Assembly: GCA_029261195.1 (NCBI GenBank)
Contig: JAJDBU010000043.1
Span: forward strand, 1 to 41,353
Direction of reading: 5' to 3'
Length of the DNA: 41,353 nucleotides
From: Nitrospirota bacterium
GTDB taxonomy: Bacteria; Nitrospirota; Nitrospiria; SBBL01; JAADHI01
In this document: positions 1 through 41,353 of the stretch, piece by piece
Layout: each line of letters begins with the position of its first letter
Position numbering within the stretch: position 1 is the first letter of the stretch
Notes under the pieces: generated by a model
Told to the model about the DNA's origin: nothing
Databases searched by the model: none
Seen by the model: the letters and a program-made list of their open reading frames with translations, nothing else
Position numbers and translations under genes: made by a program

Positions 1-701
1 AGGACCACCTCCTGTAACGATTGCAGTATGCTGACAATGAGCCTGCTTGACTGCTGAGAAACAGGCCAATCCGTCTGATACTACATGGCTATCAGGACTG
101 AGGTGACATTTTGCCCATCGTGCGATTTCCCGGGTGCGAAATCCATCGACTACGTTCATGTTCATCGCAATCGGATGGCCTTGTGAGTCAAGAGATACTG
201 CTGCAACAAAGGATGTTTTTTGGGGGAGCCTCGACCTCGTTTACCGCCTCGAGACTCACCGCCCCAATAGACATCGTCAAGCTGAATAACGCCGGAGAGA
301 GGCTTGCTGTCATCTCTCTCCTTCATCACCTGCATCACCTTCTGTTTGATGCTCCAGGCGGTGTTGTAAGAAACGCCGAGCTGACGGCCTAGGGCAAGTC
401 CTGAGAGTCCCGTTTTAGCCTGTGTTAATAGGTGAATAGCAAGAAACCACGTTGTTAATGGCAGTTTTGTTGAAGCGAAAATGGTCGTACTCGTTAGGGA
501 GTGTTGATGGTGGCATTGGTTGCACTGAAAAACGGGGCGTGTTTTTAGCGTACAGTAGCTTTGACCACCGCATTCCGGGCAAATGTAACCTTGAGGCCAT
601 TTCCACTTAAACAGGGCTTTTCTACATTGCTCCTCGCTTCCATAATCGTTCATGAAGTCGATCAGACTATAACCTTTCTGAAATTGGACTTTATTCTTCA
701 T
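1..701 (-). pseudogene. IS1595-family transposase, frameshifted and cut by the window edge
   Basis: This is a DDE transposase of the IS1595 (ISXO2-like) type. The N-terminal zinc ribbon is visible as two CxxC pairs (CPEC and CNQC), followed by a helix-turn-helix-like stretch. The start of the catalytic domain is IQLDDVYWGGE, with the Gly/Arg-rich GGKRGRGS segment behind it. The first frame closes at 162, directly after a run of six A on the coding strand (plus-strand T run 216-221). If one base is restored there, the family-typical FVAAVSLDSQGHPIAMNMN and a second-Asp region (VSDG) follow and stay open to position 1. I therefore see a one-base deletion, or less likely slippage on the A run. 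ATG at 701 is preceded by GGGGGTAAGG. The 3' third lies outside the window and I could not define the terminal repeats. Confidence 0.85.
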
Positions 702-777
702 GACCTTACCCCCTTTCGCTTTACTCTACTTTTGAGTATACGCCTTACTCAGAACTATAGCTGAGCTTTATGGGTAA

Positions 778-1008
778 TCAGGTAGTTATATGTTCCTTGG
801 GAGTTGTTTTTCCGTCTTCATGAACCCAACCCTCCCGATCATGAAGCTCTTCATGACAATTAAGGCAATACCCAGCACATTTATCTGCTTCTGTTTCGAG
901 TTTTGCTCGGGCTATTTTTATTAAATTCATTCCGCTTATATTACCGAGTTCATATTCTTCGTATAATCCTATGGTCTCTTTAATCAATTTAATCGACCCA
1001 AAAACCAA
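778..1008 (-). CDS. Small hypothetical protein with HNH-like Cys/His segment
   Basis: This is a 76-residue protein read from a TTG; no ATG exists between that TTG and the upstream in-frame stop. The C-terminal half contains YCLNCHEELHDREGW, a CxxCH...H arrangement like the zinc/catalytic end of HNH endonucleases, but the rest of an HNH fold is absent. It may be a fragment or a small zinc protein. It follows the exported-protein gene by about 40 bp on the same strand and could share its transcript or cassette. The reading frame is modest and codon use is AT-rich like the neighbouring accessory genes. No function is assigned. Confidence 0.35.
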   Translation of the reverse strand: MVFGSIKLIKETIGLYEEYELGNISGMNLIKIARAKLETEADKCAGYCLNCHEELHDREGWVHEDGKTTPKEHITT

Positions 1009-1050
1009 GTGATAGACATTTCTTAACGAACAATGATTGTGTTGATTCTC

Positions 1051-1548
1051 CTATGTGTGACAGAACTCGGAAGGAGGTAACCCTCTTGTAATATATGACG
1101 CCCCTCCTCCCGCAAATGCCACCAAAACTATTGGTAGCGTAGCTCCACCAGTCATCGCTGAAATTGCGGCACCCGCTACTAGCGAGGCCAGCCCAACCCT
1201 AGCACCAGTTTTTATCGATTGAATTTCGGTAATTTCTTTCAATTCATTACAATCCAATATTTGTTCTTCTCCCGCCTCATCAGTCATATAAACTATTTCA
1301 TAATTATTTGTCGTCTTGACCAAGATAATTTCTTTGTCTGGGATATTTTGATTAAAAAATGCAAGCTTGTATTTGTTTTTTGTTGTAATGGTCGTCTCTC
1401 CCCAATTCAGAGGATTCCAATCAAAAGCGTATGCATAATTAACATTTGATAAGGACAATACGCATATTAATGTTACTACTAATACTTTATTGCCTTGAAT
1501 GTTGGTAGGTGTACCTTTCATTATCATTTTTCTCGCTTTTAATTTCAT
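1051..1548 (-). CDS. Hypothetical exported protein with Gly/Ala-rich C-terminal segment
   Basis: I do not recognise this protein (165 residues from the longest start; an internal ATG at codon 8 is also possible). Residues about 20-42 form a signal peptide, hydrophobic VLVVTLICVLSL ending in a likely cleavage site after AYA. A charged, beta-rich middle (NNYEIVYMTDEAGEEQILDC) follows. Residues about 117-155 form a long Gly/Ala-rich hydrophobic stretch (GARVGLASLVAGAAISAMTG) resembling a glycine-zipper membrane segment. It would be exported and probably membrane associated. It lies in a run of small minus-strand genes of cassette character. Confidence 0.5.
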   Translation of the reverse strand: MKLKARKMIMKGTPTNIQGNKVLVVTLICVLSLSNVNYAYAFDWNPLNWGETTITTKNKYKLAFFNQNIPDKEIILVKTTNNYEIVYMTDEAGEEQILDCNELKEITEIQSIKTGARVGLASLVAGAAISAMTGGATLPIVLVAFAGGGASYITRGLPPSEFCHT

Positions 1549-1729
1549 ATTATTAATAAGTTAAATATACGATTTCCTTGAGTTAGTTGTCTTTTTTTTC
1601 GCCCTCGGAGATACGCCGCTAACTGCATATTTACCAGAACCCGCCATATTCAATATGACCACTCCCCTCCCCCCTCAATCTCCCGGCAGAACCAAGCGAA
1701 CAAAAATAAATCTAGAACCTTTTCTTCTT
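1549..1729 (-). other. Intergenic spacer, possible degenerate cassette junction
   Basis: This 180-bp stretch separates two cassette-like genes. On the minus strand it holds a GGCGGGTTC followed about 20 bp later by CAGTTAGCGG, the order expected at the 3' half of an attC site. A matching left half is not visible, so I do not call it a site. Confidence 0.2.
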
Positions 1730-1966
1730 CTAATCTTCAGGTAATGCCTCAAATTCGATCTTCTTATTTTCAAACCATTCTTTCATCGCTTCTGGCTTTT
1801 GCATAAGTTCTTGTATTTCATTAATCGCTTGAAGATGTGCTACATCTTTCTTTTGAAACATTTCCATGCCGTGTTGTTTGCTCATTTCTGCAATCTCGCC
1901 AAAAGAGTTCGCCTGAAACTTTTTCTCGCACGCTCCGCCTAGTTGCTTGCAATTCATTGTCTTCAA
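1730..1966 (-). CDS. DUF1059-like small protein
   Basis: This 78-residue protein starts at a TTG five bases after a GGGAG ribosome-binding site. The N-terminus MNCKQLGGAC followed by a helix (EIAEMSKQHGMEMF) matches the small DUF1059-type family: two Cys near the start, then a His-containing helix. The second half (LQAINEIQELMQKPEAMKEW) is an amphipathic helix with an acidic tail. The family has no firmly known role; the paired Cys suggest metal or redox chemistry. It is soluble, with no signal peptide. It lies immediately downstream of an attC-like element (1996-2084), which fits a gene cassette. Confidence 0.55.
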   Translation of the reverse strand: MKTMNCKQLGGACEKKFQANSFGEIAEMSKQHGMEMFQKKDVAHLQAINEIQELMQKPEAMKEWFENKKIEFEALPED

Positions 1967-1995
1967 ATTTTCTCCCTTTTGTATTAATTTAATTC

Positions 1996-2084
1996 ACCTA
2001 CCGCTGAAGCGAACCCGCGAGAACCCCCACCCGAGGGCCGAGAGTTTGCGAGAAGGTTCCAGTGTACGTTGCTCTTTTGTGCGT
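1996..2084 (-). repeat. attC-like element C
   Basis: Read on the minus strand this element runs from GCACAAAAG to GCGGTAGGT. Its middle, CGCAAACTCTCGGCCCTCG, aligns with CGCAAACCCTCGACCTTCG of element A (3162-3240). Its right part, GCGGGTTCGCTTCAGCGGTA, aligns with GCGGGTTAGCCTAACGTGTT of element B (2770-2858). It sits directly after the stop of the SGNH hydrolase gene, as an attC site should. The outer box GGTAGGT departs from the consensus GTTRRRY at one position. Confidence 0.55.
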
Positions 2085-2118
2085 CAGAACAAACCCTGAA
2101 ACAGGAAAATAATGATTC

Positions 2119-2715
2119 TTAATACCACCATAAACCTGTTGCATTGATTACTTTGAAAATTTCGGAATAACCACTAGAACTTGGATGATATCCATCGCCC
2201 TCTTCGAGATCTTTGAGGTAGATGTTCCTCTCCACCAAAGGAGTATAAATATCTAAATATCGTACTCCAATATTCCTGCAGGCTTCACTCAGTTTCATCG
2301 ATAAATTACTAACTCGAAGAGATGTCGATTCCTCCAGTACTGGTGGAGGGCCGACCATAATAACCTCATAATACTTTCCTGCTTCTTTCAATATTGATGC
2401 TGAATTTGCAACGGATTCGGAGGTAGATAGTTTTTGCTTTCCATCAACAAGTAAAACATCATTTATCCCAAGGGAAAGGACTAATCGACAATCTTCATTT
2501 TTCGGCAGCCTCCTTTTTACTTCTAATTCCCACCTAAGAAGTATTTCCTTACTCGTTTCTCCACGAATACCAAGATTGTAATAGGTAATAATTCTTCCAT
2601 TTCTCATTGCCTCTTCACAAAGCCTGCCCGGCCATCCTAATATCGCCTTGTCGCACGCCCCATTTACCAAGGAATCACCCAAGAAAACGATTCTAGTCCC
2701 GTTGTTTATTGCCAT
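2119..2715 (-). CDS. SGNH/GDSL-family hydrolase
   Basis: This is a 198-residue esterase-like enzyme of the SGNH superfamily. The four blocks are visible: FLGDSLVNG near residue 11 (nucleophile Ser), NLGIRGETS near 48 (oxyanion Gly), LGINDV near 83 (oxyanion Asn), and DGYHPSSSGY near 174 (catalytic Asp and His). There is no signal peptide, so it should be cytoplasmic and act on a small ester or thioester; the substrate is unknown. Length is normal for the family, so the gene is probably intact. It begins about 55 bp after element B and ends just before element C. SGNH hydrolases are known as integron cassette cargo, but that is context, not proof. Confidence 0.8.
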   Translation of the reverse strand: MAINNGTRIVFLGDSLVNGACDKAILGWPGRLCEEAMRNGRIITYYNLGIRGETSKEILLRWELEVKRRLPKNEDCRLVLSLGINDVLLVDGKQKLSTSESVANSASILKEAGKYYEVIMVGPPPVLEESTSLRVSNLSMKLSEACRNIGVRYLDIYTPLVERNIYLKDLEEGDGYHPSSSGYSEIFKVINATGLWWY

Positions 2716-2769
2716 AGATACCTTGTTAGCTGCTGAAATTGATGGGTTTCAGTTTTAACCAGATAAGAA

Positions 2770-2858
2770 GCCCAACACGTTAGGCTAACCCGCGAGCCAA
2801 TGACTTGCCCCCAAGGCCGAAAAGTATACCGAGTCGGGTTGAGCGTCTACTTTATGCG
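2770..2858 (-). repeat. attC-like element B, the clearest of three
   Basis: On the minus strand the element has, in order, a left outer box GCATAAA, a left inner arm GCTCAACCCG, a central region, a right inner arm CGGGTTAGC and a right outer box GTGTTGGGC (GTTGGGC fits GTTRRRY). The two inner arms pair (GCTAACCCG against CGGGTTAGC) except for one unpaired C in the left arm, which is the extrahelical base typical of attC. The left outer box is degenerate (GCATAAA instead of RYYYAAC). It lies between the 34-residue protein gene and the SGNH hydrolase. Confidence 0.6.
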
Positions 2859-2977
2859 TGACCATTTTCATGACACTCAATATTAGAGATAGAACCGATA
2901 AGCTAGTCCGCCGCCCCACGACAAAATACAAAACCAAGCAAAGCTTTATGCTTTTATACAGGCCTGACGCCGTTATT

Positions 2978-3082
2978 CTAATTTTTATTAGATTTCTTCT
3001 CTTTTTTCTCATTGCGCTTTTCTTTTAATGTTTTTCCGGCCTTTTTTTTAACTGTTTTTTTTGCATTCTTACCTTTAGCCAC
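2978..3082 (-). CDS. Lys-rich 34-residue protein
   Basis: The protein begins MAKGKNAKKTVKKKAGKT and consists of about half Lys/Arg. It starts at a GTG seven bases after a strong AAAGGAG ribosome-binding site and ends at TAG. It overlaps a longer antiparallel-phase frame (2785-3012) that lacks a ribosome-binding site and runs into element B, so I prefer this one. Very short basic proteins of this kind occur in integron cassettes. The role is unknown; binding to nucleic acid or ribosomes is only a guess from charge. It lies between elements A and B. Confidence 0.55.
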   Translation of the reverse strand: MAKGKNAKKTVKKKAGKTLKEKRNEKKEKKSNKN

Positions 3083-3161
3083 GAATTTCTCCTTTGCATT
3101 GGTTAGTTCTAAAGCTTGTTGATTGAATTTGTATTGAAAATAATCATTAGACTAGTGAAGG

Positions 3162-3240
3162 GCCATAATGTTGAAACTAACCTACGAGAGCCCCACTCGA
3201 AGGTCGAGGGTTTGCGGGTTCGGATGAGCGGTGGGTTATA
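3162..3240 (-). repeat. attC-like element A
   Basis: On the minus strand it starts at ATATAAC, which overlaps the stop codon of the interrupted DUF4357 gene. It continues CCACCGCTCATCCGAACCCG, then CGCAAACCCTCGACCTTCG, and ends GGTTAGTTTCAACATTATGG. The centre closely matches element C and the left arm matches element B (GCTCA.CC). The right outer box is degenerate (ATTATGG). Placement immediately 3' of a gene supports an attC role. Confidence 0.5.
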
Positions 3241-3325
3241 TTTCATTTCCTTCAATTTCTCTTAAGGTATTTCCCCTCTCATTTTTCCAACTTTTCAAAC
3301 CGTTTTCAGAACCACCTTCGACAAC
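3236..3325 (-). pseudogene. 3' end of the interrupted GIY-YIG/DUF4357 gene
   Basis: When the IS21 element and one copy of its 5-bp target duplication are removed, this segment joins the frame at 5581. It then reads SPSTAASVVEGGSENGLKSW and on through KNERGNTLREIEGNEI to a TAA at 3236. That is a normal DUF4357 C-terminus (the S-P-S-x-A-A-S-V-V ... N-G-x-x-x-W-K pattern). It shows the gene was whole before the insertion and ended right at element A. Confidence 0.8.
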
Positions 3326-3378
3326 TGTCAATGGTCGTTTGAAAACATACCAAAAATGGTCGTGAAAAGTAGGCCACT

Positions 3379-4155
3379 TTAGCCCTCGGGTTTCCTTGTT
3401 TCGAAACCCTCTTTTCCCATTTTTCCTTTAAGCCTGTAACTGTTTCCCCTGATGTTGATAATCACGCTGTGATGCAGCAGCCTGTCGAGAATCGCCGTCA
3501 CAATAATCGGATCGTGAAAGAGCTCACTCCAGTCGGAAAATGCCTTGTTCGAGGTAATAATGGTACTCGCTTTTTCATATCGGTATGCGACAAACTTGAA
3601 AAAGAGATGGCATTCCTCCCGTGTAATCGGCGTATACCCGACCTCGTCTATCAGAACCAGAGCCGACTTGTAGTAGGCTCTCCCTTTGACTGAACGGTTT
3701 GACTCCTCATCCTTTTTCAGCTTTTTGATGAGAGCCTCCATTGTCGTGGCATAGATGCTCAGGCCTGCCTGACAGGCCTTGACGGCGAGTGCTACGGCAA
3801 GATGGGTCTTGCCCACTCCGGGTGGTCCCAGAAAGAGGACATTGCCTTTATCTCTGACAAAGGTCAGGTCAAAAAGGGAGCTGACTTTTTGCCGGTCAAG
3901 CCCCGGCTGGAAAGCAAAGTCAAACTCATCCAAACTTTTTATGAATGGAAGTCCTGAAATCCTCAAGGCGTTCTCAACCCTGCTCTGTTCCTTGGTCGCG
4001 ACCTCTTCTTCAAGCAGGGCATCCAGAAATGAAAGGTGACTCCTGCTTTGCTTCTCAAAGGTTTTCAGCATCTCTGAGAGGATCTCGCCGATCCGGGGCA
4101 GGCGTAAGCGAAGGAGATTGTTCTCGATACGATCAAGCAGAAGTTGTTCGCTCAT
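3379..4155 (-). CDS. istB: IstB, IS21 transposition helper ATPase
   Basis: This is a 258-residue AAA+ ATPase that helps IstA choose the target and assemble the transposase complex. Walker A is GPPGVGKTHL near residue 112, Walker B is ALVLIDEVGY near 168, and a sensor-like TIITSNKAFSDW is near 197. The C-terminal ILDRLLHHSVIINIRGNSYR is the hallmark end of IstB. Length is normal. The start overlaps the end of istA by four bases (ATGA), implying coupled translation. Confidence 0.95.
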   Translation of the reverse strand: MSEQLLLDRIENNLLRLRLPRIGEILSEMLKTFEKQSRSHLSFLDALLEEEVATKEQSRVENALRISGLPFIKSLDEFDFAFQPGLDRQKVSSLFDLTFVRDKGNVLFLGPPGVGKTHLAVALAVKACQAGLSIYATTMEALIKKLKKDEESNRSVKGRAYYKSALVLIDEVGYTPITREECHLFFKFVAYRYEKASTIITSNKAFSDWSELFHDPIIVTAILDRLLHHSVIINIRGNSYRLKGKMGKEGFETRKPEG

Positions 4156-5399
4156 GATGCCACCTCTTCTACTGCATCCTCATAGTCGTGGATGGGACGC
4201 ACGGCCACGTCCATCTCATAGCGGGGAGCGACCGGACTGATGGTGCCTAAGGCCCGGCCTTTGTGATGGCGGCCATCACCGTACTTGCGGCGATTCATCT
4301 CCTTGTCTCGTCTTAAGGCCTCATAGAAGCGCTTGTCCTCGATGAGATGCCCTTTCCCTTCTGGTGTCTCATAAGTCACAATCAGGTTGTTATCATCAAA
4401 GATCCGGAGGGTCGCATCCTTGATGCGCAGAATGACCTGTTTCCCGACCAGTGGATGAGGAAGGACATAGCGATTTCCCTCGAAACTGATGGTGCAGTCT
4501 TTCTGTACCTTACGGTAGACACGCCAGGAGGTATCGAACTGATTTCCGGGCAGGTGATTGAGATCCGGCTGCTCCCGCTTGAAACGGAGGGAGATCTTTT
4601 CGTGGGTCGTACCGTGGATCCTCTCCTCTTTCGTCTTAAGCCATGCGGCAAGGTCTCGACTTGCCAACTGAAGGGAGATAAAGCCATAGCCCCGCCAAAA
4701 ACCCTCTCGGATAAACGAGAAGGGCCGTTCAACCTTCCCCTTGACCCAGGGGGCATAGGCCGGGGCAACTTCCGGTTTGAATCCGTAATGCAGGCCAAAT
4801 GCCGTTAATGTGTCATTGAATTTGTCCTCGCCTGCGATCCTTCCGATGTAAACATTTTTCATGCGATCGTAGAGGATTTCTTGCGGTACTCCGCCGAAAT
4901 AATCAAAGGCTGCGATATGACAATCCAGAAAGGTCGGAAGATCACAACGTTCGATAAAAACAGCAAAGATCTTTCTGGAATATCCCAGGATCATCGAAAA
5001 GAGATAGGTCTTCTGAATGCTGCCATCGGGAAGCGCTACCTGAAACTCGCCGAAATCAACTTGGGCCTGTCGGCCGGGTTCTGTCTCAAAGCGGATATAG
5101 GCTATCCGTCTTCGCGCATCCTTCAGCGCTTTGACTCTTCTCTTGACGATTTCATAGCTTCCTTCAAAGCCTATTTTACTCAGACGGTCATAAATCCAGG
5201 TCGCCGAATAGGCATCTTCTTTTAACCAACTTGAGATCTGATCCTCAAAGGGATCAAGCTTTTTCTTGCGAGGCAGAGCCTTCTTTTCTGAAAACTCCGG
5301 ATGCTCAATATACTTCTTCACCGTTTCTCTGCTGATTCCAAGTCTTCTCGCAATGCGTCTCTGTGACAGGCCTCTCTGATGTAATACCAGTATGTCCAA
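4152..5399 (-). CDS. istA: IstA, IS21 DDE transposase
   Basis: This is a 415-residue DDE transposase. The N-terminal HTH reads GLSQRRIARRLGISRETVKK (residues about 9-28). The integrase core has QVDFGEF (first Asp, near 115), ILYDRMKN (second Asp, near 179) and VERPFSFIREGFW (Glu, near 224). A C-terminal Mu-type beta-barrel region follows. The start is a TTG preceded by GGAG. Residues upstream of it (ENEWFEKKETV) would also continue the protein but end at a stop without an ATG. The N-terminus is therefore slightly shorter than in many IstA proteins, and a one-base change near 5420 is possible. It is translationally coupled to istB. Confidence 0.93.
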   Translation of the reverse strand: MDILVLHQRGLSQRRIARRLGISRETVKKYIEHPEFSEKKALPRKKKLDPFEDQISSWLKEDAYSATWIYDRLSKIGFEGSYEIVKRRVKALKDARRRIAYIRFETEPGRQAQVDFGEFQVALPDGSIQKTYLFSMILGYSRKIFAVFIERCDLPTFLDCHIAAFDYFGGVPQEILYDRMKNVYIGRIAGEDKFNDTLTAFGLHYGFKPEVAPAYAPWVKGKVERPFSFIREGFWRGYGFISLQLASRDLAAWLKTKEERIHGTTHEKISLRFKREQPDLNHLPGNQFDTSWRVYRKVQKDCTISFEGNRYVLPHPLVGKQVILRIKDATLRIFDDNNLIVTYETPEGKGHLIEDKRFYEALRRDKEMNRRKYGDGRHHKGRALGTISPVAPRYEMDVAVRPIHDYEDAVEEVAS

Positions 5400-5575
5400 T
5401 ACGGTCTCCTTTTTTTCAAACCACTCATTCTCCTTTTAAGTTTTAAAATCAAAAACACAGGAACAAAATATTGATTCTAAATCTTTCAAAGCAAGAATGA
5501 ATTCAAGTGAATTCTTCTTAAAGTGGTATGTTTTCAAACGACCATAATTGGTAGGTTTTATCACGACCATTTACA

Positions 5576-6063
5576 ACAACTGATGCTGCTGTACTAGGAC
5601 TACTAAACTCAACATCCTTTGAGAGCAATAAATAATCTTTCCCTGGAATCAGGATGTCCTTTTCAATGAGCTGTTCACGGACAGCTTGCGAACCCGAATA
5701 AACCGTAAACCCCCCATTCGTTCGCTTTCCTGTTGCGATAAGACTCTTTATTTTACAAAAGAGCAAACCTTCTTTTTTTGTCTTGTTCGATCTGAGTTTA
5801 TTGAACTCTGTCACTCCAAGCACAGGTAATAACTGAAGTCTTTTCTGAAGAAATACGTCCATCTCAGCCTCATCAGATCCCGGAAGTCGAGTACCCCTAC
5901 TAGCCGAGTTCATCAATCTATAGGTGATATTTTTGGATGCGATTGAGATTAACCTACCTTCAATTATCGTATATGCGCTTTTGTGAGGTTCTGATCTTTC
6001 GAAACAAAGACCAGAACCGAATTCCAAAAATCCTTTTCAGAGTGCTTTATTAGTCGATTTGCA
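5576..6063 (-). pseudogene. GIY-YIG/DUF4357 nuclease-like gene, truncated and frameshifted
   Basis: This is the 5' and middle part of a protein that normally has a GIY-YIG nuclease domain followed by DUF4357. At the upstream end the frame DVANRLIKHSEKDFWNSVLV is the second half of the GIY-YIG domain. It breaks near 5965, where one base is missing in the codon after HIR, and continues in the next frame as IIEGRLISIASKN. The DUF4357 core GGFTVYSGSQAVREQLIE ... FSSPSTAASVV follows. The open frame visible today ends at 5518 with residues that come from the IS21 terminal repeat, not from the gene. The true 5' end is lost to a second IS21 remnant. The gene carries three separate lesions and is dead. 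Confidence 0.8.
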
Positions 6064-6336
6064 ACATCTGCCTATTTCGGTCAAAGTGACCAGCTGTTCC
6101 GGCCAAGATTACCAGGTGGTCGGAGCGAAGCGACGCTGGGTTTTTGGAACTTACTCTAAAGTGTTTTCCTGAGTCAATATCGCTTGTTTTTTTCTCATCG
6201 ATTCTCCCTTCAAATTTATTTTATAGGCATTATGAACAAGCCGATCTAGAATCGCATCGGCCATCGTCGGATCGCCGATCATTTTATGCCAATGCTCAAT
6301 AGGAAGCTGGCTGGCAATAATGAAGAGGCCCTTCAC
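6064..6336 (-). pseudogene. Remnant of a second IS21-type element (istB 3' end)
   Basis: The frame 6151-6336 reads [20 protein letters not shown] then [20 protein letters not shown], the C-terminus of IstB from a different IS21 subgroup than the intact copy. Downstream, 6064-6150 contains the matching element end (TTTCGGTCAAAGTGACC and GGTCGGAGCGAAGCGACGCT). The rest of istB and all of istA are missing; the break is near 6336. It abuts the truncated GIY-YIG gene and probably removed its start. Confidence 0.8.
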
Positions 6337-6342
6337 TTAAGG

Positions 6343-6495
6343 TCAAAACCAATGTTGAATGATTCCGAACCGATAGTACCCTTTCATTTTGAATTCTTTC
6401 AAGATTTCCCTGGTGCTAGGTGCTAATTCCTTCTTTTTTTGTTGCGATATGCAAGCTATTTTTGTCTCCTCTTTGTGGGTTTTTGTTTTCATCAT
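6343..6495 (-). CDS. Possible 50-residue basic protein
   Basis: This is an open frame of 50 residues beginning MMKTKTHKEETKIACISQQK and ending GYYRFGIIQHWF. The N-terminal half is Lys-rich and the C-terminal half has an aromatic patch. No ribosome-binding site is visible and I do not recognise it. It lies between two mobile elements and could be a fragment. It is listed because the frame continues open upstream and nothing else explains 6337-6608. Confidence 0.2.
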   Translation of the reverse strand: MMKTKTHKEETKIACISQQKKKELAPSTREILKEFKMKGYYRFGIIQHWF

Positions 6496-6608
6496 CGTGA
6501 GCAGACGATTACTTGTCGGACTATGAACGCAGATAGATAATCAATAATTATTGCAAATAATCCTTCTTTAGGCGAAGGTGTTGTTTCGGTGATTCAGGAG
6601 GTAGCCTC

Positions 6609-7982
6609 TTCCAATACAAGATGAGTCTGAACTGAGGAGTTGTTTCTAACGCAAGATGAGTCTGAAGTAGTCTGATCCTGTTCATAATGGAGGGATGAAG
6701 ACCATTATGAACGACACACAATTAAAAACCATTGAAGAAATCAAAAATTTTCTTGCAGGAACAGGATCCATTACGTTTTCGTTTCAGAGTCGAGATGATC
6801 GCTATGCCTGGATCGAAAAGACTCTGGTTCGGTTTAAATATCTGAGCTTGAACAAAGGGGACAAGGGGGTGGTTATACAATACCTGATGAAAGTGACGGA
6901 CTATTCCCGCCAGCAACTGACCCGTTTGATTCGGCAGTACAGAACAGCAGGTCGAGTGAGACGAAGACAGGGTGCGCATCATTGCTTTCCAGTGCGCTAT
7001 ACCGATGCCGATATGGCACTGCTCGTCGAAGTCGACACCCTCCACAATACCTTAAGCGGACCTGCCACAAAGAAGATCATTGCCCGTGCATATAAGCTCT
7101 ACGGCAACAAGAACTATGAGCGTCTGGCCAGTATTTCTGTCTCTCATCTTTACAATCTCAGGAAAGCTGCGGGCTACAAACGAAGGCGTCAGTTTTTTAC
7201 AAAGACCAAGTCGGCCCAGGTTAAATACGGTCAGAGACGCAAGCCCGATCCAGAGGGTAAACCCGGATATATCCGCATAGATACGGTCCATCAGGGCGAT
7301 TTAGACGGTAAAAAGGGGGTTTATCACATCAACGCCGTCGATGAGGTCACTCAATTTGAAGTCATCTCTGCCGTCGAAAGAATCAGCGAAGCCTATCTGC
7401 TGCCCGTCATAAAAGCCCTTTTGGAAGCCTTTCCGTTTTCCATTCGTGGGTTTCATTCCGACAACGGTTCTGAGTTTGTGAATAAAAACGTGGCGCGGTT
7501 GCTCAACAAACTCCTGATCAAGTTTACAAAATCCCGATCAAGGCAGACGAACGACAATGCCCTAGTCGAAAGCAAGAATGCTTCAATCGTTCGGAAGCAG
7601 TTCGGTTATGCGCATATTCCTCAAAAACATGCTGCACTGATCAATCAATTCAACCGGGATTATCTCAATCCCTATATCAATTTCCACCGACCCTGTTTCT
7701 TTCCAGAAATAATCCTTGATAAAAAAGGAAAGGAGAAAAAGCGCTATCGTTATGAAAAAATGATGACGCCTTATGAAAAGTTCAAATCACTCAAAAAGGC
7801 AGAAACCTATCTAAAAAAAGGGCTTACTCTAAAACAACTGGATGAATTTGCTTTAGAAATAAGTGATAATGAAGCTGCAAGGCGCTTAACCCGAGCAAAA
7901 GATCTGCTCTTTAAAAAAATAGATGAACAGGAGGCCGCTTAAGACATTCACCCCGCTGTTCAGACTCATTTCTCCATTGGAA
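6609..7982 (+). mobile_element. Insertion sequence with integrase-core transposase
   Basis: The ends match as inverted repeats. The left end (6609-6632) has TTCCAAT, five variable bases, then ATGAGTCTGAAC; the right end (7959-7982), reverse-complemented, has the same two blocks with the same spacing. A second internal copy of CAAGATGAGTCTGAA lies at 6652-6666, 35 bp inside the left end, so the left end has tandem subterminal repeats. The element holds a single transposase gene. I see no convincing target duplication and do not assign an IS family. Confidence 0.75.
6695..7942 (+). CDS. DDE (rve-type integrase core) transposase
   Basis: This 415-residue transposase carries the element at 6609-7982. 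The N-terminal third is HTH-like (YLMKVTDYSRQQLTRLIRQY, then SGPATKKII). The catalytic core shows IRIDTVHQGD (first Asp, near 196), FHSDNGSEFVN (second Asp, near 255) and NALVESKNASIVRKQFG (Glu, near 291). The C-terminus is basic and Lys-rich. The start at 6695 lies one base after GGAGGG; ATG 6707 is an alternative with looser spacing. The frame is intact, so the element may be active. It resembles the widespread unclassified 'integrase' transposases of environmental bacteria. Confidence 0.88.
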   Translation: MKTIMNDTQLKTIEEIKNFLAGTGSITFSFQSRDDRYAWIEKTLVRFKYLSLNKGDKGVVIQYLMKVTDYSRQQLTRLIRQYRTAGRVRRRQGAHHCFPVRYTDADMALLVEVDTLHNTLSGPATKKIIARAYKLYGNKNYERLASISVSHLYNLRKAAGYKRRRQFFTKTKSAQVKYGQRRKPDPEGKPGYIRIDTVHQGDLDGKKGVYHINAVDEVTQFEVISAVERISEAYLLPVIKALLEAFPFSIRGFHSDNGSEFVNKNVARLLNKLLIKFTKSRSRQTNDNALVESKNASIVRKQFGYAHIPQKHAALINQFNRDYLNPYINFHRPCFFPEIILDKKGKEKKRYRYEKMMTPYEKFKSLKKAETYLKKGLTLKQLDEFALEISDNEAARRLTRAKDLLFKKIDEQEAA

Positions 7983-8121
7983 TAGACTGAGGTTTGCAAT
8001 AGAGGATGTGGCGTGCTAACTTACACGGAGAGAACACATTTTACGGGGGGCTGCGATAGCCCGTGGCAAATAAAACCCCTGTAAGCACTTGATATTGAAA
8101 AGAAAATATCTTAAGTGCATG
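7983..8121. other. Spacer with a hairpin upstream of the tRNA
   Basis: No gene is visible. Bases 8087-8119 can fold: GCACTTGATATT pairs with AATATCTTAAGTGC, with a two-base bulge and an A-rich loop. This could be part of the tRNA leader or the scar of the neighbouring insertion. Confidence 0.3.
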
Positions 8122-8196
<75 letters not shown>

Positions 8197-8462
8197 TGTT
8201 TTCGATTGCTTAGGCCCATTAGCCCCTTGAGTTTTTGCTTTTCGAACAACACCATAACACTATGAAAATTAAGACTTTTTCATAAAGACCTGCATAAGTC
8301 TTAAATCCTACTCAAATCACTTTGGCTTGTAATCCCCGCTGCTTGCGGCAAGGATCATTTATTGTGTTGTCGGGCGGGTTTCCTCTACTAATCAGGCAAG
8401 ATCTCTTGTGGACTTCCGTGATCCAAGTTATTCTTACAGGATAAAGGTAGGGACTACGCCAA

Positions 8463-10427
8463 GTGAACAAACAAAGCTCCAATACGATCCATCAGGCCAT
8501 TGATCTGATTTATGAGACAGCGATTGAACCCGGGAAATGGCCGGAACTGCTTTACGCTTTAGCCGGATTTGCTGAGAACCGACTGGAGCAGGATCAAGGA
8601 GAAGTCACCTTATTGGAAGAGGCCCTTCTGGCCGATAACAAATCGAAAGATCCCGAGGGGCCACAGCGGATTTCGCTTCACAGAGCCTTGGAACATATTG
8701 CACAACCCGGAGACGATGCGGGTGAAAGGCTGGATGCCCCGGAACCTTCACGAAATGAAGTCAATCGGATTTTGCTCGGGCATTTTAAACGGGCCATTCA
8801 AATTGCCAAGCGACTGGTTGAGCTTGAAGAACAACACGAAGTGGTTGTTTCTTTGCTCGACCACCTCCCGATTGCCTTGTTTGTGGTGGACCAGGATGCC
8901 ACCATCTTGGAAGCAAATAATCAAGCCGGCCGGATACTTACCGATAAAAGTACCCTTCGGGCGATTAAGGGCAAATTAGTTGCTCCCCTGAGGCACAACA
9001 CACAAAAACTTCAGCAGGCCATTCATGATGTACTTGGAAAAGGAGCATCGGGCAAGGGGCGGATGATGAACCAGGGGCTTGCAATGACAATAGAGGGCTC
9101 CACAGCAGACCAGCAGGCCCTTCAGGCAGATTTCCAGGAAGACCTGCAAGAAGATCTGATGATCTTCGTCACTCCGATTGCCCACAGTATTCCCTCGGAA
9201 CGGTCTCGTGTAGCGGTCTTTGTTTCCTCACGAAAATTTCAGCCTGTGATCGTTCCGGAGCAGACGGCTCATTTTTACGGACTCACTGTAAAGGAAATGG
9301 CGATCACCACTGCCTTGGTGCAGGGACACAGCGTCAAAAAAATTGCTTCAGACTCAGCGGTTTCGGAACATACCGTGCGTTCTCAGGTGAAGTCGATTTT
9401 GCACAAAACAAGCGCACAACGGCAGGCTGACTTGGTCCGCCTTATGCTCACGGGGCCAGGGGCAATGATGCCGGCGCAAGTTCAGGATACAGGGCTAGAG
9501 AAGTCGGAGGCCTCTCAAAATGGATCTAGACTGATTTTCAAGGGCCTTCCCCTGCCGGACCTTCCACGCTTTCTCTTTTTGCCGGATGGCCGACGCATGG
9601 CCTACCGAGAATATGGAGACCCTTTGGGAGAACCCTTATTTTACTGCCATAGCCTCTTGGGCTCCCGATTGGAACTGGCCTTTGAGGGTAGCCCTGCCGC
9701 ACAGCTACGCAGAATACGCCTGATTATTCCGGATCGGCCGGGAATCGGCTGCTCCGATCCTCGACCGGATATCGGTTTTCTGGAATGGACAGAAGACTTG
9801 AAGGCCTTGGCCGATTATCTCAAGATTGATCGTTTCTGCATGGCGGGTTATGCCATGGGTGGGCAATATGCCCTGGCTGCGGCTTTTGCGATGCCGAAAC
9901 GGGTCAAACATCTTTCTCTGGTCAGTGTCGGACTGAGGCCGGAGTCAGCGGAAGATTTTAAGGAAATGCAGACTTTTTACCGTTTCAACCTGAAATTGAT
10001 GCTGCATGTCCGCCCTGTTTATCGCCTGTTTTCATCCATTATGCGAAAGGGCTTCTTCAGTAATCCGGACAACTTTTTCCAGCAGTTCGGTGCCAAAATG
10101 GACGACGGAGATCTCGCAGTCTTCAAAGATGAACGCTTTCGGGAAATGTTAGTCAGTAATATGACAGAAGGCTGGCGGCAAGGCGCTCTGATCCCCTGTC
10201 AGGAAATCGAAAACTGGATGGCCGATTCCTGGGATTTTCATATCGAAGCCATTAAGACTCCCATTGATTTCTGGCATGGCGAACGCGACCATCATGTTCC
10301 CTGTATTCTGGGGAAGGCTCTGGCAAAACGTCTGCCGAGGGCAAAAACATTTATTGAGGCCAGTCAAGGACATCTGATGTTTTTCTCCCACTGGCCGCGG
10401 ATGCTGGATGCGCTTCGCCGGCCTTAA
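8463..10427 (+). CDS. LuxR-type regulator fused to an alpha/beta-hydrolase domain lacking its nucleophile
   Basis: This 654-residue protein starts at GTG. The N-terminal region (HQAIDLIYETAIEPGKWPEL) is typical of PAS-LuxR regulators. A PAS-like segment spans about 127-180 (LLDHLPIALFVVDQDATILE). The LuxR-type HTH lies at about 272-330 (LTVKEMAITTALVQGHSVKK ... SEHTVRSQVKSIL). Residues about 363-654 form an alpha/beta-hydrolase: oxyanion loop YCHSLLGSR, PDRPGIGCSD, acid in WHGERDHHVP (D609) and histidine in SQGHLMFF (H637). The nucleophile elbow, normally GxSxG, reads GYAMGG, with Ala464 encoded by GCC. I infer a DNA-binding regulator that senses an ester- or acyl-like ligand with a catalytically dead hydrolase. 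Its neighbours, a fatty-acid oxidation operon and a PilZ gene, make a lipid signal plausible but unproven. Confidence 0.85.
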   Translation: MNKQSSNTIHQAIDLIYETAIEPGKWPELLYALAGFAENRLEQDQGEVTLLEEALLADNKSKDPEGPQRISLHRALEHIAQPGDDAGERLDAPEPSRNEVNRILLGHFKRAIQIAKRLVELEEQHEVVVSLLDHLPIALFVVDQDATILEANNQAGRILTDKSTLRAIKGKLVAPLRHNTQKLQQAIHDVLGKGASGKGRMMNQGLAMTIEGSTADQQALQADFQEDLQEDLMIFVTPIAHSIPSERSRVAVFVSSRKFQPVIVPEQTAHFYGLTVKEMAITTALVQGHSVKKIASDSAVSEHTVRSQVKSILHKTSAQRQADLVRLMLTGPGAMMPAQVQDTGLEKSEASQNGSRLIFKGLPLPDLPRFLFLPDGRRMAYREYGDPLGEPLFYCHSLLGSRLELAFEGSPAAQLRRIRLIIPDRPGIGCSDPRPDIGFLEWTEDLKALADYLKIDRFCMAGYAMGGQYALAAAFAMPKRVKHLSLVSVGLRPESAEDFKEMQTFYRFNLKLMLHVRPVYRLFSSIMRKGFFSNPDNFFQQFGAKMDDGDLAVFKDERFREMLVSNMTEGWRQGALIPCQEIENWMADSWDFHIEAIKTPIDFWHGERDHHVPCILGKALAKRLPRAKTFIEASQGHLMFFSHWPRMLDALRRP

Positions 10428-10555
10428 GGGGCTGTTCCATTTCCGATTCCCCTCGTTTGAAAACCCCACTTAAAGTATTCCACGCAAGCCCCTTTCTTTC
10501 TATTTTCTTGAAAAAGCCCATATTTTTCACAAAAAAGGTCAATTTTTATGACTTT

Positions 10556-10573
10556 ATCACCCATATGGGTGAT
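10556..10573. promoter_or_regulatory. 18-bp perfect palindrome, candidate operator
   Basis: ATCACCCATATGGGTGAT equals its own reverse complement over all 18 bases. It lies between the LuxR-hydrolase gene and the PilZ gene. A half-site CATATGGGT recurs at 10630-10638, 68 bp further on and about 40 bp before the PilZ start. Length and symmetry suit a dimeric HTH regulator, possibly the adjacent LuxR-type protein. With no loop it is not a terminator. Confidence 0.5.
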
Positions 10574-10676
10574 GCGCTAAACAGAATCATCTCTTAAACT
10601 TAAAAATTTCCGGAACCTGGTGCCTTGAGCATATGGGTAAATTGTGAGTGAGAGATCAATTTTGGAGGGGTATTGA

Positions 10677-11165
10677 ATGTGTCATTATATTGTCCGTGTC
10701 TATCGACGGGAGAAACAAAAGGATCAAGCCGACCGGCTTTACGGCGTAGTCGAGACCACTGAAAATGGAGAGATGTCTGTCTTCAGGAGCTTTGATGCGC
10801 TCTGGAGTATTCTCTCCTCTGCAGAATCTGTGGCGTCCGACATCATCGGTGAAAAGGAATGGAACGATCAACAGGAAAAGCGGCGCTATCCTCGTTTTAG
10901 TTACTCATGCTCTGTCAGTTATCGTGTTCGGGGAGACAGCTCCGAAGAGACGGAGGATGGCAGTCGAAGCGGCAAGCTGATCAATATCAGTCGTGGGGGG
11001 ATGAGTATGGAGGCAGAGGGACCTGTGCTAAAAAAAGGGGATTTGCTGGAATTAGAAATTCCGATGGCAGGTCCACCAATCTCTTTTCCTTCTCTGACGC
11101 GGGTGGTCCGGGTCGAAGCTTCGTGGTCGGGGAAATCTCTGGTCGGACTTCAGTTTATTGTGTGA
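10677..11165 (+). CDS. PilZ-domain protein (c-di-GMP binding)
   Basis: This is a 162-residue protein. After a variable N-terminal 60 residues comes a PilZ domain with the c-di-GMP motifs RRYPR (R69 and R73 of RxxxR) and NISRGG (N103, S105, G108 of NxSxxG), followed by beta strands (GDLLELEIPM ... TRVVRVEASW ... LVGLQFIV). The start follows GGAGGGG by nine bases. It should be a cytoplasmic c-di-GMP receptor; the N-terminal part may be the output surface. It is downstream of the LuxR-hydrolase gene with its own 250-bp leader, and convergent with the fatty-acid operon. Confidence 0.85.
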   Translation: MCHYIVRVYRREKQKDQADRLYGVVETTENGEMSVFRSFDALWSILSSAESVASDIIGEKEWNDQQEKRRYPRFSYSCSVSYRVRGDSSEETEDGSRSGKLINISRGGMSMEAEGPVLKKGDLLELEIPMAGPPISFPSLTRVVRVEASWSGKSLVGLQFIV

Positions 11166-11221
11166 AGTCCTTCAGTAGGCTTGAATTTGATTTTCATCGC
11201 TTTGCTCGCGGACAAATCAAT

Positions 11222-12526
11222 CTAGAAAAGAGCTTTCCGAACCTTGTTGAGTTCGACGAGCGCACGGAGCGGGGAGAGCTTTTTGCGGAATTTTTTGTAG
11301 ACTTCTGCCTGAATCAGGGCTTTCGGTTTCTCTGAAATCGTAAAATAGTCCTTAATAAGATCCAGACAAAGATCAGGATATTCGGTGAAAAACTTCGGGT
11401 TTGCATGTGCCCAAGCCTCAACTTCTCGAAACTTACTCAAATCTTTAAAAACAAAACTGTCGGTGAGCTTTTTGTGGTAACTTCCAAGCCCCTCCTTTGA
11501 AAAATCTCCCCTCTTCTTCGCTTCAATAATGGCTTCGGCTGCAAAAAGTCCGGAGGCCATCGCGAGATTTGTTCCTTCGTGATACAGCGAAGCATTTACC
11601 AGATGGGCAGCATCTCCGACAAGCAGGAGGCCATCCGTGAGAACTTGCGGCACCTGCTTATGCCCTCCCTCCGGAATCATGTGGCCTGAATATTCAAGCG
11701 TTTCGCCTTTTCGGATGAGGCGGCGAATGGAAGGATGAGACTTGAAACGCTCCAGCAGGTCATTGGGCACAATTTTTTTGCCGATGAAGGCATCGATGGA
11801 ACAAGCCACGCCGACCGAAAGCGTGTCTTTGTTGGTGTAGATAAACCCACCGCCCACCATACCGGCGACTGCATCCCCGAAGAATTCCATGGCCACCCCT
11901 TCATCGCCTTCAAGGCCGAAACGGTCTTCGATGACTTCACGCGGCAGACCAATCACCTCTTTTGCGGCAACGGCCAGGACATTCCATTTGAAGTCTTTTC
12001 TCAATCCTGCTTTTTTCGCCAGGAAAGAGTTGACCCCGTCGGCAGCAATCACGACGTCGGCTTCCATCTCTCCGCCTTCCCGCCGTGCTTTGACCCCAAC
12101 GACCTTGCCGTCTCGCCAGAGCAGGTCATCAACGACGGTTTCAGGAATGATGAAGGCCCCGGCCTCCTCCGCCTTTTTAGCCAACCAGGGGTCGAAGCGG
12201 GCTCGGAGTGCAGAGAAGCTGTGATTGTAGGGCGGTTTGGTATTGTAATCCTCGCTTCGAAATTCAAAGGCGGCTTCCGATTGTTTGGAAAGCAGGCCAA
12301 AGCGGCGTTTTACGATTTGGCGTTCCAAAGGCGCGTCTTCCCAGAAATTGGGAACAAGACGATTGAGGATGGTTGTATAGAGGACACCGCCGAACATATT
12401 CTTTGCGCCGGGGAATTCTCCCCGTTCAAAGACAACAACCGACAACCCTGCACGGGCCAGGGTCAGCGCGGCTGCCGAACCGGCCGGACCGGCTCCGACG
12501 ATGATGACATCAAATTTATCAGACAA
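11222..12526 (-). CDS. fixC: FixC-type ETF:quinone oxidoreductase (flavoprotein)
   Basis: This 434-residue FAD oxidoreductase would accept electrons from EtfAB and reduce quinone. The FAD-binding fold is DVIIVGAGPAGSAAALTLAR near the N-terminus; DGLLLVGDAAHLVNASLYHEG near residue 310 is the second FAD contact; VVIAADGVNSFLAKK lies between. The C-terminal 4Fe-4S ferredoxin domain of mitochondrial-type ETF-QO is absent, so this is FixC-length, and no fixX gene follows. I place the start at a TTG five bases after GGAGAA. The longer frame to 12613 would be read through a REP-like hairpin. It is the last gene of the beta-oxidation/ETF operon, membrane-associated by role. Confidence 0.88.
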   Translation of the reverse strand: MSDKFDVIIVGAGPAGSAAALTLARAGLSVVVFERGEFPGAKNMFGGVLYTTILNRLVPNFWEDAPLERQIVKRRFGLLSKQSEAAFEFRSEDYNTKPPYNHSFSALRARFDPWLAKKAEEAGAFIIPETVVDDLLWRDGKVVGVKARREGGEMEADVVIAADGVNSFLAKKAGLRKDFKWNVLAVAAKEVIGLPREVIEDRFGLEGDEGVAMEFFGDAVAGMVGGGFIYTNKDTLSVGVACSIDAFIGKKIVPNDLLERFKSHPSIRRLIRKGETLEYSGHMIPEGGHKQVPQVLTDGLLLVGDAAHLVNASLYHEGTNLAMASGLFAAEAIIEAKKRGDFSKEGLGSYHKKLTDSFVFKDLSKFREVEAWAHANPKFFTEYPDLCLDLIKDYFTISEKPKALIQAEVYKKFRKKLSPLRALVELNKVRKALF

Positions 12527-12551
12527 ATAGGTTCTCCAGGAGGATTGCTTT

Positions 12552-12628
12552 TGTAGGGGCAGACCTATGTGTCTGCCCCGGAACGTGTAAAGGGTAAAAT
12601 AGGGCAGACACATAGGTCTGCCCCTACA
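12552..12628. repeat. REP-like pair of hairpins between etfA and fixC
   Basis: Arm 12552-12578 and arm 12602-12628 are perfect 27-bp inverted copies separated by 23 bp. Each arm is itself a hairpin: GGGGCAGAC and GTCTGCCCC enclose CTATGT. The nested arrangement resembles REP/BIME intergenic repeats. The right arm abuts the end of etfA (12629). In the transcript it could protect the upstream message or reduce expression of fixC. Confidence 0.85.
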
Positions 12629-13615
12629 TCATCCTACACGAACCTTTTTGATCTCTTCGATCAATATCGGTAGCACCTGGAATAGATCGCCGACGATGCC
12701 GTAATTTGCGATTTTAAAGATCGGGGCATTGGGATCATTGTTGATTGCGACAATATATTTTGCGGAGGACATCCCGGCCTGATGTTGGATTGCACCGGAG
12801 ATGCCACAGGCGATATAGAGCAGCGGAGAGACCGTTTTGCCTGTGAGACCGACCTGGTAGCTGTGCGGTTTCCATCCGGCATCGACTGCGGCGCGTGATG
12901 CCCCAACTGCCGCCCCAAGCGCTTCGGCTAGTTCTTCAATGAGCTTGAAGTTTTCAGGGGCCTTTAAACCCCGGCCTCCAGAGACAATAATTTGTGCCTC
13001 GGTGAGTTCCACCTTTGAAGCCACAGTCGCAACGACCTCTTTGATCTTTGCCTTAAGTGATGAAAAATCGGTCGAGATAGAACAGTGTTCTATCGTGGCT
13101 TCCGCTGAGGCATCGGGCGGACTGGCTTGAAAAACATTCGGTCTGAGCGTGGCGACCTGAAACTCAGGATGACGGCTGACAACCGTGGAGATAATCTTTC
13201 CGGCATACATCGGTCGTGTGGCAACGAGGCAGCCATTGTCTTGGAAATCAAGTCCGATGCAATCACCGACAAAGGCAGACGCAAGCTTCGCTGCCACCTT
13301 TGGACCGAGATCTTTTCCCATCGCAGTCGCGCCCATTAAAATGACGGAGGCATTCATCCCCTTTGCAACGTCAACAACGATATTTGCGTAGGCTTCGGAT
13401 GAATAAGCCCTCAGCTCGGGATCTTCAGCAAGATAAACCTTTTGCGCGCCACCGGCGGTGAGGGCTGCAACTTGTGAGGCAAGACCGTCTCCGATGAGGA
13501 CTGCGGCCACTTGATCTCCCTCCTTTGCCAACCGTGTTGCAGCACCCAGGGCTTCGAGTGCGACATGTTTGATTTTTCCCTTCAGTTGTTCTGCATAGAC
13601 CAGAATATCGGCCAT
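12629..13615 (-). CDS. etfA: Electron transfer flavoprotein, alpha subunit
   Basis: This 328-residue subunit forms the FAD-carrying heterodimer with EtfB and receives electrons from acyl-CoA dehydrogenase. The N-terminal ETF domain begins [20 protein letters not shown]. The C-terminal FAD domain has [15 protein letters not shown] near residue 209, [12 protein letters not shown] near 236, [20 protein letters not shown] near 254 and [16 protein letters not shown] near 287, all standard. The start follows AAGGAGA. It lies 18 bp downstream of etfB; a REP-like repeat follows its stop. Confidence 0.96.
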
Positions 13616-13633
13616 CTTGTCTCCTTAATTCTC

Positions 13634-14428
13634 TTAAAAAACTTTAGCTTCTTCTCGAAGTAGACGAACCAATTCGGCGACAGCCTGCGGGACATCCCCT
13701 TCAATCTTTTTACCCGCTTCGCGTACCGGCGGTGAAGTAATCTTTTCGATAGCAACCTTTGCCGCCTCCGCCCCGCAGTCTTCGGCAGTAAGCTCAAGAT
13801 CGGACAGGCTCCAAACCGTCATCGGTTTTTGCCTGGCTTTCATAATGCCGGGAAGGGAGGCATAACGAGGTTCGTTCAATTCTTTTTGACAGGTAAAGAT
13901 CGCAGGCAAGCTTGTTTCGACAATCTCCGACGCTCCCTCAATCTGCCTGTTTGCGATGGCTGTTCGCCCTTCGGCATTCAAGTCAAATTTGTTGATTCCC
14001 GCAACATGAGGCAGCCCCATCAACTCGGCAACCTGTATGCCGACCGCGCCGCTGTCATCATCAATGGCTTGTCGTCCGAAGAAAATGATGTCGTAGTCTC
14101 CTTTTTTAAGCGCCACCGACAAAACCAGAGCTGTAATATAGGTGTCGCCCTTCGCTAAGGCATCGTCTTTAATGTGAATGGCCTCATCGGCTCCAACGGC
14201 AAGACAGGTACGCAAGGCCTCGACGGTCTTATCTGATCCGATTGAAATCACAGTGACTTTTCCCTCACCCACTTGTTCTTTGATTTTGAGCGCTTCTTCG
14301 ACGCCGAATTCATCGTAGGGATTGACCACGTAGGAGAGACCGGTCCGATCGATATCCAAGCCGTCCTCTGCCGGTTTGATTTTGGATTCCGTTGCAGGCA
14401 CCTGTTTGATACAGACCGCAATATTCAT
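13634..14428 (-). CDS. etfB: Electron transfer flavoprotein, beta subunit
   Basis: This 264-residue partner of EtfA binds AMP in the ordinary ETF. The sequence starts MNIAVCIKQVPATESKIKP, has the family signature YVVNPYDEFGVEEALKIKE near residue 34, the nucleotide region FFGRQAIDDDSGAVGIQVAE near 115, and LPAIFTCQKELNEPRYASL near 174. Two bases separate it from the acyl-CoA dehydrogenase stop, so the genes are tightly linked. I did not see the fused features that would mark a bifurcating subtype with confidence. Confidence 0.95.
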   Translation of the reverse strand: MNIAVCIKQVPATESKIKPAEDGLDIDRTGLSYVVNPYDEFGVEEALKIKEQVGEGKVTVISIGSDKTVEALRTCLAVGADEAIHIKDDALAKGDTYITALVLSVALKKGDYDIIFFGRQAIDDDSGAVGIQVAELMGLPHVAGINKFDLNAEGRTAIANRQIEGASEIVETSLPAIFTCQKELNEPRYASLPGIMKARQKPMTVWSLSDLELTAEDCGAEAAKVAIEKITSPPVREAGKKIEGDVPQAVAELVRLLREEAKVF

Positions 14429-14430
14429 TT

Positions 14431-15591
14431 CTAATAGGTCCCCTTTTTCAAGACATCCTCTGCAATCACCATCTTCTGCACCTCGCTCGTTCCTTCAAAA
14501 ATCCGGTTCACCCTCGAATCGCGATAGAAGCGCTCGACAGGGTGTTCTCCCATAAAACCGTTACCGCCGTGGATTTGAACCGCCTTGTCAACGATGCGAT
14601 CCAGGGCTTCGGAACAGAAGAGTTTGCAGATGGCGCCCTCCCTCGGAATCTTCGTTCCCTGATCATACATCCAGGCCGTCCGGTAGACGATGGATTCCAT
14701 CTGGTAGACCTCTGCCGTCATTTCGGCGATCATAAACTGAATCGCCTGGAATTGCGCGATGGGACGGTTGAAGGCAATGCGTTTTGTTGCAAAACTCACG
14801 GACATGGCAATGAGTTCTTTGGCGGCTCCGATGGTCGCGGCAGCCAGGGAAAGACGGGATTCATCGAGTGTCTGCATGGCAATCACAAAACCCATGCCGA
14901 CCTGCCCCAATACATTGGCTTTGGGAACACGCATGTCCTGGAAGACCAGTTCAGACGTGGCCGAACCCCGAAGCCCCATCTTGTCTTCTATTCGATTGGC
15001 TGAAAAACCCGGGGTATCGGTTTCGACGATGAAGGCGGTGATGCCTCCTTTGGCCCTTAATTCGGGATTGGTGACCCCATAGACCACGACGATATCGGCA
15101 ATGTCGCCGTTGGTGATCCAGAGTTTTGTGCCATTGAGAATATAATCATCGCCATCTTCTACGGCGGAGAGCTGAATGTTGGCCGCATCCGAGCCGGCAC
15201 CCGGTTCTGTTAAGGCGTAGGCGCCCAGTTTTTCCCCTTGCGCCAGGGGGGTGAGGAATTTCTTTTTCTGCTCCTCACTTCCGCCGAGCAGGATGGAGGT
15301 TCCAGCCAGACCAATGTGGGCACCAACTGTGACACTGGTCGAAGCGCAGCCACGCGAAAGCTCTTCCAGCAGAACACAGTAGCCGGTTTCACCCATGTTC
15401 GCGCCGCCATAGGCCTCTGGAAAGGGAATCCCCAACAAGCCGAGTTCCGCCCCTTTTTTTAAGATTCCCTTAATAAGATCAACATTGTGTTCTTTGTCGA
15501 TCTGCTGGGCGACCGGTTTGACTTCTTTATCCACAAATTTCCGAACCATGTCCCGGAGCATTGTCTGTTCTTCAGTAAAATTAAAATCCAT
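14431..15591 (-). CDS. Acyl-CoA dehydrogenase (short/medium-chain type)
   Basis: This 386-residue FAD enzyme introduces the alpha-beta double bond into acyl-CoA. The signature AYALTEPGAGSDAANIQLSA near residue 124 and WITNG near 157 bind FAD and substrate. QFQAIQFMIAEM near 271 is the helical C-domain signature. The end motif FEGTSEVQKMVIAEDVLKK near 364 carries the catalytic Glu in the position used by short- and medium-chain enzymes. Its electrons would pass to EtfAB, encoded directly downstream. It begins one base after the small gene at 15592-15837. Confidence 0.95.
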   Translation of the reverse strand: MDFNFTEEQTMLRDMVRKFVDKEVKPVAQQIDKEHNVDLIKGILKKGAELGLLGIPFPEAYGGANMGETGYCVLLEELSRGCASTSVTVGAHIGLAGTSILLGGSEEQKKKFLTPLAQGEKLGAYALTEPGAGSDAANIQLSAVEDGDDYILNGTKLWITNGDIADIVVVYGVTNPELRAKGGITAFIVETDTPGFSANRIEDKMGLRGSATSELVFQDMRVPKANVLGQVGMGFVIAMQTLDESRLSLAAATIGAAKELIAMSVSFATKRIAFNRPIAQFQAIQFMIAEMTAEVYQMESIVYRTAWMYDQGTKIPREGAICKLFCSEALDRIVDKAVQIHGGNGFMGEHPVERFYRDSRVNRIFEGTSEVQKMVIAEDVLKKGTY

Positions 15592-15837
15592 TTAAAGAAT
15601 CACCCCTCTTCTCTGAGTATTTACCTTCTTTGCATGGGCAAGTTCCCATTCATTGCTTTGTCGATTGGCTTCCTCAATGTTCCGGTACCTAAAAATGCCC
15701 TTTGGATAGCTCATCGGTGCAAGTTTGTTTGCAAATTCCCATAATTCCGCAACCCGATGGAAATAGGCCTCGTTTGGAAGGAAATTCCACAAGGCTCGTT
15801 CGGCTTCTTCAAAACTGTTGTATTTATAAATCGGCAT
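15592..15837 (-). CDS. Small conserved protein next to nucleotidyltransferase
   Basis: This 81-residue soluble protein begins MPIYKYNSFEEAERALWNF and contains AYFHRVAELWEFANKL and FRYRNIEEANRQSNEWELAH. It is helical and rich in aromatic and acidic residues. It lies two bases after the broken nucleotidyltransferase gene and directly before acyl-CoA dehydrogenase. In my memory such small proteins sit beside AbiEii-like nucleotidyltransferases, so a paired, toxin-antitoxin-like module is likely; the family role is not established. It is not a beta-oxidation protein. Its stop is adjacent to the next ATG, so it may be kept partly because translation is coupled. Confidence 0.6.
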   Translation of the reverse strand: MPIYKYNSFEEAERALWNFLPNEAYFHRVAELWEFANKLAPMSYPKGIFRYRNIEEANRQSNEWELAHAKKVNTQRRGVIL

Positions 15838-15839
15838 CT

Positions 15840-16324
15840 CTAGCGTTCCAGATGATTTTTATTTTTTGCTCTAATCAGTTCTTTCAAAAAGAGAGCATCC
15901 ATTCTATCTTTATCGCGAACGGTGTCTTTTTTAAGACGATACAAAGTTTCGGGTGTCGCAAGTCTGATCTTTGTCCCTCGAAATTCGGTCATCTCATATT
16001 CTAACTCACGATATACAACTGCCTCTCCGAGTTGAACAATGAGATCAATACATAGGCCATTAGGTGCGCCATACCTGACCACAGGGTAATTCTGCAACAT
16101 CTCCGGATTGATCTCATCAATGGAAGGATCGTCAACACCGCATTTAAGGCTTTTTTCAGTAGGTCAATATTTCCGGGAGCCATCTTAACAAAGATATCGA
16201 TATCCCGCGTCAATCGCTCCATCCCCTGAAGCACGACGGCAACGCCTCCGATGAGAATGTACTCAACTTCGTATTTTTCCAGGGAATCAAAAACCTCAAT
16301 AAACTGTATGAATTGATCTACCAA
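15840..16324 (-). pseudogene. AbiEii-like nucleotidyltransferase, frameshifted
   Basis: The 5' frame (16001-16324) reads YILIGGVAVVLQGMERLTRDIDIFVK, the G-G-x-A ... R-x-T-x-D-I-D motif of minimal nucleotidyltransferases with both metal-binding Asp. The frame is then lost near 16134. There the expected AVFDDPSIDEINPEML is split: a base is missing after GCGGTGTT, and the second frame continues with DDPSIDEINPEMLQNYPVVRYG through FRGTKIRLATPETLYRLKKD. Together the halves make a normal protein of about 160 residues. The gene is either a recent pseudogene or carries a sequencing error. Confidence 0.75.
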
Positions 16325-16344
16325 GTAAACTTGCTCATGACCCT

Positions 16345-17124
16345 TTACCGATCCTGAAACTTAGGCTGTCTTTTTTCAAGAAATGCCGATAGCCCTTCTT
16401 TCATGTCTTCTGTTTGGCAAATTTCTCCGAAGAGTTGCGCTTCACGGCCGAGGCCGATAGACAGGGGTTCATGCATGCCTTCCTCAATCGCAATTAAGGC
16501 CGCAGCAATCGCCTTTCCTCCTTTGGCTGAAATCTTTTTGGCCATGCCGGTGGCTTGCTTGAGGACTTCTCCTTCGGGAACCACCTTATTGGCGAGACCG
16601 ATCCGCTTTGCCTCTTCGGCGTTGATCATGTCTCCAGTTAAAATCATTTCGATGGCCTTGGCTTGACCCACCAACCTCGGCAGACGTTGTGTGCCGCCAA
16701 AACCGGGAATAATGCCAAGATTGATCTCCGGTTGTCCCATGCGCACACGGTCGCCGACAATACGAATGTGACAGGCCATTGCCAGTTCAAGACCGCCACC
16801 GAGACAAAATCCGTTGATGGCAGCGATCACCACCTTGTGCATCTGCTCAATCTTACTGAACAGGGCCTGTCCCCGTCTGGCAAGTTGTTCGCCATCTTCG
16901 GTCGAAGTAATGGATGCGATGACCTTAATATCGGCACCGGCGACAAAGAGCGGGCCGGAGCCGGTTAAAACGACGGCTTTCACGGTATCATTCTTTTGAA
17001 GCGCGTCCACAGCCTGTTCCAGTTCAGCCATGAGCGCGAGGTTAAGCACGTTTCTCGGCGGGTTGTTTAATGTGAGCGTTGCAACTGCGCCATCCTGCAC
17101 GATATTGACAAGTTGTTCTGACAC
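16345..17124 (-). CDS. Enoyl-CoA hydratase
   Basis: This crotonase-family enzyme (259 residues) hydrates trans-2-enoyl-CoA to L-3-hydroxyacyl-CoA. The oxyanion-hole region FVAGADIKVI lies near residue 64. The core AINGFCLGGGLELAMACHIR near 104 includes the first catalytic Glu (GLELA), and MGQPEINLGIIPGFGGTQRL near 132 carries the second Glu. Both glutamates are present, so it should be an active hydratase. I start it at GTG 17124, five bases after AGGAGG; GTG 17130 overlaps that site. The next operon gene upstream is the hydroxyacyl-CoA dehydrogenase. Confidence 0.95.
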   Translation of the reverse strand: MSEQLVNIVQDGAVATLTLNNPPRNVLNLALMAELEQAVDALQKNDTVKAVVLTGSGPLFVAGADIKVIASITSTEDGEQLARRGQALFSKIEQMHKVVIAAINGFCLGGGLELAMACHIRIVGDRVRMGQPEINLGIIPGFGGTQRLPRLVGQAKAIEMILTGDMINAEEAKRIGLANKVVPEGEVLKQATGMAKKISAKGGKAIAAALIAIEEGMHEPLSIGLGREAQLFGEICQTEDMKEGLSAFLEKRQPKFQDR

Positions 17125-17153
17125 GGACACCTCCTAAAAAACAAATCGATCAA

Positions 17154-18365
17154 TCAATAATGAAAAAAGCCTAAGCCCGACTTCACCCCAAGGTAACCAC
17201 CGGCAACCATGCGTTTGAGCATCGGTGCGGGCCAGAAACGCTCACCGAGTCGACCAGCCAGGGACTGGAGTTCTGAGAGCACGACGTCCACTCCGATCTG
17301 ATCGGCATAATGCAAAGGGCCACCTTTATCCTGTGGAAACCCGGTTCCAGCCATCATGGCAATATCAATATCCCCTGCAGAGGCGACGCCTTCTTGCAGA
17401 GAGATGACGGCTTCATTGATCATTGGCATGATAATTCGATTCGCTGAAAACTTGGTTTCCTGTAATCCGCCACTGGTCTGCATTTTCTGGATGATGGCCT
17501 CAAGTCCTGCTTGATCCCCGTCTTTGTAGTCATAAAAACCGGCGCCACTCTTGGTGCCGAAGCGACCGGCCTGATCCAGTTCACCCAGGATGCTGGCCGC
17601 AGTCGCTCTTGAGCCGTAGGCATCATGAAGGATGTCGGCGACCTTGACAGAGACATCAATCCCGACAAGATCAAAAAGGGTCAGAGGTCCCATGGGCATA
17701 CCGAAAGCAACGAGGGCGGCATCGATTTCTTTGGCCGTTGCCGCCCCTTCCTCCAGGGCAATGGCCGCCTCGTTCAGGTAGGGCATGAGGAGGCGGTTGA
17801 CGAGAAAACCCGCACATTCCTGAACACGGATCGGAATCTTCCGAAGACTTTCTGAAAAGAGCACGACATCATCAATGGTTTCATCCGAGGTCCCCAAGCC
17901 GGGAATCACTTCGACGAGTTTCATCACAGGGGCCGGATTAAAAAAATGCATTCCGATCACTTTTTCCGGTTTTTTTGTGGCCGAGGCAATAGCAGAGATG
18001 GGCAGAGAAGAGGTGTTGCTGGCGAATATGGTGGTTTCAGGGCAGACCGCTTCCAGTTCTTGAAATAGTTTTTGCTTCACGACCACATCTTCATAGATGG
18101 CTTCAATAACGATATCGACATCCGAAAAACCTGAATTATCCGTCGCACCCGTAACCAGAGCCATCTTCTGTTCAAGCTCTGAAGCGGTCATCTTGCCTTT
18201 GTTGACCCGGGTTTGATAAATCTTCCGTATGGTCGCAAGTCCGCGATCCACCGCTTCCTGATTGACATCACGCAGAATGACAGGGAGTCCGGAATAGGTA
18301 ATGACCTGTGCAATCCCGGCCCCCATCGTCCCCGCACCGATTACTGCTGCTTTATAGATGTACAC
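17154..18365 (-). CDS. 3-hydroxyacyl-CoA dehydrogenase
   Basis: This 403-residue NAD-dependent enzyme oxidises 3-hydroxyacyl-CoA. The N-terminal Rossmann fold starts AAVIGAGTMGAGIAQVITYS. ASNTSSLPIS is near residue 115 and IGMHFFNPAPVMKLVEVIPG near 136, including the catalytic His of HFFNP. Two C-terminal 3HCDH repeats follow (VNRLLMPYLNEAAIALEEGA and NRIIMPMINEAVISLQEGVA), an arrangement seen in trifunctional-type and long dehydrogenases, but here without a fused hydratase. The start is GTG after GGAGG. It is separated from the thiolase gene by the inserted hicAB pair. Confidence 0.95.
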   Translation of the reverse strand: MYIYKAAVIGAGTMGAGIAQVITYSGLPVILRDVNQEAVDRGLATIRKIYQTRVNKGKMTASELEQKMALVTGATDNSGFSDVDIVIEAIYEDVVVKQKLFQELEAVCPETTIFASNTSSLPISAIASATKKPEKVIGMHFFNPAPVMKLVEVIPGLGTSDETIDDVVLFSESLRKIPIRVQECAGFLVNRLLMPYLNEAAIALEEGAATAKEIDAALVAFGMPMGPLTLFDLVGIDVSVKVADILHDAYGSRATAASILGELDQAGRFGTKSGAGFYDYKDGDQAGLEAIIQKMQTSGGLQETKFSANRIIMPMINEAVISLQEGVASAGDIDIAMMAGTGFPQDKGGPLHYADQIGVDVVLSELQSLAGRLGERFWPAPMLKRMVAGGYLGVKSGLGFFHY

Positions 18366-18394
18366 ACTGCCTCCTTTCTTTACCTGCTATGCTG

Positions 18395-18607
18395 TTATGC
18401 GTACATTAAGCGCTGACCCTTTGGTTCTGGAATGAGATCTCCAAATTCATTGGCTGTATCTATCCATAACTTCATTGCTTCCTGAACATTGGATAGTGCC
18501 GTTTCAGATGAATTTCCATGTGCCATACAGCCAGATAACTCTGGCACCTCTGCGATATAACATTGGTCTTCATTACTCCAATAGATAATTGTTTCGTACT
18601 TGTACAT
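18395..18607 (-). CDS. hicB: HicB-family antitoxin
   Basis: This 70-residue protein has the HicB partial RNase-H-like fold: MYKYETIIYWSNEDQCYIAE, VPELSGCMAHGNSSETAL and NVQEAMKLWID. It lacks a longer C-terminal DNA-binding extension, so it is the short form. It would neutralise HicA. Its ATG overlaps the hicA stop, giving coupled translation and the usual toxin-first order. It lies inside the beta-oxidation operon, with about 30 bp to the next gene. Confidence 0.85.
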   Translation of the reverse strand: MYKYETIIYWSNEDQCYIAEVPELSGCMAHGNSSETALSNVQEAMKLWIDTANEFGDLIPEPKGQRLMYA

Positions 18608-18864
18608 TACTCATCTCCGGTTAACTTATATTTGACTAGGACAGTGCGTACTTGCCGAACCTGATAGGGTTTCGCTTTACTCCCTTCGCGCTGTAGATTG
18701 ATTTTTTCCTGCACCTCTGCTTTTCTGAATATGTGGTGACTACTCCTCGTCCTTTCTTGAAATCCAATTTTCTTCAGCAATGCACATAAGTCATCAAAAG
18801 CAATGTTTGCATCGGAACTACCACGTAATATTCGTAGGATCAGTTTGTCGTACTTTCCCGTCAA
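18607..18864 (-). CDS. hicA: HicA-family toxin (mRNA interferase)
   Basis: This 85-residue double-stranded-RNA-binding-like toxin would cleave mRNA. The key segment is SSHHIFRKAEVQEKINLQRE, containing the catalytic His region (G/S-S-H-x-x-F), and KPYQVRQVRTVLVKY is the usual C-terminal helix. The start is a TTG five bases after AAGGA. It begins 12 bp after the thiolase stop and is followed, with overlap, by hicB. The gene looks intact. Confidence 0.85.
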   Translation of the reverse strand: MTGKYDKLILRILRGSSDANIAFDDLCALLKKIGFQERTRSSHHIFRKAEVQEKINLQREGSKAKPYQVRQVRTVLVKYKLTGDE

Positions 18865-18876
18865 TTGATTCCTTTT

Positions 18877-20070
18877 TCACTTCCGTTCAAGCACCATTGC
18901 TGAACCCAGACCGCCTCCGACGCAAAGGGAAGCGACACCCAGCGATAAATCCCGTCGTTTCATCTCTTTGAGCAAGGTAATAATCAAGCGAGTCCCAGTC
19001 ATCCCGACGGGATGGCCTAAGGCAATGGCGCCGCCATTAACGTTCGTGATATCTCGTTTTAATCCGAGCGTGCGTTCGACCGCGAGATATTGCACAGCAA
19101 AAGCTTCGTTGACTTCGATGAGTTGGATATCCGAAAGAGAAAGCCCAGCTTTTTTGAGGGCCTTGGGAATCGCAATCGCGGGGCCGATGCCCATGCGTTG
19201 CGGCTCGACACCGACAGAGGCATAAGAGCGAACATAGCCCAGCGGTTCTTTCCCAAGCGCTAAGGCACGTTCTGCCGACATGATCACCAGGGCCGCTGCG
19301 CCATCACTGATCGGACAGGCATTTCCCGGCGTGACCGTGCCCTCCTCTTTGAAAATGGTTGGATAGAGAGAAAGCATCTGTTCGCTAAGTGCGATGTTCG
19401 GTCCTTCGTCCTGCGAAAAAGTTTCAGCCGTCACCTCTTTTCCGGCGACTCTTTTTGGAATGCTGACTGGGACAATTTCATCCCTGAACTTTCCTTCGCG
19501 TGTGGCACGGAAGGCCTTTTTATGGCTTTCGACTGCATACTTATCCTGCTCGGATCGTGAAATCTGGAATTCCTCGGCGAGGTTTTCTGCCGTATAGCCC
19601 ATGACCTGACCGCAAAAACCGTCGGTGAGGCCTTCCCAGATTGAGTCAATCATTTGAGAATGTTTCAGCCGTTGCCCGAAGCGCATGTCACGAGACACAT
19701 AGGGGGCAAGGCTCATGTTTTCAACACCCCCTGCAATCTGAAGGTCGGCGTCATTACATATGATATTTTGGCAAGCATTGACTACGGACTGTAATCCGGA
19801 AGCACAATTTCGGGCGACGGTGTAGGCCGGGGTTGTGATCGGTATGCCAGCCATCAGACTGATGACACGCGAGAGATTCGTCGCGTCACTGTATTGACCG
19901 ACACAGCCGAAGATGACCTCTTCAACTTCTGCCGGGTCAATTTCAGCCCGTTTCAGCACCTCTCGAACAACCAACTCCCCCAAAGTTTGATTCCTGATCT
20001 CTTTAATCGCACCGCCCAGGTTTCCGATGGCTGTGCGCAGACCTTCAACAATAACAACTTCTTTCATCAT
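18877..20070 (-). CDS. fadA: Acetyl-CoA acyltransferase (thiolase)
   Basis: This 397-residue thiolase cleaves 3-ketoacyl-CoA to acetyl-CoA and a shortened acyl-CoA. Catalytic residues are visible: RNCASGLQSV (Cys near residue 89, acyl acceptor), GGAIALGHPVGMTG (His near 352) and SLCVGGGLGSAM (Cys near 382). NEAF is near 320. Length is normal. The context, between fadD and the dehydrogenase, fits degradation rather than polymer synthesis. It lies 16 bp after the fadD stop. Confidence 0.95.
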   Translation of the reverse strand: MMKEVVIVEGLRTAIGNLGGAIKEIRNQTLGELVVREVLKRAEIDPAEVEEVIFGCVGQYSDATNLSRVISLMAGIPITTPAYTVARNCASGLQSVVNACQNIICNDADLQIAGGVENMSLAPYVSRDMRFGQRLKHSQMIDSIWEGLTDGFCGQVMGYTAENLAEEFQISRSEQDKYAVESHKKAFRATREGKFRDEIVPVSIPKRVAGKEVTAETFSQDEGPNIALSEQMLSLYPTIFKEEGTVTPGNACPISDGAAALVIMSAERALALGKEPLGYVRSYASVGVEPQRMGIGPAIAIPKALKKAGLSLSDIQLIEVNEAFAVQYLAVERTLGLKRDITNVNGGAIALGHPVGMTGTRLIITLLKEMKRRDLSLGVASLCVGGGLGSAMVLERK

Positions 20071-20086
20071 GTCATCTCTCTGTTCA

Positions 20087-21772
20087 TCAGGGGCTTTCCT
20101 TTTTGATTCTCTTTTTCATCTCTTCTTCGATCAGCACTCGCCTCAATACCTTTCCGATGATCGTTTTAGGCAAGTCAGGACGAAATTCAAGCTGCTTAGG
20201 CACCTTGAAGGCGGCCAGATCGTGACGACAAAATTCGAGGATTTCTTCTTTTTTTGCCGACTCCCCCGTTTTCAAGACCACGTAGGCCTTGATGATTTCA
20301 CCGGCAAATTTATCCGGAAGCCCGACGACTACAGCTTCCTCAATTTTGGGATGTTTGAACAGGATTTCCTCAACCTCGCGGGGGTAAACATTTTCTCCCT
20401 TGGTTTTGATCATGTCCTTTTTGCGGTCGACGATGTAGAAATACCCTTCATCATCCATATGAGCCATGTCACCTGTAAAGAGCCAGCCATCTCGAAGCAC
20501 CGCAGCAGTCTCTTTCTCATTCTGCCAATAACCCTGCATGACTTGAGGCCCCTTAACGGCCAACTCCCCGATTTCACCTACTCCCAGGGTCTTCGTTCCG
20601 GTTTCGATGTCGACGATTTTCGCATCGGTATCGGCGATGGGAAGGCCGATGCTCCCTCGTTTTCTTTTTCCATCAATCGGATTGGCGTGGGTAACCGGGG
20701 AGGCCTCAGACAGGCCATACCCTTCAACCAATTTTCCACCGCTCAATTCTTCAAATTCGCGCTGTACTTCGACATGTAGAGGACCCGCTCCGGAAATGCA
20801 GACATTGATGGAAGAGAGATCACGCTCTTTAATGTTCGGCACAGCGTTGATTGCAAGGTACATCGCCTGCACACCCATGAAGATCGTCGGACGTTCCGAT
20901 TCGATTACTTTCAGAACGTCCTTCGTGACAAAACGCGGTAAGAGCGCAAGGGTCGAACCAAGGTGAAGGGCCATATTCATACAAGTCGACATGCCGTAGA
21001 CATGGAAAAAAGGGATAACGGCGAGAAAGACCTCTTTTCCTTGCCTGAGTGAAGGCATCCAGTTTCGACATTGAAGGGCGTTGACGACCAGGTTACGGTG
21101 GCTCAGCATCACCCCTTTTGGGGTCCCGGTTGTCCCACCGGTATATTGGAGCAGCGCAGGGTCATCCCCCGTAACCGTCGTACCGATGTCATCTGACGAG
21201 CTTTCTTGCATGAGATCTTTCATGTCATAAATCGGTGGTTTTTTTTCGACATTAATCCACTGCCCCTGCCGCTTGGCTTTGAGGGGATAAAGCAAAGAAA
21301 GCAGCCAGGGCAGGGCATCTCGTATTGATGTCAGCACCACATTTTTAAGTGGCGTATCCTTTAAGATCTTTTCGATGCGCGGATAGAAAAAATCGAGCGT
21401 GATAATCGTTTCAGCTCCGGAGTCCGCCATCTGAATCTGGATTTCTCGTGCGACGTAAAGAGGATTGGTCATCACAACAATTGCCCCGAGTTTCAGGGCT
21501 CCGTAATAGGCAATGACGCATTGGGGCATATTGGGCAACATGACAGCAACCCTATCCCCTTTTTTGACCCCCAAACCTGCCAGAGCAACTGCAAAATTCT
21601 TGCACTGGTATTCCAATTCCGCATAGCTCATATCCTTGCTGTAAAAGCTTAGAGCCGCTTTATCCGGGTAGAGGTGGGCCGAGTCCTTGATAAATTGAAA
21701 CAGGGGAATATCGGGATAGTTTAGTGATTTCGGTACTTTTGGTTCATAAGAATCATACCAGGGGCGATCCAT
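20087..21772 (-). CDS. fadD: Long-chain acyl-CoA synthetase
   Basis: This 561-residue AMP-forming ligase activates free fatty acids to acyl-CoA. The P-loop-like motif is LLQYTGGTTGTPKGVMLSHR near residue 208. The family signatures YGLSEASPV near 351, WLFTGDMAHMDDEGYFYIVD near 430 and DRKKDMIKTKGENVYPREVE near 449 are all present, with the final Lys in GKVLRR. It is the first gene of the minus-strand beta-oxidation operon, and AAGGAGG precedes its ATG by five bases. The 290-bp divergent spacer to rpiB should carry its promoter; I could not pick out a regulator site there. Confidence 0.94.
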   Translation of the reverse strand: MDRPWYDSYEPKVPKSLNYPDIPLFQFIKDSAHLYPDKAALSFYSKDMSYAELEYQCKNFAVALAGLGVKKGDRVAVMLPNMPQCVIAYYGALKLGAIVVMTNPLYVAREIQIQMADSGAETIITLDFFYPRIEKILKDTPLKNVVLTSIRDALPWLLSLLYPLKAKRQGQWINVEKKPPIYDMKDLMQESSSDDIGTTVTGDDPALLQYTGGTTGTPKGVMLSHRNLVVNALQCRNWMPSLRQGKEVFLAVIPFFHVYGMSTCMNMALHLGSTLALLPRFVTKDVLKVIESERPTIFMGVQAMYLAINAVPNIKERDLSSINVCISGAGPLHVEVQREFEELSGGKLVEGYGLSEASPVTHANPIDGKRKRGSIGLPIADTDAKIVDIETGTKTLGVGEIGELAVKGPQVMQGYWQNEKETAAVLRDGWLFTGDMAHMDDEGYFYIVDRKKDMIKTKGENVYPREVEEILFKHPKIEEAVVVGLPDKFAGEIIKAYVVLKTGESAKKEEILEFCRHDLAAFKVPKQLEFRPDLPKTIIGKVLRRVLIEEEMKKRIKKESP

Positions 21773-22064
21773 TCTTCCTCCTTAGACAAGGGGGCATTTC
21801 ATCCCTTCAGAAGCGCTTATTCTTCAATGTATGCTTTTTATATTTACCCAATTATGTCACAGATGTCAATCTGTTTTCACCTGCACTTCCTCCTGTAATA
21901 TCAAAATGTTATGACTAATGATTCCAATTAAAATGCTAGCTCGACCTCCTCAGTACTCGCACCGATTGCAGGATTTAGGCGCGAAGTTTATGGCTTGAGA
22001 CAGGGAAGAGGAATCCCGCTTGACAGCCCAGAGGCGATTCGCTACCATCCGCTCAGGAATTTAG

Positions 22065-22535
22065 ATGAAAATTATTGTCGCTTCAGACCACGCCGGTTTT
22101 GAATTCAAAAGCCGTATTCTTCGTTATCTCTCTGAAAACAAGATCGAAACCATTGATCTTGGGACAGAAACCAATGACTCTGTCGATTACCCGGACTATG
22201 CCAGCAAAGTCGCCAAACTGATTTCAAAAGGGGAAATCGATAGAGGGATCTTAATTTGCGGTACAGGGATCGGCATGTCTATTGTGGCCAACAAGTTTGC
22301 CGGGGTTCGCGCAGCCCTTTGCCATAACCTCGAAACAGCGGAAGCCAGTCGCCGACATAACGATGCCAACATCCTTGTTCTGGGAAGTCGGGTCCTCACC
22401 GAAGCGGTCGCCCTGTCTATTGTGGAAACCTGGCTGAATACCGCATTTGATGGCGGACGGCACCAGGATCGCGTCGATAAGATTCACGCGATTGAAAAAT
22501 CTCACGGGACCGTAAACGGGCTTTCCCTTTTATAA
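22065..22535 (+). CDS. rpiB: Ribose-5-phosphate isomerase B
   Basis: This 156-residue enzyme interconverts ribose 5-phosphate and ribulose 5-phosphate. The sequence shows IIVASDHAGFEFKSRI at the N-terminus (active-site Asp and His), DYPDYASKVA near residue 46 and ILICGTGIGMSIVANKFAGV near 62 with the catalytic Cys. RRHNDANILVLGSRV, near 96, is the family signature. Length is normal. It begins a plus-strand cluster with glyA and nrdR. Confidence 0.96.
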   Translation: MKIIVASDHAGFEFKSRILRYLSENKIETIDLGTETNDSVDYPDYASKVAKLISKGEIDRGILICGTGIGMSIVANKFAGVRAALCHNLETAEASRRHNDANILVLGSRVLTEAVALSIVETWLNTAFDGGRHQDRVDKIHAIEKSHGTVNGLSLL

Positions 22536-22581
22536 TCTGCATTAAGAAACCGCATAACAACCCCATTTTAAGGAAATTGAT

Positions 22582-23826
22582 ATGAACGAGAGAAGCAAAC
22601 TACAAGCATTTGACCCCGAAGTGGAACAGGCCATTGCTCAGGAAACAGAGCGAGAAGACCTTAAGGTCGTTTTGATTGCCTCTGAAAATGTCGTGAGTCA
22701 GGCCGTGCAGGAAGCGCAAGGCTCGCTTTTGACCAATAAATATGCAGAAGGCTATGTCGCAAAGCGCTACTACGGCGGCTGCGAATATGTGGATGTGATT
22801 GAAACCCTCGCCATTGAACGCGCCAAGGCAATTTTTGGCGGAGACCATGTCAATGTGCAGCCGCATTCGGGATCTCAGGCCAACATGGCCGTCTATTTTT
22901 CGGTGCTTCAGCCGGGAGACAAGCTCATGGGCATGAGCCTGGCGCATGGCGGGCATCTGACACACGGCTTCAAGGTGAATTTTTCCGGCAAACTCTACGA
23001 GGCGACGTCCTACGGCGTCGAAAAGGAAAGTGGTCGAATCAACTACGATGCGCTCGCAGAACAGGCCGAAGCAGAGCGTCCTCGTATGCTCGTGGCCGGG
23101 GCATCGGCCTATTCCCGCGAGCTGGATTTTAAACGCTTTCGTGAGATTGCTGATAGCGTCGGAGCTTATCTCATGGTCGATATGGCACACATCGCAGGAC
23201 TCGTTGCCGCAAAGGTCCATCCTTCTCCCGTCCCTTATGCCGATTTTGTGACCACGACAACCCATAAAACCTTGCGCGGACCGAGGGGCGGTATGGTCAT
23301 CTGCAAGGATGAATTTGCAAAAAAGCTGGACAAAACGGTCTTTCCCGGCATTCAGGGCGGCCCCTTGATGCACGTTATCGCCGCAAAGGCCGTGGCATTC
23401 AAAGAAGCCCTTTCGCAGGACTTTGTGGCTTACCAGAGGCAAGTCGTCGCGAACGCCCTTGCCCTTGCCGAAGCCCTCGTTGCAAAAGGTTATCAGATTG
23501 TCTCGGGCGGTACCGATACCCACCTGATGTTGGTCGATCTCACGAATAAGGGAGTCACCGGAAAAGAGGCGGAAGCCGCCCTTGACCTCGCCGGCATTAC
23601 GGTGAACAAAAATGCCGTGCCTTTTGATCAGCGGCCACCCGTACACGCAAGCGGCATCCGCCTTGGCACGCCCATCGTCACCACCCGTGGCATGAAAGAA
23701 AAAGAGATGGACCGGATTGCAAGCTTGATTGATTCGGTTTTGAATAATCGGGAAGACGAAACTGTTTTAAAGCAGCTCGCAGAACAGGCAGCGGCACTCT
23801 GTAAAGATTTTCCTTTTTCAAAATAA
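22582..23826 (+). CDS. glyA: Serine hydroxymethyltransferase
   Basis: This 414-residue PLP enzyme makes glycine and methylene-tetrahydrofolate from serine. Visible are [10 protein letters not shown] near residue 34, [17 protein letters not shown] near 92, the PLP-lysine segment [15 protein letters not shown] near 228 and [13 protein letters not shown] near 354. Intact and normal in length. A ribosome-binding site AAGGAAA lies ahead of ATG. The gene is 46 bp after rpiB and 22 bp before nrdR. Confidence 0.97.
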
Positions 23827-23848
23827 GGAATACGCTAAGGAGGCTGAA

Positions 23849-24355
23849 GTGCTCTGTCCCTTTTGTCATAATTTAGAAGATAAGGTTGTCGATTCCCGCC
23901 TGAGCAAAGAAGGCGAGGTCATCCGAAGGCGGAGGGAATGTCTTTCGTGTCATCGACGCTATACAACCTATGAACGCATTGAAGATGCTCTCCCGATGTT
24001 GGTTAAAAAAGACGGTCGTCGCGAGTCCTTTGATCGGAGCAAGATTTTTTCCGGCCTGAGAAAAGCCTGTGAAAAGCGCCCGGTCAGCATCGACCAGCTC
24101 GAAACTGTCGTCGTCCGGATTGAAAAGACCATTCAGGAGATGGGAGAAAGTGAGATCGAAAGCGGGATTGTCGGTGAAGAAGTCATGCGTCAGCTCCATG
24201 AGCTTGATCAAGTTGCCTATGTGCGTTTTGCCTCAGTCTATCGAGAATTTAAAGATGCCAACCAGTTTATGTCTGAACTGACCTCCCTATTGAATGACTC
24301 CAGTCAAAGTGACAAAAAGAGTGGATCGAAAAAAATAAAAAAAGATGAAGGCTGA
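23849..24355 (+). CDS. nrdR: Transcriptional repressor NrdR
   Basis: This 168-residue zinc and nucleotide-sensing repressor acts on ribonucleotide reductase genes. The zinc ribbon is CPFC and [15 protein letters not shown] (residues 3-40), and the ATP-cone follows ([20 protein letters not shown] through [19 protein letters not shown]). The start is GTG eight bases after AAGGAGG. The C-terminus is Lys/Ser-rich ([13 protein letters not shown]). Part of this gene reappears as a decayed copy at 26763-26840. Confidence 0.96.
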
Positions 24356-24359
24356 GGTA

Positions 24360-25001
24360 ATGAAGGCTGAGATATTGAAAAACACAGTTTTGTGGACTTG
24401 CTGGATCTTTTCGGGTGTTGTCCTTTTCCTTGTGCCGCTTCATGTGGCCCGGGCATCTTCTCCTGTCACAGCTACAGGCTTTGGTCAATCGACTTGGGGC
24501 ATGAATCAGGAAGAAATCCTCTTGGCGCATCAAGTCAGTTTAAAGACACCGACCAGCCGCGATGCGAGTGGCATCTGGGCCATCGTGGGTCCTGCCCCGG
24601 GGGAACTGACCATTTCAGGCGAGGCCCTCGGAGAAATCGAGGTGCGTTCAGTCAGTTACGGCATTCATCCAAAGTGGGGACTGGCGATTATCCATGTGCG
24701 TTTTAAAGATACGAATGATCCCGGCTATGTTGAAAAGCAGCTTCCGCTTTGGATTGCCCGCTTTGGAGAACCGACAGAACGCAAACCCGGCCCGAAAGTC
24801 ATCTGGGAAGACGTGCAAACCCACATCGAATTGACCTATCATACCGTCTCCCTCCGCCATCCGACCCCTTCCGACCATCTTGCCATCGTCCTTTGGAGCA
24901 AACCCTTAATGGAAAAGATTGAGGCTGAAGGAATCGAAACGACAAGGCAGCCCGATGTCGAAAAACTAGAGCCGATGAAAGAACTTCATAAAGAGAAATA
25001 A
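24360..25001 (+). CDS. Exported protein of unknown function
   Basis: I do not recognise this protein (213 residues). The N-terminus has a hydrophobic signal (LWTCWIFSGVVLFLVPLHVA) with a likely cleavage at ARA, so it is periplasmic. The mature part begins TGFGQSTWGMNQEEILLAHQ, a pattern seen in small periplasmic proteins of Deltaproteobacteria-like genomes, followed by mixed alpha/beta sequence and a charged tail (LEPMKELHKEK). The start is at 24360; an ATG 15 bp earlier lies in a tandem duplicate of the same 15 bases and overlaps nrdR. Its 3' end has a second, decayed copy at 26842-26934. Confidence 0.6.
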   Translation: MKAEILKNTVLWTCWIFSGVVLFLVPLHVARASSPVTATGFGQSTWGMNQEEILLAHQVSLKTPTSRDASGIWAIVGPAPGELTISGEALGEIEVRSVSYGIHPKWGLAIIHVRFKDTNDPGYVEKQLPLWIARFGEPTERKPGPKVIWEDVQTHIELTYHTVSLRHPTPSDHLAIVLWSKPLMEKIEAEGIETTRQPDVEKLEPMKELHKEK

Positions 25002-25081
25002 GCGCGGAGTTCATGGATGGCGGTTCACGGTTAAAGAGCAAAAAATATGACACGCTTTGCTTCTTGTATAGATCGTAAGTC

Positions 25082-26761
25082 TTGAAACAGCCCTTCCGTA
25101 TTGTCCTGATTAAACCCTCCCACTACGATGACAATGGTTATGTGATCCGCTGGCAGTTGTCATCTATCCCGAGCAACAGCCTGGCCTGCCTCTATGCGAT
25201 TACGAAAAGAGTCTGCGCTTCGGGCGCTTTGGGTGATGACATCGAAATCATCATTGATGTCTACGATGAAACAAACCAGAAGATTCCGGTCAAAAAAATC
25301 CTGAAGCAGTTTTCTTCCCCCGAGGCCTTAGGCCTGGTCTGTATGGTCGGTGTACAGACGAATCAGTTCCCCCGGGCGGTTGATCTTTCCCGTCAATTCA
25401 TTTCCCAAAAAATAACGGTTCTCATCGGGGGGTTTCATGTGAGCGGATGTTTTTCGATGCTGGAAAAGGTACCGGAAGATCTCAGTTCAGCCATGTCGGA
25501 AGGGATCACCTTGGTGGCCGGCGAGGTTGAAGAAACCTGGGGCGATATCTTGAAAGACGAGCTTCAGGATCAATTAAAACCCCTTTATAATTTTTTAAAC
25601 GAACTGCCGAGTCTGCAAGCTCAGGCCTCGCCCATATTACCTGAAGCTGTAGTCTCACGATACGTCGGGGCCCTTGCGACTTTTGATGCCGGTCGCGGCT
25701 GTCCCTTTACCTGTAGCTTTTGCACTATCATCAATGTTCAGGGTCAGAAATCCCGTTTCCGAACGGCCGACGATGTCGAAGCCATTATCCGGATCAACTG
25801 GAAAAACGGGATCCGACGTTATTTTGTGACCGATGATGATTTTGCTCGAAATCGAAACTGGGAGTCGATTTTTGATCGACTCATTGCGATTCGTGAAAAT
25901 GAGGGACTCAAAATCAACATGATCCTTCAGGTGGATACTGCCTGTCATCGTTTGCCCCGGTTCATTGAAAAAGCCGGAAAAGCCGGTTGTCACAAGGTTT
26001 TTATCGGACTGGAAAGTATCAATCCGGAGTCCCTGAAAAACACGGGAAAGAAGCAGAACCATGTGGAACAGTATCGCGTGATGCTCCAGGATTGGCGCAG
26101 GCAGGGTGTTTTAATTACTGCGGGTTACATCATCGGTTTTCCGAATGATACCTATGAATCCGTCATGTCTGACATCGAAATCATCAAAAAAGAATTGCCG
26201 ATTGACCTGCTGGAATTTTTTATGCTAACCCCGCTTCCCGGCTCTCAGGATCATCAAACCCTGGTCAAACAGGGCGTCTGGTTGGAGCCGGATATGAATG
26301 ACTACGACCTGGAGCACCCCTGCGCCCAACATCCGAAGATGTCCAAGACGGAATGGCACCGGACATACAAGGCCGCATGGGATTCCTTTTATTCTGACAA
26401 AAATGTCGAACAGCTTTTGCGCCGCCGCCGGGCCGATGGGAACAGCACCCGAAGGCTCACCGAGCAGGTGATGTGGTTTTACGGCTCCATTCTTTACGAG
26501 TCCATTCACCCCCTTCAATCGGGTATTTTCAGAAGAATGGATCGATTTGAAAGAAGACCCGGCCTGCCGATTGAAAATGTGTTCACCTTTATTCTTAAAC
26601 GCTTCATGACCTTTACGGCCTCTGCAATCGGAATCTTAGGACTGCACCTGAGATTGAACAAAATCAGAAAACGGGTTCAGTCCGATCCCAATGGAAAGTT
26701 TTATCAGGACCAGGCCACAAAGCCGGTAATAGAAGACAAGCGCCTTGCGGTTGCTTCTTAG
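25082..26761 (+). CDS. B12-binding-type radical SAM protein
   Basis: This 559-residue enzyme starts at TTG. Residues about 30-180 form a cobalamin-binding-like Rossmann domain (LVCMVGVQTNQFPRAVDLSR, VLIGGFHVSG). The radical SAM core begins FDAGRGCPFTCSFCTIINVQ, with C207, C211 and C214 in CxxxCxxC binding the 4Fe-4S cluster. Further core motifs are RRYFVTDDDFARNR, HKVFIGLESINPESLKNTGK and ITAGYIIGFPNDTY. The last 100 residues include a hydrophobic patch (RFMTFTASAIGILGLHL) that may touch the membrane. The reaction is unknown; such enzymes often methylate or rearrange lipids or cofactors. It lies between the original and the decayed copies of a duplicated block. Confidence 0.8.
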   Translation: MKQPFRIVLIKPSHYDDNGYVIRWQLSSIPSNSLACLYAITKRVCASGALGDDIEIIIDVYDETNQKIPVKKILKQFSSPEALGLVCMVGVQTNQFPRAVDLSRQFISQKITVLIGGFHVSGCFSMLEKVPEDLSSAMSEGITLVAGEVEETWGDILKDELQDQLKPLYNFLNELPSLQAQASPILPEAVVSRYVGALATFDAGRGCPFTCSFCTIINVQGQKSRFRTADDVEAIIRINWKNGIRRYFVTDDDFARNRNWESIFDRLIAIRENEGLKINMILQVDTACHRLPRFIEKAGKAGCHKVFIGLESINPESLKNTGKKQNHVEQYRVMLQDWRRQGVLITAGYIIGFPNDTYESVMSDIEIIKKELPIDLLEFFMLTPLPGSQDHQTLVKQGVWLEPDMNDYDLEHPCAQHPKMSKTEWHRTYKAAWDSFYSDKNVEQLLRRRRADGNSTRRLTEQVMWFYGSILYESIHPLQSGIFRRMDRFERRPGLPIENVFTFILKRFMTFTASAIGILGLHLRLNKIRKRVQSDPNGKFYQDQATKPVIEDKRLAVAS

Positions 26762-26997
26762 CATTGAAAAGGCCATTCAGAAAATGGGGAAAAGTGAGAT
26801 CGAAAGCGGGATTGTCGGTGAGGAGGTGGTGCGTCAACTCCAATGGAAAAGATTGAGGCTGAAGGGACAGCAACGACCCGGCAGCCCGATGTTGAGACGC
26901 TCGAACCGATGAAGCAGCGCCATAAAGAGAAATAAAAGTGCGTTTACGATTCACGGATCATCGTTAGAAAACAAAAAAAGCCTATCGTAAGACTTGG
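26762..26997 (+). pseudogene. Decayed duplicate: nrdR fragment joined to exported-protein 3' end
   Basis: Bases 26763-26840 match nrdR 24119-24200 ([20 protein letters not shown] against [20 protein letters not shown]). From 26842 the sequence switches to the 3' end of the exported-protein gene (MEKIEAEGTATTRQPDVETL against MEKIEAEGIETTRQPDVEKL), including its stop. The similarity continues into the spacer up to ATCGTAAGACTTG, the site where the radical SAM gene starts in the first copy. About 700 bp between the two parts have been deleted. No functional product is expected. Confidence 0.85.
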
Positions 26998-27009
26998 GCC
27001 CGCCCTCCG

Positions 27010-28581
27010 TTAATACTCTGCTGTCTTCTGCCCGGCCATAAACAAAAGAAAGATGACCATCATGCCGTAAGCCCCGGCCAGGAGTGTGGGCATCGTTGAT
27101 TCCACATGCCAGGGGAAAAAGAGTTGTCCGTCCGGAAAAGGAGAATGGATGACACCGAATAGGGAAAGCAGGGCGGCCAGCCCTAAGAAGGCTGCCGCTC
27201 GTTTAAGACGTCTGTCGATAATTAAAACCAAGGCCGCTCCCCAAAGCAGAGAAGAGATGATAAAACCGTTTGCAATCAGCACGATCATTTGAAAGCTTGT
27301 CGCTGTTTCACCTGTAAGGTCTGCGGCCGTTTTTCCGAGGTTTGCCAAAACACCATTCAGTTCAATGAGCACCAGGGCCGCAATTGCGGGCAAGAAGGAA
27401 AAAGCGACGGCCTGATAATGTTTTGAGGGGATGGCTGAAAAGGTCTGTGCCGTGATTTCCAGGCCCACAAAAATCAGGATTGGAGCCAGGGCCGCTTCCG
27501 GGAGCAGATCAGCCATTAAGCCCAAGAAACCAAAGATGCCACCCAGTCCGATAAAGAGCGCTGTCCAGAGGGTATAACCACAGCGTCCTCCCATGCCCTT
27601 GTAGGCAGGGTGGCCGATGTAGGGCGTTGTTTGAACGACACCGCCACACAGACCGCCCAGGAGTGTTGACAGCCCGCTGGTCAAAAGGATGGAACGGGTG
27701 TCGTATTCGTCTCCCGCCGCCTTTGCGCTTTCGGTGACATCAATACCGCCGATGATCACCACGATGGCGAAAGGCAGGGCCAGAGGGAGATAGCTCGAAA
27801 CATAAGAAAGCCCTTCTAAAAAAGAAAAACTCGGTAAAGGAAAGGCGAATTCAATTTCCTGAAGTCTTTGCCCTAAATCGGGCAAGGCCTCGCCCAATCC
27901 AAAAAAACGGCTCAAGTAAGAAACCGTAAGGCCGAGGCCCAGTGCGCCGAGTGCAGCCGGAATCCGGCAGGGAAATGAAATCTTTCCCACGATGCAGGTG
28001 AGAATGACGATCAAGGCGATAAAGCCGGTCAGTGGCTCGTGGAAGATTTTGATCAGGGGTAAAAAGGAGATTAAAAGGAGGGCGACACCTGCAATCGGCC
28101 CGAGCAGGGCGGCGCGGGGAACAGCCTCTTGAATCACCGGGCCTAAAAAGGCGCCGAGTGATTTGGTCAAACCGACAATCACCACCACAGCCATTGAGAT
28201 TTTCCAGGCCAAAACGGGGTCGCCGGTGGCAATATGGGCCGGCCCGATGACACCAAAGATAAATGCGAAAAGAGACGGGGTATCAATCCCCAAGGGCATG
28301 GCGGTGACATCCTGTCTGCCGGTTCTCTTTGCCAGCCTGAGGGCCATGATCGTATACCACAAGTCTCCGGCAAAAACCCCGATGGCCGAGCCGGGGATCA
28401 TCTTGAAATAAACCAGTTCCCTGGGAAAATTAAAAACATTGACCAGGATCGCTGCCATAATGACCAGTTGAGTCATATTATCGACAACCAGGCCGAAGAA
28501 GGCATTGAGATCCCCTTGCCCGAATAGGAGGGGTCTGATTGATAGGGGATACTGGTTTTTACGGGTAGGGGTCTCTTTCAT
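27010..28581 (-). CDS. NCS2-family permease (xanthine/uracil type)
   Basis: This 523-residue polytopic inner-membrane protein has about 12-14 hydrophobic segments. The N-terminal LVVDNMTQLVIMAAILVNVF and GVFAGDLWYTIMALRLAKR, the AMPLGIDTPSLFAFIFG motif and the central IVVIIGGIDVTESAKAAGDE followed by GGLCGGVVQTTPYIGHPAYK match the NCS2/AzgA-like nucleobase permeases. The acidic residue after GGIDVTE is in the usual substrate region. The substrate cannot be read from sequence. The gene stands alone, convergent with the radical SAM cluster. Confidence 0.8.
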   Translation of the reverse strand: MKETPTRKNQYPLSIRPLLFGQGDLNAFFGLVVDNMTQLVIMAAILVNVFNFPRELVYFKMIPGSAIGVFAGDLWYTIMALRLAKRTGRQDVTAMPLGIDTPSLFAFIFGVIGPAHIATGDPVLAWKISMAVVVIVGLTKSLGAFLGPVIQEAVPRAALLGPIAGVALLLISFLPLIKIFHEPLTGFIALIVILTCIVGKISFPCRIPAALGALGLGLTVSYLSRFFGLGEALPDLGQRLQEIEFAFPLPSFSFLEGLSYVSSYLPLALPFAIVVIIGGIDVTESAKAAGDEYDTRSILLTSGLSTLLGGLCGGVVQTTPYIGHPAYKGMGGRCGYTLWTALFIGLGGIFGFLGLMADLLPEAALAPILIFVGLEITAQTFSAIPSKHYQAVAFSFLPAIAALVLIELNGVLANLGKTAADLTGETATSFQMIVLIANGFIISSLLWGAALVLIIDRRLKRAAAFLGLAALLSLFGVIHSPFPDGQLFFPWHVESTMPTLLAGAYGMMVIFLLFMAGQKTAEY

Positions 28582-28729
28582 TTTCGGGAGAGGATGCAGG
28601 GGTAAATCTATTTACAGTAGCAGAATGGGGAGCTGATCAATTTGTATTTTTTGGTTTTTTGGAGGCGGAATAACAGGCGCCCTTCCCTACGCCACGGAGT
28701 ACCCATGCACAATATTCAGATTGATATGA
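28582..28729. other. Spacer between HD-GYP and permease genes
   Basis: No gene. It should carry the permease promoter on the minus strand; T-rich runs near 28640-28660 are present, but no hairpin clear enough to call a terminator. Confidence 0.3.
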
Positions 28730-29383
28730 CTATACATTATTTTTTCTTGTGACGACACTCTCTAAGTTGTTTACAAAAAAAGAGAACAAATCCGGATCAA
28801 ACAATTGATTATTCGACTCCATCATTTTTATGGCTTTTCCTGAACTGAGTGCGGCTCGATAGGGCCTGACGCTTGTTAAGGCATCATAGTAATCTATAAT
28901 CCTAACGAGTCTTGCAGCAAGAGGGATGTCTGTTCCGCGCAAACCTATCGGGTAACCACTTCCGTCATAATTTTCGTGATGGCATAAAATGACATCTCTA
29001 ATAATCGGGGTGGACAACAGCGGTTTAATCAAGCGGTAGCCGTATTGCGGGTGATTTTTTATCACCTTATATTCATCTTCCGATAATTTTGAGGGCTTGT
29101 TCAGGATATTATTATTAATCCCGATTTTTCCTATATCATGGATTAGAGCGGCTATTCGAATGAGATCCATTCTATTCCCTTGAAAACCATATTGGTAAAG
29201 GGCAACAAAATTCATCGTCATTTGCGCAGTTCGGTCAGAGTGACTTCCTGTGTATAGATTTTTTAAACTCAGAGAGCGAAACAAGAGCATGGAAACGCTA
29301 TGAGTAAAGCCTACTCTTTCCGAGTTTATATTGTTTTTTTCTACCTGCTGAAGATCTATTTTGGCAAAACTCAAGGTTTCCAT
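28730..29383 (-). CDS. HD-GYP domain protein (c-di-GMP phosphodiesterase)
   Basis: This 217-residue protein is essentially one HD-GYP domain. Metal-binding and signature residues are visible: HSDRTAQM (48-55), LIHDIGKIGI (H82, D83, K86), KNHPQYGY (109-116) and CHHENYDGSGYP (H135, H136, GYP 143-145), then ARLVRIIDYYDALTSVRPYR. All expected residues are present, so hydrolysis of c-di-GMP is likely. There is no sensor domain, so activity depends on a partner or on expression. It begins nine bases after the b561-type cytochrome gene and is probably co-transcribed with it. Confidence 0.88.
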   Translation of the reverse strand: METLSFAKIDLQQVEKNNINSERVGFTHSVSMLLFRSLSLKNLYTGSHSDRTAQMTMNFVALYQYGFQGNRMDLIRIAALIHDIGKIGINNNILNKPSKLSEDEYKVIKNHPQYGYRLIKPLLSTPIIRDVILCHHENYDGSGYPIGLRGTDIPLAARLVRIIDYYDALTSVRPYRAALSSGKAIKMMESNNQLFDPDLFSFFVNNLESVVTRKNNV

Positions 29384-29392
29384 TATTGATCC

Positions 29393-30232
29393 TTATTCAT
29401 CGTCAATCATGTCAACGGGTTTCTTTGAAAAGAATTTATTTCCCGTAAACATCGCAGAGATCAGCCCGCTTTTTTCTTTCACTTCCGTGAAGATAACACC
29501 TGCAATGTGGAAGAGTATGGCAGCTAAAAGTGTATAAAATACAAATACATGAGTCTTTATGAAAGGCTTTCTGAATGCCTTCATTTCTTTGTAACTTTCC
29601 GGATCGACATTGACCTTTGAGTAAGGTTTGATATCAAGGATCTTGCTCTCTTCTCCGGAATTAGCAACCCATGTTGCGATTTCATGACCGAAGGGAGGCA
29701 TATAAAGATCTGTTCCAGCAAGCACAAGCCCTGTGATGGCCTGGACGGCTAACAATAAAAAGAGAAGTGTAACCATTAATTTTGCGATGGGGTTGTGTCC
29801 CAGATGATTAGGCGGGTTATTATTTTTTTCACCTTTTATATATGCAGCAAGTGATGCGCGATATTTTTTTCCAAGGGGCAATATCGACTTCCAAAGGGCG
29901 TGTTTTTTTCCGATAAAGCCCCAGATGAATCGCCAGCCCAGGTTGACGGCAAAGACATAACCGACATAAACATGGATGGTTTTCAAGATGATCTTTCCGT
30001 CGTTTGTGAGCCCGAGACTTTTGCTATTTAGAATCACAATTCCGACGGCGATTAAGGACATGACGCAAAGCACATTAATCCAATGAAAGAGTCTAACCGT
30101 AAGATCCCACACCCGGTAGGCTTTAATCGTTTCCGGTGAATTCATCGCGCGAACCTTCTCAAGCTCTGTGCCGTTTTTTTTTTCAATGTGACTTGATCCA
30201 TTATTTTTAATCCACTCCGATGTCTTTATCAT
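29393..30232 (-). CDS. Cytochrome b561 / Ni-hydrogenase b-type family protein
   Basis: This 279-residue di-heme b-type membrane cytochrome has four main membrane helices: RLFHWINVLCVMSLIAVGIV, KTIHVYVGYVFAVNLGWRFI, IAKLMVTLLFLLLAVQAITG and KTHVFVFYTLLAAILFHIAG. His residues in the first, second and fourth helices (FHW, IHVYVGY, THVFVF...FHIAG) are the expected heme ligands. It would carry electrons between quinone and a periplasmic partner. The loop before the last helix contains TDLYMPPFGHEIATW, typical of the family. It follows the Asp-rich lipoprotein gene and precedes the HD-GYP gene, which suggests one unit. Confidence 0.85.
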   Translation of the reverse strand: MIKTSEWIKNNGSSHIEKKNGTELEKVRAMNSPETIKAYRVWDLTVRLFHWINVLCVMSLIAVGIVILNSKSLGLTNDGKIILKTIHVYVGYVFAVNLGWRFIWGFIGKKHALWKSILPLGKKYRASLAAYIKGEKNNNPPNHLGHNPIAKLMVTLLFLLLAVQAITGLVLAGTDLYMPPFGHEIATWVANSGEESKILDIKPYSKVNVDPESYKEMKAFRKPFIKTHVFVFYTLLAAILFHIAGVIFTEVKEKSGLISAMFTGNKFFSKKPVDMIDDE

Positions 30233-30336
30233 GGCTTGACCTCTACTATTTTCAAATCGTTATTATTTTTAATCGATCTCAGTTTTTTCAACACCTCGGT
30301 AAACAACCTTCGACCTTCCGGCCTTCTTTGAGTAAG

Positions 30337-30362
30337 AGGCCCACCCTGAAAAGGGTGGGCCT
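30337..30362. terminator. Hairpin downstream of the Asp-rich lipoprotein gene
   Basis: AGGCCCACCCT and AGGGTGGGCCT form a perfect 11-bp stem around GAAA, 20 bp after the lipoprotein stop. There is no U-run on either strand. It may reduce read-through into the cytochrome gene or protect the upstream message rather than terminate fully. Confidence 0.5.
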
Positions 30363-30381
30363 CCGGGCTTTCTTAAAGGCG

Positions 30382-31401
30382 CTAGTCGCGTGCGCCCGGG
30401 TTGTCATCAAAGCCGTTCGCACCGCGGTTGTCACCCCGGCGTTCGCTATCATCAAAGCTGTTATCGTTGTCGTCGTCATGATAAAGCTCGACGTTTTGCA
30501 CGATATCGCAGGCCAATCGCTGGAATTTCGTTGGTGTCGCCCCGCATCTTTCGGCGTCACCTGTGAAGGATCCGTTCATATCCCCCACAGTCGGGAAATC
30601 GGCAAAGGCCAGCTTTGAAAAACCGATTGAAGGGTCAATAAAGGTGATCAGGGTGCTGCCATCAACGACAAGCTGCTCTCCCTCAACTAGGTCAATCGGC
30701 ATCTCCAGCTTTCCTTCGATATTACTGAAGAAGACAAAGGCTTGTGTGTTGCCAGCGCCGTCATCCGCAATCCCGGTAATTTTCAGGCTCTTTCCTGCCA
30801 TGGCTACGGCATTGGCAGCATCCAAACTGACATTTGTCGGGAAATCGTCGTTACTGCCGGGACTGTCATCCAAGCTATCATCATTATCATTTTTGTCTTC
30901 GTCCAAATCACCGACTTCCAACTCCAGCTTGTTGAACCGACCATTGGGAACAGTCAGAGAGAAGGTGCCTGCAATACCATCATCGGGGTTCCCAATCAGA
31001 TCAATTAGAAAGGGACCGGCTTCAACCTCATCTTTGACGGCACCGCCTTCATTTTCCAGCTCGACCTCTTCATAGACGAGTAGGGCTTCTGTTAAGCAAA
31101 CAAAAGCTGCTGGATCCGTGGGATTGACTACCTTAAGGTCAAATCCTCTACCATCATTTCCTGGACCACAAACGTCTGGTGCAATAGCTGCAACGGCCTC
31201 TTTTCCTCCAAAGAAGGCCAGCATTGTGTCAAGTTTGCTTTTTGGTGCTGCCGCAACCACCGTTTTTGTCTTCAGGGCGGTCGCGCCCAATTTGATGGCA
31301 TCACCATTTCCTGGACTGCTGCTTCCGCTACTGCCGCAGGCAGTCAGGAATAAAGCCATTAGCAAGGTGGATCCAAATTGTATTGAACGTTTATTATTCA
31401 T
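30382..31401 (-). CDS. Asp-rich lipoprotein, DUF4382-like
   Basis: This lipoprotein (339 residues) starts at ATG 31401, eight bases after GGAG; the longer frame reads through the promoter module. The signal peptide ends in the lipobox LTAC (Cys22), followed by a Ser/Gly linker. The middle (LTEALLVYEEVELE ... FLIDLIGNPDDGIAGTFSLT ... VPNGRFNKLELEVGDLDEDK) follows the beta-rich DUF4382 pattern. Two Asp/Asn-rich segments, DKNDNDDSLDDSPGSNDDF and DDDNDNSFDDS, look like Ca- or metal-binding loops. Mature Cys residues occur in DVCGPGND, FVCLTEA, ERCGAT and LACDI. It is probably envelope-anchored. It is first in a unit with the b561-type cytochrome and carries the shared upstream module. Confidence 0.7.
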   Translation of the reverse strand: MNNKRSIQFGSTLLMALFLTACGSSGSSSPGNGDAIKLGATALKTKTVVAAAPKSKLDTMLAFFGGKEAVAAIAPDVCGPGNDGRGFDLKVVNPTDPAAFVCLTEALLVYEEVELENEGGAVKDEVEAGPFLIDLIGNPDDGIAGTFSLTVPNGRFNKLELEVGDLDEDKNDNDDSLDDSPGSNDDFPTNVSLDAANAVAMAGKSLKITGIADDGAGNTQAFVFFSNIEGKLEMPIDLVEGEQLVVDGSTLITFIDPSIGFSKLAFADFPTVGDMNGSFTGDAERCGATPTKFQRLACDIVQNVELYHDDDNDNSFDDSERRGDNRGANGFDDNPGARD

Positions 31402-31448
31402 ATTATTTTCTCCTCTAAAAGTTGGTTTAATACCTGGTTTTCTTTCCA

Positions 31449-31582
31449 TTTTTGAACCCAAGTTGCCCTGTTCAAGTTCCACTGTAAGCAGTATTGTTTT
31501 CATCGACAATAAAGATCGGGTGGATGATATCGAAATAGGCGGTCAGAGGATGACAGTGCTATTCGACCCTTGTTTTCTGTCG
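31449..31582 (-). promoter_or_regulatory. Shared upstream module, copy 1
   Basis: This stretch aligns along its whole length with 37181-37314 (about 70% identical by eye). Identical blocks include AAGATCGGGTG, GTCAGAGGATG and AGTGCTATTC on the plus strand. In the direction of the lipoprotein gene a promoter-like pair TTGTCG - 17 bp - TACAGT lies proximal. The conserved blocks lie upstream of the -35, where an activator would bind. The frame of the lipoprotein crosses it only by chance. Confidence 0.7.
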
Positions 31583-31811
31583 CCTATCTCTTTCCTGTGA
31601 CGATAGTTTTTGTGTTTATTATTAAATAATGATCAGAATTGATGGACAGACGGGGAGTGAACTTTTGTTTAACTTGTAAAGACTTATCCCTGCATAGCAG
31701 ACAGGCTTCTATGCAGGGATAAGTTGTAAGGGTGTTAAGTGCGGCGCATTTTCTGCGGGTCATCTCAGATGATCTCGCCGTATCGCTTTTGTTTTCAGAA
31801 AATTCAGGTCC
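31583..31811. terminator. Perfect 15-bp hairpin between the two redox units
   Basis: CTTATCCCTGCATAG (31683-31697) and CTATGCAGGGATAAG (31709-31723) pair perfectly around an 11-base loop, about 90 bp beyond the end of the cytochrome-barrel gene. It probably ends or stabilises that operon's transcript. The rest of the spacer shows no gene. Confidence 0.5.
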
Positions 31812-32912
31812 TCAGAAAAGAAGGTATTCATAGGTCAGATCAAACAAGGTTCTGAGAACGAAATCTTTTCTTTGGGTCACCGGCATCTGTACCCCTAATC
31901 CCGTACTCCATTTCAGCCATTTAATCCGTATTTGCGGCACAACGGTACTTAGGGTGTCTCCGCTATTCGGACCATTGATGCGAGATTCATTTGTTATTTC
32001 GATCATCGGAGTGACTTGAAGGCGAGGGTCGGGTTCTATCAGGTAACCCAGTGCCAGGTTATAGCGTACTTTTGCGTTTTCATCAGAGGTCTCAGAGGGA
32101 ATCGTGACCCGGGTATCCACTTGGGTCACAAGGTGGCCTCGTTGCCAGCCCGCGCGAAGGCTGGGTTGCCAAGTCGTCTCACCAGACCCAAGCCCCTTGT
32201 CTTCATCTCCAGTCGGAAATTGAAGTTTTAATCCAGCGGCAACAAGGTAGTTTTGAGCATAATTAAAAGCAAGAACCCGTCTAACCGATATACTGCTATC
32301 CCCAATACCTGAATTTGCCGATTGATTTCGAGGATCAACTCTGGCAGCACTCGTACTCACTTCAATATTGGTTAATCCATCAATCCGGTATTCAATATCA
32401 AGACTTTGAGAAGACTTATTTGTATCCCCCTGGGCAAATTTCCCACCGACAATTATTTCTTGTTCGGGAAAGGCCTTTCCTGTGATCAAAGGGCGAGGGA
32501 AGTTAAGAGCTCCAGTGAGCCATTCCTGATCCTCGCAAAGAGTTTTAACAAAGCCGGCAACATCGGAAATTTCCTGTTTGCTTAGCTTATCTCCCCATGC
32601 AGGCATGACGCTTGACCGCCCGCTATAAGTGCCGCCCTCTCGAATAATTCCTTCAAGGACTTCAACCGGATCTTCAGCAGTGAGGCGGCAATCCGTCAGA
32701 TTAGCGGGTTGCACCGGAAGACTTTGGGACAGTAGGCCATCTCCTTTGGCAGTCGAGCCATGACAGATGACGCAGTTCTTATCGAACAAGGACGCCCCGC
32801 GCAGAATATCTCCGATTTCCCCGAAACCTGTCAGCGGGAAGCCGAAAAAGAGAATCAATCCAAATCCGCTGATCATCCCGATTACCATATGTTTTCTTTT
32901 TAGTTTGTTCAT
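31812..32912 (-). CDS. Cytochrome c fused to an outer-membrane beta-barrel
   Basis: This 366-residue protein has three parts. There is a signal peptide (MVIGMISGFGLILFFGF), a class-I cytochrome c domain at about 35-130 and a beta-barrel at about 135-366. The heme site is CVICH (C47, C50, H51) and the likely sixth ligand is M103 in SVMPAWG; C75 and C126 could form a disulfide. The barrel part alternates polar and apolar residues (NYLVAAGLKLQFPTGDEDKG, SLRAGWQRGHLVTQVDTRVT, VPQIRIKWLKWSTGLGVQM) and ends in Phe (DLTYEYLLF), the outer-membrane insertion signal. It would put a heme at or in the outer membrane. The architecture resembles Cyc2, but this barrel is much shorter. It is the last gene of the operon begun by ccdA. 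Confidence 0.78.
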   Translation of the reverse strand: MNKLKRKHMVIGMISGFGLILFFGFPLTGFGEIGDILRGASLFDKNCVICHGSTAKGDGLLSQSLPVQPANLTDCRLTAEDPVEVLEGIIREGGTYSGRSSVMPAWGDKLSKQEISDVAGFVKTLCEDQEWLTGALNFPRPLITGKAFPEQEIIVGGKFAQGDTNKSSQSLDIEYRIDGLTNIEVSTSAARVDPRNQSANSGIGDSSISVRRVLAFNYAQNYLVAAGLKLQFPTGDEDKGLGSGETTWQPSLRAGWQRGHLVTQVDTRVTIPSETSDENAKVRYNLALGYLIEPDPRLQVTPMIEITNESRINGPNSGDTLSTVVPQIRIKWLKWSTGLGVQMPVTQRKDFVLRTLFDLTYEYLLF

Positions 32913-32946
32913 TTCACTTCCTCCCTTGTTCATTTCACTCCCTCCA
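32905..32946 (-). repeat. Tandem duplication of ribosome-binding site plus start codon
   Basis: Two 21-bp units (32905-32925 and 32926-32946) differ at two bases. Each carries GGAGG-AGTGAA followed by ATGAACAA on the minus strand, giving two in-frame starts (32933 and 32912) with equally good ribosome-binding sites. The longer product only adds MNKGGSE before the signal peptide, so I use 32912. Confidence 0.85.
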
Positions 32947-32974
32947 AGGATGTTGTTATGCTCTTAATTGAATG

Positions 32975-33925
32975 TTACTTTTCTTTCAAATTTTCGTCCC
33001 GTTTGCACCAGAAACGAACTTCCTCCTCCTCGAGAAAGAATTCCGCTTCTTCTCCCTGTAACATGGCCAGAGTAGAAAGTAATCCGGCTTCGCTACAACT
33101 TGACGCCGCCACTGTGACCGAATGGGGGGCATTTGGGGCAGGCCAACCTGTACAGGGGTTCAAGATATGGCTATAGCGTAAGCCGTTTTTCAATAAAAAC
33201 CGTTTTGAGTCTCCACTGGTCGCCACAGCGCCCTGTCGAAGCTGAATGACTTTTGTATTTGTGTTGTCCTGGCCCGTATTTTCTATTCCGATATTCCAAG
33301 GTGAATGGTCTCTCTTTTTTCCACTCACGGCGATATCGCCACCCAGATTGACAAGCGCTGCAATCCCGTATCGTTCTTGAAGCAGGAGCGCGATGCGATC
33401 CACTGCATATTCCTTTCCGATTCCTCCCAGATCAATTTCCATTCCCTCAGGCAAACGAATTTCGGGAGACTTCCAGGAAATTTTTTGCCATCCAATTAAG
33501 GGGAGGAGGGCCTCAAGCTGTTCTTGTGTGGGGATACGGTCACTGCCGTCAAATTTCCAGATACGGCGGAGGACTCCGGATGTTACATCGAATAAGCCTT
33601 CACTGATTTCGTAACACTGCTCTGCAAAATCAAGCAATTGTGCAGTCTCTTCATCGACTTGAACGGCCTTTCCCCGACTCCGGTTAATCCGATCAATGAT
33701 GTTTTCCAAACGATAGCGGCTGAATTTACGTTCAATCCGCCATACCTCGCCAGCAGCCAACTTCAACATTTTTTTTGCAGTCATCCTGTTTTCTGTATCC
33801 ATCAGGATTTCACAGTCACAGGCCATGGCCTGAAAATGTCCGACCCAGTGGTTCTCTGCCTGGAACATCTGTGTCGGGTGCAATGGATATGCAGGAGCCG
33901 GATAGTGTTTGAGCATAAGTTTCAT
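32975..33925 (-). CDS. apbE: FAD:protein FMN transferase (ApbE)
   Basis: ApbE (about 316 residues) moves FMN from FAD onto a Thr or Ser of a target protein. Visible family motifs are FSRYRLENIIDRINRSRGKA near residue 68, SEGLFDVTSGVLRRIW near 115, IDLGGIGKEYAVDRIALLLQ near 172, LVNLGGDIAVSG near 200, and GAVATSGDSKRFLLKNGLRY followed by SHILNPCTGWPAP near 240, which holds the metal/FAD site. I see no signal peptide or lipobox at either candidate start (33925 or GTG 33937). That is unusual because most ApbE proteins of Gram-negatives are periplasmic. It directly follows the DUF3570 gene, its likely partner. Confidence 0.9.
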   Translation of the reverse strand: MKLMLKHYPAPAYPLHPTQMFQAENHWVGHFQAMACDCEILMDTENRMTAKKMLKLAAGEVWRIERKFSRYRLENIIDRINRSRGKAVQVDEETAQLLDFAEQCYEISEGLFDVTSGVLRRIWKFDGSDRIPTQEQLEALLPLIGWQKISWKSPEIRLPEGMEIDLGGIGKEYAVDRIALLLQERYGIAALVNLGGDIAVSGKKRDHSPWNIGIENTGQDNTNTKVIQLRQGAVATSGDSKRFLLKNGLRYSHILNPCTGWPAPNAPHSVTVAASSCSEAGLLSTLAMLQGEEAEFFLEEEEVRFWCKRDENLKEK

Positions 33926-33965
33926 GTCCTGTTTCACCCCCTGTTTTATTTCAAGGTGTTTTATT

Positions 33966-35234
33966 TCAAAATGAATATTGAATTTGCAGGATCGTGGCCT
34001 GTAAATCAGGAAAAAGATCCTGATTTTTTTGCAAGCCGATCGCGGTGTCGTGATTGCTGTCACCATCCTGTGTGTAATACTCCAATCTCAGCAGAATGGA
34101 AGACTCGTCCCGGAAATCCCATCCATAGCTCAAACCCACCGTAATCCCCGTAAAGGCTGCCATGCGATAGTCCGCAGTGGCTTCCTTCGGTAAAGGTGCA
34201 TTGTTGCTCAGGCCCACGCGGTAAAAATCGGCTTCGGACTGCTGATAAAACCGCACATGCGGCTCCAGGGAGTGTCGTTCGTTCAATTTCCAGTGGTAGG
34301 TAAAATCCACCGTATGCGAGAGAATCCCCCAGTCATCCGTAAAAAAACGATAGGATGCCCCCAGCACATCACGGGAAAGATGGTAACGGGTCAGCCAGAA
34401 CAGGCTGTGTTTGGTCCGACTTTCCGGCCTGTTTTCAAAGACATAATCGATGGTTGCCCCGGTGCTTCCGTCAACCCGGCTGAGCATTTTGAAGGGATCG
34501 CTGTGGTATCCCGAGGAATGCGAAAGCGAGTAGTTGAGCTGCATCAAGGTTTTTCGGTTGACGACCTGAGTGACTCCGAAAATCGCATCAATTACCGTTT
34601 TTGTTTCGTCCTGATTTTGACGCTTGGGTGCTTGACCTGGACCGAGCATCTTAGACAAGGGGCTAGGAATGCCCCCCAGTGGCGTACTGGTATCAAATTC
34701 TCCGGCTACGCCAAAAGTCAGTGTGGTATTACGTTGATTTAAATCCCTGGAAACCGAAGCGTTGAGACCAATCGATGAAAAATCAAATTCTTTGGAGAAG
34801 TTGAGTCCCACTGTCCCTAGGGTTAAGCGGTTAAGCGGCTGTGTCCACGATCCACTTAAGCCAACACGCGTATCAAGAAAGGTATCATCTAAAGGGATTT
34901 CCCCCGCTGCAATCGTGTATTCACCATCGCCTGAAGGTCGGGTAAAGGTCTGAGGGACATTACTAGGCGACGCACCGTTCGGGGTCGCACCCGTAAGGGA
35001 ATCGATGACCAGTTTAAAATGGGCAAAGCGTTTCCCGGAAAATTCTTTGCTTAGGTTTAAAGTGGGCTCAATGGCTGTCACCCGCTTGTCGGATTCCTGA
35101 TAGTAGAGAATGGAGGTGTCAATCTCCCAGCCTTCAAATTCACCCGCCGAGGCCGCCGAGGCGGCACCCAACAATCCAAGGGTTGCCGCAGCGAGTCGGG
35201 TTTTCAATCGTTTATTTTTTTTAATTGCACCCAC
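33966..35234 (-). CDS. DUF3570 outer-membrane beta-barrel with flavinylation motif
   Basis: This protein (422 residues) is chosen to start at GTG 35234, eight bases after GGAGG. A signal peptide is visible (RLAAATLGLLGAASAASA). The mature part is a series of amphipathic beta strands and ends in Phe (ILQIQYSF), so it is an outer-membrane barrel. At 78-84 is DSLTGAT, followed by PNGASPSN; D-x-x-[ST]-G-A-[TS] is the motif to which ApbE attaches FMN, with Thr84 the expected site. Motif and neighbour (apbE) agree, but flavinylation of this family is my inference. The family is otherwise uncharacterised and commonly neighbours DUF4266 proteins. The start overlaps the DUF4266 gene by 14 bp. Confidence 0.8.
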   Translation of the reverse strand: MGAIKKNKRLKTRLAAATLGLLGAASAASAGEFEGWEIDTSILYYQESDKRVTAIEPTLNLSKEFSGKRFAHFKLVIDSLTGATPNGASPSNVPQTFTRPSGDGEYTIAAGEIPLDDTFLDTRVGLSGSWTQPLNRLTLGTVGLNFSKEFDFSSIGLNASVSRDLNQRNTTLTFGVAGEFDTSTPLGGIPSPLSKMLGPGQAPKRQNQDETKTVIDAIFGVTQVVNRKTLMQLNYSLSHSSGYHSDPFKMLSRVDGSTGATIDYVFENRPESRTKHSLFWLTRYHLSRDVLGASYRFFTDDWGILSHTVDFTYHWKLNERHSLEPHVRFYQQSEADFYRVGLSNNAPLPKEATADYRMAAFTGITVGLSYGWDFRDESSILLRLEYYTQDGDSNHDTAIGLQKNQDLFPDLQATILQIQYSF

Positions 35235-35460
35235 AGCCGCCGCCTCCATAGCTACGTCCGCCACTTGATGCTTCTTTACTGAAATAAATGTGATCGTCAT
35301 ATGAGGATTGAACCGGCTTTGGATCGAGTTGCATGGCCTCTTGCGCCAGGAGATCGTGCTCCCAGGGCTTGACGCCCATGCCCGCACAGCCGCTAAAAAG
35401 CGCTAAGGCGCTGAGAAGAAAACAAAATCGTATCTTGTGAAGTTTTATCCGATTATTCAT
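35221..35460 (-). CDS. DUF4266 lipoprotein with Gly-Cys tail
   Basis: This 79-residue lipoprotein has its lipobox as LFSGC (Cys25). The conserved body is VKPWEHDLLAQEAMQLDP and the end is HIYFSKEASSGGRSYGGGGC followed by GCN, so C76 and C78 form C-x-C behind five glycines. The family is uncharacterised; the tail suggests metal binding, a disulfide or an attachment site. The Gly codons GGAGGCGGCGGC also form the ribosome-binding site of the DUF3570 gene, so the two are translationally linked. TlpA, encoded just upstream, is a plausible reductant for the C-x-C. Confidence 0.82.
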   Translation of the reverse strand: MNNRIKLHKIRFCFLLSALALFSGCAGMGVKPWEHDLLAQEAMQLDPKPVQSSYDDHIYFSKEASSGGRSYGGGGCGCN

Positions 35461-35485
35461 TTTATTGTCCCTTGTTTTAACAAAG

Positions 35486-35995
35486 CTATTTCTTCAATAA
35501 ATCGAGAATTTGTTTCTCGTAAAGTGGCTTCATGCCAGGAATATAACCAATATGCCGGTGACGAATAATGCCTTTCCGATCGATGATATAGGACATGGGC
35601 ATACCGGCCAGTTGATATTTATCAGCAAGGTCACCGGAGGGGTCGAAACGAACCGTCAAATCGACCGGATGTTTGAGGAGAAATTTATCAGCCAAACCTC
35701 TTGTTTTATCCAGATTGATTGTGACGACTTTCAAACCCCGGGCCTCGTATTTTTCATGCAGTTGCTGCATCCAGGGAAAAGACTCTTTACAGGGCGTACA
35801 CCATGAGGCCCAAAAGTCCAGATAAACGACCTTGCCCCGATAGTGTTCGGCCTCAAACAGGCCCTTCTCTGAAAGCGCAGGGCCGCCGGGAAAAGCCCCT
35901 GCAAAAGCCATTCGCATTAAGGTGAGATAAATGATCAGTATCATCATCAGCAAACTCAGTCCCTTGATTCGGATATCTATTTTTCTATGCACCAT
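35486..35995 (-). CDS. tlpA: TlpA-family thioredoxin-like protein
   Basis: This 169-residue membrane-anchored or exported thioredoxin has an uncleaved or cleaved N-terminal hydrophobic segment (LSLLMMILIIYLTLMRMAFA). The fold is AlkyC/TlpA type: YLDFWASWCTPCKESFPWMQ with active Cys66 and Cys69, LKVVTINLDKTRG, and LAGMPMSYIIDRKGIIRHRH carrying the cis-Pro. It should act in the periplasm as a thiol reductant, taking electrons from CcdA encoded in the same operon. Targets could be the apocytochrome CVICH or the DUF4266 C-x-C. Confidence 0.9.
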   Translation of the reverse strand: MVHRKIDIRIKGLSLLMMILIIYLTLMRMAFAGAFPGGPALSEKGLFEAEHYRGKVVYLDFWASWCTPCKESFPWMQQLHEKYEARGLKVVTINLDKTRGLADKFLLKHPVDLTVRFDPSGDLADKYQLAGMPMSYIIDRKGIIRHRHIGYIPGMKPLYEKQILDLLKK

Positions 35996-36018
35996 TTTAA
36001 GATCCCCCTCCTGTTTAT

Positions 36019-36393
36019 TTATTCAAATGCCCATAAGGCGATGATGTTGTCGTCCAGATCAATGATCCCCTGAAAGCTGCCACGACTTGCAGCCAAATCA
36101 ACCCTAAGCCCTGAAAGTCTTGCCCCTAGTTCCTGGGCCTGCCGGGTTTTTTCTTCCAGTTGATCGACACAGAAGTAAAGCACCGGGGCCTCCCCTTGTT
36201 GGATTCCCGGTTCCACTTTCCGCAAGCCCCCGATCAATTCACCATCGACCTCTATCATGCGATAGTCGGGCAGGTTCGGAAGAGAGAGCCTTAAAAATTT
36301 CCAAGCCAGTAATGTCCGATAAAAGTGCTCTGCACGCTCAAGATCTGAAACGGGAAGATCAAACCAATATGTTTTTCCTTGTGTTTTATTCAT
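36019..36393 (-). CDS. VOC/glyoxalase-superfamily protein
   Basis: This 124-residue single-module VOC protein begins MNKTQGKTYWFDLPVSDLER, has YRMIEVDGELIGGLRKV near residue 44, APVLYFCVDQLEEKTRQAQE near 71 and ends in IIDLDDNIIALWAFE. It matches the small 'glyoxalase-like' proteins with no fixed function. It has no signal peptide and should be cytoplasmic. It is encoded between ccdA and tlpA, with short gaps on both sides. Its role in the operon is unclear. Confidence 0.8.
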   Translation of the reverse strand: MNKTQGKTYWFDLPVSDLERAEHFYRTLLAWKFLRLSLPNLPDYRMIEVDGELIGGLRKVEPGIQQGEAPVLYFCVDQLEEKTRQAQELGARLSGLRVDLAASRGSFQGIIDLDDNIIALWAFE

Positions 36394-36424
36394 TTTGTTA
36401 CCTTTTTTCTACTTGCTTTATCCC

Positions 36425-37168
36425 TTACTGCCCAATCACCCAGCCAAGGCCCATCTCAGTAAAATAGGAGGTCAAATAAGTAAGGGAGTTCGTAAAAATC
36501 AAGACACCCACGAGCACAAGAAAGGCGCCACTTGCGCGAGAAATCCAGTTCATATATTTTGCTGTCTTTTTAAAATAGACCAGGAAGGTCTGAATTCCGA
36601 CAGCGGATAGCAAGAGCGGAAGGCCCAGGCCAAGAGAATAAACGCCCAGCAGTTCAATCCCGGTGAGTACAGAACCCGAAGTGCTGGCATAAACCAGAAT
36701 CGACCCAAGAATCGGACCCACACAGGGTGTCCAGCCTGCACCGAAGGCGATACCAATGACATAGGATCCCAAATAACCTGCCGGCCTGCTCTTAAAATGA
36801 AAGCGGGCATCGCGAGCCAAAATGGCAAACTTAAATAGGCCCATGATATAGAGTCCGAAAAAAATGATGAACACCCCGCCGATCTGCCGGATGGTTTCCT
36901 GATTTGAGAGAAAGAACTGGCCGATATAGGTTGTCGAAGCCCCTAAGAGCATGAAGATGCTTGAAAAGCCCAGAATGAAGAGAATGGAATTTTTTATGGC
37001 AATCTCGTGCATTCGTTTAATATCTTTCGAGGAACTGAGATCATCCAGAGAAAGCCCCGTAATGTAGGAGACATAAGAAGGGACGAGGGGTAAAACACAG
37101 GGCGAGATAAAGGACAAAAACCCTGCCGAAAATGCAATCATGAAAGATATATTTGCTGTCGCTTCCAT
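36425..37168 (-). CDS. ccdA: CcdA-type thiol-disulfide transporter
   Basis: This 247-residue inner-membrane protein has six helices. Two conserved Cys sit in ISPCVLPLVPSYVSYITG (Cys24) and GAGWTPCVGPILGSI, the redox pair that moves electrons from cytoplasmic thioredoxin to periplasmic partners. ATG 37168 follows AAGGAG by seven bases; the longer frame to 37207 lacks such a site. It supports cytochrome c maturation or TlpA reduction, and here heads an operon with tlpA and a cytochrome c gene. The shared upstream module copy 2 lies directly ahead. Confidence 0.92.
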   Translation of the reverse strand: MEATANISFMIAFSAGFLSFISPCVLPLVPSYVSYITGLSLDDLSSSKDIKRMHEIAIKNSILFILGFSSIFMLLGASTTYIGQFFLSNQETIRQIGGVFIIFFGLYIMGLFKFAILARDARFHFKSRPAGYLGSYVIGIAFGAGWTPCVGPILGSILVYASTSGSVLTGIELLGVYSLGLGLPLLLSAVGIQTFLVYFKKTAKYMNWISRASGAFLVLVGVLIFTNSLTYLTSYFTEMGLGWVIGQ

Positions 37169-37180
37169 TTTAATTCTCCT

Positions 37181-37314
37181 TTTTTGAAAAAGTGTTGCTC
37201 TGTTCAAATCCTATTGTAAGTGGTCTGTGTTTAATCGGACACGAAGATCGGGTGTATGACATTGAAATAGACCGTCAGAGGATGCAAGTGCTATTCAAGC
37301 CTTTTTTACTGTCG
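37181..37314 (-). promoter_or_regulatory. Shared upstream module, copy 2
   Basis: It aligns with 31449-31582 and precedes ccdA. Reading toward ccdA, the proximal part has TACAAT as a good -10, with the -35 position (TGTCCG) 17 bp upstream matching TTGTCG of copy 1. The identical blocks AAGATCGGGTG, GTCAGAGGATG and AGTGCTATTC (plus strand) lie further upstream. It ends about 15 bp before the sensor kinase frame on the plus strand, so it occupies the divergent promoter region. Confidence 0.7.
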
Positions 37315-37328
37315 ATCATCTGTTTTTA

Positions 37329-38549
37329 ATGCCGATTAAATTTGTATGCTGTTACTGTATAGTTATAAAAAAATTTCTGGCAACAAGAGAAGTGAGCGTT
37401 CGTTTAATGGATCGTACAAACAAAGAAAAAGTCTATTGGGGTATCTGGCCGACACGTCGAAGTTTTATAATTTCAATCATTATTATGGCCATTTTACTGG
37501 GGGCGTTCAGCGCCTGGTTTGAACTCCTGGTTGAGGAACCCCCCGAGTTTTTCCAATCGTTCTATCTAGAACTGCCTGTTAAAATTTCAGAATTTCTTCT
37601 CAAACTCTGCCCTCTACTTATCCCCTTCTACCTCTGGCTTGATCAAATCAGAACATGGTCTGTCTGGAAGCGGTTTTCATTGTTTGTTGTGCTGAGTCTG
37701 GCTGCCACTGTGATTGAGGAACTCGTTACTTATTCTCTGCCCCTACTCAATCTCCATCAATTTGATACAGAGCACTCACTTTTCCTCGTTTTTCTTTCCT
37801 TTGACATGATCGGGGATGTGCTGCTCTTCCTGTTTATCCTTTCAGCTCTGGGCTATGTGGATTTCCTCTTATGCCGCAATCATCGCCTTTTTACTCGACT
37901 CTCTGAAGAAAAAACAAAACTGATGCAGGAAGAACGATTAAGGCTTCTCTCTGAGTTAAAAGCGCTTCAAGCCCAAATCAATCCCCATTTTTTGTTTAAT
38001 ACGCTCAACAGCCTGGCAGCGCTGGTTGTGACCAATGCCGAAAAAGCGGAAATTTTGATCAAGGATTTATCAGACTGGTATCGCGATATCTTGGGTGCAA
38101 CACATCAGACCTCCTGGGCCATTAGGGACGAGATCCAGTTGGTCCGTAATTATTTAAAGATAGAGTCCGTTCGTTTGGGAGAGAGATTATCTTATGAGAT
38201 CCAATGTAATGAAGAGACTCGGGAGGTCTCCATTCCGCCACTCATTGTACAGCCTGTTGTGGAAAATTCGGTCAAGCATTCCATCTCCCCCTCTCTTTCC
38301 GGAGGGAAGATTTTAATCCGAATTGAAGGCACACAGGAACAGTTTCGTATACGCGTGACTGATACCCGAAAAAAGGATGATTTTTCACCGGAAAAACAGT
38401 GTGTTCCGGGAACGGGATCGGGTCTGGATAATGTAAAGAGACGCTTGGAACTGGCCTTTGAGGGTCGCGCTCATTTCAACTTTCAGCTGAAGAAGGAGGG
38501 TGCAGTGGTGGAAATTGTCGTTGATAGAGGGACATCCAATGGGAAATAA
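37329..38549 (+). CDS. LytS-type sensor histidine kinase
   Basis: This protein has 406 residues from the longest start; ATG 37407, which drops 26 unremarkable residues, is at least as likely. Four membrane helices lie at about 46-67, 87-104, 115-134 and 150-173. A coiled region (SEEKTKLMQEERLRLLSELK) leads into the His_kinase domain LQAQINPHFLFNTLNSLAAL with His220 as phosphate acceptor. An N box (VQPVVENSVKHS) and G box (GTGSGLDNVKRRLEL) complete the ATPase. No periplasmic sensor domain is present, so the signal is probably sensed in or near the membrane. It overlaps the start of the response regulator gene by 11 bp. Confidence 0.88.
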   Translation: MPIKFVCCYCIVIKKFLATREVSVRLMDRTNKEKVYWGIWPTRRSFIISIIIMAILLGAFSAWFELLVEEPPEFFQSFYLELPVKISEFLLKLCPLLIPFYLWLDQIRTWSVWKRFSLFVVLSLAATVIEELVTYSLPLLNLHQFDTEHSLFLVFLSFDMIGDVLLFLFILSALGYVDFLLCRNHRLFTRLSEEKTKLMQEERLRLLSELKALQAQINPHFLFNTLNSLAALVVTNAEKAEILIKDLSDWYRDILGATHQTSWAIRDEIQLVRNYLKIESVRLGERLSYEIQCNEETREVSIPPLIVQPVVENSVKHSISPSLSGGKILIRIEGTQEQFRIRVTDTRKKDDFSPEKQCVPGTGSGLDNVKRRLELAFEGRAHFNFQLKKEGAVVEIVVDRGTSNGK

Positions 38550-39312
38550 TTCAATCATCAGAACCGTCATTGTAGACGATGAACCCCTTGCGCGGGTTGG
38601 ACTCAATCATCTTCTCAAAAGCATCCCTCAGGTGGAGGTAATCGCGGAAGCTGCCAATGGATTTGAGGCGCTTGAACTGGTGGATCGATTCAAACCCGGT
38701 CTTCTTCTCCTGGATATCCAGATGCCAGGCATCAACGGCTTTGAGGTCTTGCAGCAACTCTCCCACATGCCGATCGTGATCTTTACGACAGCCTATGACC
38801 AATATGCCCTCAGAGCCTTTGACACACTTGCAATCGACTATCTGTTAAAACCGATTCGCCTGGAGCGTTTGCAGAGGGCCATTACAAAGCTGGGTTCCCT
38901 GGATCACATGATCACGAATTTAGGGCCGATCTTAAACCCAGTGGAGCACCGTAATAATCATGAAGTCAGTTATCTGAGACGCTTCGTCAGTCGATCAGGC
39001 GTCAAGTGGCATCTGATTAATGAGGATGAGATCTGTCTATTCTTCTCTGAAGAAGGCTACAGCTACATGAAAACAGAAAAGGGCAGCTATATTATCAATG
39101 ACACCTTACAGACGCTCGAAGGAAAACTGGATCCGGATAAATTTTTACGGGTCCATCGCTCTGCAATCGTTGCAGTGAAAGATATTCAAAAGATCAAATC
39201 CTTAGGTTCAGGGCGTCTCGAACTCTTGATGCGGGATGGATCGACTCAGGATGTCAGCCGGTCTTACTCACAGAAAGTGAAGAGCATTTGCCTGGCTCAG
39301 GACTTCCATTGA
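38539..39312 (+). CDS. LytTR-family response regulator
   Basis: This response regulator (257 residues) starts at ATG 38539, overlapping the kinase stop. The receiver domain shows VIVDDEPLARVG, LLLLDIQMPGINGFE with the phospho-Asp, VIFTTAYDQYAL and YLLKPIRLERL. The LytTR DNA-binding domain covers about 155-255 (EICLFFSEEGYSYMKTEKGS, FLRVHRSAIVAVKDIQKIKS, DGSTQDVSRSYSQKVK). It would bind paired direct repeats upstream of targets; the module in front of ccdA and of the Asp-rich lipoprotein gene is the obvious candidate. Confidence 0.92.
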   Translation: MGNNSIIRTVIVDDEPLARVGLNHLLKSIPQVEVIAEAANGFEALELVDRFKPGLLLLDIQMPGINGFEVLQQLSHMPIVIFTTAYDQYALRAFDTLAIDYLLKPIRLERLQRAITKLGSLDHMITNLGPILNPVEHRNNHEVSYLRRFVSRSGVKWHLINEDEICLFFSEEGYSYMKTEKGSYIINDTLQTLEGKLDPDKFLRVHRSAIVAVKDIQKIKSLGSGRLELLMRDGSTQDVSRSYSQKVKSICLAQDFH

Positions 39313-39459
39313 TTGAGTTGATGGATTCCCGACAAGAACGAGAATGACGAGAGAAGAGAACAGGCCTTGGGCCTTATTGATGAAATCACAAATTAAAATC
39401 ACCGGCTTATTTGGAAAATTCAATCCTGAGCTGGGCTACGATTACAAAACCGGCCGTCG
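39313..39459. other. Spacer before cobQ
   Basis: There is no gene and no recognisable cobalamin riboswitch (I see no B12-box-like GCCACTG). A short frame with LIDEITN is present but too short to call. Confidence 0.4.
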
Positions 39460-41007
39460 GTGACAAAAACCACAAAACCAAAATTTCTCATGATTCAGGG
39501 CACCGGATCACACGTTGGCAAAAGTGTGATCACGGCTGCCCTCTGCCGTATTTTTGCCAATAAAGGTCTGCGCGTCGCCCCTTTCAAAGCGCAAAATATG
39601 GCTCTGAATTCTTTTGTGACGGCAGAGGGTTGTGAAGTCGGTCGTTCGACGGCGCTTCAGGCCACGGCGGCTCGGGCGAAACTCACCGTTGAAATGAATC
39701 CCGTCCTGCTCAAACCTACGGCGGAAAAAGAGGCGCAACTGATTTTAATGGGCAAACCCTATGCTGATATTTCAGCCTTTGCGCAATTTCATCAAAATAA
39801 ACCGCTGCGGGAAATCAAGTGGCAGGCCATCTGTGAAAGCCTTGAAACGCTGAAAAAAAACTTCGACCTTATTGTCATTGAGGGTGCGGGCAGTCCGGCA
39901 GAAGTGAACCTGCGCGCATTTGATTTGGTCAACATGGCTGTGGCACAGCAATGCGGCGCAGCGGTACTGTTGGTCACGGATATCGACCGGGGCGGAAGCC
40001 TTGCATCTCTGGTCGGGACTTTAGCACTTTTACCGGAAGACGAACGCGCACATGTAAAAGGTTTCATTTTTAATAAATTTCGGGGCGATCAAAGGCTCTT
40101 CGATCCGGCGATTTCCTTTTTAAAAAACAAGACCGGCCGTCCAACGCTTGGTGTCATTCCCTTTAATCCCGATCTCAACCTAACAGAAGAAGACGCCCTG
40201 AAATCACCCATCCGGTCGAATGGTGAAACCGAGATCGACATCGCGATTGTGCATCACCCCACACTTTCAAACTTTACTGACTTCGACCCTTTGTTGCTGG
40301 AGCCGAATGTCGGCCTACGCTTTGTCCGCAACGCTTCGCAATTGGGGCGGCCCGCCCTGGTCATTTTGCCCGGTTCAAAAAATACGGGTAAAGACTTGAT
40401 CCACCTTTATACTTCCGGACTGGCCACACGAATTAAAACTTTGGCGAAAGAAGGTCTCCCGGTCATCGGGATCTGCGGAGGTTACCAAATGATGGGTAAA
40501 GCCTTAATTGACTCGGATCACATTGAATCAGACGTACGCGATATGGAAGGGCTTGGGCTTTTAGATGTAGTGACAGAATTTCGCCCCGGAAAAATCACAA
40601 AGCGCTGCACTTTATTCAGCCTTGGCACACTTCCATTTTTTGCACAAAAGAATGAGAGGATTGAAGGCTATAAAATCCACTGCGGTCTGACACGACCCAG
40701 CGGCGAGGCCGACAAAATGCTCTTTTCAAATCAGGCTGCAACAGATGCACATGTGGATGGTGTCATCAGCAAGGATGGACTGATTTTCGGGACCTCCCTG
40801 CATGGTTTCTTTGAAAATGACAACTTTCGGCGACGACTGATCAACGACTTAAGGAAACGAAGCGCACTTCCGCCAATCAGCGCTCCCATCCGTCAGTACA
40901 AACAAGTCGAAGATGAGCAAATTGAAAATTGGGCGAGCTTTGTTTCAAAAAATATCGACATGAAAATGATTGAATCGATTATCAAATCTCCTGAAACTGG
41001 CCTGTGA
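39460..41007 (+). CDS. cobQ: Cobyric acid synthase
   Basis: This 515-residue ATP- and glutamine-dependent enzyme amidates four side chains of adenosylcobyrinate diamide in B12 synthesis. The N-terminal P-loop region is MIQGTGSHVGKSVITAALCR, then RVAPFKAQNMALNSFVTAEG and IVIEGAGSPAEVNLRAFDLV. The glutaminase domain has VIGICGGYQMMGKAL (catalytic Cys) and GTSLHGFFEND (His). The start is GTG. Length is normal. No other cobalamin genes are in the window; the B12-binding radical SAM protein nearby is a possible consumer. Confidence 0.96.
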   Translation: MTKTTKPKFLMIQGTGSHVGKSVITAALCRIFANKGLRVAPFKAQNMALNSFVTAEGCEVGRSTALQATAARAKLTVEMNPVLLKPTAEKEAQLILMGKPYADISAFAQFHQNKPLREIKWQAICESLETLKKNFDLIVIEGAGSPAEVNLRAFDLVNMAVAQQCGAAVLLVTDIDRGGSLASLVGTLALLPEDERAHVKGFIFNKFRGDQRLFDPAISFLKNKTGRPTLGVIPFNPDLNLTEEDALKSPIRSNGETEIDIAIVHHPTLSNFTDFDPLLLEPNVGLRFVRNASQLGRPALVILPGSKNTGKDLIHLYTSGLATRIKTLAKEGLPVIGICGGYQMMGKALIDSDHIESDVRDMEGLGLLDVVTEFRPGKITKRCTLFSLGTLPFFAQKNERIEGYKIHCGLTRPSGEADKMLFSNQAATDAHVDGVISKDGLIFGTSLHGFFENDNFRRRLINDLRKRSALPPISAPIRQYKQVEDEQIENWASFVSKNIDMKMIESIIKSPETGL

Positions 41008-41069
41008 TATCGGAACTGAACCCTTGATTTGAGTTCAATAAAAACAGTGCATACACTGATATAAAAAAA

Positions 41070-41282
41070 ATGGACAAAGCCGAGGCCCGCAAAATGATCG
41101 TTCAAATCAAATCCGATCTTTTAAAAAATCTGGAAGCTTGCCTTGTTTTGAAGGGTCGCTTCGCCGGTCTTCGGAAATAGCAAATTAGAAATTATCGAGT
41201 GATCTACGCTATTATCGAAAGCAATGTGCTCATTTTAAGGATTGGGCACAGGGTAATCCCCCCGAAATTAAGAGGGGTTTAG
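41070..41282 (+). pseudogene. RelE/ParE-family toxin remnant
   Basis: The frame reads MDKAEARKMIVQIKSDLLKN through LKGRFAGLRK, then a TAG at 41178-41180 stands where a residue belongs, and it continues in frame QIRNYRVIYAIIESNVLILR and IGHR. That is the C-terminal two thirds of a RelE/ParE toxin (x-YRVIY-x, xIGHR). The last residues (VIPPKLRGV) are not toxin-like and coincide with the end of the adjoining transposase. It was broken by a nonsense change, N-terminal loss and an insertion. Confidence 0.75.
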
Positions 41283-41353
41283 AGTAGAAATTTGTGTTTT
41301 ATTGGCATTCTCCAGCTTCATCACCGGGGTAATACCGCCGATAGCCATATTAG
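41268..41353 (-). mobile_element. C-terminal tail of a transposase, cut by the window edge
   Basis: Read on the minus strand the frame from the edge gives NMAIGGITPVMKLENANKTQ and ends at TAA (41268-41270). The IGGITPxMKL pattern is the usual end of integrase-core transposases (after ...RP-x-x-A/S). The rest lies beyond the window. The adjoining CCCCCCGAAATTAAGAGGGG may be the element's end; it breaks the relE remnant. Confidence 0.5.

Follow-up and report, generated by a model that had tools for sequence, protein, structure and literature searches.

DsbD-type flavinylation systems

Meheust et al. 2021 (PMC8238504) described the gene core ccdA-tlpA-DUF4266-DUF3570-apbE under the name 'DsbD' flavinylation system. 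Its clustered genes encode ApbE, a DUF3570 protein with a [S/T]GA[S/T] motif, a DUF4266 protein with a CxC tail, and thioredoxin-like and DsbD-family membrane proteins. According to that work, DUF3570 flavinylation was demonstrated by coexpression in E. coli for the Chlorobium luteolum protein, DUF3570 from a signal-truncated construct was flavinylated in E. coli, though largely insoluble, and genes for VIT1 iron transporters are neighbors of the DUF3570 system. DUF3570 systems are widespread, yet unexplained; in the literature searched, a single paper mentions DUF3570 or DUF4266.

A Nitrospirota member of the DsbD-type system

The window analyzed here is the whole 41,353-nucleotide stretch of a Nitrospirota contig (JAJDBU010000043.1). 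Between positions 28730 and 39312 it carries two minus-strand gene units, one running from ccdA to a cytochrome-barrel fusion and the other from an Asp-rich lipoprotein gene to an HD-GYP gene. All of the domains named in a preliminary description of this DNA were recovered with Pfam, or with NCBIfam in the case of the regulator. The first unit opens with ccdA (36425-37168), encoding a DsbD_TM-type protein that carries thiol/disulfide electrons across the inner membrane (Pfam DsbD_TM, PF02683, 1.8e-17), followed by a gene for a small glyoxalase/VOC-like protein (36019-36393; Pfam Ble-like_N, 1.9e-6), which the preliminary description did not include. Both have counterparts in Nitrospirota genome OFTM336, the former syntenic and 80% identical, the latter in the same position and 52% identical. 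Next are tlpA (35486-35995; Pfam AhpC-TSA/Redoxin), encoding a membrane-anchored thioredoxin-like protein with a WCTPC motif, and the gene for a DUF4266 lipoprotein (35221-35460; Pfam PF14086, 5.8e-22) with a C-terminal GGGGCGCN tail, the 3′ end of which is overlapped by the gene for the DUF3570 outer-membrane barrel, the predicted ApbE target (33966-35249; Pfam 2.5e-132, 442 bits). The gene apbE (32975-33925; Pfam ApbE, PF02424, 5.3e-71) encodes an FAD:protein FMN transferase without a signal peptide.

By gene set, the TGAT motif at the conserved site of DUF3570, the linked signal-less ApbE, and the CxC-bearing tail of DUF4266 in one unit with TlpA and CcdA, the stretch from ccdA to apbE is a Nitrospirota member of the published DsbD-type DUF3570 system. 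The preliminary description was thus right to read a flavin-based envelope redox system here, but the core of the set, which it did not know as one system, had been published as such (PMC8238504). Relative to the published system, this locus additionally has the VOC-like gene and the cytochrome-barrel fusion; it also has a divergent LytS/LytTR pair, and its upstream module recurs ahead of a second unit.

Co-occurrence was counted over 79 DUF3570 loci, where DUF4266 was found in 77, TlpA in 66, and ApbE in 63, so the expectation that TlpA, DUF4266, DUF3570, and ApbE travel together held widely; the same expectation failed for the fusion (0/79) and for cytochrome b561 (1/79). The cassette is carried by culturable marine bacteria, including Paraglaciecola, Alteromonas, and Moritella.

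The modeled DUF3570 barrel and its predicted flavin site

An AlphaFold2 model of DUF3570 (pLDDT 89.9) has 16 strands and matches OmpG, AlgE, and FadL barrels in Foldseek, while a profile search against PDB sequences gave no match. Topology was assumed by general barrel rules, with long loops outside and termini in the periplasm. Conserved residues lie on the long-loop side at 30 of 114 strand positions and 31 of 141 loop positions, versus 12 of 108 and 0 of 23, respectively, on the other side. Two TGAT motifs occur in the protein; in the homologue alignment the first ('LTGATPNGA') is conserved and the second ('STGATIDYV') is not. The [ST]GA[ST] motif is present in 72 of 81 DUF3570 homologues and corresponds here to residues 86-89 (34983-34994, minus strand), with Thr89 as the predicted acceptor. 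In the model, this motif lies where strand 3 reaches its outer end, and by parity it faces the lumen. DUF3570 thus appears to form an outer-membrane barrel of 16 strands in which the conserved site of flavinylation points into the lumen at the predicted outer mouth, an arrangement that appears to be new. The GGGCGCN tail of DUF4266 is invariant (77/77 homologues).

Where the flavin is attached

Signal peptides were scored by a hydrophobicity scan and not by SignalP. None of the 60 scored DUF3570-linked ApbEs has a hydrophobic segment ahead of the core, whereas leader-like segments were found in all eight control ApbEs and in 66 of 72 DUF3570 proteins. Because the linked ApbEs lack a signal peptide while DUF3570 is exported, flavinylation of DUF3570 probably precedes export, a hint that seems new; the missing signal peptide is not raised in the accessible portion of Meheust et al. 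2021 (PMC8238504). Pre-export action, if true, would run contrary to the usual view of ApbE as a periplasmic enzyme, and Sec and BAM would have to pass a protein bearing a bulky covalent cofactor.

Flavinylation might instead take place in the periplasm, either by another, signal-bearing ApbE or by the cassette ApbE exported through an unrecognized route. Characterized ApbEs with exported targets are exported themselves (PMC12052999), and this genome has three further ApbE genes, of which both with scored N-termini carry leaders and could act after export. We consider this unlikely, as the ApbE kept next to DUF3570 in Nitrospirota, Gammaproteobacteria, and Zixibacteria alike is the signal-less one, and as the signal-truncated construct received flavin in E. 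coli, albeit in largely insoluble form (PMC8238504).

The cytochrome-barrel fusion

Starting 41 nt past apbE is a gene for a monoheme cytochrome c fused to an outer-membrane barrel (31812-32933, minus strand; Pfam Cytochrome_CBB3, 6.4e-10, and Phenol_MetA_deg, 6.8e-7). It shares with Cyc2 (PMC8406198) an N-terminal monoheme c-type cytochrome with a single CXXCH (here CVICH), a C-terminal outer-membrane barrel, and a length of about 370 residues. In contrast to Cyc2, the fusion has a complete class I cytochrome c domain in which a Met is conserved (SVMPAW), and its barrel is of the Phenol_MetA_deg type. The AXPXFAR[Q/K][T/Y] motif of Cyc2 (PMC8406198) is missing upstream of CXXCH, where the fusion has GDILRGASLFDKNCVICH. 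The motif is missing in both orthologues too, and assignment to Cyc2 was rejected on the absence of this defining motif. A single-sequence AlphaFold2 model of the fusion reached a pLDDT of only 35.9, too poor for a strand count against the 16-strand porin of Cyc2. Only two full-length orthologues were found (53% and 48%), in genomes G024 and G239, both of which are without DUF3570.

The second unit and possible shared regulation

The second unit begins with the Asp-rich protein gene (30382-31401, minus strand). Its product has a lipobox (LTAC), in keeping with its description as a lipoprotein; it has no Pfam or NCBIfam match and no full-length homologue among 58 relatives. Prokaryotic cytochrome b561 follows (29393-30232, minus strand; Pfam PF01292, 1.9e-31). 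A b561 homologue in genome G023 has no similar lipoprotein adjoining it and lies on a different contig from the DUF3570 of that genome. The unit ends with a gene for an HD-GYP-type domain protein (28730-29383, minus strand; Pfam HD_5, 1.4e-30; HHENYDGSGYP motif), which is included in the region at its 28730 end.

The two units have a common upstream module of 169 nt, located before ccdA (37177-37345) and before the Asp-rich lipoprotein gene (31445-31613), both on the minus strand and 72% identical to one another. These are the sole two copies in the genome (second copy, E = 1.2e-21; remaining matches were noise). Within the module, the dyad TTGAATAG...CTATTTCAA (37262-37298), a candidate operator or hairpin, and its equivalent TCGAATAG...CTATTTCGA (31530-31566) differ by a compensating change; this was the only dyad to stand out, and equally good ones arose in 2 of 100 column shuffles. 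As for an RNA leader, no Rfam family matched the module, and a two-sequence fold of the copies was weak. LytTR direct repeats at 20-23 nt in three upstream regions were no better than in shuffled sequence (P 0.25-0.9), so no LytTR site is claimed, and scans for promoters and terminators gave no more matches than shuffles.

Divergent from ccdA on the plus strand are genes for a LytS-type histidine kinase (37329-38549; Pfam His_kinase, 2.1e-25; the true start may be downstream of 37329) and a LytTR response regulator (38500-39312; NCBIfam BtsR profile, 3.3e-50, under the family cut-off). As in BtsS/BtsR, a His_kinase kinase and a LytTR-type regulator share one operon; the regulator scores below the BtsR equivalog cut-off and is placed by NCBIfam nearest BtsR/LytR. 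The arrangement is conserved in one relative, OFTM336, which has the syntenic cassette, the divergent pair, a 70% homologue of the regulator, and a syntenic homologue of the kinase. LytTR matches in 21 of the 79 loci were left uncounted, as at 27-35% they are probably other response regulators. The duplicated module supports shared control of both units, as the preliminary description had proposed, but falls short of proof.

Proposed electron path and alternatives

The best explanation overall is probably a DsbD-type DUF3570 system with pre-export flavinylation, an outward relay, and optional added partners. Cytosolic ApbE would act on the DUF3570 precursor while it is unfolded, attaching FMN at Thr89; the precursor would then pass through Sec and BAM to become a 16-strand outer-membrane barrel with FMN in its lumen near the outer mouth. 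Electrons would move from cytosolic thioredoxin through CcdA and TlpA to the DUF4266 lipoprotein, at its CxC tail, and from there to FMN and an outside acceptor, and flow could run in reverse. In this lineage, the cytochrome-barrel gene may have been gained downstream of apbE, and the b561/Asp-rich-lipoprotein/HD-GYP unit brought under the same control through duplication of the promoter region, with control of both units probably exerted by the divergent LytS/LytTR pair; the fusion and the b561 unit would be optional partners and not core. Like the porin-cytochrome conduits (MtrAB/PCC), the proposed system would conduct electrons through the outer membrane, but there is no multiheme cytochrome here, and the modeled barrel would hold flavin in its place. 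Provided that the flavin does lie close to the outer mouth, these bacteria could move electrons over the outer membrane without multiheme cytochromes. The full proposal, a barrel flavinylated in the cytosol by its dedicated signal-less ApbE, exported by Sec/BAM with FMN in place, and fed at its surface mouth by the lipoprotein CxC tail as a flavin counterpart of those conduits, here with a cytochrome-barrel partner, is offered tentatively, at rather less than even confidence.

Judging only from neighbors in other taxa, the outside acceptor would most likely be a metal ion (Fe or Cu). A metal substrate fits because a cupredoxin-permease-barrel module lies near the cassette in 15-18 Alteromonadales loci. 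The same genes, the invariant CxC-bearing DUF4266 tail, and the published VIT1 neighbors (PMC8238504) would also suit handling of copper or another metal in place of outward electron transfer, with the CxC tail and TlpA keeping ligands reduced and the flavin barrel reducing or gating metal in uptake or detoxification. That reading is unlikely, however, as no metal gene adjoins the cassette within the window, the Alteromonadales permease has no Pfam match, and the gene link is confined to that one order.

Far less probable is the single co-regulated heme/flavin conduit of the preliminary description (b561 to lipoprotein to DUF3570 and cytochrome barrels, with CcdA/TlpA for heme attachment), which has in its favor the adjacency of all parts, the common upstream module, and a gammaproteobacterial Bermanella MAG (locus L127) where genes for b561 and DsbD lie divergently to this cassette, but which is unsupported, in its one-system and heme-attachment parts alike, given the absence of the fusion and the near-absence of b561 among the 79 DUF3570 loci, the fusion orthologues in genomes without DUF3570, and the lack of a full-length Asp-rich lipoprotein homologue in relatives. 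TlpA is retained in cassettes where no cytochrome gene is nearby, any CxxCH ORF lying within 4 kb in only 6 of the 79 loci, and on this gene content TlpA is part of the flavin cassette.

Gene content and distribution of the cassette

All protein families that a preliminary description had named in the window were confirmed in place with Pfam and NCBIfam. The first minus-strand unit runs ccdA, a VOC/glyoxalase-like gene, tlpA, DUF4266, DUF3570, apbE, and a cytochrome-barrel fusion; the LytS and LytTR genes diverge from ccdA on the plus strand. The second, on the minus strand with its own start, encodes an Asp-rich lipoprotein, then b561, then HD-GYP, and is adjoined by a large membrane protein of 523 amino acids (27010-28581) with no Pfam match at 1e-5. 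The core of this gene set is already known: gene clusters that combine ApbE and DUF3570 with a CxC-tailed DUF4266, a thioredoxin-like protein, and DsbD have been treated as a single flavinylation system, and covalent flavin has been demonstrated on a DUF3570 protein (Meheust et al. 2021, PMC8238504). The literature searched held no further mention of DUF3570 or DUF4266.

Among 79 named DUF3570 loci, some truncated at contig ends and with close relatives of the window's DUF3570 overrepresented, DUF4266 was present in 77, TlpA in 66, ApbE in 63, CcdA/DsbD in five, b561 in one, and the cytochrome-barrel fusion in none. The sole b561 case, a Bermanella MAG in which both b561 and DsbD diverge from the cassette, is suggestive, though a single instance. 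OFTM336, a Nitrospirota MAG of the same family, has a syntenic ccdA-VOC-tlpA-DUF4266-DUF3570-apbE locus with a DUF3570 75% identical to that of the window; searches turned up neither the fusion nor b561 in that locus, and no full-length copy of either in its genome. Because this DUF3570 type is rare in Nitrospirota, as judged from searches covering 58 relatives and 396 Nitrospirota genomes, and its close relatives are mostly gammaproteobacterial, horizontal transfer is likely. The window's own genome has another, distantly related DUF3570 on contig 27 (2475-8659), accompanied by two TlpA-like genes and an ApbE that bears a signal.

Timing of flavinylation

Leaders were scored by hydropathy scan, not SignalP. 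The ApbE core motif, located in 60 of 63 DUF3570-linked enzymes, starts after a median of 19 residues, and no hydrophobic segment precedes it in any of the 60; such a segment was found in 8/8 control ApbEs (two from the window's genome, six from relatives with distant DUF3570s). Of 72 partner DUF3570 proteins, 66 have a leader-like segment, so the simplest reading of these sequences is that DUF3570 would be flavinylated before export. Coexpression in E. coli with a signal-truncated strategy gave DUF3570 that was flavinylated, though mostly insoluble (PMC8238504), which fits. According to a review (PMC12052999), ApbEs acting on secreted targets are themselves secreted and cytosolic targets are known to have cytosolic ApbEs; no report of a cytosolic ApbE with an exported target was found in the literature searched, which covered few subscription papers. 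The DUF3570 leader is unusually conserved (at or above about 90% for L19, A22, L26, and L27 across 59 sequences) and might be recognized by ApbE or by a chaperone of export. Its residues 15-28 (about 35166-35207, minus strand) have the family consensus L-x-x-A-T-C-x-L-L-G, unusual for a signal peptide.

Predicted structure of DUF3570

AlphaFold2, with a 59-sequence alignment, gave a confident 16-strand barrel (pLDDT 89.9) matching outer-membrane barrels such as OmpG, AlgE, and FadL; the word "barrel" is absent from the main text of PMC8238504. Strand 3 (residues 74-90) terminates in the conserved [ST]GA[ST] site, with residue 89 in lumen-facing parity. Provided that the long loops point outward, as is the case for other barrels of the outer membrane, the flavinylation site would lie at the outer mouth. 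Conserved positions are concentrated on the long-loop side, numbering 30/114 versus 12/108 on the other side in strands and 31/141 versus 0/23 in loops.

Neighbors and possible function

In 15 to 18 Alteromonadales loci (L081, L083, L091, L093, L098, L102, L106, L108, L125, L126, L136, L139, and others), a conserved gene group within a few kb of the cassette comprises response-regulator-type genes, a cupredoxin, a membrane permease that matched no Pfam family, and a small, possibly barrel protein; this group is a possible metal uptake partner. An MsrPQ-like pair, comprising a molybdopterin oxidoreductase and a ferric-reductase-like membrane protein, adjoins the cassette in seven other loci (L100, L103, L104, L105, L107, L137, and L152). 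Together with published VIT1 neighbors (PMC8238504), these associations favor a putative role in the redox chemistry of metals at the outer membrane.

The proposal that CcdA and TlpA serve heme attachment was not supported, as TlpA stays in the cassette regardless of CxxCH ORFs, which occur within 4 kb of DUF3570 in 6/79 loci, some probably by chance. This retention points to a tie between TlpA and DUF4266/DUF3570, in line with the proposal in PMC8238504. The fusion joins a class I cytochrome c domain (CxxCH and a conserved Met) to a Phenol_MetA_deg barrel. Of about 400 Nitrospirota genomes, two have a full-length ortholog (53% and 48%), and neither of these has a detectable DUF3570. The layout of the fusion is like that of Cyc2, but assignment to Cyc2 was rejected because the defining motif is missing. 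A tandem, near-identical 20-nt repeat (32905-32945) over its RBS and start codon gives the gene two possible starts.

Regulation

OFTM336 retains the divergent LytS/LytTR pair, though its LytS homolog (L060:12226-13553) is split into two overlapping open frames by a frameshift in the MAG or an assembly indel. The upstream module said to be common to both units was recovered as 169 nt at 72% identity (31445-31613 and 37177-37345), the only two copies in the genome. It stops before likely start codons and spans the intergenic region at ccdA, so a duplicated promoter region would be the simplest reading. The module matched no Rfam family, and LytTR half-sites as direct repeats were not above chance in the upstream regions. 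The stronger candidate for an operator or hairpin is the module's dyad TYGAATAG-N20-CTATTTCRA, in which pairing is kept through a two-sided change between copies and which was equaled in 2 of 100 shuffles.
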